Source of the DNA: Bacteroidaceae bacterium | GTDB lineage: Bacteria; Bacteroidota; Bacteroidia; Bacteroidales; Bacteroidaceae | Assembly (NCBI GenBank): GCA_017651245.1 | Contig: JAGCDQ010000066.1 | Location: 1 to 51,754, forward strand | Reading direction: 5' to 3' | Length of the DNA: 51,754 bases | Part shown: positions 1 to 51,754 of the stretch, piece after piece | How the letters are laid out: every line of letters begins with the position of its first letter | How positions within the stretch are numbered: the first letter of the stretch is position 1 | Notes under the pieces: generated by a model | What the model saw: the letters and a program-made list of their open reading frames with translations, nothing else | Databases searched by the model: none | Told to the model about the DNA's origin: nothing | Position numbers and translations under genes: made by a program

Positions 1-269
1 AGGCTTCAATCTACGTATTGAAGAAAGAAGAGGGTGGTCGTCACACTCCATTCAAGAACCACTATCGTCCACAGTTCTACCTCCGTACAATGGACTGTAC
101 AGGTGAAATCGCTCTTCCAGAAGGAATTGAGATGGTAATGCCTGGTGATAACGTAGAAATCACTGTTGAGTTGATCTACCCTGTAGCTCTCAACGTAGGT
201 CTCCGTTTCGCTATCCGTGAAGGTGGTCGTACAGTAGGTTCTGGTCAGATTACAGAAGTATTTGACTAA
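1..269 (+). CDS. tuf: Elongation factor Tu, C-terminal part (5' end outside window)
   Basis: EF-Tu brings aminoacyl-tRNA to the ribosome as a GTP complex. Only the last 89 codons are present; the reading frame is open from base 3. The visible part is domain 3, recognisable from the EGGRHTPF segment, the YRPQFYLRT strand and the end [18 protein letters not shown], all standard for bacterial EF-Tu. The G domain and domain 2 lie before the window. The gene sits upstream of tRNA-Trp, secE and nusG, the usual bacterial order. Identification is certain; only the start is missing. Confidence 0.97.
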
Positions 270-280
270 TTAATAATCAC

Positions 281-310
281 TCAGTTAACGGTCTTAGGGC
301 CGTTAACTGA
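281..310 (+). other. Perfect stem-loop between tuf and tRNA-Trp
   Basis: An 11-bp perfect stem (TCAGTTAACGG with CCGTTAACTGA) encloses an 8-nt loop. No T-run follows, so it is not a standard intrinsic terminator. Its place between an mRNA and a tRNA suggests a processing or 3'-end protection hairpin for tuf mRNA, or a weak terminator. The pairing is seen directly; the role is inference. Confidence 0.6.
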
Positions 311-315
311 ACAAT

Positions 316-388
316 ACGGGAATAGCTTAGTTGGTAGAGTGTCGGTCTCCAAAACCGAAGGTCGGGGGTTCGAGCCCCTCTTCCCGTG
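316..388 (+). tRNA. trnW: tRNA-Trp (anticodon CCA)
   Basis: A full cloverleaf can be folded by eye. The acceptor stem is ACGGGAA with TTCCCGT and the discriminator is G388. The D arm contains TTGGTAGA. The anticodon stem TCGGT/ACCGA holds the loop CTCCAAA with anticodon CCA. The T arm has loop TTCGAGC. The 3' CCA is not encoded. The gene lies between tuf and secE, a common bacterial position for tRNA-Trp, and ends only 15 nt before the secE start codon, so the two are probably cut from one transcript. Confidence 0.96.
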
Positions 389-403
389 CTAAATGTAAGA
401 ATT

Positions 404-607
404 ATGATTACAGTAAAAGACATAACAAATTATTGCAAGGAATCTTACGATGAACTTGTTCATAAGACCACTTGGCCAACTTTGAAAGAGTTGACAAATA
501 GCGCTGTGATGGTATTAACTGCTTCCATAATCATCGCAATCGCTGTTGGCTGTATTGATTGGGTTTTTGAGAATCTCATGAGTATGGTTTATTCACTCTT
601 TAATTAA
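404..607 (+). CDS. secE: Preprotein translocase subunit SecE
   Basis: SecE clamps SecY in the SecYEG protein-conducting channel of the inner membrane. The product has 67 residues, the usual single-span bacterial form. It has an amphipathic N-terminal helix with the conserved KTTWPTLKEL segment, followed by one membrane helix (about residues 36-58). I chose the ATG at 404. An in-frame GTG at 386 would lie inside the tRNA-Trp gene and adds a non-conserved tail. The nusG gene follows after 16 nt, the classic secE-nusG pair. Confidence 0.93.
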   Translation: MITVKDITNYCKESYDELVHKTTWPTLKELTNSAVMVLTASIIIAIAVGCIDWVFENLMSMVYSLFN

Positions 608-623
608 AAAGGTGTAAACAAAA

Positions 624-1166
624 ATGGCAGAAGTAGAAAAGAAATGGTACGTGCTGAAAGTAATCAGTGGCCATGAATCTCGTGTAAAGGAATATATCGA
701 GATCGACATGAAGAACCACCATTACGAGAAGCTCGTTCCACAGGTTCTTGTACCTACCAAGAAGATCGAAGTCGAACAACGCGACAAGAAAGTAGTGAAG
801 GATGCAAATTTGCTTCCTGGCTATGTTTTGGTAGAAGCTGCTCTGACAAATGAGATTCAGGGTATGTTGCGATACACACCCGACGTGTTGGGTTTTCTCG
901 GCGTAGGCAATAAGCCTTCACCACTTCGTCCAAACGAGATCAACCGTTTGCTCGGTATTGATGTCAATGGAGAAGAGATTCCTCAGACAACTACTGTAGA
1001 ATATATGGTAGGCCAGTCAGTGAAAGTCGCAGACGGACCTTTCAGCGGTTTCAATGGAACCGTAGAGGAAGTGAACTCTGAGAAACGTAAACTCAAGGTT
1101 GCTGTCAAGATTTTCGGCCGCGTGACTCCATTGGAGTTAAGCTATGGACAGGTGACAACAGAATGA
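624..1166 (+). CDS. nusG: Transcription termination/antitermination factor NusG
   Basis: NusG binds the RNA polymerase clamp, suppresses pausing and links polymerase to Rho or the ribosome. The 180-residue protein has the NGN domain first ([12 protein letters not shown] start, then the [10 protein letters not shown] strand) and a C-terminal KOW domain with [18 protein letters not shown]. Length matches the family. It follows secE and precedes rplK, as in most bacteria, so it is co-transcribed with the ribosomal protein genes. Confidence 0.97.
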
Positions 1167-1226
1167 CTGAATCTGTTACGCAGTCGTTCTATCGTATTAA
1201 CTAAATAAACAAATTTTAGAAACAAA

Positions 1227-1667
1227 ATGGCTAAAGAAGTTGCTGGATTAATCAAATTACAGATTAAGGGTGGCGCTGCAAATCCATCACCACCAGTAGG
1301 ACCTGCATTGGGTTCTAAGGGTATCAACATTATGGATTTCTGCAAGCAGTTCAACGCCAGAACACAGGATAAGGCTGGAAAAGTACTTCCAGTTGTTATC
1401 TCTTATTATGCAGATAAGTCTTTTGATTTCGTGATTAAGACTCCTCCTGCTGCAGTACAGTTGCTCGAAGCTTCGAAAGCAAAGAAGGGTTCTGCTGAAC
1501 CTAACCGTACTAAGGTAGCCGAAGTTACATGGGATCAGGTAAGAGCTATTGCAGAAGATAAGATGGCAGATTTGAATTGCTTTACAATCGAGTCAGCTAT
1601 GACTATGATTGCCGGAACAGCAAGAAGTATGGGTATCACTGTAAAAGGAGAATTCCCTGGTAAATAA
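1227..1667 (+). CDS. rplK: 50S ribosomal protein L11
   Basis: L11 forms the base of the GTPase-associated stalk on 23S rRNA. The 146-residue product has the N-terminal [22 protein letters not shown] segment (split here only by length limits of quoting: PPVGPALG then the KGINIMDF part) and the C-terminal RNA-binding domain ending in GTARSMGI. Length is close to the usual 141-147. rplA starts 18 nt downstream; the pair is a conserved operon in which L1 normally represses its own mRNA. Confidence 0.97.
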
Positions 1668-1685
1668 TTAAAAACTTCAATTAAG

Positions 1686-2378
1686 ATGAGTAAATTGACA
1701 AAAAACCAAAAGTTAGTTGCAGACAAGATTGAAGTAGGGAAAGCTTATACTTTAAGTGAAGCTGCAAGTTTGGTAAAAGAAATAACATACACTAAGTTTG
1801 ATGCCTCCCTCGATATTGACATCCGTCTGGGTGTTGATCCACGTAAGGCAAATCAGATGGTGCGTGGTGTGGTTTCACTGCCAAACGGAACAGGTAAGGA
1901 AGTTCGTGTTCTTTGCCTCTGTACTTCTGATCAGGAGGCTGCTGCCAAAGAAGCTGGAGCTGACTATGTTGGTCTAGATGAATATATCGAAAAGATCAAA
2001 GGTGGATGGACAGATGTTGATGTAATCATCACTATGCCATCATGTATGGGTAAAATCGGTGCCCTCGGACGTGTGCTCGGTCCTCGTGGATTGATGCCTA
2101 ACCCAAAGAGCGGTACTGTTACTATGGATGTTGCTAAGGCTGTACGTGAAGTAAAGCAAGGTAAGATTGACTTTAAGGTAGACAAGGCAGGTATCGTACA
2201 TACATCAATCGGTAAGGTTTCATTCTCTGCCGAGAAGATTGTTGAGAATGCTAAGGAATTTATCAACACGATTATCAAGTTGAAACCATCTACTGCAAAG
2301 GGAACTTATATCAAGAGCATTTATCTTTCTAGTACAATGAGTAAGGGTGTCAAGGTTGACCCTAAGTCTGTTGAATAA
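1686..2378 (+). CDS. rplA: 50S ribosomal protein L1
   Basis: L1 forms the mobile stalk at the tRNA exit site and, in well-studied bacteria, represses translation of the L11-L1 mRNA. The protein has 230 residues, a normal length. The segment [17 protein letters not shown] and the preceding [10 protein letters not shown] loop are the family signature. It is 15 nt upstream of rplJ, so there is no long separate leader for L10 autoregulation here; any L10 target would have to lie in or across the end of rplA. Confidence 0.97.
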
Positions 2379-2393
2379 TTAAAGCGTGAGATC

Positions 2394-2918
2394 ATGAAAA
2401 AAGAAGATAAAAGCTTAATGATTGACAGCCTCGTAGAGAGCTTGAATCAATATCCTCATTTCTACCTTGTTGATATGACTGCCCTCAATTCAGTCACAAC
2501 AAGTGAATTGCGTCGCGAGTGTTTCAAATCTGAAATTAAACTTCAGGTTGTTAAGAACACACTTTTCGAGAAGGCTCTCGGTAAGTTAGAAGGCGACTAT
2601 GCTGCATTAGACCCTGCACTGAAAGGTCCTACAGGTATCATGTTCTGTCAGACAGCCAATGTACCTGCCAAGATGTTGAAGAAATTCAACAAAGACCATC
2701 AGGGAGTGCCTGCACTCAAGGCTGCCTATGCAGAAGAAAGTATTTACGTAGGAGCAGAGAATTTGGATGCACTTTGTGCTATCAAGAGCAAGAACGAACT
2801 CATCGCAGAGGTTGTTGCAGCTCTCGAAGGACAGGTACAGGGCGTTCTTGGCGCACTCGAGTCTGGTGCAAGCACTATTTATGGTGTTCTTGACACAATC
2901 GCTGAAAAAGGCGAATAA
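2394..2918 (+). CDS. rplJ: 50S ribosomal protein L10
   Basis: L10 anchors the L7/L12 dimers to the large subunit. The 174-residue protein has the N-terminal rRNA/L11-binding domain with the TSELRREC and VVKNTLFEKA segments, and a C-terminal helix that carries L12 dimers. It is followed after 51 A/T-rich bases by rplL. Order and length are standard. Confidence 0.96.
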   Translation: MKKEDKSLMIDSLVESLNQYPHFYLVDMTALNSVTTSELRRECFKSEIKLQVVKNTLFEKALGKLEGDYAALDPALKGPTGIMFCQTANVPAKMLKKFNKDHQGVPALKAAYAEESIYVGAENLDALCAIKSKNELIAEVVAALEGQVQGVLGALESGASTIYGVLDTIAEKGE

Positions 2919-2969
2919 TTAAAACAAAAAAATTTAAAAAAACAATAATCAATTAAAATTTGTACAATT

Positions 2970-3347
2970 ATGGCAGATTTGAAAGCTATTGCTGAAGAAT
3001 TGGTAAATTTGACAGTGAAAGAAGTAAGTGAATTAAAGACTATCCTTAAGGATGAATATGGTATTGAACCTGCTGCTGCAGCTGTTGCTGTTGCTGCTGG
3101 TCCTGCAGCTGGTGGTGAGGCTGCTGCTGAAGAGAAGACTTCATTCGACGTTGTTCTCAAGAGCGCAGGTGCTGCTAAGCTCCAGGTAGTAAAGGCTGCT
3201 AAGGAAGCTCTTGGTCTCGGTCTTAAGGAGGCAAAGGATCTTGTTGACGGTGCTCCTTGCAATGTGAAGGAAGGCGTTGATAAGGCTACAGCTGAGGCAG
3301 TTAAGGCAGCTCTCGAGGCAGCTGGTGCTGAGGTTGAGATTAAGTAA
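2970..3347 (+). CDS. rplL: 50S ribosomal protein L7/L12
   Basis: L7/L12 is the multi-copy stalk protein that recruits translational GTPases. The product has 125 residues: an N-terminal dimerisation domain (residues 1-30), an Ala/Gly-rich hinge (about 32-52) and the globular C-terminal domain with [12 protein letters not shown]. An intrinsic-terminator-like hairpin follows it, separating it from rpoB. Confidence 0.97.
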
Positions 3348-3368
3348 TTTATCACCTTTGAATACGAT

Positions 3369-3407
3369 GGTTAAGAATCCTCAGGTTGAGGGTTCTTAAC
3401 CTTTTTG
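3369..3407 (+). terminator. Hairpin with U-tract between rplL and rpoB, likely attenuator
   Basis: A 14-bp stem (3369-3382 with 3388-3401, one T-G wobble) with a 5-nt loop AGGTT is followed by TTTTT and then a second T-rich stretch. This is a textbook intrinsic terminator. rpoB follows on the same strand 115 nt later and no clear Bacteroidota promoter lies between, so partial read-through is expected. A partial terminator at this same position is known from Escherichia coli; the function here is inferred by analogy. Confidence 0.85.
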
Positions 3408-3521
3408 TGTCTTTTAGGCGACACTCCCACATCACGGATTTTCTATGGCTCTCTGGAGTTTTAGGCTTTCTGTTCTTATCATCAGATAATCTGAATTTAA
3501 TTCAAATCAACAATATACAAG

Positions 3522-6500
3522 ATGTCTCAAATCATCAACAACCGAGTAAACTTTGCAACTGTAAAGAACCCGATGCCCTATCCTGACTTCTTGGACGTAC
3601 AGCTCAAGTCGTTCAGGGATTTTCTTCAGTTGGACACTCCACCTGAGAAGCGCAAGAAGGATGGTCTTTACAAGGTATTTGCAGAGAATTTCCCTATTGC
3701 TGACACACGCAATAACTTTGTGCTTGAGTTCTTGGACTACTACATTGATGCTCCCCGTTATTCTATTGAGGAGTGTCTGGAGCGCGGTCTTACCTACAGC
3801 GTGCCATTGAAGGCAAAGCTCAAGCTCTATTGCTCAGACCCCGATCATGAGGATTTCGACACCGTCATTCAGGATGTGTTCCTGGGTTCGATTCCTTATA
3901 TGACAGACAACGGAACGTTCGTTATCAATGGTGCCGAACGTGTCGTAGTATCTCAGTTGCACCGTTCTCCAGGCGTGTTCTTCGGTTCAAGCGTACACGC
4001 TAATGGTACACCTCTGTTCTCTGCTCGTATCATCCCATTCAAGGGTTCTTGGATTGAGTTTGCTACAGACATCAACAATGTGATGTACGCATACATCGAC
4101 CGTAAGAAGAAGTTGCCAGTGACAACCCTTCTGCGTGCCATCGGATTTGAGAACGACAAGGACATTCTTGACATCTTCAACTTGTCTGATGAGATCAAGG
4201 TGAATGCAACGAACCTCAAGAAGGCAAAGGGCCGCAAGCTCGCTGCTCGTATTCTCCAGTCTTGGAATGAGGACTTTGTGGATGAGGATACTGGTGAAGT
4301 GGTTTCTATCGAGCGTAACGAGATTGTGGTGGACCGTGACAATGTCATTGACGACGATGTCATTGAGAAGATTTTGGATTCAGGTGTTGAGACGATTCTT
4401 GTACAGCGTGAAGATGCCAACACGGCAGACTTCTCGATTATCTTCAACACCCTCCAGAAAGACCCAAGTAACTCTGAGAAGGAGGCCATCACCTACGTAT
4501 ATCGTCAGCTCCGTAATGCAGACCCTGCTGATGATGCTTCTGCTCGTGAAGTCATCAACGGTCTGTTCTTCTCAGACAAGCGTTATGACCTCGGTGACGT
4601 AGGTCGTTACCGTATCAACAGAAAGCTCAACCTTTCTATTGACCCAGAGATTCGTGTCTTGACGAAGGAAGACATCATCGAGATCATCAAGTATCTCGTT
4701 GAGTTGGCTAACTCAAAGGCTGTTGTCGATGATATCGACCACCTCTCTAACCGTCGTGTACGTACGGTGGGTGAGCAGTTGTCTAATCAGTTCGCCAGTG
4801 GTCTTGCTCGTATGAGCCGCACCATCCGTGAGCGTATGAATGTACGTGATAACGAGGTGTTCTCTCCAACAGACTTGATTAATGCAAAGACCATCTCAAG
4901 CGTTATCAACTCCTTCTTCGGAACCAATCCATTGTCTCAGTTCATGGATCAGACCAACCCATTGGCGGAGGTGACTCACAAGCGTCGTCTGTCAGCCCTG
5001 GGTCCTGGTGGTCTTTCTCGTGAGCGTGCCGGTTTCGAGGTTCGTGACGTGCACTACACGCACTATGGCCGTCTGTGTCCTATCGAGTCTCCTGAAGGTC
5101 CAAACATCGGTCTGATTTCTTCTCTTTGCGTCTATGCAAAGATCAACAACCTCGGTTTCATCGAGACTCCTTACCGTAAGGTGATCGACGGTGTTGCCGA
5201 TATCAATAACGACCATATTGTTTACCTTTCTGCTGAGGAAGAGGAAAACAAGATCATTGGTCAGGGTAATGCGCCATTGAAGGATGACGGTCACTTCATC
5301 CGCAAGGTGGTGAAGTGTCGTAAGGATGCCGACTATCCAGTGGTTCCTCCAACAGAAGTGGACTATATGGACGTGGCTCCACAGCAGATTGCTTCTATCG
5401 CAGCAGCCCTTATCCCATTCTTGGAGCACGACGATGCTCACCGTGCCCTCATGGGATCAAACATGATGCGCCAGGCTGTTCCTCTGATTCGTACAGAGGC
5501 TCCTATCGTGGGTACTGGTATTGAGAAGCAGGTATGTGAGGATTCACGTACTATGATTGTGGCTGAAGGTGATGGTGTGGTTGAATATGTAGATGCCACG
5601 ACGATTCGTATCCTCTACAACCGTACTGAGGATGAAGAGTTTGTCAGCTTCGAGCCTGCCCTCAAAGAATATAAGATTCCTAAGTTCCGTCGTACGAACC
5701 AGAACATGACTATCGACCTCCGTCCTATTTGCGACCGTGGTCAGCATGTGAAGAAGGGTGATATCCTGACTGAAGGTTATGCGACTGAGAATGGTGAGTT
5801 GGCACTGGGTCGTAACCTTCTCGTGGCATACATGCCTTGGAAGGGTTACAACTATGAGGATGCTATCGTGCTGAACGAGCGTGTGGTTCGTGAAGACCTC
5901 CTCACTTCTGTTCACGTGGATGAGTACTCGCTCGAAGTACGTGAAACAAAGCGTGGTGTTGAGGAACTCACTGCCGACATTCCAAACGTCAGCGAGGATG
6001 CAACCAAAGATCTCGATGAGAATGGTATCGTTCGCGTAGGTGCTCGTATCGAGCCAGGCGATATCCTCATTGGTAAGATCACGCCTAAGGGTGAATCTGA
6101 CCCAACTCCAGAAGAGAAACTTCTCCGTGCCATCTTTGGTGACAAGGCTGGTGACGTGAAGGATGCTTCTCTGAAGGCTACTCCATCTCTCGCTGGTGTT
6201 GTGATTGATAAGAAACTCTTCTCTAAGGCTATCAAGACTCGTGCTTCAAAGGCTGAGGACAAGAAGATTCTTCCTAAGTATGACCAGGAGTATCAGGACA
6301 AGATGGATGGATTGAAGGAAATCCTCATCGACAAGATTCTGGAACTCACCAAGGGCAAGACCTCAAAGGGCGTGAAGGACTATATGGGTGCCGACATCAT
6401 CCCTGCAGGTGCCAAGTTCATCGCTGGTGCGCTTCACAACATCGACTACACCGCTGTTCAGCTCTCTGGTTGGACGAAGGATGAGCACACCAATGACTTG

Positions 6501-7331
6501 ATTCGTCAGTTGGTGATTAACTACCTCAAGCAGTACAAGATTCTGGCTGCTGAGTTGCATCGTAAGAAGTTTGCCCTCACCATTGGTGATGAACTCCCAT
6601 CAGGTATTATCCAGATGGCGAAGGTGTACATCGCCAAGAAGCGTAAGATGGGTGTGGGTGATAAGATGGCAGGTCGTCACGGTAACAAGGGTATTGTGTC
6701 TAAGATTGTTCGTCAGGAAGATATGCCATTCCTCGAGGATGGTACTCCTGTGGATATCGTGCTCAACCCACTGGGTGTGCCTTCACGTATGAACATCGGT
6801 CAGATCTTCGAAACCGTGTTGGGTGCAGCTGGTAAGAAACTCAATGTGAAGTTCGCTACGCCAATCTTCGATGGTGCTCGTCTTGAGGACCTCTGCGAAT
6901 GGACAGACAAGGCAGGACTTCCACGTTACGGACGTACTTACCTCTATAATGGTGAAACAGGTCTTCGCTTCGACCAGCCAGCCACTGTGGGTGTGACCTA
7001 CATGCTGAAGCTTGGTCACATGGTCGAGGACAAGATGCACGCACGTTCTATCGGTCCTTACTCTCTCATCACTCAGCAGCCACTTGGTGGTAAAGCCCAG
7101 TTCGGTGGTCAGCGTTTCGGAGAGATGGAGGTTTGGGCACTCGAGGCATTCGGTGCATCCCACGTTCTTCAAGAGATCCTTACTATTAAGTCAGATGATG
7201 TCAACGGCCGCAGCAAGGCTTATGAAGCTATCGTTAAGGGCGACCCAATGCCAACTCCAGGCATTCCAGAGTCTCTCAACGTGCTTCTCCACGAGCTTCG
7301 TGGTCTGGGTCTTAGCATCTCATTGGATTAA
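3522..7331 (+). CDS. rpoB: DNA-directed RNA polymerase subunit beta
   Basis: RpoB makes up half of the active-site cleft of RNA polymerase. The protein has 1269 residues, normal for Bacteroidota. The rifampicin-binding cluster is intact and wild type: Asp476, His486 and Ser491 correspond to E. coli 516, 526 and 531. The C-terminal part has the [12 protein letters not shown] and [20 protein letters not shown] blocks that contact the catalytic centre. I start at the ATG giving [11 protein letters not shown]; an overlapping upstream ORF in another frame is not real. rpoC follows after 24 nt. Confidence 0.98.
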
Positions 7332-7355
7332 CTTATATAAAGACACTTATATAAC

Positions 7356-10300
7356 ATGGCTTTTAAGAAAGAATCAAAAATCAAAAATAATTTCACCAAG
7401 ATTACCATCAGCCTTGCTTCTCCTGAGGAAATCCTCGAGAACAGCTGTGGTGAGGTGCTGAAGCCAGAAACCATCAACTACCGCACTTACAAGCCTGAGC
7501 GCGATGGTCTCTTCTGCGAACGTATCTTTGGTCCTACCAAGGACTATGAGTGCCATTGCGGCAAGTACAAGCGCATTCGCTATAAGGGTATCGTCTGCGA
7601 CCGATGCGGTGTTGAGGTGACAGAGAAGAAAGTGCGTCGTGAGCGCACGGGTCACATCGCTCTCGTTGTGCCAGTAGCCCACATTTGGTACTTCCGCTCG
7701 TTGCCCAACAAGATTGGTTATCTTCTTGGTCTTCCTACAAAGAAACTGGATGCGGTCATTTATTATGAGCGTTACATCATCATTCAGGCAGGTGCTGCTG
7801 AAGATGCTGAGAAGAACATTCTGGATGGCGAGCTTCTTTCAGAGGAAGAGTATTACGATATCGTTGACAACCTCGATCCTAACAATGAGCAGCTTCCTGA
7901 CGATGATCCTAACAAGTTCATCGCTATGATGGGTGCTGAGGCGATTGAGTACATGCTCCAGCGCATCGATCTCGATCACCTGGCAAACGAACTTCGTGCA
8001 GCAGCTGACAAGGATGGTTCTGTTCAGCGTAAGACTGAGGCGCTCAAGCGTCTGCAGGTGGTTGAGTCCTTCCGTGCAAGCAAGGGCAAGAGCCGTCCTG
8101 AGTGGATGATCATGCACAACATTCCTGTGACACCTCCAGACCTTCGTCCGCTTGTGCCACTGGATGGTGGACGTTTTGCCACTTCCGACCTCAACGACCT
8201 CTATCGTCGTGTGATTATTCGTAACAACCGTCTCAAGCGACTCATTGAGATCAAGGCTCCGGATGTGATTCTCCGTAACGAGAAGCGCATGCTTCAGGAA
8301 GCAGTTGACTCACTCTTCGATAACTCTCGTAAGAGCAGTGCTGTGAAGAGCGAGAGCAACCGTCCATTGAAGTCTCTCTCCGATGCCCTCAAGGGTAAGC
8401 AGGGACGTTTCCGTCAGAACCTCCTCGGTAAGCGTGTTGACTACTCTGCACGTTCTGTGATCGTCGTAGGTCCTGAGTTGAATATGGGTGAGTGCGGTAT
8501 TCCAAAGTTGATGGCTGCGGAACTCTACAAACCATTCGTGATCCGCAAGCTCATCGAGCGTGGTATCGTGAAGACGGTGAAGTCTGCCAAGAAGATTGTG
8601 GATCGTCGCGACCCAGTCGTTTGGGATATCCTCGAATATGTGATGAAGGGTCACCCTGTACTCCTCAACCGTGCACCTACACTGCACCGTCTGGGTATCC
8701 AGGCATTCCAGCCTCGCATGATTGAGGGTAAGGCAATCCAGTTGCACCCACTCGCATGTACAGCGTTCAACGCCGACTTCGACGGTGACCAGATGGCTGT
8801 TCACCTTCCACTCTCCAATGAGGCAATCCTTGAGGCACAGTTGCTGATGCTTCAGTCACATAACATCCTTTCTCCTGCCAGTGGTGAGCCTATCACCGTT
8901 CCTTCTCAGGATATGGTGCTTGGTCTCTACTATATCTCTAAGATTCGTCCAGGAGCCAAGGGCGAAGGTCTTACCTTCTATGGTCCTGAAGAGGCTATTA
9001 TTGCTTACAACGAAGGCAAGGTGGACGTACACGCTCAGATCAAGTGTGTGGTTCGCGATGTGGACGAGAATGGCAACTACTTCAAGCATCTTGTAGAGAC
9101 CACTGTGGGTCGTATCATCATCAACGAGGTGGTGCCAGAAGAGATTGGCTTCGTTAACGAGGTCATCGGTAAGAAGGCCCTCAAGCGCGTCATCACTCGC
9201 GTCATCAAGGGTGTGGGTATGGCTCGTGCTTGCGAATTCCTCGATGGTATCAAGAACCTCGGTTACCGCAAGGCATACGAAGGTGGTCTTTCTTTCGTGC
9301 TCGATGATATCATCATCCCAGCAGAGAAGGAGCAGATCGTTCAGGATGGTCACGACGCCGTTGACCAAATCACTATGAACTATCAGATGGGTTTGATCAC
9401 CGACAAGGACCGTTACCAGCAGGTGGTCGAGACTTGGACCAAGGTGAACAACTCACTCAAGAAGACCCTGATGAAGCAGATGACCGAAGCCGACCAAGGT
9501 TTCAACGCTGTCTTCATGATGCTCGACTCAGGAGCCCGTGGTTCTGCTGACCAGATTTCTCAGTTGGCAGGTATGCGTGGTCTGATGGCAAAGCCTCAGA
9601 AGGCAGGTGCTTCCGACAATAACATCATCGAGAACCCAATCCTTTCTAACTTCAAGGAAGGTATGTCAGTGCTCGAGTACTTCATCTCTACGCACGGTGC
9701 TCGTAAGGGTCTTGCCGATACAGCCCTCAAGACAGCCGACGCAGGTTATCTGACTCGTCGTTTGGTCGATGTGTCTCACGACGTCATCATCAACGAGGAA
9801 GACTGTGGTACTCTCCGTGGTTTGATTTGTACGGCGCTCAAGGATGGCGACCGCGTGGTGGCTTCTTTGGCAGAGCGTATTTTGGGTCGTGTATCTGTTC
9901 ACGATATCGTCAATCCAAAGACCAACGAACTCATCGTTGCCAGTGGTGAGGAAATCACTGACCGCATCGCAGCTGAGATCGAAGGTTGTGGCATTGAAAG
10001 CGTCGAAATCCGTTCCGTGCTCACTTGTGAGAGCAAGAAGGGTGTCTGCATGAAGTGCTACGGACGTAACCTCGCTACCCAGCGTATGGTTCAGAAGGGT
10101 GAGGCTGTCGGTGTCATTGCCGCACAGGCCATCGGTGAGCCAGGTACGCAGCTGACCCTCCGTACATTCCACGCCGGTGGTGTGGCAGGTAACGCTGCAG
10201 CCAATGCACAGATTAAAGCAAAGAATAAGTCTAAGATAGAAATCGACGAGTTGCGTACTGTTGACCGTCCTACTGCTGAACATCCTGAAGGTCAGGTGGT

Positions 10301-11660
10301 GGTAGGTCGTCTGGCAGAACTTCGCTTCCTCGACCTCAACACAGGTATCGTTCTTTCTACCGTCCCCGTACCTTACGGCGCCAACCTCTATGCGAAGTCT
10401 GGCGATACCGTTGAGGCAGGTCAGGTTATTGCTGACTGGGATCCATTCAACTCTGTCATCGTCACCGAGTTCGATGGTGTGGCTGAGTTCGAAGGTGTGA
10501 AGGAAGGTCTTACTTACCGTGTGGATGTCGATGAAACCACAGGTTTGCGCGACTTGATCGTCACCGAAGCAAAAGACCGTGCCGCAGTGCCATATTGCCA
10601 CATTCTCAACAAGAAGGGTGGTGAACTGCTCCGCACATACTCCTTCCCAATCAATGGTCACATTGTGGTGGAAGATGGTCAGAAGCTCAAGGCAGGTGAC
10701 ATCCTCGTGAAGATTCCACGTTCTGTGGCGAAAGCAGGTGACATCACGGGTGGTCTCCCACGTGTGACTGAGCTCTTTGAGGCACGCAACCCATCTAACC
10801 CTGCTATTGTGGCAGAAATCGATGGTGAGGTGACCATGGGCAAGGTGAAGCGTGGTAACCGCGAAATCATCCTCACTTCTAAGGTGGGTGATGTTCGCAA
10901 GTACCTCGTGCCACTGTCTAAGCAGATTCTGGTACAGGAGAACGACTACGTTCGTGCCGGTACACCACTTTCTGACGGTGCTATCACCCCAGCCGACATC
11001 CTTGCTATCAAGGGTCCTACCGCTGTACAGGAGTACATCGTGAATCAGGTGCAGGATGTCTACCGTATGCAGGGTGTGTCTATCAACGACAAGCACTTCG
11101 AGATCATCGTTCGTCAGATGATGCGCAAGGTTCGTATCGAAGATGCGGGTGACACTCGCTTCCTCGAAGAGGGTATTGTTGACAAGCTCGACTTCCTGGA
11201 GGAGAACGACCGCATCTGGGGCAAGAAGTTCGTCACAGACGCTGGCGACTCTGAGACCCTCGAGCCAGGTATGATCATCACTGCCCGCAAGTTGCGTGAT
11301 GAGAACTCCATGCTGAAGCGTCGTGACCTCAAGCTCGTGCAGACACGTGATGCGATCCCAGCCACCTCTGTTCAGATTCTGCAGGGTATCACCCGTGCAG
11401 GTCTCGGTAGCAAGTCGTTCATGTCTTCTGCATCATTCCAGGAGACTACGAAGGTGCTCAACGAGGCTGCAATCTCTGGCAAGAGCGACTCACTCGAAGG
11501 CATGAAGGAGAACGTGATTTCTGGTCACCTCATTCCTGCGGGTACAGGTATGCGCGACTTCGACAAGATCGTCGTTGGAGCCAAGGAGGACTTCCAGGCT
11601 GTGGAGCGTCGTCCATTCGATGCCGACATGGTATTCTCCTCATTCGATAACGAGTTCTAA
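7356..11660 (+). CDS. rpoC: DNA-directed RNA polymerase subunit beta'
   Basis: RpoC carries the catalytic Mg2+ site. The 1434-residue product has the N-terminal zinc site ([13 protein letters not shown] followed by CDRCG), the absolutely conserved NADFDGD motif at residues 472-478, the trigger-loop and bridge-helix region, and the second zinc site [13 protein letters not shown]. Genes rpoB and rpoC are separate, as in other Bacteroidota. A strong terminator follows the stop codon. Confidence 0.98.
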
Positions 11661-11686
11661 TCTTTCAGAATAGAATAACCCAAGCA

Positions 11687-11726
11687 CAAGGGGTGTGTCA
11701 CAAGAGGCACGCCCCTTGCTTTTTTG
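11687..11726 (+). terminator. Intrinsic terminator after rpoC
   Basis: A 13-bp stem (11687-11699 with 11706-11718, two G-T wobbles), loop ACAAGA, then CTTTTTT. It closes the rpoBC transcript just before an independent promoter. Confidence 0.9.
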
Positions 11727-11766
11727 TGTCAGAACTCCCCGACATTCGTCATTTTTCTCCGAATTG

Positions 11767-11798
11767 TTTGGCAGTATGATTTTTTATCTCTACTTTTG
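11767..11798 (+). promoter_or_regulatory. Bacteroidota-type promoter for the 725-residue protein gene
   Basis: TTTG at 11767-11770, 20-bp spacer, TACTTTTG at 11791-11798, matching the TTTG/TAnnTTTG consensus for the Bacteroidota primary sigma factor. The predicted transcript start would be only about 15-20 nt before the ATG. Confidence 0.75.
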
Positions 11799-11822
11799 TC
11801 ATCGAATCAAAACCTAATGACA

Positions 11823-14000
11823 ATGAAAAAGTGGATTCTTTGGACATTCGTGGTGCTGGTGGTGCTGGGCATCGCTGGGTTTGTGGCGTGGCGATATTGG
11901 CCAGTTGAGAAGATAGACCTTGAGCAATATACCCCATCGGAAGAGTTCGAACCAGCTTGGGAAGCTTTGGAGGTGCAGTCGAAGACACCTGAGTATGACA
12001 TTGAGGAGACCGTGAGGGCGATGAATGCGCTGGAAGTGGCTCAGTGTCAGTCAGAAGACTTTATGTCCTACTTGGAGTATGTGGCGAAGCAGGACTTCAC
12101 TCGGGTGGCACCTGAGGTGTTGGAACAAAAGAAGAAGCTGTTTCCTATCTTGCAGCGTCTCTATGAGTTGCAGAAGGAATACGAGGAACTGGACGATGTG
12201 TGGATGCTGATGCGGAGTGCGACGAGTGGAGCCAGCACTTTCGTGACGGAGGTGAATCCCGTGGGTGTCATTGGTTCGATGCTCACAGGCGATGCTACGT
12301 TGAGTACGGTGTCGGTGGGCAGCAGTATGGAGAAGGCACAGACGGCTGCTTTCGAAGAATATGAGAAGCAGAAGGAACTGAAGCGTAACCTGGAACGTGA
12401 GATAGAATCCGTGCGGATGTCGTACATCGAATATCTGGAGGATTACGCTCCCGTTTATTATAAGTACATGCAGGAGTGGGATGCCCTGTGTCTGAAGAAG
12501 GACAAGGCGTACATCGACCTCTATGGTGGACGTCCTATGGATGCCTACAACCAAACCCAAGAGGTGCTGAAAGACTATCCAACCAATCGTGAGGCGTTGT
12601 TGCTGAAGGGACTTTCGCTCATTCAGATGGCGGATGCCACACCTCCACCAAGTTTGGAAAACACCGCTCAACTGTTCACTGATTCCATCGATGGGGTGGT
12701 GGAGATGGGAAAACCCGATGAACGCACGGAACTTCTTCTTGAAGCAGAAACCACTCTTGACCAATACATCAAGCTCTATCCTTCTCGTTCTGCGCCTGCA
12801 TTGGTGCTGAAGGGCTTGCTCTATCGTGAGGAGGGAGAAGCAGCTAAGGCGGTGTCTTATTTCGATCAGGCATCGATGGAGTATCCCCGTCAGGCAGCGG
12901 CATTGACCGATTTGCTCGACAGCTACAAGGCACGCACCTATCTGAACAAGTCTGCGGAGGGAAAGTATCTGCTGCGCTTGTATCGCTCCACGATGGAAGG
13001 CTTTGGCATCTTCAGTCCGAACCTGCTGAAAGCGAACTACTATGCCCAGAATGGCGATACTGAGAAGAGTAAGGAGGAAATCTTCAATCACTTCTACCGT
13101 CGGGGCAACCAAGGGGTGTATGACTGTCTGCTCTCCGACATGCAGTATTGTGAGGAGAATATGTATAGCAGCTTCAAGCAGATCCTGATGGAGCAGTCGT
13201 TCTTGGATGTGTCGGTGGAGCCGACGATGAACTGGACGCTCTCCGACAAGGATGACGAGATCAAGGTGACCATCAACAACCGTTCCGACATCGATTTGGA
13301 GAACGTGCGCATCTTCCTCTGCCTGCACTACACGGATATGTACAAGGACGAGTATGATGTGCAGAAACTCCCATCCGTCAATATCATCAAGCATCACGAC
13401 AAGACCGAGATTGGGGTGGTGAAGCTTAATTATGAGGACAAGAAATACAATGACATCACCCGCATTCGTGCCATTGCGATGACCGACGATAAGATTTGCT
13501 GGATTGACAATGTGGATTACAAGTATATGAAGGCACAGGAGACCTCACGAAAGACTTCTGGGAAGCCCTCCAGCTCCACCACATCTGCCAAGCAGCAACT
13601 GCTCGAGGATTTCAATGTGGACAATGGAAAGCTCCAATCCATCATTCAGGAAGGGATGAAGGTGTATGGCACCGTGAGCGACGGCAACCTCTGGAACGAT
13701 GTGAAACGGGATGTGAAGAACCTCGTGACGGGCAAGGACAAGAAGCTGCGTATCGAATTGCCACGCATCCTCACCCTCATCGACCCTGTTTTCTCGCTCT
13801 ATCAGCTCAACGACAAGGACAAAGCGGTGCGACCTTCGGAGAACTACCTCTCAGGCTCCAACATCCGTCTGAAGTTCGATTATGAGCCCAAGCAGGACGA
13901 GACCTTGCCACTCTATATCTACAGCGACTTTGCCAACTTCAAAGTCACGATCAAGTTTGAGGAAGGGAAGCCTGCGGTGAAGAAGGTGGAGTTATTATAA
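11823..14000 (+). CDS. Membrane-anchored protein of unknown function with TPR-like helical repeats
   Basis: I do not recognise a named family. The 725-residue product starts with one membrane helix (about residues 4-24, followed by WRYWPVEK), so it is probably anchored in the inner membrane with a large periplasmic part. Residues ~190-240 look like a coiled coil. Residues ~260-420 contain helical pairs typical of TPR proteins (AYNQTQEVLKDYPTNREALLLKGL, quoted in part as ALLLKGLSL and ALVLKGLLYREEGEAAKAVSYF). The C-terminal half is beta-rich with a Ser/Thr linker near residue 580. The ATG at 11823 fits the promoter; an ATG two codons earlier (11817) is equally possible. It ends 6 nt inside the convergent barrel gene. 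An assembly or scaffold role is plausible but unproven. Confidence 0.8.
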   Translation: MKKWILWTFVVLVVLGIAGFVAWRYWPVEKIDLEQYTPSEEFEPAWEALEVQSKTPEYDIEETVRAMNALEVAQCQSEDFMSYLEYVAKQDFTRVAPEVLEQKKKLFPILQRLYELQKEYEELDDVWMLMRSATSGASTFVTEVNPVGVIGSMLTGDATLSTVSVGSSMEKAQTAAFEEYEKQKELKRNLEREIESVRMSYIEYLEDYAPVYYKYMQEWDALCLKKDKAYIDLYGGRPMDAYNQTQEVLKDYPTNREALLLKGLSLIQMADATPPPSLENTAQLFTDSIDGVVEMGKPDERTELLLEAETTLDQYIKLYPSRSAPALVLKGLLYREEGEAAKAVSYFDQASMEYPRQAAALTDLLDSYKARTYLNKSAEGKYLLRLYRSTMEGFGIFSPNLLKANYYAQNGDTEKSKEEIFNHFYRRGNQGVYDCLLSDMQYCEENMYSSFKQILMEQSFLDVSVEPTMNWTLSDKDDEIKVTINNRSDIDLENVRIFLCLHYTDMYKDEYDVQKLPSVNIIKHHDKTEIGVVKLNYEDKKYNDITRIRAIAMTDDKICWIDNVDYKYMKAQETSRKTSGKPSSSTTSAKQQLLEDFNVDNGKLQSIIQEGMKVYGTVSDGNLWNDVKRDVKNLVTGKDKKLRIELPRILTLIDPVFSLYQLNDKDKAVRPSENYLSGSNIRLKFDYEPKQDETLPLYIYSDFANFKVTIKFEEGKPAVKKVELL

Positions 14001-17000
14001 CTCTTCACTCCTTTTCTTCGGTTGTTTGTTGAATCGGTATATCGCGTGCAGAATGCCATACGATGGGATGACGTTGTAGAAGGTTTCTGTGCATCCCTGT
14101 GCATTGTAGGTGCGCTGCACGTTGGAGAGCTTGCCCAACAGGTCGAAACCATCGAACATGATGGTTAGCTTACCCTTGAACAGTCGTTTTGCCAGATGGG
14201 CATTCCACACCAGTTCATTCGTGTTCATCGTAGGGTCGCTGTAACCGCGGCGGCTGTACATTGTGATGTCGCTTGATACCTGCATGTCCCAAGGGAGTTC
14301 CAGCTGTCCCCTGAGGCCGTAATTGAAAGTGTACACGTTGATGGCGTTGAATCCTGCACGCTTGCTGTCGGAGTGCTGGTAATTGAGGTTGCCCGATGCC
14401 GTCAATTCCATCTTGGAGGAAGGTTGCCAGCGAAGGCTGAAATTCTCATTGAAGTTATCCGACGTCACTACCGACTTCGTGGCGTTGAGGCTTTCATCAG
14501 TACTGCTCAAATCCACGCTGTTGTTGTGGAAATAACCCACGCGCTGTGACAATCTCCATTTGTCGTTCTTATCAATCGCCAGGTTGATGCCAGCATTGGT
14601 ATTGATGCTCCAGTTGCCGTTGACGTTGTCAGGCGTGATGGTGCGCACACCCGTTTCCTTGTTATAGATGTAGCCAGAAGCCACTGCATTTTCCGTGATG
14701 GTGGCGTTCACCGACGAATTGAAGAAGGTCTTGTGCCATTTGTCACGATATCCCATTCCGATGTTGTGACTGCGTGTGTTCTTCAGGTGGGGATTTCCCA
14801 GCGTGATGACAAGTGGGTTGCTGTCGTCACGAATGTTGAGCAGGCTCGTCATCGATGGGGCAGTGGTGCTCATATCGTAATTGAACGAGATGCCCCTGTT
14901 GCGCTTGTACACGTCGTGAGTGAAATAGATGCTTGGGTTGAAGAATGTCGTGTTGCGACTCATCAACGTGTCGACCTGTGAGCCTCGGTGATAATCCATC
15001 TTCTCGCGCTGCATGGGGGCACCCACTCTGAGGTTGAGGCTGTTGGACACATTTTCGTTGAACAAAGCGAAGGTGTATGTCATCGCAACGTCGTGCGCGT
15101 ATTTCGTCGTCTTCGAGTGTGAACTGTTGTCTGCATCCAGTGTTGCCAGCATCTCGTCATACGAGGGCAGCGTACCCAACGGATGGGTGGTGCCGTTCTC
15201 CGATGTTGCCGCGTTCCATTCGTCCAGCTTATTCAGCAGATAGAGCGAGTTGTTTGTGTCGTCGTAGTCATAACGGAAGTCGTAACTGACCTGGAACTGA
15301 TGACGGTGATTCTTGTCCAGTGCTCCTCCAAACACACCGCCCACATGTCCGCTCCTCGACAAATCTTTCGTGGGGTTGTAACGGTTGCGAAAATCGGTGG
15401 AGGTTTGAGGTTGGAGGTTTGAGGATTGAGGTTGGAGATTTGAGGTTTGAGAGTTAAGGTTAAAATAATCCAGTTGGTAGTGCTCAAAGTTGTCAGCCAC
15501 ACGCTTGGAGTAGTTGTAGCCGTAGGTCAGATTGTAGAAGATGTAGTCGTTATGGGCAGGGCTTCCTGACAGGAAACCGTCGATGCCCAAGTTGTGATGG
15601 TGACCTATTCCCTTGCTGGTGGTCATAGTGCGGTTGATGGCATAGCGGCGCAGCAAGTCTCCTGCATTGGGCGTCATGATGCTGTCCATCCATGCCTTGC
15701 CCCATTGGGCAGCCACATCCTCTGCAAGGGTGACGCTGGCACTGTTGCCTCGGTTGTCCCACTTGCTGTAGCTGTAGGTGGGGCGCATCACCAGATAGAC
15801 GTGGCGGAAAGTCTCCCAAAGCTGTTCCCCGTGCTCCAGACGCAGGTCGTGGTCGGTGCGGAAATTCCAGTTGTAGTTGCGGCTGTTGTGGAAATTCCTT
15901 CCATACGTGTCACCTCCCTCGAGGAAGTTGGCACTGCTGGTGTGCGAAGCGTTGTCTGTGTCGGTGTAGGAGCCTGATACACTTGCCTGATAGGCATAGA
16001 TACCCTCCTTATCCGTCATGAAGTTGCCGCCTCCGTTATACGTCTTCGTGATGCCGCCCGTCTGTTCCAGTCCTCTCCATTCTCCCTCATAGCCGGGGCC
16101 GTCTTGTGCATTCACGTTGTTCACGTTGCCATACAGCATCAGTCGGGTGTTCTCCGTGAATCGCAAGCCAAACAACCTGCCCAGATATTTCGTGTCCAGC
16201 TTCCTCTCCGCATTGCGGTGGAAGGGGGTGCCGACACCTCCCTCTACATTGGCTATCCAGCCCGTCGCATACTCTTTCTTCAGCTTCACGTTCATCACCA
16301 GTTCCTTCTTTGCTGTCTTCTCTCGTGGCGTTCCTTTCAGTTCCTCAGGCACACGCTCATACGACTGGATGTTCTTCACCATATACGACGGCATGTTCTC
16401 CAGCAGCAGCTCGCGGTCGCTGTCGAAGAAGTTCTTTCCGTTCAGCAGCAAGGCATCCACCTGCTTGCCGTTCACCTTGATCACGCCGCCTTTCTCCAGT
16501 TCCACGCCAGGCAACTTGCGGATCAGTTCGTTCAGCATCGAACCCTCCGCCATGTTGAACGCATCGGCATCATACACCAGCGTGTCGCCGTTCATGTAGA
16601 ACTTCAGTTTCGTTGCCACCACCACAATGTCATCCAGTTCATACTCATTCTTCTTGGGCACCGTGCGCAGGTAGATGGTCTTCATCGTTCGGTAGTTCTC
16701 ACGCTTGTACAACTTCTTGATTTCCAATGGCACATACTTGGTCGTGTAGCCCTCCGCACCAATCTTGATCAGATAGTCGCCAGCCTTCGTGACCGGGAAC
16801 GACAGCGAAGAGTTCTTGTAGTACTCCTCGTCCTGATATTCCGAGTGAATCGTATCGACAAACGAGCTGTCCGCTGCCCACAGCAACTCAGCCTTCACGC
16901 CCTTGACAGGGTCGTGCGTCAGGTGGTCTTTCACATCTGCCATCATCAGCAACGTCCTCGCATTTTTCGTCGAGTCAGCCTCTTTGTCTTGTGCCCACAG

Positions 17001-17051
17001 TAATGTGGCCACCATAAGCAGTAGCAGTGATAGAAAATATTTCAATTTCAT
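13995..17051 (-). CDS. Outer membrane beta-barrel protein, TonB-dependent-receptor-like
   Basis: The 1018-residue product has a signal peptide (MKLKYFLSLLLLMVATLLWAQ; cut after WA or AQ). A carboxypeptidase-regulatory-like beta domain follows (residues ~30-130). Next comes a plug-like region with LDDIVVVATKLKFYMNGDTL and LNELIRKLPGVELEKGG, typical of the outer-membrane beta-barrel family that resembles TonB receptors but lacks a SusD partner. The rest is barrel strands rich in aromatic residues. Residues ~530-550 are encoded by nine tandem heptanucleotides. No transport substrate can be read from context. The gene converges on and overlaps its neighbour by 6 nt. Confidence 0.88.
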   Translation of the reverse strand: MKLKYFLSLLLLMVATLLWAQDKEADSTKNARTLLMMADVKDHLTHDPVKGVKAELLWAADSSFVDTIHSEYQDEEYYKNSSLSFPVTKAGDYLIKIGAEGYTTKYVPLEIKKLYKRENYRTMKTIYLRTVPKKNEYELDDIVVVATKLKFYMNGDTLVYDADAFNMAEGSMLNELIRKLPGVELEKGGVIKVNGKQVDALLLNGKNFFDSDRELLLENMPSYMVKNIQSYERVPEELKGTPREKTAKKELVMNVKLKKEYATGWIANVEGGVGTPFHRNAERKLDTKYLGRLFGLRFTENTRLMLYGNVNNVNAQDGPGYEGEWRGLEQTGGITKTYNGGGNFMTDKEGIYAYQASVSGSYTDTDNASHTSSANFLEGGDTYGRNFHNSRNYNWNFRTDHDLRLEHGEQLWETFRHVYLVMRPTYSYSKWDNRGNSASVTLAEDVAAQWGKAWMDSIMTPNAGDLLRRYAINRTMTTSKGIGHHHNLGIDGFLSGSPAHNDYIFYNLTYGYNYSKRVADNFEHYQLDYFNLNSQTSNLQPQSSNLQPQTSTDFRNRYNPTKDLSRSGHVGGVFGGALDKNHRHQFQVSYDFRYDYDDTNNSLYLLNKLDEWNAATSENGTTHPLGTLPSYDEMLATLDADNSSHSKTTKYAHDVAMTYTFALFNENVSNSLNLRVGAPMQREKMDYHRGSQVDTLMSRNTTFFNPSIYFTHDVYKRNRGISFNYDMSTTAPSMTSLLNIRDDSNPLVITLGNPHLKNTRSHNIGMGYRDKWHKTFFNSSVNATITENAVASGYIYNKETGVRTITPDNVNGNWSINTNAGINLAIDKNDKWRLSQRVGYFHNNSVDLSSTDESLNATKSVVTSDNFNENFSLRWQPSSKMELTASGNLNYQHSDSKRAGFNAINVYTFNYGLRGQLELPWDMQVSSDITMYSRRGYSDPTMNTNELVWNAHLAKRLFKGKLTIMFDGFDLLGKLSNVQRTYNAQGCTETFYNVIPSYGILHAIYRFNKQPKKRSEEL
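15402..15464 (-). repeat. Nine degenerate tandem heptanucleotides inside the barrel gene
   Basis: Nine back-to-back 7-mers on the + strand: GGTTTGA, GGTTGGA, GGTTTGA, GGATTGA, GGTTGGA, GATTTGA, GGTTTGA, GAGTTAA, GGTTAAA. Their total, 63 nt, is exactly 21 codons, so the reading frame survives and encodes a low-complexity Asn/Gln/Ser/Pro stretch. Loss or gain of one unit would shift the frame. Confidence 0.85.
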
Positions 17052-17082
17052 GAAGAAAAAGGTGTCTCTGTAAAAATCGCTG

Positions 17083-17090
17083 CAAAGTTA
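17083..17090 (-). promoter_or_regulatory. -7 element upstream of the barrel gene
   Basis: The complement reads TAACTTTG, a good Bacteroidota -7 box 32 nt before the start codon. No convincing TTTG lies at the expected upstream distance, so the call rests on one element. Confidence 0.5.
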
Positions 17091-17174
17091 CGGTTTAATC
17101 GCCACATATCGGGTATGTTTCATCATCTTTGTTGTTTTTCCCTCTCTTTTTCAGCCATTTTTTCCTGTGGGGGT

Positions 17175-17206
17175 GTTGGTGGTGTGCAGGAAATGTTGTA
17201 AATTTG
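17175..17206 (+). promoter_or_regulatory. Promoter of the M48 peptidase-vsr pair
   Basis: GTTG at 17175-17178, 20-bp spacer, TAAATTTG at 17199-17206. The start codon of the M48 gene follows 43 nt downstream. Confidence 0.65.
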
Positions 17207-17249
17207 CCACCCAATCAATCACATCTAAAAGAATCAATACGAAAGAAAG

Positions 17250-18119
17250 ATGAAAAGCGTAAAATTAATCATGCTGGTGGTGCTCACAGCCATTCTTGCC
17301 AGTTGTGGAACCACTACCCAAGTGCCCGTCACAGGACGCAAGCAGCGACTCGTTGTCAGCGACGAACAGGTCATGAGCCTCAGTAATCAGGAGTATCAGA
17401 GCTACATGAAGACGGCGAAACTCTCCACCAATGCCGCCAACACAGCCATGGTGAAACGCTGTGGACAGCGGTTGGCGACTGCCGTCGAGACCTATCTGAG
17501 AAACAACGGCTATGCCAACGAAATCGCCAACTACAAGTGGGAGTTCAACCTCGTGCAGAACAACCAAGTCAACGCCTTCTGTATGCCTGGCGGAAAGATT
17601 GTGGTGTATGAAGGCATCCTTCCCGTCACACAGGATGAGGCTTCCCTTGCCATCGTTTTGGGGCATGAAATCGCCCATGCGGTGGCAAAGCACTCCGCAG
17701 AGCGCATCAGCAACGACCAGAAGCAGCAGACCGCCGTGTCTGTGCTCGGTGGTGTGGCATCAGTAGCGGGTATGGGACCCAACACCTCCAGCATCGTCTC
17801 CTCAGTCGTGGGCTTAGGCACCAAGGCATTCACCTCAGGCTTCTCTCGCAGTCAGGAAAGTGAAGCAGACCACATCGGACTCATCTTCGCCGCGATGGCT
17901 GGCTATGACCCTGAGAACGCCCTCTCTTTCTGGCAGCGCATGGCAGCGGCAGGCAACAGCTCCAACTCCATCTTCAGCGACCACCCCTCCGACGAGAAGC
18001 GCATCAAGCAGATTCAGGGATGGATACCTGAAGCCAAGAAGTACTACAACCCGGGCAACACTTCCACTACGACGCCCACGACTTCAGGCAAGACCCTGAG
18101 GTATTCCACGAAAAAGTGA
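17250..18119 (+). CDS. M48 family zinc metalloprotease, lipoprotein
   Basis: Predicted periplasmic zinc endopeptidase of the LoiP/BepA type, which clears misfolded outer-membrane proteins. The 289-residue product has a lipoprotein signal ending in ILASC with the lipid-modified Cys19; the next residues (GTTTQ) are not acidic, so surface export is not predicted. The catalytic HEIAH is at residues 139-143, with the third ligand in ESEADHIG (Glu205). There are no TPR repeats, unlike BepA, so it is closer to LoiP/YcaL. The stop codon overlaps the vsr GTG start (GTGA), so the two are co-translated. Confidence 0.9.
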   Translation: MKSVKLIMLVVLTAILASCGTTTQVPVTGRKQRLVVSDEQVMSLSNQEYQSYMKTAKLSTNAANTAMVKRCGQRLATAVETYLRNNGYANEIANYKWEFNLVQNNQVNAFCMPGGKIVVYEGILPVTQDEASLAIVLGHEIAHAVAKHSAERISNDQKQQTAVSVLGGVASVAGMGPNTSSIVSSVVGLGTKAFTSGFSRSQESEADHIGLIFAAMAGYDPENALSFWQRMAAAGNSSNSIFSDHPSDEKRIKQIQGWIPEAKKYYNPGNTSTTTPTTSGKTLRYSTKK

Positions 18120-18622
18120 ACGAACAGGAAACCATTTCTCCGCAGCGACATGCAAACATGGCGGCGATCCACGGCAAGGACACCAAACCCGAGCTGCTGG
18201 TGCGCCGCTATTTGTGGGGGAATGGTTTCCGTTATCGTCTGAACTATCCCCGCTTGCCTGGCAAACCCGACATCGTGCTCCGACGCTACCGCACCTGCAT
18301 CTTCATCAACGGCTGCTTCTGGCACGGACACGAAGGTTGTCCCTACTACAAAGTGCCCAAGACCAACACCACCTTCTGGCAAAACAAGGTGACTCGCAAC
18401 AAAGCACGTGACCTGAAAGTGCAGCACGAACTCGCCGCCATGGGATGGCACTCCATCACCATCTGGGAATGTGAACTCCGCCCCCACCAACGGCAACAAA
18501 CCCTCCAGTCACTTGCCTACACCCTCAACAAAATCTTCCTCCAAGACCACACCATCCACCACTACGAAATCCCCGAAGAACCCTCCCACATGGCTGCGGA
18601 AGATACGCTTCCAACCACTTAA
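18116..18622 (+). CDS. vsr: Very short patch repair (Vsr) endonuclease
   Basis: Vsr nicks DNA 5' of a T in T:G mismatches produced by deamination of 5-methylcytosine. The 168-residue product contains the GKPDIVL core with the metal-binding Asp52, the CIFINGCFWHGHEGC segment with the structural zinc ligands, and FWQNKVTRNKARD. A C-terminal tail of about 25 residues is unusual. The usual partner, a C5-cytosine methylase, is not next to it or anywhere in the window. The GTG start overlaps the M48 stop by 4 nt; this coupling to a peptidase gene is odd. Confidence 0.92.
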   Translation: MNEQETISPQRHANMAAIHGKDTKPELLVRRYLWGNGFRYRLNYPRLPGKPDIVLRRYRTCIFINGCFWHGHEGCPYYKVPKTNTTFWQNKVTRNKARDLKVQHELAAMGWHSITIWECELRPHQRQQTLQSLAYTLNKIFLQDHTIHHYEIPEEPSHMAAEDTLPTT

Positions 18623-18640
18623 CATACCTATATCCAACAA

Positions 18641-18675
18641 AGGAGAGGCATCCCATTCGGAGCCTCTCCTTTTTC
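18641..18675 (+). terminator. Intrinsic terminator after vsr
   Basis: Stem AGGAGAGGC with GCCTCTCCT around a 12-nt loop, followed by TTTTTC. It forms the left edge of dispersed repeat copy A. Confidence 0.88.
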
Positions 18676-18775
18676 GTTTAGCGTTTATCGGTTATCGTTC
18701 ATCGTTCATCGACACCCCGCACGGCTAAACCTCAAATCTCTTATCGTATCTTTAGCACGCTTGGCTTGCCAAGAA
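18676..18775 (+). repeat. Dispersed intergenic repeat, copy A
   Basis: After the terminator come heptanucleotides of the CGTTTAG/CGGTTAT type, then the block GACACCCCGCACGGCTAAAC, one AAATCTC unit, and a block ending in CTTGGCTTGCCAAGAA (itself a 6-bp palindrome). Copy B at 24601-24701 is nearly identical. The stretch 18776-18963 beyond it is A/T-rich with no gene. Confidence 0.85.
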
Positions 18776-18963
18776 CCTTCAGCTCGGCGGAGCCAAACCT
18801 TTAACCTTGACCTTAGACTATGTTTAACCGAATTATTGTTTCAATTTGAAAGCATATTCTTTTAAAATACTTTCTATTTGAAACGAATTTCTCATAAATT
18901 GTTTCAAAAAGTATTGTTTTGCGTTAATTTTGTGTTATTATTGACAATTTTATTCTTGTTTTT

Positions 18964-18994
18964 TTTGGCATTTCTCCAAAATTGTGTACCTTTG
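18964..18994 (+). promoter_or_regulatory. Promoter of the ATP-grasp/transglutaminase operon
   Basis: TTTG at 18964-18967, 19-bp spacer, TACCTTTG at 18987-18994. The resulting leader is about 90 nt and holds two CA-rich tracts (19054-19065 and 19072-19085) like those before several nitrogen genes in this window. Confidence 0.8.
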
Positions 18995-19091
18995 CATTGT
19001 GAAAAAGAAAAAAGTTGCCGTGATGAGAAAGTATAATAGTCGTTAATGCAGAGACACAAACACAAAATTATAACACAAACACAAGATTGAC

Positions 19092-20420
19092 ATGAACATC
19101 AGGATAAATGAATTAATAGATAGCCGCGACACAGTCAATAAATGGCTGGAGCGATATGGAGTAAGGTTCGGGGTGTATAAGCACGGGGTTTTCAACGAGC
19201 AACTTTTCCCCTTTGATTCTATCCCACGAATCATCTCCCATAGTGATTGGTCTTATTTGGAGACGGGTCTCAAGCAGCGTGTGTTGGCGCTTAACAAGTT
19301 TCTTTGGGATGTGTATCACGACAAGCGCATTATCAAAGATGGTATTATTCCTGAAGAGTTTGTGTACTCCTCAAAGGGCTATATGCCTGAGTGTGAAGGA
19401 ATCAATCCCACAGGAGAAGTTTATGCCCACATTGCTGGTATCGACTTGGTGGAAGGCAAGGACGGTCAATGGTATGTGTTGGAGGACAACTTGCGCATAC
19501 CTTCTGGCGCCAGCTATCCAATGATAGCCCGTGAGATCACCCGCAAGGTGTCGCCTCAGACGTTCACCCAGAATGCTGTGGCTGAAAACCGCAACTATTC
19601 CAAATTGCTCGCCACGATGATGGAAGAGATGAACAACGGTAGGGGTATCTCTGTCATTCTGACTCCTGGTCGCTACAACTCTGCCTACTTTGAACACAGC
19701 TACTTTGCGGAGAAGATTGGTGCCACCTTGGCATACCCTGGCGACCTCTTTGTGGAGGACAATAAAGTGTACTATGCGGGTATTTACAAGGAGAAGACCC
19801 GTGTGGGTTGCATCTATCGTCGTGTGAGTGATGAATACATAGACCCATTGATTTTTGAGGCTTCTTCGTTGCTGGGTATTCCGAATGTGATGCAGGCGTA
19901 CAAGTCGGGCAATGTGGCACTGATCAATGCCATCGGTAATGGTGTGGCAGACGACAAGGGCATTTATTATTTCGTTCCCAAGATGGTGGAGTATTATCTT
20001 GGCGAGCAGCCCATCCTGCAAAATGCCCCTACCTATCTGCCGTATTTCAAGAAAGACTATGACTATGTGCTGGCGAACATCCAGCGTCTGGTCATCAAGG
20101 ATGTCAGTGAAGCGGGTGGTTATGGTGTAGTGTTCGGCAAGGATTTGTCGAAAGAGAAGCTTGATGAATTGAAAGCATTGATCATTGACCAGCCACGGCG
20201 TTGGATTGCTCAGGAGGTCATTGACTTCAAGGATCTTGAGATATTGGAGGATGACAAGCCTGTGGAACGCAAGGCAGATCTTCGAGCCTTTGTGGTCAGC
20301 GGAAAAGAGACCAGGGTGTGGGCGAGTGGACTGACGCGGTTCTCAAGAAATCCCGATTCATTCGTGGTGAACTCTTCACAGGGAGGTGGATTCAAGGACA
20401 CCTGGGTGTTGGAGGAGTAA
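19092..20420 (+). CDS. Circularly permuted ATP-grasp type 2 family protein
   Basis: The 442-residue protein belongs to the circularly permuted ATP-grasp family (PF04174 type), predicted to form amide or peptide bonds with ATP. Diagnostic blocks are YVLEDNLRIPSGASY (residues 128-142), IKDVSEAGGYGVV (335-347), DLRAF (396-400) and NSSQGGGFKDTWVLE at the C terminus, which supply nucleotide and Mg2+ ligands. The ligated substrates are unknown for the family. In many bacteria it is followed by an alpha-E gene and a transglutaminase-like gene, as here. The ATG at 19092 is the first in frame after the promoter. No signal peptide; cytoplasmic. Confidence 0.92.
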   Translation: MNIRINELIDSRDTVNKWLERYGVRFGVYKHGVFNEQLFPFDSIPRIISHSDWSYLETGLKQRVLALNKFLWDVYHDKRIIKDGIIPEEFVYSSKGYMPECEGINPTGEVYAHIAGIDLVEGKDGQWYVLEDNLRIPSGASYPMIAREITRKVSPQTFTQNAVAENRNYSKLLATMMEEMNNGRGISVILTPGRYNSAYFEHSYFAEKIGATLAYPGDLFVEDNKVYYAGIYKEKTRVGCIYRRVSDEYIDPLIFEASSLLGIPNVMQAYKSGNVALINAIGNGVADDKGIYYFVPKMVEYYLGEQPILQNAPTYLPYFKKDYDYVLANIQRLVIKDVSEAGGYGVVFGKDLSKEKLDELKALIIDQPRRWIAQEVIDFKDLEILEDDKPVERKADLRAFVVSGKETRVWASGLTRFSRNPDSFVVNSSQGGGFKDTWVLEE

Positions 20421-20456
20421 TGGTTAAAAGTAAAAAAGTAAAAAGGATTTTGAGCT

Positions 20457-21155
20457 ATGGTTAAACATACAATCATATCGGCCAAGAAGGCCAACAGCCT
20501 CTACTGGCTGGGGAGATACGAGGAGCGGGTTTATATTACCCTGCATTTGTTACGGAAGTGTCATGATAAGATGATTGACGGTGAGTTGGAGGACTATTGG
20601 CCCATCTGGCAGAACTTAGACACCGCGGGCGTCTATCAAACTAACGAAGAGTTTATATTCGGCATCATGTATGACGATATCAATCCCAGCACCGTGATGT
20701 CTGCTCAGATGAGAGCAATGGACAATGCCATTCTTCTTCGTGAGGACATCCTTTCGGAAACGCTCAGTTATCTGGAAATGAGTCTGGCACTGCTGAAAGA
20801 ATGTCGCAACAAGCAAGAAAAGAATGTCATTTGCCTGCAACCCGTCATTGACTGGTCATTGGCCTTTTGGGGATCAGCTGAGCAAAGGCTGAAAAACCAC
20901 AAGGCACTCTACATTATGATGATTGGTCGCAACATAGAGAATCTGGACATGCTGCTGCGTTTTGACTACGACTTCGAACGGGTGGCGTTGGCATACGATT
21001 CTGTGAAGCACTACTTCCGTCATATGCCCAGCATTGTCGATGACCACATTGAAGAAGAACTCAACCGACTCATCACTCGGGAACGATTCAATCTCAAGGA
21101 TGTGGAATACAAGAATAAGTTACTGAAATTTATCAACCAATTGGTGAGGGTGTGA
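20457..21155 (+). CDS. Alpha-E domain protein
   Basis: An all-helical protein of 232 residues. It starts with ISAKKANSLYWLGRYEERV, the family's typical opening, and contains IGRNIENLDMLLRFDYDF. Alpha-E proteins (about 300 residues in most genomes) accompany permuted ATP-grasp proteins; no activity is established. This one is shorter than usual, with no visible frameshift, so it is probably a compact natural variant. The stop codon overlaps the GTG start of the next gene (GTGA). Confidence 0.88.
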   Translation: MVKHTIISAKKANSLYWLGRYEERVYITLHLLRKCHDKMIDGELEDYWPIWQNLDTAGVYQTNEEFIFGIMYDDINPSTVMSAQMRAMDNAILLREDILSETLSYLEMSLALLKECRNKQEKNVICLQPVIDWSLAFWGSAEQRLKNHKALYIMMIGRNIENLDMLLRFDYDFERVALAYDSVKHYFRHMPSIVDDHIEEELNRLITRERFNLKDVEYKNKLLKFINQLVRV

Positions 21156-21907
21156 AACGATATTTGTACAACTACCAGACCATTGTCGAGTTTTCGGAAG
21201 CTGTGCCCATGCATGCGGTGATGTTACGCTGTCAGCCAGTCAGCAATGCTGGTCAGACGGTGGAGCAAGAGCACTTGGTGGTTTCGCCCGACTACTGGCT
21301 GCAGGCTGGGCACGATGCATTCTACAACCGTATCCTTTTCGGCGGTGCCACTGAACCGCACAAGACCTTCGCTTATGTCAGCACAGGAATTGTGGCGACA
21401 GACACTTATGTCATCAAGTATCGGGGTGAAAACTTGTTCTTGTTCAAGCAGCCTACGGCACTGACCAACGTCAGGGAAGCGGTGCTGACGACACCCGACA
21501 ATGTCATCGATGCTGCTTACGCTATCTGCAACTGGCTGTATGAGAACATTGTTTATCAGCCTCTGTGCACCACCGTTGAAACCACTGCTGCCGAGGTGCT
21601 GGAGCGGAGGAAGGGTGTTTGTCAGGACTTTGCCCATCTCATGATAGCCCTCTGCCGTCAGCGAGACATACCAGCCCGCTATGTCAATGGATTCTTGGAA
21701 GGAGAGGGCGAGACTCATGCATGGGTGGAGATATTCGATGGCTACAACTGGCTGGGTTTTGACCCGACTCACAACCGTTGCATCAGCGAAGGCTACGTCA
21801 AGTTGGCGCATGGAAGAGATGTCCGCGATTGTTCCGTCAGTCGGGGACTCTTCACAGGGCAAGCCACCCAGCAAACCACGATTCACGTTACACTGCAAGA
21901 AATATGA
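21152..21907 (+). CDS. Transglutaminase-like cysteine protease/acyltransferase
   Basis: The 251-residue protein has the N-terminal beta domain of bacterial transglutaminase-like enzymes and a papain-like core with the triad Cys157 (RKGVCQDFAH), His189 (GETHAW) and Asp204 (FDPTHN). No signal peptide is present, so it acts in the cytoplasm. In the ATP-grasp/alpha-E context it is thought to cleave or transfer peptide-like products. It starts with GTG overlapping the alpha-E stop and ends overlapping the next ATG (ATGA), so translation is coupled on both sides. Confidence 0.9.
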   Translation: MKRYLYNYQTIVEFSEAVPMHAVMLRCQPVSNAGQTVEQEHLVVSPDYWLQAGHDAFYNRILFGGATEPHKTFAYVSTGIVATDTYVIKYRGENLFLFKQPTALTNVREAVLTTPDNVIDAAYAICNWLYENIVYQPLCTTVETTAAEVLERRKGVCQDFAHLMIALCRQRDIPARYVNGFLEGEGETHAWVEIFDGYNWLGFDPTHNRCISEGYVKLAHGRDVRDCSVSRGLFTGQATQQTTIHVTLQEI

Positions 21908-22839
21908 TTAAGACAATAGTATCTACAGAACTACCTATTGACGAGCAGTTCCGCATTCGCAAAAATGTCATTCAGAACGGCAAGAAGGACGGCTTGCGCT
22001 TCTGTGTGGTGACAGGAACCCACGGTGATGAACTGGAGGGTCAGATGGTGTGTTATGAACTGGCTCGTATCGTCACCGAACAGATTGATGCGCTGGATGG
22101 CACCCTCGAGATCTACCCGGCTCTCAATCCGTTGGGCATCGATACCATTCAGCGGGGCATTCCCAATTTCGACCTCGATATGAACCGCATCTTCCCAGGT
22201 GATCCACAAGGCACGATGGCGGAACAGACGGCTCATGCCATCATTGAAGACATCAAGGGGGCAGACATGGTGATTGACATTCACTCCAGCAATCTCTATC
22301 TACGAGAAACGCCGCAGGTGCGCATCAATGTTCAGGACTCCAAGTGGCTGGTTCCCTTTGCCGAACGGCTGGGCATGGACTTCGTGTGGGTGCATGGTGC
22401 TGCCACAGTGCTGGAGGCGACACTGGCTCACTCGCTCAACTCTACAGGCACTCCCTGTCTGGTGGTGGAGATGGGAGTGGGTCAGCGCATCAATCACAAG
22501 ATGTGCCGACGTCTTGTGGAGGGTATCCTGCATCTGATGCAGACTATGGGAATGTGGAAGGAAAGTCCTAAGGACAGATTGCCCCTGCCGCTCGTTTGCG
22601 AAGGAGATCGCGTCACCTTCCTCAATGCTGAGACCTCTGGTGTGTTCCTGACTGAATTGAAATGCGGCATCAACGTCAGCCGAGGACAAACCATCGGTCA
22701 GATTGTTGACCCGCTTCATGGTCGAGTGCTCAGCACGGTCAGTTCGCCGGTTAACGGCTATTTGTTCACCATACGTGCCTATCCGATTGTCTATGAAGGG
22801 TCGTTGATGGCACGAATCTTTAACACAGAAGACGCATGA
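21904..22839 (+). CDS. M14-type succinylglutamate desuccinylase/aspartoacylase family enzyme
   Basis: The 311-residue zinc hydrolase has the complete ligand set: His40 and Glu43 in GTHGDE, His127 in DIHSS, the substrate-binding Asn-Arg pair in MNRIFPG, and the likely catalytic Glu189 in LVVEMGVG. A C-terminal beta domain with SRGQTIGQIVDP resembles biotinyl/lipoyl-like folds found in AstE/AspA relatives. The family removes acyl groups from amino acids or trims peptides. I set the start at ATG 21904, which overlaps the previous stop; a longer upstream frame would overlap the transglutaminase gene by over 100 nt. Confidence 0.88.
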   Translation: MIKTIVSTELPIDEQFRIRKNVIQNGKKDGLRFCVVTGTHGDELEGQMVCYELARIVTEQIDALDGTLEIYPALNPLGIDTIQRGIPNFDLDMNRIFPGDPQGTMAEQTAHAIIEDIKGADMVIDIHSSNLYLRETPQVRINVQDSKWLVPFAERLGMDFVWVHGAATVLEATLAHSLNSTGTPCLVVEMGVGQRINHKMCRRLVEGILHLMQTMGMWKESPKDRLPLPLVCEGDRVTFLNAETSGVFLTELKCGINVSRGQTIGQIVDPLHGRVLSTVSSPVNGYLFTIRAYPIVYEGSLMARIFNTEDA

Positions 22840-23765
22840 GAATAGAGACGATATTTGAGATGACATCGCCCTGCCGTGATAATTTCCGCATCAAGGGCTA
22901 CCGATTCGGGGAAGGTGAAAAGACATTGGCTATTGTGGGTGCCATGCGAGGTGATGAGGTGCAGCAACAGTACATCTGCTCGCAGTTGGTGAATCGTCTG
23001 ACGATGATTGAACAGCGTGGAGGCATAGCTGAGGGGAAAAGCATTCTGATTATCCCCTCGTGCAACCCCTTTTCGATGAACGTCAACCGACGTTTCTGGG
23101 CAATGGACAACACCGACATCAACCGCATGTTCCCAGGCTACAATCAAGGAGAAACCACGCAACGCATTGCAGCGGCAATCTTTGCTGCTCTCAACGGGTT
23201 CAAGTACGGCATCCAGCTGGCGAGTTACTATGTGTCGGGCGACTTCATCCCTCATGTACGGATGCTAAAGACGGGATATGAGGATGTGGACACAGCACGC
23301 CTTTTCGGCATGAAATACGTCACGACCTACCAGCCGCGTCCCTTCGACACCACGCTGCTCAACTATAACTGGCAATTGTGGAGCACCAAGGCTTTCTCTG
23401 TCTATGCAGGACAAACCAACAGGATAGACCTCAGCAACAGTGGTGAGACCATCGATGCCATTTTCCGCATGATGAAACGGACGGGCATCATCAATGCGGG
23501 TTCTCCGGGTGTTGCTTATGAATCCATTTGCATCGATGAGGCAAGCCTTCAGCACATCAAGGCACGTCATGCGGGAATCTTCTATCGTCTGGTGGACGCT
23601 GGCAGCCGTGTTACTCCGGGCGATTCCCTCGCCCACATTATCGACCCCTACAACGGTCAGATTCTCGACGACATCAAGGCAACAGAAGAAGGCACCGTAT
23701 TCTTCGCTCACCACCGTCCCGTGGTGTTTCAAAATGCTCTACTTTTCATGATACATGTGGTATGA
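22836..23765 (+). CDS. M14-type deacylase paralogue, zinc ligands lost
   Basis: The 309-residue protein is similar in length and plan to the preceding gene product: GAMRGDEV near residue 35, DINRMFPG near 95, and a matching C-terminal beta domain (SRVTPGDSLAHIIDP). The first zinc His is Arg38, and the DIHSS motif has become QLASY, so the second His is Ala129. The likely catalytic Glu is also absent at the matching place (FSVYAGQT). Glu41 remains. It is therefore probably not a zinc hydrolase; a regulatory or substrate-binding subunit of its neighbour is plausible. Start ATG overlaps the previous stop (ATGA). Confidence 0.82.
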   Translation: MRIETIFEMTSPCRDNFRIKGYRFGEGEKTLAIVGAMRGDEVQQQYICSQLVNRLTMIEQRGGIAEGKSILIIPSCNPFSMNVNRRFWAMDNTDINRMFPGYNQGETTQRIAAAIFAALNGFKYGIQLASYYVSGDFIPHVRMLKTGYEDVDTARLFGMKYVTTYQPRPFDTTLLNYNWQLWSTKAFSVYAGQTNRIDLSNSGETIDAIFRMMKRTGIINAGSPGVAYESICIDEASLQHIKARHAGIFYRLVDAGSRVTPGDSLAHIIDPYNGQILDDIKATEEGTVFFAHHRPVVFQNALLFMIHVV

Positions 23766-24487
23766 CAATGAAGGAAAGAACCCATATCAATCTTCTTTTA
23801 TGTGACACCTTCTCGGGGCTGTTGCCTCCGGACATTCCTTCATACGCATCCATGTTCATAGGCTTGTTCCGTTCAGTCAGTGACCCGGCGACATTTGAAG
23901 TCTTTCCTGTCATGAAAGGCGTCCTCCCAAAGAAATGGAACAAAGATGAACTATACCTGATAACGGGCAGCAACAGTTCTGCTTATGACAAAGAACCTTG
24001 GATTCTTGAGTTGCTACAGTGGATCAGAAAAGCAGCGACGCTTCACATCAAGCTGGTCGGCGTATGTTTCGGTCACCAAGCCATAGCACAGGCATTAGGA
24101 GGCAATGTACAGCGATATGCAGGAGGATGGGGTGTTGGCATTCGGGAGTCCTTCATTTTAGATGAAGTTATGCGCCCCTATTTTTCTGACGGTTATCTCC
24201 GCCTCTTATATAATCATCATGACCAAGTAACCAAGCTTCCTGCTGATGCCGTCGTCATAGCTCAAAGCCCATTTTGTCAGTACGAAGGGTTCCGAATTGG
24301 GAATCACATCCTAACATTTCAGGGTCATCCTGAATACACACCAGCATACGAACTCCATCTGCTCAACAATCATGCTCTGCACGAAGATGAAGAAGTCAAG
24401 AAGGAGGCGGTATTGTCCATCAAGAACTTGAGACATCAGGGTACTGCAATCGCACAATTCATCATCCATTTTTACCATCTCGAATAG
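23762..24487 (+). CDS. Class I glutamine amidotransferase domain protein
   Basis: The 241-residue protein is a stand-alone triad glutaminase of the GuaA-N/gamma-glutamyl hydrolase type. The nucleophile is Cys102 in GVCFGHQ, with His189 and Glu191 in FQGHPEY. It would either supply ammonia from glutamine or cleave a gamma-glutamyl amide. The ATG overlaps the previous stop (ATGA); a second ATG two codons later is possible. It is the last gene of the operon and is followed by a terminator. No synthase partner of a known pathway is adjacent, so the acceptor is unknown. Confidence 0.88.
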   Translation: MTMKERTHINLLLCDTFSGLLPPDIPSYASMFIGLFRSVSDPATFEVFPVMKGVLPKKWNKDELYLITGSNSSAYDKEPWILELLQWIRKAATLHIKLVGVCFGHQAIAQALGGNVQRYAGGWGVGIRESFILDEVMRPYFSDGYLRLLYNHHDQVTKLPADAVVIAQSPFCQYEGFRIGNHILTFQGHPEYTPAYELHLLNNHALHEDEEVKKEAVLSIKNLRHQGTAIAQFIIHFYHLE

Positions 24488-24567
24488 TCCCAGTTGCGAA
24501 AGGTCCCACAATTTTCTCCTTCTCATGCGTTATTACCTAAAATCAGTGCCTGCACCACCAAAAAGAA

Positions 24568-24599
24568 GAGGCATCCGATTTCCGGAGCCTCTCCTTTTT
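24568..24599 (+). terminator. Intrinsic terminator after the ATP-grasp operon
   Basis: Stem AGAGGC with GCCTCT, extended inside by TCCG/CGGA, followed by CCTTTTT. It is homologous to the terminator at 18641 and forms the left edge of dispersed repeat copy B. Confidence 0.85.
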
Positions 24600-24726
24600 C
24601 GTTTAGCGGTTAGCGGTTATCGTTTAGCGGTTATCGGTTATCGACACCCCGCACGGCTAAACCTCTTATCGTATCTTTAGCACGCTTGGCTTGCCAAGAA
24701 ATCTCAAACCTCAAATCTCAAATCTA
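24600..24726 (+). repeat. Dispersed intergenic repeat, copy B, with heptanucleotide tracts
   Basis: Six heptanucleotides (CGTTTAG, CGGTTAG, CGGTTAT, CGTTTAG, CGGTTAT, CGGTTAT) are followed by the same 58-nt block as copy A (24644-24701). Then come four AAAYCTC heptads (24702-24726). The 452-nt gap between genes here otherwise holds only A/T-rich sequence and the gltB promoter. Confidence 0.85.
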
Positions 24727-24852
24727 TACCCTGTTTCAACTTTTTATAACCAAATATCTAAAATTACTTTCATTTTCACACTATTAACAAATATTTTTAG
24801 TACAAATTGAAAGTTTTTTGATTTTTTCTGCAACAAATTGAAATATTATTCA

Positions 24853-24860
24853 TACCTTTG
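24853..24860 (+). promoter_or_regulatory. -7 element of the gltB promoter
   Basis: TACCTTTG, a full match to the Bacteroidota -7 consensus, 79 nt before the gltB ATG. No clean TTTG is present 19-21 bp upstream (the best is TCTG at 24827), so an activator may be needed. Confidence 0.65.
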
Positions 24861-24939
24861 CAGCCAAAATGACGGACGAAGCAGGAGTGAAGTCGAATTC
24901 ATTTGAATATAAACACAAACAAGATAAATAGAAAAGGAC

Positions 24940-27900
24940 ATGAAAAAAGGTAATTTTGGATTGTACAGCAAAGCCTATGAGCATGACGCTTGCGGTGTGG
25001 GTATGGTGGTCAACATTCATGGTGGCAAGAGCCATGAGTTGGTGGACAATGCACTGAAGGTGTTGGAAAACATGGAGCATCGTGGAGCAGAGACGCGTGA
25101 CAAGACAGGTGACGGCGCGGGCATCATGGTGCAGATTCCTCATGAATTCATTCTTTTACAGGGTATCCCTGTGCCAGAGAAAGGAAAGTACGGCACGGGT
25201 CTGGTGTTCTTGCCTAAGCAGGAGAAGGAACAGCAGGGCATCCTGAGTGTGATGATTGAAGAGATTGAGCGTGAGGGTCTCACGCTGATGCACATGAGGG
25301 CGGTGCCAACGTGCCCCGAGGTGCTGGGTGTGGGTGCCCGTGAGGTGGAACCAGACATCAAGCAGATTTTCGTCACAGGTGTGAGCGAGGATCAGGTGGA
25401 GACGTTTGACCGTATATTATATAAGGTACGCAAGCGCATAGAGAACCGCGTGACGAACGAGGATTTCTATGTTTGTTCGTTGAGCAGCAAGAACATCATC
25501 TATAAGGGTATGTTGACGAGCGGACAGCTGAGACGCTATTTCCCCGACTTGTCAAGTCCCTATTTCACCAGTGGGTTGGCATTGGTTCACTCTCGATTCA
25601 GCACCAACACGTTCCCAACATGGAGTTTGGCGCAGCCTTTCCGTCTTTTGGCGCACAACGGCGAGATCAACACCATCCGTGGTAACCGCGGCTGGATGAA
25701 GGCGAGGGAGAGTGTGTTGAACAGTGAGGCTCTGGGCGACATCAAGGACATCCGTCCGATCGTGCAGGAGGGTATGAGTGACTCTGCCAGCCTCGACAAC
25801 GTGTTTGAGTTCCTCACCATGAGCGGTCTGTCTTTGCCACAGGCGATGGCAATCCTCGTGCCTGAGAGCTTCAACGACAAGAACCCTATCAGCGAAGACC
25901 TGAAGGCGTTCTACGAGTATCATTCCATCCTGATGGAGCCTTGGGACGGTCCTGCGGCTCTGCTGTTCTCTGACGGACGTTATGCGGGTGGTATGCTCGA
26001 CAGAAACGGATTGCGCCCCAGCCGTTACACGATTACGAAGAACGGCATGATGGTCGTGGCAAGTGAAGTGGGTGTGATGGACTTCGAGCCTGGTGATGTG
26101 GTGAGCAAGGGACGCTTGCAGCCTGGCAAGATCCTGCTCATTGACACGCAGGAGGGCAAGATTTACTATGACGGAGAAATCAAGGAGCAGTTGGCGAAGG
26201 CTCATCCTTACCGCGAATGGCTGAACACCAACCGCATCCAGCTGGAGAAGCTGAAGAGTGGTCGCAAGGTGGAAAATGGCGTGGAGAACTACGAACGCAA
26301 GCTCATCAACTTCGGTTTCGGACAGGAAGATATCGACAAGACGGTGGTGCCTATGGCTACAGCGGGTCAGGAACCTGTGGCAGCAATGGGCAACGACACG
26401 CCGCTGGCTGTCATCAGCGACCGTCCCCAGATTTTCTTCAACTACTTCCGACAGCAGTTTGCGCAGGTGACCAACCCTGCCATTGACCCAATCCGTGAGG
26501 AATTGGTGATGAGTCTGACGGAGTATATCGGTGCTGTGGGCACCAATATCCTGACGCCTGATGCTTCCAACTGCAAGATGGTGCGTCTGCCACAACCTGT
26601 GCTGACGAACACGCAGTTGGATATTCTTTGCAATATCCGCTACAAGGGTTTCAAGACCAAGAAGCTTGCAATGCTCTTCGACATTGAGAAGGGTGCCAGC
26701 GGACTCCGACAGGCTATCGAGGACTTGTGCAAGGAGGCTGAGGCGAGTGTGGATGAGGGTGTGAACTACATCATCCTCTCTGATAGGGACATCGACGAGA
26801 AGCGTGCCGCCATCCCAAGCCTTTTGGCTGTGAGTGCAGTGCATCATTACCTCATCAGCGTGCAGAAGCGCGTACAGACGGCGCTGATTGTGGAGAGCGG
26901 TGAAATCCGTGAGGTGATGCATGCTGCCTTGCTGCTGGGTTATGGTGCCAGTGCCATCTGTCCTTATATGACGTTTGCCGTACTGGATGACCTCGTGAAG
27001 AAGCATAAGATTCAGGAGGATTACAACACGGCGGAAGCTCACTACATCAAGGCGGTGGACAAGGGTCTGAAGAAGATTATGTCGAAGATGGGTATCTCAA
27101 CCATCCGTTCTTATCGTGGTGCGAAGATTTTCGAGAGCATCGGTTTGAGCGAGGACCTCCTGAGACGCTATTTCGGCACCGAGGTGAGCACCATTGGCGG
27201 TATCGGTCTGAAGGATATCGCAAGGGATGCCATCCGTCTGCACGACGAGGCATTCAAACCTGCTGAAATCAATGAGATTCTGCCTAACAACGGACAGTTC
27301 TCTTATCGCAAGGACGGTATCCTCCACGCTTGGAACCCCGACACGATTGCCAACCTGCAGATTGCCACTCGTCTGGGCTCTTACAAGAAGTTCCAGGAGT
27401 GGGAGAAGATGGTGGACCAGAAGGAGAAGCCTATCTTCATCCGCGATTTCTTCGGCTGGAAGAAGGCTGCCAAGCCTACACCGATTGACGAGGTGGAATC
27501 AGTGGAGAGCATCGTGAAGCATTTCGTGACGGGTGCGATGAGTTTCGGTGCCTTGAGCATTGAGGCACACGAGGCATTGGCACTCGCGATGAACAAACTC
27601 GGCACTCGCAGCAACACGGGTGAGGGTGGTGAGGACAACGAACGCTACCACACGGAAGTGGATGGTGTGTCGCTCAGCAGCAAGACCAAGCAGATTGCCA
27701 GCGGTCGTTTCGGTGTCACTGCCGAATATCTGGTGAATGCTGAAGAAATACAAATCAAGGTGGCACAGGGAGCCAAGCCTGGTGAGGGTGGTCAGCTGCC
27801 TGGTTTCAAGGTGAACAAGATCATAGCCAAGACGCGTAACGCCATTCCTGGCATCAGTCTGATTTCGCCTCCACCACATCATGATATCTACAGTATCGAG

Positions 27901-29430
27901 GATTTGGCACAGCTGATTTTCGACCTGAAGAACATCAACCCAACCGCTGCCGTCAGCGTGAAGCTCGTGGCAGAGAGTGGTGTGGGCACGATTGCCGCAG
28001 GTGTGGCAAAGGCAAAGGCAGACCTCATCGTCATCAGCGGTGCTGAAGGTGGTACGGGTGCCAGCCCTGCTTCTTCTATGCGCTTTGCCGGTATCAGCCC
28101 TGAGATTGGTTTGGCTGAGACGCAGCAGACGCTGGTGATGAACGGATTGAGAAATCAGGTTCGTTTGCAGACCGATGGTCAGTTGAAGACTGCCAAGGAT
28201 GTGATCATCATGGCCATGCTGGGTGCCGACGAGTTCTCATTCGGTACGTTGCCGCTCATTGTACTGGGTTGTGTGATGATGCGCAAGTGTAACACCAACA
28301 CCTGTCCTGTGGGTGTGGCTACGCAAGACGAGACGCTGCGTCAGCGATTCAGAGGAAAGTCTGACTATGTGGTCAACTTCTTCACGTTCATTGCCCAGCA
28401 AGTGCGTGAATACCTCGCAGAGATAGGCGTGAAACACCTCAAGGACATCATCGGTCACACCGAGTTGATTGAGATGCACACCGAGAATGCCACCGACAAG
28501 CAGAAGACCATCGACTTCGCACGCTTGCTGCACAAGCCAGAGACCGATAAACCACTCTTCTGGGATCGTGGCCAGTTCACGAAAGTGATGGGTGTGAAGG
28601 ATGAAGATATCATTCAGGCAGCTGCGCCAGCGATTGAGCAGAAGGAAGAGGTGAGCCTCGACTATGCAATCCGTAACACCGACCGTGCTGTGGGTACGAT
28701 GCTCTCCGGTGTGATTGCCAAGAAATATGGAGAAGCAGGACTTCCTGACGGAACCGTTCGCCTGAAGTTCAAGGGTTCGGCGGGTCAGTCATTCGGTGCC
28801 TTCGCTGTGAAGGGTCTGGACATCCGTCTGGAAGGTGAGACCAACGACTACTTCGGCAAGGGACTCTCAGGTGGTCGCATCAGCATCATGCCACCTGTCC
28901 GCAGAAGTGCTGACTTCGTGGCTGAGGACAACATCATCGCCGGCAACACAGGTCTGTATGGTGCCACCAGTGGTGAGCTGTATGTGAACGGTCGTGTGGG
29001 TGAACGCTTCGCAGTCCGTAACTCTGGTGCCATCGCCGTTGTGGAAGGTGCCGGTGACCACTGTTGCGAATATATGACTGGCGGTCGTGTCGTCGTGCTC
29101 GGCAAGACGGGTAGAAACTTTGCCGCTGGTATGAGTGGTGGTGTGGCTTATGTGTATGACCGCGATCACACCTTCGACTACTTCTGCAACATGGATATGG
29201 TGGAACTGAGCCTCGTGGAGGACAGCGTGAGCCGTAAGGAACTGCTCGAACTCATCCGTCAGCACTATCTCCACACAGGCAGTGCCCTCGCAGGAAGGAT
29301 GCTCGACGACTGGAACCGCTACGTGGAAGACTTCATCCAAGTGGTGCCAATCGAGTACAAGCGTGTGCTGCAGGAAGAGCAGATGGCGAAACTGCAACAG
29401 AAGATTGCCGACATGCAGCGTGACTATTAA
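24940..29430 (+). CDS. gltB: Glutamate synthase, large subunit
   Basis: The enzyme transfers the amide of glutamine to 2-oxoglutarate to give two glutamates, with electrons from the GltD partner. The 1496-residue protein has the class II amidotransferase domain with nucleophile Cys18 (HDACGVG) after a 17-residue propeptide. A central domain and the FMN-binding synthase domain follow (GAEGGTGASP), with the 3Fe-4S cysteines Cys1111, Cys1117 and Cys1122. The C-terminal beta-helix begins near LKFKGSAGQSFGAF. Length is standard for the bacterial alpha subunit. gltD follows after 33 nt. Confidence 0.97.
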   Translation: MKKGNFGLYSKAYEHDACGVGMVVNIHGGKSHELVDNALKVLENMEHRGAETRDKTGDGAGIMVQIPHEFILLQGIPVPEKGKYGTGLVFLPKQEKEQQGILSVMIEEIEREGLTLMHMRAVPTCPEVLGVGAREVEPDIKQIFVTGVSEDQVETFDRILYKVRKRIENRVTNEDFYVCSLSSKNIIYKGMLTSGQLRRYFPDLSSPYFTSGLALVHSRFSTNTFPTWSLAQPFRLLAHNGEINTIRGNRGWMKARESVLNSEALGDIKDIRPIVQEGMSDSASLDNVFEFLTMSGLSLPQAMAILVPESFNDKNPISEDLKAFYEYHSILMEPWDGPAALLFSDGRYAGGMLDRNGLRPSRYTITKNGMMVVASEVGVMDFEPGDVVSKGRLQPGKILLIDTQEGKIYYDGEIKEQLAKAHPYREWLNTNRIQLEKLKSGRKVENGVENYERKLINFGFGQEDIDKTVVPMATAGQEPVAAMGNDTPLAVISDRPQIFFNYFRQQFAQVTNPAIDPIREELVMSLTEYIGAVGTNILTPDASNCKMVRLPQPVLTNTQLDILCNIRYKGFKTKKLAMLFDIEKGASGLRQAIEDLCKEAEASVDEGVNYIILSDRDIDEKRAAIPSLLAVSAVHHYLISVQKRVQTALIVESGEIREVMHAALLLGYGASAICPYMTFAVLDDLVKKHKIQEDYNTAEAHYIKAVDKGLKKIMSKMGISTIRSYRGAKIFESIGLSEDLLRRYFGTEVSTIGGIGLKDIARDAIRLHDEAFKPAEINEILPNNGQFSYRKDGILHAWNPDTIANLQIATRLGSYKKFQEWEKMVDQKEKPIFIRDFFGWKKAAKPTPIDEVESVESIVKHFVTGAMSFGALSIEAHEALALAMNKLGTRSNTGEGGEDNERYHTEVDGVSLSSKTKQIASGRFGVTAEYLVNAEEIQIKVAQGAKPGEGGQLPGFKVNKIIAKTRNAIPGISLISPPPHHDIYSIEDLAQLIFDLKNINPTAAVSVKLVAESGVGTIAAGVAKAKADLIVISGAEGGTGASPASSMRFAGISPEIGLAETQQTLVMNGLRNQVRLQTDGQLKTAKDVIIMAMLGADEFSFGTLPLIVLGCVMMRKCNTNTCPVGVATQDETLRQRFRGKSDYVVNFFTFIAQQVREYLAEIGVKHLKDIIGHTELIEMHTENATDKQKTIDFARLLHKPETDKPLFWDRGQFTKVMGVKDEDIIQAAAPAIEQKEEVSLDYAIRNTDRAVGTMLSGVIAKKYGEAGLPDGTVRLKFKGSAGQSFGAFAVKGLDIRLEGETNDYFGKGLSGGRISIMPPVRRSADFVAEDNIIAGNTGLYGATSGELYVNGRVGERFAVRNSGAIAVVEGAGDHCCEYMTGGRVVVLGKTGRNFAAGMSGGVAYVYDRDHTFDYFCNMDMVELSLVEDSVSRKELLELIRQHYLHTGSALAGRMLDDWNRYVEDFIQVVPIEYKRVLQEEQMAKLQQKIADMQRDY

Positions 29431-29463
29431 ACCTCATCAATCAACTATAATATAGAAAAGAAA

Positions 29464-30807
29464 ATGGGAAATCCAAAAGCATTTCTGACTGTGCCTCGTA
29501 AGGAGGCTGGTTATCGCCCCATCAACGACCGTATTCATGACTTTGGTGAGGTGGAACAGACACTGAACACAAAAGACCGACAGGAGCAGGCAAGCCGTTG
29601 TATGGATTGCGGTGTGCCTTTCTGCCACTGGGCTTGTCCGCTGGGCAACAAAGACCCTGAATGGAACGATGCCCTCTATCGTGGCGAATGGGAAACTGCC
29701 TACAAGCTCCTGAAGAAGACCAATCCTTTCCCTGAATTCACAGGACGCATCTGTCCTGCTCTCTGTGAGAAAGCGTGTGTGCTCTATCTCACCACAGGCG
29801 ATGCGGTGACGAACCGTGAGAACGAATGTGCCATCGCTGAGCGAGCTTTCCAAGAGGGTTATGTGACCATCGAAAGTCCGAAGAGGAACGGCAAGAAGGT
29901 GGCTGTCATCGGTAGTGGACCTGCAGGTCTCTCTACAGCCAACGCTCTCAATTACATGGGTTACGAGGTGACGGTCTTCGAGAAGAATGAAGCTGCTGGT
30001 GGTTTGCTCCGCTATGGCATCCCCAACTTCAAACTGAACAAGAAAATCATCGATAGAAGAATCAACGTGATGGAGCAGGAAGGCGTGAAGTTTGTCTATA
30101 ACTCTGAGTTTTCCGATATTTCCAAGTTTGCCGACTTCGATGCTGTGGTCATTGCCACCGGTACGCCTACCGCTCGTGACTTGAAAGCACCGGGTCGTGA
30201 ACTCAAGGGTATCCATCTGGCTCTCGAACTGCTTTCCCAGCAGAACCGCGTGTTGGCAGGTATGGAATTCTCGAAAGATGAACGCATTTCCGCCAAGGGC
30301 AAGGATGTTCTTGTGATTGGTGGTGGCGATACGGGTTCTGACTGTATCGGTACGGCACATCGTCAGGGTTGCAAGAGTGTCACCCAGATTGAAATCATGC
30401 CGAAGCCTCCAGTGGGTCACAATCCCAACACACCTTGGCCGAACTGGCCAGTCATCCTCAAGACCACTTCGTCGCACGAGGAAGGTTGTACCCGTCGTTG
30501 GAACATCAACACGTTGGAGTTCTTGGGCGAAAATGGCAAGGTGACAGGTGTGCGTGTGCAGCCTATCGACTGGAAACCTAACCCAGAAGGTGGTCGTCCG
30601 CTGATGGTGGAAGCTGGTGAACCCGAAATCATCAAAGCAGATCTCGTGCTCTTGGCAATGGGCTTCTTGAAACCCGAGCATCCTGAATACCCCGACAACG
30701 TCTTCATCTGTGGTGATGCCGCCAATGGTGCTTCCCTCGTCGTGAGAGCGATTGCCTCAGGACGCAAGACAGCAGAAGCAGTGGATAGCTACCTCAAGAA
30801 TAAATAG
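29464..30807 (+). CDS. gltD: Glutamate synthase, small subunit
   Basis: GltD oxidises NAD(P)H and passes electrons through FAD and 4Fe-4S clusters to GltB. The 447-residue protein has the two N-terminal cysteine clusters (CMDCGVPFCHWACP and CPALCEKACVLYL), the FAD-binding IGSGPAGLSTA and the nucleotide-binding IGGGDTGSDC. Length and order are normal for the beta subunit. A short heptanucleotide tract separates it from dapL. Confidence 0.97.
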   Translation: MGNPKAFLTVPRKEAGYRPINDRIHDFGEVEQTLNTKDRQEQASRCMDCGVPFCHWACPLGNKDPEWNDALYRGEWETAYKLLKKTNPFPEFTGRICPALCEKACVLYLTTGDAVTNRENECAIAERAFQEGYVTIESPKRNGKKVAVIGSGPAGLSTANALNYMGYEVTVFEKNEAAGGLLRYGIPNFKLNKKIIDRRINVMEQEGVKFVYNSEFSDISKFADFDAVVIATGTPTARDLKAPGRELKGIHLALELLSQQNRVLAGMEFSKDERISAKGKDVLVIGGGDTGSDCIGTAHRQGCKSVTQIEIMPKPPVGHNPNTPWPNWPVILKTTSSHEEGCTRRWNINTLEFLGENGKVTGVRVQPIDWKPNPEGGRPLMVEAGEPEIIKADLVLLAMGFLKPEHPEYPDNVFICGDAANGASLVVRAIASGRKTAEAVDSYLKNK

Positions 30808-30834
30808 TAAATCGTAAATCGTCCAATCGTAAAT
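30808..30834 (+). repeat. Short heptanucleotide tract between gltD and dapL
   Basis: Units TAAATCG, TAAATCG, TCCAATCG, TAAATAT fill the 33-nt junction. This is one of several 7-8-nt repeat tracts at gene junctions in the window. Confidence 0.6.
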
Positions 30835-30840
30835 ATATTC

Positions 30841-32025
30841 ATGATTCGCACAAACACCAACTATCAGCAACTTTCCCAGCGTTATCTCTTTGCCGAGATT
30901 GCGCAGCAGGTGAACGAATATAAAGCCCAGCATCCTGACGCCAACCTCATTCGTCTTGGTATCGGTGATGTGACCCGACCTCTGCCCGATGCAGCCATTC
31001 AAGCGATGCACCGTGCCGTAGATGAATGTGCCAACGGAAAGACGTTCCGCGGGTATGGTCCTGAGCATGGTTACGATTTTCTGATTGATGCCATCATTGC
31101 TCACGATTTCCAGCCCCGAGGCATCCAACTCGACCGCGAGGAGGTGTTCATCAGCGATGGTGCAAAGAGCGACACGGGCAACATCGGCGACATCCTTTCT
31201 ACCGACAATCTCGTAGGTATCACCGACCCCGTCTATCCTGTGTATGTGGATACCAACATCATGGCTGGACGGAAACTCACTTACATCCCTTGTCATGCAG
31301 GCAACGGCTTTACGGGTGATATTCCAACGGAACATCTTGACATCATCTATCTCTGCTATCCCAACAATCCAACAGGTGCCGTCATCACAAAAGAGAAACT
31401 GGCGCAGTGGGTAGCATACGCAAGGGAGAACGAGGCACTCATCCTGTATGATTCTGCCTACGAAGCTTTCATCCAAGACGATACTCTGCCTCATTCCATC
31501 TATGAGATTGAAGGGGCGAAGGAATGTGCGATTGAGTTCCGCAGCTTCTCCAAGACGGCAGGATTCACGGGTGTTCGTTGTGGCTACACCGTTATCCCCA
31601 AGGAACTGAATGGTGCTGATGGAACCAGCCTCAATGCACTTTGGAACCGTCGTCAGTGCAGTAAGTTTAATGGTGCCAGCTATATCTCTCAGCGGGGTGC
31701 GGAAGCTATCTTCACGCCCGAAGGTCAGCGTCAGGTGCGCACCACGATTCAGCACTATATGAAGAATGCCCAGTTCATTCGCGAGAGCCTTGCTTTCGAT
31801 GGATTGACGGTATATGGTGGAGAGCATTCTCCTTACATCTGGGTTTCAACCCCTGAGGGCGAAGACTCCTGGCACTTCTTCCATCGCCTGCTCACCGACG
31901 CCAATGTGGTCGTCACTCCAGGTGAAGGATTTGGCACTCACGGGGAAGGTTATGTGCGCATCACTGCATTCGGTACGTGGGAAAACAGCCTCGAAGCAAT
32001 GGAACGCATCAAAAAGATATTGTAA
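30841..32025 (+). CDS. dapL: LL-diaminopimelate aminotransferase
   Basis: DapL converts tetrahydrodipicolinate directly to LL-diaminopimelate using glutamate as amino donor, bypassing the acyl branch of lysine and cell-wall synthesis. The 394-residue fold-type I PLP enzyme has [14 protein letters not shown] at the N terminus, YPNNPTGAV, and the PLP lysine in [15 protein letters not shown], a signature of DapL rather than generic aspartate aminotransferases. Its position after glutamate synthase links it to its amino donor, and the next enzyme, dapF, lies 3.5 kb away on the other strand. Confidence 0.93.
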
Positions 32026-32030
32026 AACTT

Positions 32031-32078
32031 CAACTCTTCAACTCTTCAACTCTTCAATTCTTCAATTTTTCAATTCTT
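32031..32078 (+). repeat. Six tandem octanucleotides between dapL and the PurF gene
   Basis: CAACTCTT three times, then CAATTCTT, CAATTTTT and CAATTCTT, filling most of the 60-nt gap. The unit is 8 nt rather than 7. Confidence 0.85.
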
Positions 32079-32085
32079 CAAAAAC

Positions 32086-33918
32086 GTGGAACCTCTCAAG
32101 CATGAATGTGGCGTTGCAATGATTCGCCTCCTGAAGCCCCTCAGCTACTATCAAGAGAAGTACGGCACCTCGACCTATGGTCTCAATAAGCTCTACCTCC
32201 TGATGGAGAAACAGCACAACCGAGGACAGGAGGGTGCGGGTATCGCCTGCACCAACCTCCATGCGAATCCTGGTGAAGAATATATGTTCCGCGAACGTGC
32301 GCTTGGCAGCGGTGCCATCACCGAAATCTTCAGCAAGGTGGGGGAGAACGGATGGAATGAAGCTCAGATTTACATGGGTCACCTCCGCTATTCCACCACA
32401 GGCAAGAGCGGTTTGGCTCACGTGCATCCTTTCATGCGTCGCAACAACTGGAGAGCCAAGAACCTCTGTCTGTGTGGCAACTTCAACCTCACCAACGTGG
32501 ATAAGGTGTTTGACGAAATCACAGCCAAAGGTCAGCATCCCCGTATCTACAACGACACCTACATCATGCTGGAGTTGATGGGGCATCGTCTGGACAGAGA
32601 GAGTGAACGCCTCTACAATATCGCCAATGTGCAGGGATTGACAGGCACTGACCTGACGCAATACATCGAGGACAACATTGATATCACCAACATCCTGCGC
32701 ACATCCACTCCGCTTTTTGATGGCGGCTATGTGCTGTGTGGATTCACGGGAAGTGGTGAGATGTTCTCTATGCGTGACCCTTGGGGCATCCGTCCTGCTT
32801 TCTGGTATCAGGATGATGAGGTGTTGGTGGTGGCGTCGGAACGTCCGGTTATCCAAACCACTTTCGATTTGAGTACCGACAGCATTCACGAATTGCTACC
32901 TGGTCAGGCACTCACCATCCACAAGAACGGCAACGTGGCGCTCACACAGATTCTTCCACCAAAGGGCAACCACGCTTGTTCTTTCGAGCGCATCTACTTC
33001 AGTCGAGGCAGCGATCGCGACATCTATCAGGAGAGAAAAGCATTGGGTGAACAGCTCACACCTCAGATTGACAAAGCCATCGACGGAGATCTGGAACACA
33101 CGGTGTTCAGCTATGTGCCTAACACCGCAGAAGTGGCTTTCTATGGAATGCTCGACGGATTCAAGAAACAGCTCAACGAGCAGAAAGTGGAACAACTGTT
33201 CCGTCTGACACAGCAGCATCGCCCCACGAGAGAAGAACTGCGTGCGATTCTTCACAACTATATCCGAAGTGAGAAGGTTGCCATCAAGGATATCAAGCTC
33301 CGCACCTTCATCACGGAAGGTAACCAGCGCAACGACCTTGCCGCCCACGTGTACGATATCACTTACGGTTCTTTGAGACCTTATGTGGATAATCTCGTCA
33401 TCATCGACGATTCCATCGTGAGAGGCACCACCCTCCGCGAGAGTATCATCCGCATCCTCGACCGACTGCACCCTAAGAAGATGGTGCTCGTCAGTTCCTG
33501 CCCGCAAGTGCGTTATCCTGACTACTACGGCATCGATATGTCCCATCTGGATGAGTTTATCGCCTTCCGTGCTGCCGTTGCGCTTCACATCGAACGGGGT
33601 GACTGGCAAATCTTGCACGATATCTATCGGAAATGTGTGGAGCAGCAATCGTTGCCTGCCGAGAAGATGGTTAACTACGTCAAGGAAATCTATCGACCTT
33701 TCAGCACAGACGAGATTTCGGAGAAAATGCTCGAACTCCTCCGTCCCGAGGGAATGACCACTCCGATGCAACTCGTCTTCCAGTCGCTCGAAGGACTTCA
33801 TCATGCCTGTCCTCACCATCCAGGTGATTGGTACTTCAGTGGCAACTATCCCACGGCAGGTGGTGTGCGACTGGTCAATCAGGCATACATCAATTGGTAC
33901 GAACAAAACTATAAATAA
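32086..33918 (+). CDS. purF: Amidophosphoribosyltransferase (long Bacteroidota form)
   Basis: Catalyses the first step of purine synthesis: PRPP plus glutamine to phosphoribosylamine. The 610-residue protein starts with GTG; the amidotransferase nucleophile would be Cys8 (KHECGVA) after a short propeptide. It has QHNRGQEGAGIA and HLRYSTTG for the glutaminase domain and the PRPP loop VIIDDSIVRGTT. Enterobacterial PurF has about 505 residues; the extra ~100 lie in the linker near residue 360-400 and at the C terminus. A paralogue with a different acceptor cannot be excluded, so the symbol is tentative. It starts after a repeat tract and ends 2 nt before pyrG. Confidence 0.85.
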   Translation: MEPLKHECGVAMIRLLKPLSYYQEKYGTSTYGLNKLYLLMEKQHNRGQEGAGIACTNLHANPGEEYMFRERALGSGAITEIFSKVGENGWNEAQIYMGHLRYSTTGKSGLAHVHPFMRRNNWRAKNLCLCGNFNLTNVDKVFDEITAKGQHPRIYNDTYIMLELMGHRLDRESERLYNIANVQGLTGTDLTQYIEDNIDITNILRTSTPLFDGGYVLCGFTGSGEMFSMRDPWGIRPAFWYQDDEVLVVASERPVIQTTFDLSTDSIHELLPGQALTIHKNGNVALTQILPPKGNHACSFERIYFSRGSDRDIYQERKALGEQLTPQIDKAIDGDLEHTVFSYVPNTAEVAFYGMLDGFKKQLNEQKVEQLFRLTQQHRPTREELRAILHNYIRSEKVAIKDIKLRTFITEGNQRNDLAAHVYDITYGSLRPYVDNLVIIDDSIVRGTTLRESIIRILDRLHPKKMVLVSSCPQVRYPDYYGIDMSHLDEFIAFRAAVALHIERGDWQILHDIYRKCVEQQSLPAEKMVNYVKEIYRPFSTDEISEKMLELLRPEGMTTPMQLVFQSLEGLHHACPHHPGDWYFSGNYPTAGGVRLVNQAYINWYEQNYK

Positions 33919-33920
33919 CT

Positions 33921-35519
33921 ATGAACACAAAATATATCTTCGTCACAGGCGGTGTGGTTTCCTCATTGGGCAAAGGTATCATCTCCGCCAGTATCGGCAA
34001 ACTGTTGCAGGCACGTGGCTACAAGGTCACCATCCAGAAGTTTGACCCCTACATCAACATCGACCCAGGCACCCTCAACCCTTACGAACACGGAGAGTGC
34101 TATGTCACCGTCGATGGAATGGAAACCGACCTTGATCTTGGACACTATGAGCGCTTCACAGGTATCCACACCACCCGCAACAACTCCATCACCACAGGTC
34201 GCATCTACAAGACCGTCATCGACAGAGAGCGTCACGGTGACTATCTTGGCAAGACCATTCAGGTGGTGCCTCACATCACGGATGAGATCAAGCGCAGAAT
34301 GTTGAGAGAGGATGAGAAGGGTGAGAACCTTGATTTCGTCATCACCGAAGTGGGAGGAACCATTGGTGACATCGAGAGTGCTCCCTTCATGGAAGCCATC
34401 CGACAGTTACGCTGGCAACTGGGTCGTGATGCGGTTTGCGTCCACCTCACTTATGTGCCTTATCTGAAAGCTGCCGAAGAACTGAAAACCAAGCCCACTC
34501 AGCACTCTGTGAAGGAATTTCAGGGAATGGGTATTCAGCCTGATATCCTCGTGTTGCGCACCGAACGCCACCTCGACGATGCTGTGCGCATGAAGGTGGC
34601 TTCCTTCTGTAATGTGGATCTTGAGTGTGTGGTGCAGAGCGAAGATATGCCCAGCATCTACCAAGTGCCCGTCAGCATGCAGCGTCAGGGGCTTGATGCT
34701 GCCATCATGAGAAAGATAGGAATCCCTGTTGGTGAAACTCCTTCCATGAAGTCTTGGCACGATTTCCTCGATAAGCAGAGTAATGCCACTCGTGAAGTCC
34801 ATATCGGTTTGGTGGGCAAGTACGACTTGCAGGATGCCTATAAATCAATTCGTGAGAGCCTGAACCTTGCGGGAATCTACAACGACGTGAAGGTGAAGCT
34901 CCACTTCATCAACAGCGAGGACATCACGCCTGAGAATGTGGCGAAGAAATTGGAAGGAATGGCGGGTGCCGTCATCTGTCCAGGGTTCGGACATCGAGGC
35001 ATTGAAGGAAAAATCACGGCTATTCAATATACCCGTACCCACGATATCCCTACCTTTGGTATTTGTCTGGGTATGCAGATGATGGTGATTGAGTTTGCTC
35101 GTCATGTATTAGGTCTTGTTGATGCACATAGTACGGAGATGAATCCTGACACTCAGCATCCAGTGATTGACCTGATGGAAGAACAGAAGAACATCACGGG
35201 TATGGGCGGAACGATGCGTCTGGGCGCATACGACTGTGCTTTGCAGGAAGGAAGCAAAGCTCGTAGCATCTACGGCAAGGCTCTTATTCAGGAGCGTCAC
35301 CGTCATCGCTACGAGTTCAATAACACCTACCTCGATGATTTTGAGAAAAACGGTATGCAATGTGTGGGACGAAATCCAGAGGGAAATCTGGTGGAAGTGG
35401 TGGAACAGCCCGATAAGAAATGGTTCATCGGCACTCAGTTCCATCCTGAATATGCCTCCACCGTCCTACATCCTCATCCTCTCTTCATGGACTTCATCAA
35501 GGCGAGCATTACAATGTGA
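33921..35519 (+). CDS. pyrG: CTP synthase (glutamine hydrolysing)
   Basis: PyrG aminates UTP to CTP with ATP and glutamine. The 532-residue protein has the synthetase domain with [11 protein letters not shown] and [14 protein letters not shown], then a class I glutaminase domain with the nucleophile Cys in [10 protein letters not shown] and the His/Glu of FHPEY. It follows the PurF gene by 2 nt, so the two glutamine-using nucleotide enzymes share a transcript. Its last 11 nt overlap the 3' end of dapF on the other strand. Confidence 0.97.
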
Positions 35520-36366
35520 TTTCGCCTTCAAAAGAAATAGCGGCAGGACCGGTCATCAGAATATGATGGTCGGTCTTGTTCCATTCTATATGGAGCGTGC
35601 CACCATCCATCTGGATGTTGCTGTGACGACTGGAACGTCCCGTCAGGTGGGCAGCAACCGCTGTGGCACAGGCACCCGTTCCACAAGCGAGGGTGATGCC
35701 TGAACCACGTTCCCACACTCTCATACGGAGTGCACCGTTGGGAGAAGGAATGCTGACAAACTCAATGTTGCAACGTTGAGGGAAAATGGGGTGGTGCTCC
35801 AAGAGGGGACCATAATGCTCCAAAGGGAACTGCTCCACGTCCTCGTCCAAGAAAATGACGAAATGGGGATTGCCCATCGAGACAAAAGTGCCGTAGAAGG
35901 TACGGTCATCGACGGTGAGGGCATAATCTTGTGCTTGTCCGTCTTGATCGCCAAACTGCTGAGGCTCACGAAGGACGGGCTCACCCATATCAACGGTAAC
36001 GGTCTCCACCTTGTTGTCCCCGTTCAGATGCAATTGCAACACCTTGATGCCCGAAAGCGTCTCAAGACGAATGGGGTTCTTGTTGGTCATTCCCTTGTCG
36101 TGAAGATACTTCGCCACGCATCGGGTGCCGTTTCCGCACATCATGGCTTCGGAACCATCGTTGTTGAAGATACGCATGGAGAAGTCAGCATCAGGAAGGG
36201 TGGGGGCGCCAATCAGAATCAAACCATCACTGCCAATTCCGAAATGGGGCTTGCTCCAGGCAATGGATGCAGCAGCAGGGTCGGGGATATTATATAATAA
36301 TGTGTTGACATAGATGTAGTCGTTGCCCGCACCATGCATTTTTGTGAACTTTATGACTCGTTTCAT
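35509..36366 (-). CDS. dapF: Diaminopimelate epimerase
   Basis: DapF interconverts LL- and meso-diaminopimelate. The 285-residue protein starts [19 protein letters not shown] and carries both catalytic cysteines, in [13 protein letters not shown] and in [16 protein letters not shown] start at ATG 36366; twelve more upstream codons are open but do not match the family. It runs against pyrG and the two coding ends overlap by 11 nt, with no terminator visible between them. Confidence 0.95.
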
Positions 36367-36399
36367 GCTTTTTGTTAGTTGTTTTATTAAATTGATGTA

Positions 36400-36407
36400 C
36401 AAAGGTA
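36400..36407 (-). promoter_or_regulatory. -7 element of the dapF promoter
   Basis: The complement reads TACCTTTG, 34 nt before the dapF start. A CAAA (TTTG on the minus strand) at 36431-36434 gives a 23-bp spacer, longer than usual. Confidence 0.6.
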
Positions 36408-36504
36408 AGCATAATTACTAAAAATTGTATCAAAAAGACACTGATAATTGCTATATTCTTGACATAAGTCAATATGTAAGCAAAAATATAAAAAAAACTT
36501 ACAC

Positions 36505-36540
36505 TTTGCTTTATCAAATACTAAAAATGCTATAACTTTG
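36505..36540 (+). promoter_or_regulatory. Promoter of the glnK-amt leader
   Basis: TAACTTTG at 36533-36540 is a good -7 box. TTTG at 36505-36508 gives a 24-bp spacer, longer than the optimum, so an activator may help. The transcript would start near 36547, about 14 nt before the leader ORF and 300 nt before glnK. Confidence 0.6.
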
Positions 36541-36560
36541 CATCGAAATCAAAAATAAAC

Positions 36561-36677
36561 ATGTTCATTATGACACTTAACAGTAATTCAATCACAATGA
36601 ATCTGAATAATAATGATTATCAGTTTCAGCAGCAGGGCCAGGAGCAGAATCAGGACTCTACATTGCTTGTGGTGTGA
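36561..36677 (+). CDS. Gln/Asn-rich leader peptide upstream of glnK-amt (candidate)
   Basis: A 38-codon ORF with ATG 14 nt after the predicted transcript start and a TGA stop at 36675. Residues 21-31 read QFQQQGQEQNQ: seven of eleven are Gln, all encoded by CAG, and seven Asn occur in the peptide as a whole (MNLNNND). No signal peptide or domain is visible. A strong terminator begins 70 nt after its stop. The layout (promoter, short ORF rich in one amino acid, terminator, structural genes for metabolism of that amino acid) is that of a leader peptide for transcription attenuation, as in his or trp operons. In-frame ATGs at 36570 and 36597 are alternative starts. Homology is untested; it could instead be a small protein. 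Confidence 0.6.
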   Translation: MFIMTLNSNSITMNLNNNDYQFQQQGQEQNQDSTLLVV

Positions 36678-36747
36678 ATCTACCAGTCGGATGAACACTT
36701 TGAAATCGAGCACAAATACAAAAACATACAACACAAACACACACAAT

Positions 36748-36788
36748 GAGGCTGGTTCATAAATAAATGAATCAGCCTCTCCATTTTT
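36748..36788 (+). terminator. Terminator hairpin in the glnK leader
   Basis: A 13-bp stem (36748-36760 with 36767-36779, one G-T wobble) with loop AAATAA is followed by TCCATTTTT. An alternative 5-bp hairpin TCTCC/GGAGA (36778-36793) would break its base. ATGAAC at 36691 can pair with the 5' arm (GTTCAT, 36755-36760). The hairpin lies between the leader ORF and glnK on the same strand, so some read-through is needed for glnK expression from the upstream promoter. Confidence 0.85.
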
Positions 36789-36846
36789 GGAGAACAGCAT
36801 TCAAAACAAAATAATTATCAACACAAACTTCAAAACACATTAAGGT

Positions 36847-37194
36847 ATGAAAAAGATTGAAGCAATCATCCGTAAGACAAAGTTCGAGGATGTAAAAGAC
36901 GCATTGTTGCACTCAGACATCGATTGGTTTGAGTATCACAACGTGCATGGCATCGGTCAAAGTCGAGAGGAACGCATCTACCGTGGTGTACAGTACTCTA
37001 CTGACGTGATTGAGCGTGTGGCACTGACCATCGTGTGTCGCGACCAATTCGTGGATCCAACGGTGAAGGTCATCCTGAGAGTGGCACACACTGGCGAAAT
37101 TGGTGACGGTCGCATCTTCGTGAGCGACATGATAGACACCTGGAGCATCCGAACGGGTGAGAATGGTGACACCGTATTGAGAGATAAGAAATAG
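36847..37194 (+). CDS. glnK: P-II family nitrogen regulator
   Basis: P-II proteins sense ATP/ADP and 2-oxoglutarate and block AmtB channels by inserting the T-loop. The 115-residue protein begins MKKIEAIIRKTKFEDVKDAL, has a T-loop region with GQSREERIYRGVQY (one residue shorter than GlnK of E. coli before the YRG motif, with the Tyr equivalent to Tyr51 kept) and the nucleotide-binding TGEIGDGRIFV and IRTGENG. Direct linkage to amt justifies glnK rather than glnB. A CA-rich tract and no Shine-Dalgarno precede the ATG. Confidence 0.95.
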   Translation: MKKIEAIIRKTKFEDVKDALLHSDIDWFEYHNVHGIGQSREERIYRGVQYSTDVIERVALTIVCRDQFVDPTVKVILRVAHTGEIGDGRIFVSDMIDTWSIRTGENGDTVLRDKK

Positions 37195-37252
37195 TTAAGG
37201 GAAAACAGATTAACTATTAAGGGTAACAACACAATTTAAACACAACACAACT

Positions 37253-38509
37253 ATGAACGAAGTAGGAATTTCACTCGATACCGTATGGATGCTATTGGCA
37301 GCCATGTTAGTTTTCTGGATGCAACCAGGATTTGCCTTGTGTGAGGCTGGTTTCACGCGTAGTAAAAACTGTGCGAACATCTTGATGAAGAACTTTGTCG
37401 ATTTCATGTTCGGCTCCCTGTTGTTCTTCTTCATCGGTTTTGGCATCATGTTCGGAAGCGACATTTTGGGTGGCTTCATCGGATTGCCCAACTGGGGTGA
37501 CCTCTCTTTCTATGAGGGCGACCTGCCAGTGGAAGGCTTCCTGATTTTCGAAACAGTATTCTGTGCCACTTCTGCCACCATCGTCAGTGGTGCGATGGCT
37601 GAGCGCACGAAGTTCTCTATGTACTTGGTATATAGCGCATTCATTTCTCTCATTATTTATCCAATCGAAGGTCACTGGACTTGGGGCGGCGGATGGCTTT
37701 GCAACGATGCTGCTGACTCTTTCATGATGACAACCTTCGGTGATGTGTTCCACGACTTTGCTGGTTCTGCCATCGTGCACTCTGTAGGTGGTGTGCTCGC
37801 ATTCATCGGTGCCATCGCATTGGGTCCCCGTCTTGGCAAGTACAGCAAGGAAGGCAAGAGCCACGCTATTCCTGGTCACAACCTGACGTTGGCTTCTCTT
37901 GGCGTATTCATCCTTTGGCTCGGATGGTTCGGTTTCAACCCTGGTAGTCAGCTGGCTGCTGCTGGTGAGGTGAACCGCATTGCGATCTCTCACGTGTTCC
38001 TGACCACTAACCTTGCTGCTGTAGCTGGTGGTGTGGCAACGATGTTCGTCACTTGGATGAGATATGGCAAACCTTCTCTCTCACTCACCCTCAACGGTAT
38101 CTTGGCAGGTCTTGTAGGTATCACAGCTGGTTGCGACCTCGTTTCTCCTGTTGGTGCTGTCATCATCGGTCTCGTTTGTGGTGTCGTGCTCGTGTTCGCT
38201 ATTGAATTCATCGATCACAAACTGCACATCGACGATCCTGTGGGTGCTTCTTCAGTACACGGTGTTTGTGGTATCCTCGGTACCCTGATGACTGGTTTGC
38301 TCTCTACCAGCAACGGTGCCTTCTACGGAGGCGGTTGGGGTTTCTTCGGTGCTGAGTGCTTCGGCATCCTCGTCATCGACCTCTGGGCAGCCGCTTGCGG
38401 TCTCATCCTCTTCTTTGGCATCAAGAAACTGCACGGTCTTCGTGTGGATGCCCGCATCGAGGAAGAAGGTCTCGACATCTACGAGCACGGAGAAAGCTGC
38501 TACAACTAA
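37253..38509 (+). CDS. amt: Ammonium transporter
   Basis: Inner-membrane channel for ammonium. The 418-residue protein has eleven predicted membrane helices and the two pore histidines, His176 (SAIVHSVGG) and His336 (GASSVHGVCG). The N terminus lacks the long cleaved signal peptide of E. coli AmtB, as is usual in Bacteroidota. It follows glnK by 58 nt. P-II binding through its cytoplasmic face is expected from the family. Confidence 0.96.
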   Translation: MNEVGISLDTVWMLLAAMLVFWMQPGFALCEAGFTRSKNCANILMKNFVDFMFGSLLFFFIGFGIMFGSDILGGFIGLPNWGDLSFYEGDLPVEGFLIFETVFCATSATIVSGAMAERTKFSMYLVYSAFISLIIYPIEGHWTWGGGWLCNDAADSFMMTTFGDVFHDFAGSAIVHSVGGVLAFIGAIALGPRLGKYSKEGKSHAIPGHNLTLASLGVFILWLGWFGFNPGSQLAAAGEVNRIAISHVFLTTNLAAVAGGVATMFVTWMRYGKPSLSLTLNGILAGLVGITAGCDLVSPVGAVIIGLVCGVVLVFAIEFIDHKLHIDDPVGASSVHGVCGILGTLMTGLLSTSNGAFYGGGWGFFGAECFGILVIDLWAAACGLILFFGIKKLHGLRVDARIEEEGLDIYEHGESCYN

Positions 38510-38563
38510 ATTGTCCATTTCTATTATAATTAACCCATTTAATCAACCTCAAAAAGTACAAGT

Positions 38564-39289
38564 ATGAAAAAGGTAGAAGATTTGTTTAAGGGATTTGCTC
38601 TCACGGCATTGTTGCTCTCCGGAGCAACAGCCGCTGAGGCTCAAGACACAGTAGAAACAACCGTCGAAGCCGATGTGGTGAACCAATATATCTGGCGCGG
38701 TCTGGAATTAGGTAACACCGCCTTCCAACCCACATTGGGCATCGCCTACAAAGGGTTGTCGCTCACAGCTTGGGGAAGTGTAGGATTGACTGACCCAACC
38801 GACACGAAAGAGTTTGACCTCACCTTGGGTTACACCATCGGAGGATTCAACATTGGTATCTGCGATTACTGGTTCAACGCAGGTCTTGATCCAGAAAGCC
38901 GTTACTTCATGTACGAAGCTCACCGCACCAACCACGTGTTTGAGGCAAACGTTGGCTACGACTTCGGAGTGGCAAGCATCCAATGGTACACCAACTTTGC
39001 TGGCAACGATGGTTTCAACAAGAAAGGCAAGCGAGCATATAGCTCCTACTTCGAAATTAGCGCTCCGTTCAAACTCGCCACTTGCGACTGGACAGCCACA
39101 GCCGGTGCGGTTCCTTACTACACGGACTTTTACGGAACAACTGGTTTCGCGGTGACCAACCTCGCACTTCGTGCAACGAAAGACATCAAGATCACTGACT
39201 CGTTCAGTATCCCAATCTTCGGAGAGGTGGTCGGCAATCCTTGCAGTCAGAAAGCATATCTGGTTTTTGGATTAACTTTGCGTCCTTAA
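38564..39289 (+). CDS. Putative outer-membrane porin of the glnK-amt operon
   Basis: The 241-residue product has a signal peptide (cut near AAEAQ, residue 26) and alternating aromatic beta strands ending in AYLVFGLTLRP, with a C-terminal barrel strand. The VNQYIWRGLELGNTAFQPTLG opening resembles small porins of the TorF/Gcw_chp group. It sits 54 nt after amt and before a terminator, so it belongs to the ammonium operon and may let ammonium or small nitrogen compounds cross the outer membrane. The substrate is inferred from position only. Confidence 0.82.
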   Translation: MKKVEDLFKGFALTALLLSGATAAEAQDTVETTVEADVVNQYIWRGLELGNTAFQPTLGIAYKGLSLTAWGSVGLTDPTDTKEFDLTLGYTIGGFNIGICDYWFNAGLDPESRYFMYEAHRTNHVFEANVGYDFGVASIQWYTNFAGNDGFNKKGKRAYSSYFEISAPFKLATCDWTATAGAVPYYTDFYGTTGFAVTNLALRATKDIKITDSFSIPIFGEVVGNPCSQKAYLVFGLTLRP

Positions 39290-39302
39290 TCCGAACCTGA
39301 CG

Positions 39303-39341
39303 AAGGGGCTGTGTCTCAACAGGCACAGCCCCTTTCTTTTT
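39303..39341 (+). terminator. Terminator of the glnK-amt-porin operon
   Basis: 11-bp stem AAGGGGCTGTG with CACAGCCCCTT, 10-nt loop, then TTCTTTTTG. Confidence 0.88.
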
Positions 39342-39388
39342 GTCTTCATTCCTTCTCTTTTTATCCAAACTGCACTTTGATTTATCAT

Positions 39389-39419
39389 AAATGGAACAGA
39401 ATTTGGTCACGTTCCATTT
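39389..39419 (+). promoter_or_regulatory. Inverted repeat over the -33 box, candidate operator
   Basis: AAATGGAAC and GTTCCATTT form a perfect 9-bp inverted repeat with a 13-bp centre that contains the -33 TTTG (39402-39405). Binding here would block or recruit RNA polymerase. The AraC-type regulator encoded just downstream is the obvious candidate ligand; this is inference. Confidence 0.6.
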
Positions 39420-39433
39420 TTTCTGTTACTTTG
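39402..39433 (+). promoter_or_regulatory. Promoter of the ThiD/AraC-pdxST operon
   Basis: TTTG at 39402-39405, 20-bp spacer, TTACTTTG at 39426-39433 (one mismatch to TAnnTTTG). Confidence 0.65.
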
Positions 39434-39443
39434 CAGCCGAAAT

Positions 39444-39475
39444 AAAGGTTAAAGATTATAGGTTAAAGGTTAAAG
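39444..39475 (+). repeat. Heptanucleotide tract abutting a start codon
   Basis: AAAGGTT, AAAGATT, ATAGGTT, AAAGGTT, AAAG run directly into the ATG of the next gene, so the tract occupies the ribosome-binding zone. Confidence 0.75.
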
Positions 39476-40369
39476 ATGGCCGCAACAATACTGACAATAA
39501 CGGGTAGTGATGGCACTGGGGGCTCTGGCGTCCAGGCCGACATTCGTTTTATCAGCGAATTGGGAGGCGTGGCAGCATCGGCAGTCACTTCCATCACAGT
39601 GCAAAACACGCTGGGTATTCAGGAGTTTCACGATCTGCCTGCCTCAGTGGTGCGTCAGCAAGTGGAGGCTATCGTCAACGACTTGCAGCCACAGGTGGTG
39701 AAGATTGGTTTGGTACGCCGTATTGATGTGGTGGAGACGCTGGTGGATGTGCTGAAGAAATATCAGCCGCGCCACATTGTATATGCGCCTGTGCTGAAAT
39801 CGACAAAAGGGGAGCAGCTGGTATCGGAAAAGGTTTATGATGCCATCAAACGTCTGTTGATACCAATCTGCACTGTTGTTTTGGAACCGTCCGATTTACC
39901 TGTTGGTTCTCGCAAACACGGTTCTGCCAACCAATTGGCTTCTGCTGTGGCATTCTACCTGAGTCGTGGGGAAGAAGTGGATGAGGCGATGCTTCATGCA
40001 CGAACTTACCTGAAACAATTGCCAGCCGATTATGCTGATGGCAACAGTCGGAGCGAAGAACTCTACAATCAGTTCCTCAATGCAGTGGAACATTTTTTCA
40101 ACCGATATGCCGATGTGGCTTTCTATGCAGAACAGTTAAATGTCAGCCCTCGTTATCTGGGGCAGGTGACCCGACGCATTGCGGAGCGTTCTCCGAAATC
40201 CATCATCGATGAACGTATCACGACGGAGATTGCGCTGTTGCTCACCAAGACCAACAAGCCGTTGAAGGAGATTGCTCAGCAACTCGGCTTCTCTTCGCAG
40301 GCACACCTTTCCCGATATTTCAAGAAACAGAAAGGTGTTTCTCCTAGCCAATACAAACAATCAATATAA
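39476..40369 (+). CDS. ThiD/PdxK-like kinase domain fused to AraC-type DNA-binding domain
   Basis: The 297-residue protein has a hydroxymethylpyrimidine/pyridoxal kinase-like domain (residues 1-185: TITGSDGTGGSGVQADI and LVRRIDVVETLVDVL) and an AraC HTH domain (213-297: YAEQLNVSPRYL, then KEIAQQLGFSSQAHLSRYFKK, split at residue 283). The kinase part is shorter than ThiD (~266 residues): a central stretch is missing and the GTGC anion-hole motif near the end is replaced by HGSANQ (148-153). It is therefore likely a ligand sensor rather than a kinase. Its operon partners pdxS and pdxT make pyridoxal phosphate, so it is probably their transcription regulator sensing a B6 vitamer or HMP. Confidence 0.85.
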   Translation: MAATILTITGSDGTGGSGVQADIRFISELGGVAASAVTSITVQNTLGIQEFHDLPASVVRQQVEAIVNDLQPQVVKIGLVRRIDVVETLVDVLKKYQPRHIVYAPVLKSTKGEQLVSEKVYDAIKRLLIPICTVVLEPSDLPVGSRKHGSANQLASAVAFYLSRGEEVDEAMLHARTYLKQLPADYADGNSRSEELYNQFLNAVEHFFNRYADVAFYAEQLNVSPRYLGQVTRRIAERSPKSIIDERITTEIALLLTKTNKPLKEIAQQLGFSSQAHLSRYFKKQKGVSPSQYKQSI

Positions 40370-40381
40370 AACATTAAGAAA

Positions 40382-41257
40382 ATGAAAGAAGACAGACAAG
40401 CGTTAAACCGTCAGTTAGCTCAGATGCTGAAAGGCGGCGTGATTATGGATGTGACCACTCCTGAACAGGCTCGTATTGCCGAGGAGGCTGGTGCTTGTGC
40501 CGTGATGGCATTGGAAAGAATCCCTGCCGACATCCGTGCAGCAGGTGGTGTTTCGAGAATGAGCGACCCGAAGATGATTCGTGGCATTCAGGAAGCGGTG
40601 AGCATTCCAGTGATGGCAAAGTGCCGTATCGGACACATTGCTGAGGCACAGATTCTGCAGGCTATAGAGATTGACTATATCGATGAGAGCGAGGTGCTGA
40701 GCCCTGCTGACAATATCTACCACATTGACAAGACGAAGTTCGACGTGCCTTTCGTGTGTGGTGCGAAGAACTTAGGCGAAGCCCTGCGACGCATTGCTGA
40801 GGGTGCCACGATGATTCGCACCAAAGGTGAACCTGGCACGGGCGATGTAGTGCAGGCAGTGAGCCACATGCGACTGATGCAGAGTGAAATCCGTCGTTTG
40901 GTCAGCATGAGTGAGGACGAACTCTTCGAGGCAGCCAAGCAGTTGCAGGCTCCTTACGAACTGGTAAAGTTTGTGCATGAGAACGGAAAACTGCCTGTGG
41001 TGAATTTCGCTGCTGGTGGTGTTGCCACTCCAGCCGATGCTGCCCTGATGATGCAACTCGGAGCCGAAGGTGTGTTTGTGGGTAGTGGTATCTTTAAGAG
41101 CGGCAATCCTCAGAAACGTGCGGCTGCCATTGTGCAGGCAGTCACCAACTATCAGGATGCAAAGCTGTTGGCAGAACTCTCCGAAGATCTTGGCGAGGCA
41201 ATGGTGGGCATCAACGAGCAGGAGATTGAATTGCTGATGGCAGAAAGAGGAAAGTAA
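40382..41257 (+). CDS. pdxS: Pyridoxal 5'-phosphate synthase, PdxS subunit
   Basis: PdxS condenses ribose 5-phosphate, glyceraldehyde 3-phosphate and ammonia to PLP. The 291-residue TIM barrel has the family segments [24 protein letters not shown] and the phosphate-binding GEPGTGDVV, and ends with [21 protein letters not shown] in part ([14 protein letters not shown]). It starts 12 nt after the regulator gene and works with PdxT, encoded next. Confidence 0.97.
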
Positions 41258-41290
41258 GGTTCAAGAAGTTCAAGAGTTTAAGAGTTCAAA
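41258..41290 (+). repeat. Octanucleotide-like tract between pdxS and pdxT
   Basis: AGTTCAAG, AGTTTAAG, AGTTCAA fill the 35-nt junction before the pdxT ATG. Confidence 0.6.
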
Positions 41291-41292
41291 GT

Positions 41293-41874
41293 ATGAGAAT
41301 TGCAGTTCTCGCCCTGCAAGGGGCATTCATTGAGCACGAACAGATGTTGCAGGAACTGGGAGTGGAGACCTTCGAGGTGCGACAGTTGTCAGATTGGCAA
41401 CAACCTAAGGATGGTCTTGTTATTCCTGGTGGCGAATCGACCACGCAGACAAAGCTGCTGCATGATTTGGGATTGTATGAACCTGTACGTCAGGCAATTT
41501 TGGATGGACTTCCTGTGTTCGGCACTTGTGCAGGATTGATTCTGTTGGCAAAGCAGGAGGATGGACATCCACGCGAAGGATTGGGTACGATGGACATTGA
41601 TGTGTGTCGTAACGCTTATGGTCGCCAGTTGGGCAGTTTCCATGCGGTGGCACCTGTGGCAGGCATTGGTGAAGAAGTGCCCATGACGTTTATCCGTGCT
41701 CCTTATATTAATAAGGTGTTGTCGCCCAGCAGTCAGGTGCTGTCTGTGGTGGACGGACACATCGTGGCGGTTCGGCAAGATCATCAACTGGCTACAGCCT
41801 TCCATCCGGAACTGACCTCCGATTACCATTTGCATCAGTATTTCATCGAACAAATCTGTCAAACTCCATCGTGA
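41293..41874 (+). CDS. pdxT: Pyridoxal 5'-phosphate synthase, glutaminase subunit PdxT
   Basis: PdxT hydrolyses glutamine and feeds ammonia to PdxS. The 193-residue class I amidotransferase has VIPGGESTT, the nucleophile Cys in FGTCAGLILLA and the His/Glu pair in FHPELT. Length matches the family. It closes the operon; a terminator follows 27 nt later. Confidence 0.97.
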   Translation: MRIAVLALQGAFIEHEQMLQELGVETFEVRQLSDWQQPKDGLVIPGGESTTQTKLLHDLGLYEPVRQAILDGLPVFGTCAGLILLAKQEDGHPREGLGTMDIDVCRNAYGRQLGSFHAVAPVAGIGEEVPMTFIRAPYINKVLSPSSQVLSVVDGHIVAVRQDHQLATAFHPELTSDYHLHQYFIEQICQTPS

Positions 41875-41901
41875 TGGATTAAGATTGGAAAGATATACAT
41901 C

Positions 41902-41947
41902 AAAAGGCAAGAATGACGCACGAAATTGCGGATTTCTTGCCTTTTTT
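41902..41947 (+). terminator. Intrinsic terminator after pdxT
   Basis: AAAAGGCAAGAA pairs with TTCTTGCCTTTT around an inner CGCA/TGCG hairpin, followed by TTTTTTC. The A-run on the 5' side may let it act in both directions. Confidence 0.88.
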
Positions 41948-42009
41948 CTTGCAAAATCGATAAAAAATGAATAAAATGACAATGATTTTTAAAATTTCTT
42001 GTCAAAATG

Positions 42010-42041
42010 TTTGCGTATTAAATGTAAAGTATGTAATTTTG
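42010..42041 (+). promoter_or_regulatory. Promoter of asnB
   Basis: TTTG at 42010-42013, 20-bp spacer, TAATTTTG at 42034-42041, a full consensus match. The leader (about 60 nt) carries the CA-rich tract at 42077-42088. Confidence 0.8.
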
Positions 42042-42105
42042 CAACCAAAATAAGAAAAGTTAAAACAAATTGACATAAACAACACAAGCATAACAGCAAA
42101 AAGAT

Positions 42106-43809
42106 ATGTGCGGATTTGTAGGAATACTCAAAACGAAAGGTGATGCTCGACAGAAACGTGAGCAGGCATTGAAGATGTCGGCAAAGATTCGGCATCGTGG
42201 ACCTGATTGGAGTGGGGTGTATAGCAACGACAAGGCGGTGCTGGCGCATGAGCGTCTGGCTATTGTTGACCCGCTGTCGGGTGGTCAACCCTTGTATTCG
42301 TCTGACGGCAAGATTGTGCTGGCTGTGAATGGTGAAATCTACAACCATCAGGAGATTCGTCGTCGTTATGCAGGACAGTATGAGTTCCAGACGGGTTCTG
42401 ACTGCGAGGTGATTCTGGCACTCTATCAGGATAAGGGTGTTGATTTCCTCGACGAGCTGAACGGCATCTTCTCTTTTGTGCTCTACGACACAGAAACTGA
42501 TGACTATCTGGTGGCACGCGATCCAATCGGTGTGATACCTTTATATATAGGTCACGATAAGGACGGAACGATCTATGTGGCAAGTGAGTTGAAGGCCCTC
42601 GAAGGTCAGTGTGATGAATACAAGCCTTTCCCTCCAGGTCATTTCTGCACTAGCAAGCATGGTGGGCAGTTGGAACGTTGGTATGAGCGTGACTGGATGC
42701 AGTATGACGGCATGAAGTGGTCAACTTCCGACCATGATGAGGCGGTTCAGATGGTGAAAGACGGGTTGATGGCATCGGTGAAGCGTCAGTTGATGAGTGA
42801 TGTACCTTATGGCGTGCTGTTATCAGGCGGTTTGGACAGTTCTGTGGTGTCTGCCATCGCCAAGCTGTATGCAGCCAAGCGTATTGAGACCAACGATCAG
42901 CACGATGCTTGGTGGCCTCGTCTTCACTCGTTTGCTGTGGGTTTGAAGGGAGCGCCCGATTTGGAGAAAGCACGTGAGGTGGCTGATTTTATCGGCACTG
43001 TGCACCATGAAGTGAACTACACGATTCAGGAGGGCTTGGATGCCATCCGTGATGTGATCTATCATATTGAGACTTACGATGTGACGACGGTTCGTGCTTC
43101 TACGCCAATGTATCTGTTGGCGAGAGTCATCCGCAGTATGGGTATCAAGATGGTGCTCTCTGGCGAAGGTGCTGACGAGATATTCGGAGGCTACCTCTAC
43201 TTCCACAAGGCACCTGATGCACGGGCATTCCACGAGGAAACGGTTCGCAAACTGAGCAAGTTGCACTTCTACGATTGTCTGCGTGCCAACAAGTCGCTGA
43301 TGGCGTGGGGTATTGAAGGTCGTGTGCCTTTCCTCGACAAAGAGTTCCTGGATGTGGCGATGCGTATCGACCCAGCTCTGAAGATGTGTGGTCCTCTTCC
43401 AAATTCTCCCAAAGGAGCCTTCGAGATTGAGAAGAAGGTGGTGCGTGAAGGATTTAGCGAGATGCTTCCAGCCAATGTGGCTTGGCGACAGAAAGAGCAG
43501 TTCAGTGATGGTGTGGGCTATTCATGGATTGACACCCTCAAGAAGGTGACTTCCGAGGCTGTATCTGACGAACAGATGGCACATGCAGCAGAACGATTCC
43601 CCATCAATCCGCCACTCAACAAGGAGGAGTACTACTATCGCAGCATCTTTGAGGAGCACTTCCCAAGTGCCTCTGCAGCGAAGAGCGTGAACCAAGAGGC
43701 TTCAGTGGCTTGCTCCACAGCGATTGCCCTCGAATGGGACGAAGCCTTCAAAAACATGAACGACCCCAGCGGACGTGCCGTCAAGGGTGTGCACGAACAG
43801 GCATATTAA
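42106..43809 (+). CDS. asnB: Asparagine synthetase B (glutamine hydrolysing)
   Basis: AsnB makes asparagine from aspartate, ATP and glutamine. The 567-residue protein has the N-terminal glutaminase nucleophile Cys2 (MCGFVGIL) and the synthetase domain with the ATP PP-loop LLSGGLDSSVVSAIA and SGEGADEIFGGY. Length matches E. coli AsnB (554). It has its own promoter and is followed on the same strand by glnA. Confidence 0.96.
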   Translation: MCGFVGILKTKGDARQKREQALKMSAKIRHRGPDWSGVYSNDKAVLAHERLAIVDPLSGGQPLYSSDGKIVLAVNGEIYNHQEIRRRYAGQYEFQTGSDCEVILALYQDKGVDFLDELNGIFSFVLYDTETDDYLVARDPIGVIPLYIGHDKDGTIYVASELKALEGQCDEYKPFPPGHFCTSKHGGQLERWYERDWMQYDGMKWSTSDHDEAVQMVKDGLMASVKRQLMSDVPYGVLLSGGLDSSVVSAIAKLYAAKRIETNDQHDAWWPRLHSFAVGLKGAPDLEKAREVADFIGTVHHEVNYTIQEGLDAIRDVIYHIETYDVTTVRASTPMYLLARVIRSMGIKMVLSGEGADEIFGGYLYFHKAPDARAFHEETVRKLSKLHFYDCLRANKSLMAWGIEGRVPFLDKEFLDVAMRIDPALKMCGPLPNSPKGAFEIEKKVVREGFSEMLPANVAWRQKEQFSDGVGYSWIDTLKKVTSEAVSDEQMAHAAERFPINPPLNKEEYYYRSIFEEHFPSASAAKSVNQEASVACSTAIALEWDEAFKNMNDPSGRAVKGVHEQAY

Positions 43810-43853
43810 AGGTTATAGGTTAACGGTTATCGGTTATCGGTTAAAGGTTAAAG
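43808..43853 (+). repeat. Heptanucleotide tract between asnB and glnA
   Basis: AAAGGTT, ATAGGTT, AACGGTT, ATCGGTT, ATCGGTT, AAAGGTT, AAAG. The tract begins inside the asnB stop codon. It is the most regular tract after the one in the barrel gene. Confidence 0.85.
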
Positions 43854-43889
43854 AAATATACAACACAACTAAACAATACAAACACTACT

Positions 43890-46076
43890 ATGAGCAAACT
43901 GAGATTTGACGTGGTGCAGGATGCTTTCAAGAAGAAGGCGGTGCCTGCTGAGAGTCCAGCCGAGAGGACTTCGAAGTATTTCGGCGAATTAGTTTTTGAC
44001 CGCGAGAAGATGCACAAGTATCTGAGCACAGAGACTTATGAGGCACTCATCGATTGTATCGACAATGGTCATCAGCTCAACCGTGCCATTGCCGACGAGG
44101 TGGCTGACGGTATGAAGACCTGGGCAATGGAGCATGGTGTGACACACATCACTCACTGGTTCCAGCCATTGACTGAGGGTACTGCCGAGAAGCACGACTC
44201 ACTCATGGAGTACGACGGCAAGGGTGGTATGTTGGAAGAGTTCACAGGTAAGTCACTCATCCAGCAGGAGCCAGATGCCAGCTCGTTCCCAAGTGGTGGT
44301 ATCCGTGCCACTTTCGAGGCTCGTGGCTACACAGCATGGGATCCAACTTCTCCTGTATTTATTCAGGATGACACACTCTGTATTCCAACCGTCTTCATCT
44401 CTTATACAGGTGAGGCACTCGACTATAAGACTCCGCTCAAGAAATCTCTGAAGGCAGTCAGCGATGCAGCTGTGCCAATCTGCCAGATGTTCGACCCAAA
44501 GGTGAAGAAGGTTTATTCTTACCTCGGTTGGGAGCAGGAGTATTTCCTTGTGGACGAAGACCTCTTTGCTGCACGTCCTGACCTCATGTTGACAGGTCGT
44601 ACCCTGATGGGTCACGAATCCTCTAAGAACCAGCAGTTGGACGACCACTACTTTGGTGCTATCCCATCTCGCGTGATGGAGTTCATGAAGGATGTGGAGA
44701 TTGCAGGTTATCGTCACGGCATTCCATTGAAGACTCGCCACAACGAGGTGGCACCTAACCAGTTCGAGTTGGCTCCAATCTTTGGTGAAACCAACCTCTC
44801 CAACGACCAGAACCAGATGATGATGAACCTGATGCAGCAGATTGCCCGCAAGCACGGCTTTGTGCTCCTTCTCCACGAGAAGCCATTCGCAGGTATCAAC
44901 GGTTCAGGTAAGCACAACAACTGGTCATTGGGTACAGATACAGGCACCCTGTTGCTCGCTCCTGGTAAGGATGCAATGGGCAACCTCCAGTTCGTCACAT
45001 TCTTCGTGAATGTGCTGGTGGCAGTGCAGAAGCACAACGCCCTGCTGAAAGCCTCTATCGCTACAGCAACCAACGCACACCGTCTGGGTGCTAACGAGGC
45101 TCCTCCAGCCATCATCTCTTCGTTCCTCGGACATACAATGACTCAGGTGCTGCACAAGTTGCTCGAAGTGCCATCTGACACACCAATCGAGATTGCAGGC
45201 AAGAAGGAAAAGTCTGTAGGTCTGGTCGAGATTCCAGAAATCTTCATCGACAACACCGACCGCAACCGTACTTCACCATTCGCCTTCACAGGTAACCGCT
45301 TCGAGTTCCGTGCTGTTGGTTCAAGTGCAAACTGCGCTGGTGCAATGACTACCCTCAACGCAGCCGTAGCTGACCAGCTCACCGCCTTCAAGGCAGCTGT
45401 TGATAAGGAAATCGCAGCAGGCAAGCCAATGAACATCGCCTTCATGGACGTGCTCAAACCACTCATCTCCAGCATCATCGACACCGTTTGCTTCGATGGC
45501 AACGGCTACACTGACGAGTGGAAGGAAGAGGCTAAGCGTCGCGGTTTGGACACAGAGACTTGTGTGCCAACGATGTTCGAAGAGTTCACCAAGCCCGCTT
45601 CTGTCGAGATGTTCACACGCACAGGTGTTTACACCGAAGCTGAACTCAAGGCTCGTAACGAAGTGAAGTGGGAGACTTACACCAAGAAAGTGCAGATTGA
45701 GGCTCGTGTGATGGGTCGTATGGCTCAGAACCACATCATCCCTGCCGCACTTGCATACAAGACTCGTCTGCTCAACATCGTCACTCAGCTCAAGGCGCTC
45801 TATCCAGAGGACTTCGAGTCAATGGCTCAGACAGAACTGGCACTTCTCCAGCGCGTCACGAAGCTCATTGAGGAAGTTCGCACCAAGTGTGCCGCTATGG
45901 TTGATGCCCGCAAGGCAGCCAACAAGATTGAGGATGAGCACGAAAAGGCACTCGCTTACCACGACATTGCCGAATCACTCTTCGCCATCCGTCGTCCTAT
46001 CGACAAACTTGAAGAAGTGGTTGACAACGACCTCTGGCCACTGCCTAAGTATCGCGAGCTTTTGTTCATCAACTGA
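43890..46076 (+). CDS. glnA: Glutamine synthetase type III
   Basis: Makes glutamine from glutamate, ammonia and ATP. The 728-residue protein has the length of GSIII (GlnN) from Bacteroides, not the ~470 of GSI. Signatures include WFQPLTEGTAEKHDS, FPSGGIRATFEARGYTAWDP in part, the catalytic GSGKHNNWSLGTDTG and FRAVGSSANCAGAMT. It lacks the GSI adenylylation site. It lies 80 nt downstream of asnB behind a heptanucleotide tract and a CA-rich leader; no clear separate promoter is visible. Confidence 0.96.
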   Translation: MSKLRFDVVQDAFKKKAVPAESPAERTSKYFGELVFDREKMHKYLSTETYEALIDCIDNGHQLNRAIADEVADGMKTWAMEHGVTHITHWFQPLTEGTAEKHDSLMEYDGKGGMLEEFTGKSLIQQEPDASSFPSGGIRATFEARGYTAWDPTSPVFIQDDTLCIPTVFISYTGEALDYKTPLKKSLKAVSDAAVPICQMFDPKVKKVYSYLGWEQEYFLVDEDLFAARPDLMLTGRTLMGHESSKNQQLDDHYFGAIPSRVMEFMKDVEIAGYRHGIPLKTRHNEVAPNQFELAPIFGETNLSNDQNQMMMNLMQQIARKHGFVLLLHEKPFAGINGSGKHNNWSLGTDTGTLLLAPGKDAMGNLQFVTFFVNVLVAVQKHNALLKASIATATNAHRLGANEAPPAIISSFLGHTMTQVLHKLLEVPSDTPIEIAGKKEKSVGLVEIPEIFIDNTDRNRTSPFAFTGNRFEFRAVGSSANCAGAMTTLNAAVADQLTAFKAAVDKEIAAGKPMNIAFMDVLKPLISSIIDTVCFDGNGYTDEWKEEAKRRGLDTETCVPTMFEEFTKPASVEMFTRTGVYTEAELKARNEVKWETYTKKVQIEARVMGRMAQNHIIPAALAYKTRLLNIVTQLKALYPEDFESMAQTELALLQRVTKLIEEVRTKCAAMVDARKAANKIEDEHEKALAYHDIAESLFAIRRPIDKLEEVVDNDLWPLPKYRELLFIN

Positions 46077-46127
46077 TGGAACAGTGAGGGCCATCAAGAA
46101 GCTAAAAACACAAATCTTCCAATACGG

Positions 46128-46167
46128 AAGGAGGGGTTGCATTCCGAAAGGATGCGCCCCTCCTTTT
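46128..46167 (+). terminator. Intrinsic terminator after glnA
   Basis: AAGGAGGGG pairs with CCCCTCCTT, with an inner GCAT/ATGC plus CC/GG helix and a GAAA tetraloop, then TTTTTTG. Confidence 0.9.
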
Positions 46168-46170
46168 TTG

Positions 46171-46363
46171 TTCCCCCACGGGGGAAATTTTGCGCCCCCG
46201 TTAGGAAAATATTTTTCTCTAACTAGGCAGAAAAAATTGCTTCCCCCTAAGGGAAAATTTTGCAGTCCCTAGGGGTAACAAAAATTTCCCTTAGGGATTG
46301 CAAAAAAATGCCGACGGCAAAAGGGTGCTTTGCCGCCGCCTCTTTGATGCTTTGCCGTCGGCA
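46171..46363 (+). repeat. Cluster of nested inverted repeats downstream of glnA
   Basis: Three inverted repeats lie in a row. TTCCCCC-AC-GGGGGAA is at 46171-46186. CCCTAAGGGAAA pairs with TTTCCCTTAGGG (46245-46296) around an inner CCCTAGGG. TGCCGACGGCAAA pairs with TTTGCCGTCGGCA (46309-46321 with 46351-46363). No ORF is credible here. Function unknown. Confidence 0.75.
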
Positions 46364-46378
46364 ATTTAAAAACAGCCT

Positions 46379-46508
46379 TCTGGTAGTCCGCTTGGCACTC
46401 TCTGATAGTCCGCTTGGCTCAGACTCCCAATAACCTGCCTCTGCTGAACAATAACCGTCCCTTATTTCTCAATAAGGTGCCTCTGCTGAGAAATAAGCGT
46501 GCCTTATT
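46379..46508 (+). repeat. Direct repeats upstream of the ADP-ribosylglycohydrolase promoters
   Basis: TCTGGTAGTCCGCTTGGC (46379-46396) recurs with one change at 46401-46418. A 38-nt unit at 46429-46466 containing TGCCTCTGCTGA recurs at 46471-46508; the differences are mostly C/G exchanges. The whole 46077-46528 gap holds no gene. Confidence 0.8.
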
Positions 46509-46528
46509 GAAAAAAGAAGAAAATAGTC

Positions 46529-46559
46529 TTTGTCATTCCCGAAGTTTTCTCTACCTTTG
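46529..46559 (+). promoter_or_regulatory. Distal promoter P1 of the ADP-ribosylglycohydrolase gene
   Basis: TTTG at 46529-46532, 19-bp spacer, TACCTTTG at 46552-46559. Confidence 0.75.
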
Positions 46560-46580
46560 CCAATAATCATCTTGTTTATC

Positions 46581-46611
46581 TTTGTATTTACAGATATTAT
46601 CTATAACTTTG
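46581..46611 (+). promoter_or_regulatory. Proximal promoter P2 of the ADP-ribosylglycohydrolase gene
   Basis: TTTG at 46581-46584, 19-bp spacer, TAACTTTG at 46604-46611. P1 and P2 have the same spacing and lie 52 bp apart. Confidence 0.75.
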
Positions 46612-46645
46612 TGCCGTTGAAAGCTGGACCTAAAAATAGAATATT

Positions 46646-47458
46646 ATGGGAAAAGTGAAGATGTTGGGAGCCTTGGTGGGCGACATCGTGGGTTCTGTGT
46701 ATGAATTCCATAATGTGAAATACACAGACTTTGAGTTGTTCACGCCTTGGACGAATTTCACGGATGATTCTGTGATGACGCTGGCTGTGGCGAAGTGGCT
46801 GATGGAAGATGAAAGCCGTTCGATGCAGGGTTTGGCGTACTATATGCAGGAGTTGGGAAAGAAGTACCCCAATGCTGGCTATGGCGGGAATTTTTCTGCC
46901 TGGCTCTATCAAGACCATCCACAGCCCTATAACAGTTGGGGAAATGGTTCTGGCATGAGGGTGAGTCCTGTGGGTTTGTATGCGAGGACATTGGATGAGG
47001 CGTTGGCACTGGCGGCTGTCACAGCGGCAGTTACTCATAATCATCCGGAAGGAGTGAAAGGTGCTCAGGCGATTGCTGCGAGTATGTTTCTGTGCAGGGA
47101 AGGCAAATCTAAGGAGGAGATCAGGGATTATGTGGAAAGGGTGTTTGATTATGACCTTCATCGCAGGATTGAGGATATCCGTCCTTCTTATTCGTTTGAT
47201 GTGTCTTGTCAGGGTAGTGTGCCCGAGGCCATCATCGCTTTCTTGGAGGGCAATGACTTTGAGGAAGTGATTCGCCTGGCTGTTTCTATAGGAGGCGATT
47301 CTGACACCATCGCTTGCATGGCTGGAGCGATAGCCGCTTGCCTGTATCCCATCCCTGACTGGATGGCAGAAAAGTGTGATGCAGTCTTGACCGACGAACT
47401 GCGACAGATCAAAGACCAATTTATGGAATTGTTGGAGAAAAGAGAATCTACAAAATAA
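46646..47458 (+). CDS. ADP-ribosylglycohydrolase family protein
   Basis: The family removes ADP-ribose from proteins or small molecules with two Mg2+/Mn2+ ions. The 270-residue protein has GALVGDIVGSVYEF at the N terminus, the first metal site in FTDDSVMTLAVAKWL and the second in GGDSDTIACMAGAIA, as in DraG. It ends directly before the next gene (1-19 nt), so they form a pair. Its place next to glnA recalls DraG, which works with P-II and AmtB in nitrogen-fixing bacteria, but the target here is unknown and no nitrogenase genes are present. Confidence 0.9.
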   Translation: MGKVKMLGALVGDIVGSVYEFHNVKYTDFELFTPWTNFTDDSVMTLAVAKWLMEDESRSMQGLAYYMQELGKKYPNAGYGGNFSAWLYQDHPQPYNSWGNGSGMRVSPVGLYARTLDEALALAAVTAAVTHNHPEGVKGAQAIAASMFLCREGKSKEEIRDYVERVFDYDLHRRIEDIRPSYSFDVSCQGSVPEAIIAFLEGNDFEEVIRLAVSIGGDSDTIACMAGAIAACLYPIPDWMAEKCDAVLTDELRQIKDQFMELLEKRESTK

Positions 47459-47476
47459 ATGGATAAAGACACGATT

Positions 47477-48562
47477 ATGAAAAAGATGACGAAACTATGG
47501 ATGATCGCCGCCATCCTCTTATGCGGCACGATGTCATTTGTATCTTGCTCGGACAAGGACGACGAGGTGATTGTCTATTCCACCCCGCTGCGAACCATCA
47601 TCACGAATATGAGCTATGGCGACAATGTGTTGGTGGTGGGGCACAAGAGTCCCGACTGCGATGCTGTGTGCTCGGCTATGGCCTACGCCAACTTGTTGCA
47701 ACGCTTGGGCATCAATGCCGAGGCGAGAGTGGCAGGAAAAGTGGTGTGTGAACCACGCTATGTGTTGCAGGAGGCAGGCATCACCACGCCTGCGATTTTG
47801 GAGAATGCCTCTGGAAAGAATATGATTATGGTGGATCATAGCGAATTTTCACAATCACCCGACGGTATGTCTTCTGCGAACATCCTGCACGTGATTGACC
47901 ATCACGGAACAGGCTCTCTCACGACTGCCCATCCGCTGCTCTATTACGCTTTGCCTATCGGTTCCACTTGCACCATCGTGGCTTCGATGTATGAGGAACT
48001 GGGTGAGAAACCAACACCGACTGAAGCGCGATTGATGCTCTCTGGATTGATATCGGACACCGACAGCCTGACCTCTGTAACGACCACAGCCACTGACCGT
48101 CGGCTCTTCACCTGGTTGCTGTCTCAGTCGGACATTACGGACATTGGCGCCTATTATGCAGCTATGCGCAAGGCTCGCACCTCGTTCGACGGTATGACGG
48201 ATGAAGAGATTCTGCTCTCCGACTGCAAGGAATATGAGATTGAGGGCGTGAAGATTGCCATTGGAAGCGTCTTTGCCAGTGAAGAATTGGGCTTAGAGGA
48301 ACTGTGCCAACGCATGCGTGCGGTGATGCCTTCAGTACGTGAGCAGCGAGGTCTCGATATGCTCTTCTTGATGCTGGGTGACCGTGATGCCAACGTGACC
48401 CACATCCCCTTCTGTGGAGAAGGCTCCAAAGAAGTGGCAGAATATGGATTCCAAACCACCGCCACTTCCGATAACTGCATCGTGACCACCTACCTCTCCA
48501 GCCGAAAATCGGAGGTCGTACCCCCCATCACAAACGGCATTACTCATTGGAAAAACCACTAA
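47477..48562 (+). CDS. DHH/family II pyrophosphatase-like lipoprotein
   Basis: The 361-residue protein has a lipoprotein signal ending in FVSC (Cys24) followed by SDKDDE, an acidic tail after the Cys that resembles the Bacteroidota surface-export signal. The body has the family II pyrophosphatase pattern: GHKSPDCDAV (55-64), MVDHSE (Asp119, His120), VIDHHG (Asp140-His142), LISDTDSLT, and a DHHA2 domain with SRKSEVVPP. Such enzymes are normally cytoplasmic Mn2+ pyrophosphatases. I prefer ATG 47477 because the signal peptide starts there; ATG 47459 adds six residues. Confidence 0.88.
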   Translation: MKKMTKLWMIAAILLCGTMSFVSCSDKDDEVIVYSTPLRTIITNMSYGDNVLVVGHKSPDCDAVCSAMAYANLLQRLGINAEARVAGKVVCEPRYVLQEAGITTPAILENASGKNMIMVDHSEFSQSPDGMSSANILHVIDHHGTGSLTTAHPLLYYALPIGSTCTIVASMYEELGEKPTPTEARLMLSGLISDTDSLTSVTTTATDRRLFTWLLSQSDITDIGAYYAAMRKARTSFDGMTDEEILLSDCKEYEIEGVKIAIGSVFASEELGLEELCQRMRAVMPSVREQRGLDMLFLMLGDRDANVTHIPFCGEGSKEVAEYGFQTTATSDNCIVTTYLSSRKSEVVPPITNGITHWKNH

Positions 48563-48619
48563 CTTTGAATATTGGAAAAGTGTAATTCCTAATCGTTGGT
48601 GTATCTAAAAACTAAAAAA

Positions 48620-48653
48620 CAGCAACTTGAATACTTCCAAGTTGCTGATTTTT
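48620..48653 (+). terminator. Terminator in DR1
   Basis: CAGCAACTTG pairs perfectly with CAAGTTGCTG, 8-nt loop, then ATTTTT. It can close the ADP-ribosylglycohydrolase/pyrophosphatase-like transcript. Confidence 0.85.
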
Positions 48654-48656
48654 GTG

Positions 48657-48682
48657 TGGACCAGCTTAGGCTTGAACCAAGG
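48657..48682 (-). pseudogene. tRNA-Met 3' fragment (T arm and acceptor strand only)
   Basis: The complement reads CCTTGGTTCAAGCCTAAGCTGGTCCA: T stem, T loop TTCAAGC and the 3' acceptor strand, shorter and more decayed than the copy at 50416. A displaced tRNA end is typical of an integration site. Confidence 0.6.
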
Positions 48683-48685
48683 GCT

Positions 48686-48774
48686 ACAAATTACCGAATG
48701 AAATCGCCACAAATGACCGAATACAAATATGCCAAATGACCAAGCGAAAGAAAGCCAAACAGCCAAATTACGCG
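48686..48774 (+). repeat. Four degenerate direct repeats right of DR1
   Basis: ACAAATTACCGAAT (48686), ACAAATGACCGAAT (48709), CCAAATGACCAAGC (48732) and CCAAATTACGCG (48763), spaced 23, 23 and 31 nt. They may be arm-type integrase sites. The gap 48563-48926 otherwise holds only the promoter and iterons below. Confidence 0.65.
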
Positions 48775-48822
48775 TAAAATCGACAGAAAAACAGTCCTTT
48801 TTATAGTTTTTCAACAAAAAAC

Positions 48823-48853
48823 TTGCAGAAAATCTCAAAAAGGTGTATCTTTG
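48823..48853 (+). promoter_or_regulatory. Promoter of the AAA ATPase gene
   Basis: TTG at 48823-48825, 20-bp spacer, TATCTTTG at 48846-48853. The first iteron covers the spacer and touches the -7 box. Confidence 0.65.
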
Positions 48854-48914
48854 TATCGTGAAAAATCTCAAAAAGGTGTAAAATATAGCTGACAAGAAAT
48901 CTCAAAAAGGTGTA
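48830..48914 (+). repeat. Three 18-bp iterons upstream of the AAA ATPase gene
   Basis: AAATCTCAAAAAGGTGTA occurs three times without a mismatch at 48830, 48863 and 48897, with periods of 33 and 34 bp (about three helix turns). Copy 1 overlaps the promoter, copies 2 and 3 lie in the leader, the last ending 12 nt before the start codon. Confidence 0.9.
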
Positions 48915-48926
48915 AAACGCATTATC

Positions 48927-50276
48927 ATGAAGCGTAAAATATATCAGCAACTCCTTGATTGGAAGGAGAAAAGGAATGGTGAAGTGGCACTACTCGTAGA
49001 GGGAGCGCGACGCATCGGAAAGAGTTATATTGTAGAGGAGTTCGCCAAGAATGAGTATGAGTCATATATCCTTATCGATTTCAACAAGGCTCCCCAGATG
49101 GTCAGAGACTGGTTCGACCTCTATCTGGAAGACCTTGATACGCTGTTCCTCTATCTGAGTCAGCACTACAAAGTGAGACTCCATGAGCGCAAGTCGCTTA
49201 TCATTTTTGATGAGGTTCAGTTGTGTCCCAGAGCGAGAGCTGCTATCAAATTTCTGGTGGCTGACAGAAGGTATGACTATATTGAGACTGGATCCTTGGT
49301 AAGCATCAAGAAAAATACGCAAGGAATCGTACTCCCTTCGGAAGAACGTCCTATACAGATGTACCCGATGGACTTTGAAGAGTTCCTTTGGGCTACAGGT
49401 AACGACATGCTGATTGACTTGATACGGAAGATGTACGCAGAGCGTAAGCCGATGGGACAGGCTTTCCATCGTCAGGCTATGGATGCTTTCCGCCTCTATA
49501 TGATTGTGGGAGGAATGCCCCAAGCTGTCATGAAGTATGTTGAGACCAAGGACTTTGATGCCGTAGATGCTGCCAAGCGTGATGTGTTGACTATCTATCG
49601 TAATGACATCTTCAAGTATGCTGGTGATATTGCCGACAAGGTGGTGTCAATCTTTGATCAGATTCCTCCTCAGTTATCCAAGCATGAAAAGAAATTCCGC
49701 TTGTCAGCCCTAAAGCCAGGTGCGAAATATCGTGATTGGGATGATGCTTTCTTCTGGCTGAAGGATGCAAGAGTTGTCAACATTTGCTATAATTCGACAG
49801 AGCCGAACATCGGACTGAAGATGAACGAAGAACGCACGACATTGAAGTGCTATATGAACGATACGGGCTTGCTGATTAGTCATGCTTTCGATGAAAAGGG
49901 CATTGTCTCATCTGAGATTTACCAGAAACTGCTTTTTGGGAAGCTGGAGGTGAACGAGGGTATGCTCATTGAGAATATCGTGGCTCAAATGTTGACAGCC
50001 AGCGGTAATAAGCTCTTTTTCTATAGTAAGTCATCAGAGGAGGCAGAAGAACGTATGGAAATAGACTTCCTGCTCCAAAAGGACAAAGTGACTAGCCGTC
50101 ACAATATCCGTCCAATAGAAGTCAAGAGTGGCAAAAACTATACATTATCTTCCCTGACGAAGTGTATGAAGAGGTTTGGAGAACATATGACCACTCCTGC
50201 CATTTTGCATACAGCCGACTATAAGGTAGAGAGGGATGTTACCTACCTTCCTCTTTACATGACACCCTTATTGTAA
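48927..50276 (+). CDS. AAA family ATPase with DUF4143-type C terminus
   Basis: The 449-residue protein has Walker A GARRIGKS (residues 26-33), Walker B LIIFDEVQ (91-98) and a sensor-like YIETGSLVSI segment. The second half has MYPMDFEEFLWA and the C-terminal nuclease-like region with EIDFLL and IRPIEVKSGKNY, where Asp, Glu and Lys resemble a PD-(D/E)XK site. Such ATPases are abundant in Bacteroidota and archaea; their role is unsettled (defence, regulation or element maintenance have been proposed). It is flanked by direct repeats DR1/DR2 and controlled by iterons, which fits accessory DNA. Confidence 0.88.
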   Translation: MKRKIYQQLLDWKEKRNGEVALLVEGARRIGKSYIVEEFAKNEYESYILIDFNKAPQMVRDWFDLYLEDLDTLFLYLSQHYKVRLHERKSLIIFDEVQLCPRARAAIKFLVADRRYDYIETGSLVSIKKNTQGIVLPSEERPIQMYPMDFEEFLWATGNDMLIDLIRKMYAERKPMGQAFHRQAMDAFRLYMIVGGMPQAVMKYVETKDFDAVDAAKRDVLTIYRNDIFKYAGDIADKVVSIFDQIPPQLSKHEKKFRLSALKPGAKYRDWDDAFFWLKDARVVNICYNSTEPNIGLKMNEERTTLKCYMNDTGLLISHAFDEKGIVSSEIYQKLLFGKLEVNEGMLIENIVAQMLTASGNKLFFYSKSSEEAEERMEIDFLLQKDKVTSRHNIRPIEVKSGKNYTLSSLTKCMKRFGEHMTTPAILHTADYKVERDVTYLPLYMTPLL

Positions 50277-50371
50277 ATGTAAAACCCATAAATAGAACCG
50301 TAATTTTTCAAAAATTTCGGTGAGAATAATGAACATGATTTTCATACTCTACTCAAGTATGATCGTTAAAG

Positions 50372-50441
50372 AAAAATCAGCAACTTGAATTTCTTCCAAG
50401 TTGCTGATTTTTGTGTGGACCAGCTTGGGCTTGAACCAAGG
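50372..50441 (+). repeat. Direct repeat DR2 (terminator plus tRNA-Met 3' fragment)
   Basis: Second copy of DR1. The shared block ends at the AAGG at 50438-50441, after which DR2 continues into the tRNA anticodon arm while DR1 does not. Confidence 0.85.
50378..50412 (+). terminator. Terminator in DR2, after the AAA ATPase gene
   Basis: CAGCAACTTG pairs with CAAGTTGCTG, 9-nt loop, then ATTTTT. Confidence 0.85.
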
Positions 50442-50460
50442 ACCTCCAGATTATGAGTCC
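50416..50460 (-). pseudogene. tRNA-Met(CAT) 3' half, candidate attachment site
   Basis: The complement begins GGACTCATAATCTGG, which contains the 7-nt anticodon loop CTCATAA (anticodon CAT), continues through GGAGGTC and the T arm (CTTGG-TTCAAGC-CCAAG), and ends CTGGTCCA, the acceptor strand and discriminator. The 5' half is missing: the base before the loop cannot form the anticodon stem. The break in the anticodon loop is where tyrosine recombinases often cross over. Confidence 0.7.
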
Positions 50461-50571
50461 CCAAAAGTGATAGTTTATGATAGTTTATGATTTATAAAAG
50501 CATTGATAATCAACAATTTATGATTTTGTAATTTTCATAGAAACTCACAAAATACCCCTGACTGAAATAGT

Positions 50572-50604
50572 TTGTTTACGCATTGTTTACGCAATGTTTA
50601 CGCA
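50572..50604 (+). repeat. Three tandem 11-bp repeats, candidate integrase arm sites
   Basis: TTGTTTACGCA, TTGTTTACGCA, ATGTTTACGCA in exact 11-bp period. A fourth TTGTTTACGCA lies at 50756-50766. All are within 350 bp of the tRNA fragment. The gap 50277-50806 contains no gene. Confidence 0.75.
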
Positions 50605-50702
50605 GAAATGCCTTTTGAACATTCTGTTTATCAATTCAATAGAGAATCCGTTGTTTCTATTCCGATAACGTTTTTGATTTTTTTCCGGCAAAACACGGCA
50701 AG

Positions 50703-50738
50703 GCCTTCTGACTATACTTGGTAAGGTCTTCAGAAGGC
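50703..50738 (+). repeat. Inverted repeat GCCTTCTG/CAGAAGGC
   Basis: An 8-bp inverted repeat with a 20-nt centre, between the 11-mer array and hipA. No T-run follows the stem on the minus strand side close enough to call it a terminator for hipA with confidence. Confidence 0.5.
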
Positions 50739-50806
50739 TTCCGACTATTCTTTTCTTGTTTACGCAACAATTCTATATTGTGGCCCATCAAATAACAAAT
50801 CTTTTT

Positions 50807-51754
50807 TCAGCCGATAATCATATTGGGAATAATGGCATCTATCATAGACGATGGAACACCGCAATCTTTCGCTATACCCTCCCAATGCGAGGCTGCTTCA
50901 CAAACATCATCGATAACAGATACTGCATCTTTGATGTTGTTCTTGGAAGCAAATTCCAACAGGTCGTCTCGGTTAATATTGTCAAACTTTTCATTGATGG
51001 ACATCTGATGTGTGGCGGTCCAGCCACCATTTGGATTGTAGGCATAGCCAATATCGTAAGCAGGCGAAAGACGCCATTTCCCATCCTCTCCCATCAAGAA
51101 AGAGATGTTCTTGGTGTGGTCGTCCTGGTTGCGAACCACGACGTTGAAAACCATCCGACGAAACATTTGCTTGGCTTCCGAGTAAGACAATCGTAATGCT
51201 CGCATGACGTTGAAGGCTTGCTCGTATGAATAAGCTCGATGGAGTCGATAGTCAAAATGGGCAATTCCGCAAAGTGTCTGCATGTGTACCTTCTTCCCTT
51301 CTTTTCGATCGAACCGCTTTGTAAGGAAATGGGCACGTCCGTTTTCCTCTATGAGAGAACATTCTGACATCTCTATGCCACAATCCTTGGCTAACTTGTA
51401 GAAAGAAAACTCCAGTCGTCCGTAGTTCTCTGTCTCTCTGAAACCAGCCTTAGCAGAGACCCCATCAAGTTTGATGAGATAGTAGTCAAAGCCTGCGGGG
51501 GCTTCAACTTGGCCAGAACGCACTTCACCCGTTTCTTTGTTATAAGCGATGATGGCTTTAGCCCGTTGGCCACCAGCCGAAGTGCCCAGGCGCAGTATTT
51601 CAGCAATAGCAGTTTTCTTGTCATCTTCCAGATTTGTGGCAAAAGATGATTTCTCCGAAAGCGCTTCTTTGGCTACCTCAACCAACTTGTCAATCTCAAA
51701 CTTGGCTTCTTTATTATAAGAAACATCTATTGCAGGTTCAAACTCTAGTGCCCC
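50807..51754 (-). CDS. hipA: HipA-family serine/threonine kinase toxin (5' end outside window)
   Basis: HipA kinases phosphorylate targets such as aminoacyl-tRNA synthetases and are neutralised by HipB. The frame is open to the window edge (at least 315 codons), starting inside GALEFEPA, which matches the region after the N-terminal subdomain of HipA. Kinase motifs: LGTSAGGQRAKA (phosphate-binding loop), FLTKRFDR, the catalytic NQDDHTKN and the metal-binding SPAYDIGY. A TTG at 51685 is not the start. HipB, usually upstream, would lie beyond the window. It sits in the putative integrative element. Confidence 0.88.
   Translation of the reverse strand, partial: GALEFEPAIDVSYNKEAKFEIDKLVEVAKEALSEKSSFATNLEDDKKTAIAEILRLGTSAGGQRAKAIIAYNKETGEVRSGQVEAPAGFDYYLIKLDGVSAKAGFRETENYGRLEFSFYKLAKDCGIEMSECSLIEENGRAHFLTKRFDRKEGKKVHMQTLCGIAHFDYRLHRAYSYEQAFNVMRALRLSYSEAKQMFRRMVFNVVVRNQDDHTKNISFLMGEDGKWRLSPAYDIGYAYNPNGGWTATHQMSINEKFDNINRDDLLEFASKNNIKDAVSVIDDVCEAASHWEGIAKDCGVPSSMIDAIIPNMIIG

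Follow-up and report, generated by a model that had tools for sequence, protein, structure and literature searches.

The window analyzed here, a stretch of 51,754 nucleotides from a Bacteroidaceae bacterium, carries gltB, gltD, an LL-diaminopimelate aminotransferase gene, a PurF-like amidotransferase gene, pyrG and dapF (the last on the reverse strand), followed by a short leader and then by glnK, amt, a porin-like gene, a kinase-AraC fusion gene, pdxS, asnB and the gene for a type III glutamine synthetase. No second leader was seen in the window, including the regions upstream of gltB (24940) and asnB (42106). The product of the porin-like gene is 41 to 55% identical to that of the gene located between the leader and glnK at four other loci (L021, L024, L100 and L084). 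We note also that the kinase-AraC fusion gene (39476-40366) joins a Phosphomethylpyrimidine kinase domain to an AraC-type DNA-binding domain, and adjoins the SOR/SNZ (pdxS) gene. The features of the leader and of the genes behind it are, in window coordinates:

36505..36540, + strand: promoter-like sequence, TTTG and TAACTTTG, read in the sequence
36561-36677, + strand: leader ORF, 38-codon version, MFIMTLNSNSITMNLNNNDYQFQQQGQEQNQDSTLLVV, read in the sequence
36570..36677, + strand: leader ORF, 35-codon version, MTLNSNSITMNLNNNDYQFQQQGQEQNQDSTLLVV; its ATG does not vary among the 14 rows of alignment A1
36606..36653, + strand: Asn/Gln codon cluster, proposed stalling site; gaps in threes, excess of synonymous changes
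36664..36668, + strand: 5' strand (UGCUU) of outer helix P1, partner 36708-36712, from comparative alignments
36672..36698, + strand: conserved hairpin (GUGU/ACAC, GA/GA internal loop, AUCU/GGAU, 7-nt loop ACCAGUC), from comparative alignments
36683..36688, + strand: loop bases CCAGUC, 5' strand of the predicted pseudoknot stem S2 (candidate antiterminator), from loop-arm pairing
36708..36712, + strand: 3' strand (GAGCA) of P1, from comparative alignments
36748..36788, + strand: intrinsic terminator, 13-bp hairpin (36748-36779) and T-run (36784-36788), from the sequence and relatives
36847..37194, + strand: glnK, P-II nitrogen regulatory protein (PF00543, E 5.3e-20)
37253..38509, + strand: amt, ammonium transporter (PF00909, E 5.2e-122; TIGR00836, above cut-off)
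38564..39289, + strand: third gene, porin-like outer-membrane protein (name inferred); matched no family

An earlier sequence-only reading of this region had described a promoter, a 38-codon ORF with seven CAG codons within eleven positions and seven Asn codons, a 13-bp terminator, glnK and amt, and all of these elements are found where it had placed them. The promoter-like elements, TTTG at 36505-36508 and TAACTTTG at 36533-36540, resemble the Bacteroidota-type promoter consensus and would place the transcription start near 36547; a TTTGCA-like block also lies upstream of the ORF in most rows of A1. The glutamines of MFIMTLNSNSITMNLNNNDYQFQQQGQEQNQDSTLLVV occupy positions 21, 23, 24, 25, 27, 29 and 31, and Asn and Gln together make up 40% of the window leader in frame, compared to 6% and 9% in the other two frames. 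The ORF itself stands, but ATG 36570 (35 codons) is more likely to be its start than 36561, because the close relatives L002 and L003 read ACG at the latter position, and every one of the 14 rows has an ATG aligned at 36570. Similarly, the terminator has the 13 base pairs attributed to it, but its T-run comprises five T only (TCCATTTTT after the hairpin). The stop codon of the ORF (36675-36677) falls in the 5' side of the conserved hairpin, which is contained in the segment GUGUGAAUCUACCAGUCGGAUGAACAC located 3' of the cluster, and the leader RNA as a whole (36547-36846) folds better than 200 of 200 shuffled sequences (z -3.94).

GlnK is present in 197 of the 399 same-family genomes searched, and for 110 distinct glnK loci (L001-L111 minus the duplicate L031) between 523 and 2500 bases of upstream sequence were read, a sample that covers part of the GlnK matches and leaves out most of a more distant clade. 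Of these 110 loci, 30 have an Asn/Gln-rich leader ORF before glnK or before a porin-glnK unit (L021, L024, L100 and L084, where the porin-like gene stands between leader and glnK), in four genera: the genus of the window (15/30), g21 (5/9), g24 (8/8) and g30 (2/6), compared to 0/57 in other genera. This occurrence is not due to chance: when the upstream regions are filtered for ORFs that start with ATG, run to no more than 90 codons and include 15 residues with 8 or more N/Q, 29 of the 110 have one on the sense strand and none of the 110 on the antisense strand. The second ORF passing this filter at L093 is the leader of its pyrG gene, and the 30th leader (L010) lies under the threshold. With a threshold of 7 of 15, applied to both strands of the window and of L112-L179 (731,338 bases), a few non-leader ORFs pass as well (window antisense 3046-3144, L118 and L169, which are one place, L132, L156 and L179). 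The first of these, a Gln-rich ORF on the minus strand antisense to ORF 2970-3347, is probably a by-product of the sense codons.

Beyond these loci, an exact-motif scan of 84,980 species returned 18 places, 17 of which belong to genomes of uncultured Bacteroidaceae, Prevotellaceae or Bacteroidales, many of them under sample names of the rumen type; among the 17, L163 alone is additional to the loci gathered from the family genomes. The 18th, in Verrucomicrobia, lies inside a gene, lacks a leader and was set aside as a chance match. Within the window's own genome, an exact-type pattern with 3 mismatches finds a single place, the window leader itself, and the second match of model R1 there scores 34 bits. 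An order-wide search of 393 genomes with model R2 likewise gave one strong match (the window, 109 bits), and the others were treated as false because they score at most 49.3 bits and the 29 loci taken from them hold no N/Q-rich ORF at 8 of 15. The distribution is patchy: a GlnK tree, itself poorly resolved, implies 8 gains or losses, 3 of which are forced by well-supported branches. One genome, G197, has two glnK loci (L003 and L032), each with its own N/Q leader.

The leaders are held by two different kinds of constraint. Alignment A1, with its 14 rows, has 22 gaps from the start codon to the cluster end, every one of them a multiple of three in length, whereas 10 of the 12 gaps located between cluster and hairpin are not (some rows are closely related and share gaps, such that these counts are not independent events). 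These gap lengths argue that the cluster is kept as code and the hairpin as RNA, and the stop codon, for its part, occurs in all three frames relative to the loop among the 43 leaders compared. Across the same 43 leaders, N+Q amounts to 17-50% in frame, as opposed to 0-12% in the other two frames. The cluster columns contain 36 synonymous and 35 single-base non-synonymous differences, where equal base changes would give an expected ratio of 1:8, together with 38 Asn-Gln changes and 53 multi-base changes to other residues, the sequence pairs behind these counts not being independent. The condition that the sequence-only reading had named as refuting, loss of the ORF or of its Gln codons among relatives that have the leader, was looked for, and the claim withstood it. 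Selection on the whole peptide was considered and rejected, as the 208 synonymous and 888 non-synonymous codon differences over its full length are near neutral, without clear purifying selection.

The RNA constraint concerns the hairpin and the terminator. For 16 glnK-type leaders, 95.6% of cells are paired, compared to 31.7 to 48.5% when the strands are slid, and the covariation score lies above that of 500/500 shuffles, with the number of pairs changed on both sides being matched by 245/500 and the number of pair types by 496/500. For the 31 leaders gathered with model R1 (27 distinct), 93.2% of cells are paired (31.6-45.0% when slid), 14 pairs are changed on both sides, and 0/500 shuffles reach any of the five measures, in an alignment that is fitted to the model and thus favours structure. 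The both-side changes in P1 affect 2/5 columns in the 16 glnK-type rows and 5/5 in the 31 leaders (85% of cells paired in the latter), while row L084 alone accounts for the six in the inner hairpin. The terminator hairpin is paired in 100% of cells in the 16 glnK-type rows and in 98.7% in the 27 distinct rows.

The contiguous inner stem by the loop varies in strength, with p 0.24 for the window type (4 pairs), 0.58 for g30 (3 pairs), 0.086 for pyrG, 0.034 for L084, 0.033 for g24, 0.006 for glmS, and 0.0002 and 0.023 for gltB, whose leaders have standard pairs (GUCCAUC/GAUGGAC) in place of the GA/GA internal loop. Two hairpin pieces from asnB/purF leaders fold no better than shuffles (21/200 and 45/200 as good). 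Other pairings fared less well: the two competing pairings that had been named by eye for the switch, TCTCC/GGAGA and ATGAAC/GTTCAT, are real in the window but are not kept in relatives such as L007, and a long-range helix between ORF start and hairpin flank, seen in the whole-leader fold, is also not kept in L007 by eye. The leader-peptide attenuator as such is well supported by conservation.

Our candidate antiterminator is the pairing of the conserved hairpin loop ACCAGYC (36682-36688) with the 5' arm of the terminator (GGCUGGU, 36750-36756), in which bases 36750-36755 (GGCUGG) would double as the 3' strand of S2. As two stems with no base between them form the layout of an H-type pseudoknot, such a fold is predicted here, on grounds of conserved complementarity and little of covariation. 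The loop-arm helix is 98.2% paired in the glnK-type leaders, and taken alone has 98.9% of cells paired (at most 53.4% when slid), but its covariation is reached by 208/500 shuffles because the loop hardly varies. By eye, the third core position of this helix is A-U in 41, G-U in 9 and G-C in 1 (purF) of 51 leaders; in seven of these (L093 glnK, five asnB and purF) the 3' half of the loop is unpaired, and the helix extends on the other side. Furthermore, the terminator of 4/5 gltB leaders has an A-C mismatch at a position that is U-A in the loop-arm pairing, an argument for selection acting on the latter. In the window, the terminator (-19.9 kcal/mol) is far more stable than the loop-arm pairing (-9.4 kcal/mol), such that the switch would have to be kinetic, the choice being made during transcription; in L098 the two are about equal (-13.0 and -14.0 kcal/mol).

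Comparison of the leaders establishes a coding constraint on the cluster, an RNA constraint on hairpin and terminator, complementarity of loop and arm, and reuse of the leader before other glutamine genes. Taking these together, our preferred reading, to which we assign a probability of roughly three in four, is that the leader is a ribosome-mediated transcription attenuator of glnK-amt that responds to how much charged tRNA-Gln (and tRNA-Asn) is available. We infer from the same comparisons that the leader is translated, that ribosomes stall in it, that transcription terminates behind it, that the pseudoknot forms, and in which direction the system responds. When charged tRNAs are plentiful, the ribosome would pass the Asn/Gln codons and halt at 36675, masking the hairpin and its CCAGUC loop, such that the terminator would form and transcription would end near 36790. 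When charged tRNAs are scarce, the ribosome would wait in the cluster (36606-36653), 5' of the hairpin, allowing P1 and the hairpin to fold; the loop would then pair with the emerging GGCUGG of the terminator arm in an H-type pseudoknot with a long loop of ~57 nt, which would block the terminator and allow glnK-amt to be transcribed.

The spacing of these elements is largely compatible with such a mechanism. A ribosome is described as covering about 12 nt downstream of the decoded codon in one study (PMC4833913). The CC of the loop starts 19 to 34 nt past the last N/Q codon in 42/43 leaders (13 in pyrG; where two CC sites occurred, the hairpin one was used), such that a stalled ribosome would leave the loop free. 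In 38/43 leaders, the distance from the start of the loop CC to the stop codon is between -8 and +17 nt, and, when also taking into account that a ribosome covers nucleotides upstream of the codon it occupies, a terminating ribosome would overlap the hairpin in these 38. The other five, all gltB leaders, do not fit simple ribosome masking, because a ribosome terminating at their stop codon, 35 nt beyond the loop, would leave the loop uncovered. The literature yielded no expression data from species known to have the leader. In a related Prevotella, Prevotella ruminicola 23, passages of one study have glnK and amtB changing 46.2- and 69.1-fold with ammonium supply (PMC5552732); the direction given is contradictory, as one passage has glnK, amtB and gltBD induced under ammonium limitation, whereas the enzyme activities, like further passages, indicate induction when ammonium is non-limiting.

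The leader is not confined to glnK. Among the 399 family genomes, 21 matches to model R1 score above 94 bits, sixteen of them having been used to build the model; 20 of the 21 lie before glnK or porin-glnK, and one (L149) before an ATP-grasp/Alpha-E/transglutaminase operon. The tally of 178 genomes at E 0.01 consists mostly of weak matches and was left uncounted. Of the R1 places, 20 were read (L149 and 19 weaker ones), 11 of which (L149 and ten weaker) have N/Q leaders, five before gltB, four before glmS and two of the ATP-grasp type (L149, and L143, which ends at a contig edge). The other nine (L147, L148 and L155-L161) were rejected as ordinary terminators by their appearance. In addition, L093 has a leader before pyrG, and a 16-base pattern derived from known leaders, AATAATAATCAGGTTC, has 27 matches in 19/399 genomes, partly at the same places, compared to 0 for the reversed control. 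The gene following 25 of these is glnK (11), glmS (5), asnB (5), porin (1), gltB (1), pyrG (1) or purF (1), and the other two matches are a leader at a contig end and one unrelated place. For gltB, glmS, pyrG, asnB and purF, one example each was identified by profile HMM, and the rest by eye from their first residues.

The enzymes encoded by these five genes all use glutamine. The targets of the leader, glnK-amt, gltB, glmS, pyrG, asnB and purF, serve glutamine metabolism, with the L149 operon as the exception. The presence of this device ahead of further glutamine genes among related gut bacteria suggests that bacteria with such leaders probably sense nitrogen through the speed of the ribosome on Asn and Gln codons. 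We would tentatively extend this to the possibility, which we put slightly below even, that in some rumen and gut Bacteroidaceae separate genes, each with its own Asn/Gln leader and ribosome-gated pseudoknot antiterminator, make a dedicated DNA-binding nitrogen regulator unnecessary for much of nitrogen control, tRNA-Gln and tRNA-Asn charging being read out gene by gene. As an observation on the ATP-grasp type, the leaders at L149 (G183:C38) and L143 (G127:C51) contain N, Q and H codons and have the same hairpin, and the ATP-grasp protein encoded behind L149, ahead of Alpha-E and transglutaminase, is circularly permuted.

The same attenuator could also respond mainly to asparagine, or to general amide supply through AsnB, rather than to glutamine. 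Over the 43 leaders, Asn codons (AAT+AAC, 364) outnumber Gln codons (CAG+CAA, 262), gltB leaders have 8 Asn and 1 to 5 Gln, and asnB itself has such a leader in g24. Moreover, the leaders use AAT 292 times and AAC 72 times, as opposed to 274 AAC and 98 AAT in 14 window genes, as if the non-preferred Asn codon had been chosen. However, Gln takes up seven of eleven codons in a stretch of the window leader, the enzymes targeted are consumers of glutamine, and the leaders richest in Gln (10 to 12) are the glnK leaders of the window's genus, and we therefore regard a mainly asparagine signal as unlikely. We note, nevertheless, that the device originally proposed as glutamine-sensing should be called glutamine/asparagine-sensing, since Asn codons belong to the leaders no less than Gln codons and dominate in those of gltB.

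A different possibility is that the codons act as RNA. GAAYCAG, the Asn-Gln codon pair present in many glnK leaders, is complementary to CUGGUUC of the terminator arm, such that translation might only expose or hide these copies and the identity of the amino acid would be irrelevant. The terminator 3' arm, GAAUCAGCC, is indeed similar to the codon repeat, and GAAYCAG or GAGCCAG segments of the cluster score at least as well as the loop in L004, L007, L009, L016 and L029 and tie with it in the gltB leader L146; the loop is among the top three arm-complementary segments in 16/16 leaders, and the best in 8/16, one of them a tie. In L091, L098 and L142, however, the loop is clearly the better partner (8 to 9 pairs with the arm, compared to 5 to 6 for the Asn-Gln codons) and the peptides are still N/Q-rich, which, together with gaps that preserve the reading frame, makes this explanation improbable, although the margin at L093 is only 6 against 5. 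The codons may still act partly as RNA in the window.

We consider it just as improbable that a terminator-controlling protein or small RNA binds at the hairpin loop, with the ORF being secondary. The near invariance of ACCAGYC across genera, which places pairing there beyond covariation testing, and the stricter conservation of the hairpin compared to the ends of the peptide would be expected of such a site. Conservation of the loop is, however, explained by its complement in the arm, one position of the loop-arm helix varies between A-U, G-U and, in a single case, G-C, and a binding factor leaves the in-frame N/Q cluster unexplained. Finally, an independent gene for a small RNA or an N/Q-rich microprotein, upstream of glnK by accident, would account for the leader having its own promoter-like sequence and terminator, but is very improbable, as the leader is still first in the operon where gene order has changed to put the porin first, recurs before gltB, glmS, pyrG, asnB and purF, and encodes a peptide that is not conserved outside the cluster.

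The Asn/Gln attenuator would most closely resemble the classical amino-acid leader-peptide attenuators of trp, his, thr, leu, ilv and phe, which also have a short ORF with a run of diagnostic codons, a terminator before the first gene, targets in the matching pathway and, as predicted for the present leader, a terminator 5' arm with an alternative partner. It differs from these in its Gln and Asn codons, in targets comprising P-II/Amt and glutamine-using enzymes, and in its antiterminator, a predicted hairpin-loop pseudoknot here and a nested 2:3 hairpin in the classical systems. Pseudoknots have reportedly been modelled in classical attenuation in a 2007 Russian conference paper. PreQ1-type riboswitches, in which pseudoknots compete with the terminator, share the H-type pseudoknot as the alternative to termination but are controlled by ligand binding, as opposed to the ribosome position proposed here. 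The cyanobacterial glnA RNA (glutamine riboswitch) binds glutamine directly and needs no leader ORF, and is not matched in Rfam by the present leader. Indeed, eight leader loci (asnB/purF leaders left out) gave no gathering-score match to any Rfam family, Bacteroid-trp, glnA RNA, Downstream-peptide and T-box included, and window positions 35000-42500 gave only two unrelated matches, both under the gathering score. Among the literature matches listed, considered by title and start of abstract with subscription papers outside scope, there is no glutamine or asparagine leader-peptide attenuator. Two papers note leader-peptide-like short ORFs in B. thetaiotaomicron (PMC7366714) and clues to attenuation upstream of amino-acid operons in Flavobacterium (PMC9723704), and the main text of a survey of premature terminators contains neither 'glutamine' nor 'asparagine' (PMC2965389).

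If the attenuator reading is true, Gln/Asn-codon attenuators before central glutamine genes would provide a direct and testable nitrogen sensor; Gln and Asn would join the amino acids read by leader peptides; leaders could spread from gene to gene, building a regulon; and the switch would be a natural example of a ribosome-gated pseudoknot antiterminator. To our knowledge, nitrogen-status sensing in Bacteroidota is poorly worked out, and many of the carrier genomes come from the rumen, where ammonium use matters to livestock nutrition.

Bacteroid-trp RNA (RF01692) is also from Bacteroidota, with Trp codons in place of the Gln/Asn codons of the present leaders. The window's own genome has a candidate Trp leader, MIISFDMIQKFNAYWWWQCLGFKKS (L210, contig C74, bases 71-148 of the reverse complement), with a strong terminator, which heads the trp operon before a trpB-like gene (named by eye); it has no RF01692 match at E 0.5, and would be a natural positive control for attenuation. 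A Leu-rich short ORF with a long hairpin in the same genome, MANYSNTLRLNLLALRLTGSEVRKVRVCCQA (L211, contig C13, bases 191-286), precedes a gene with a LeuA dimer domain and is a candidate leucine leader.
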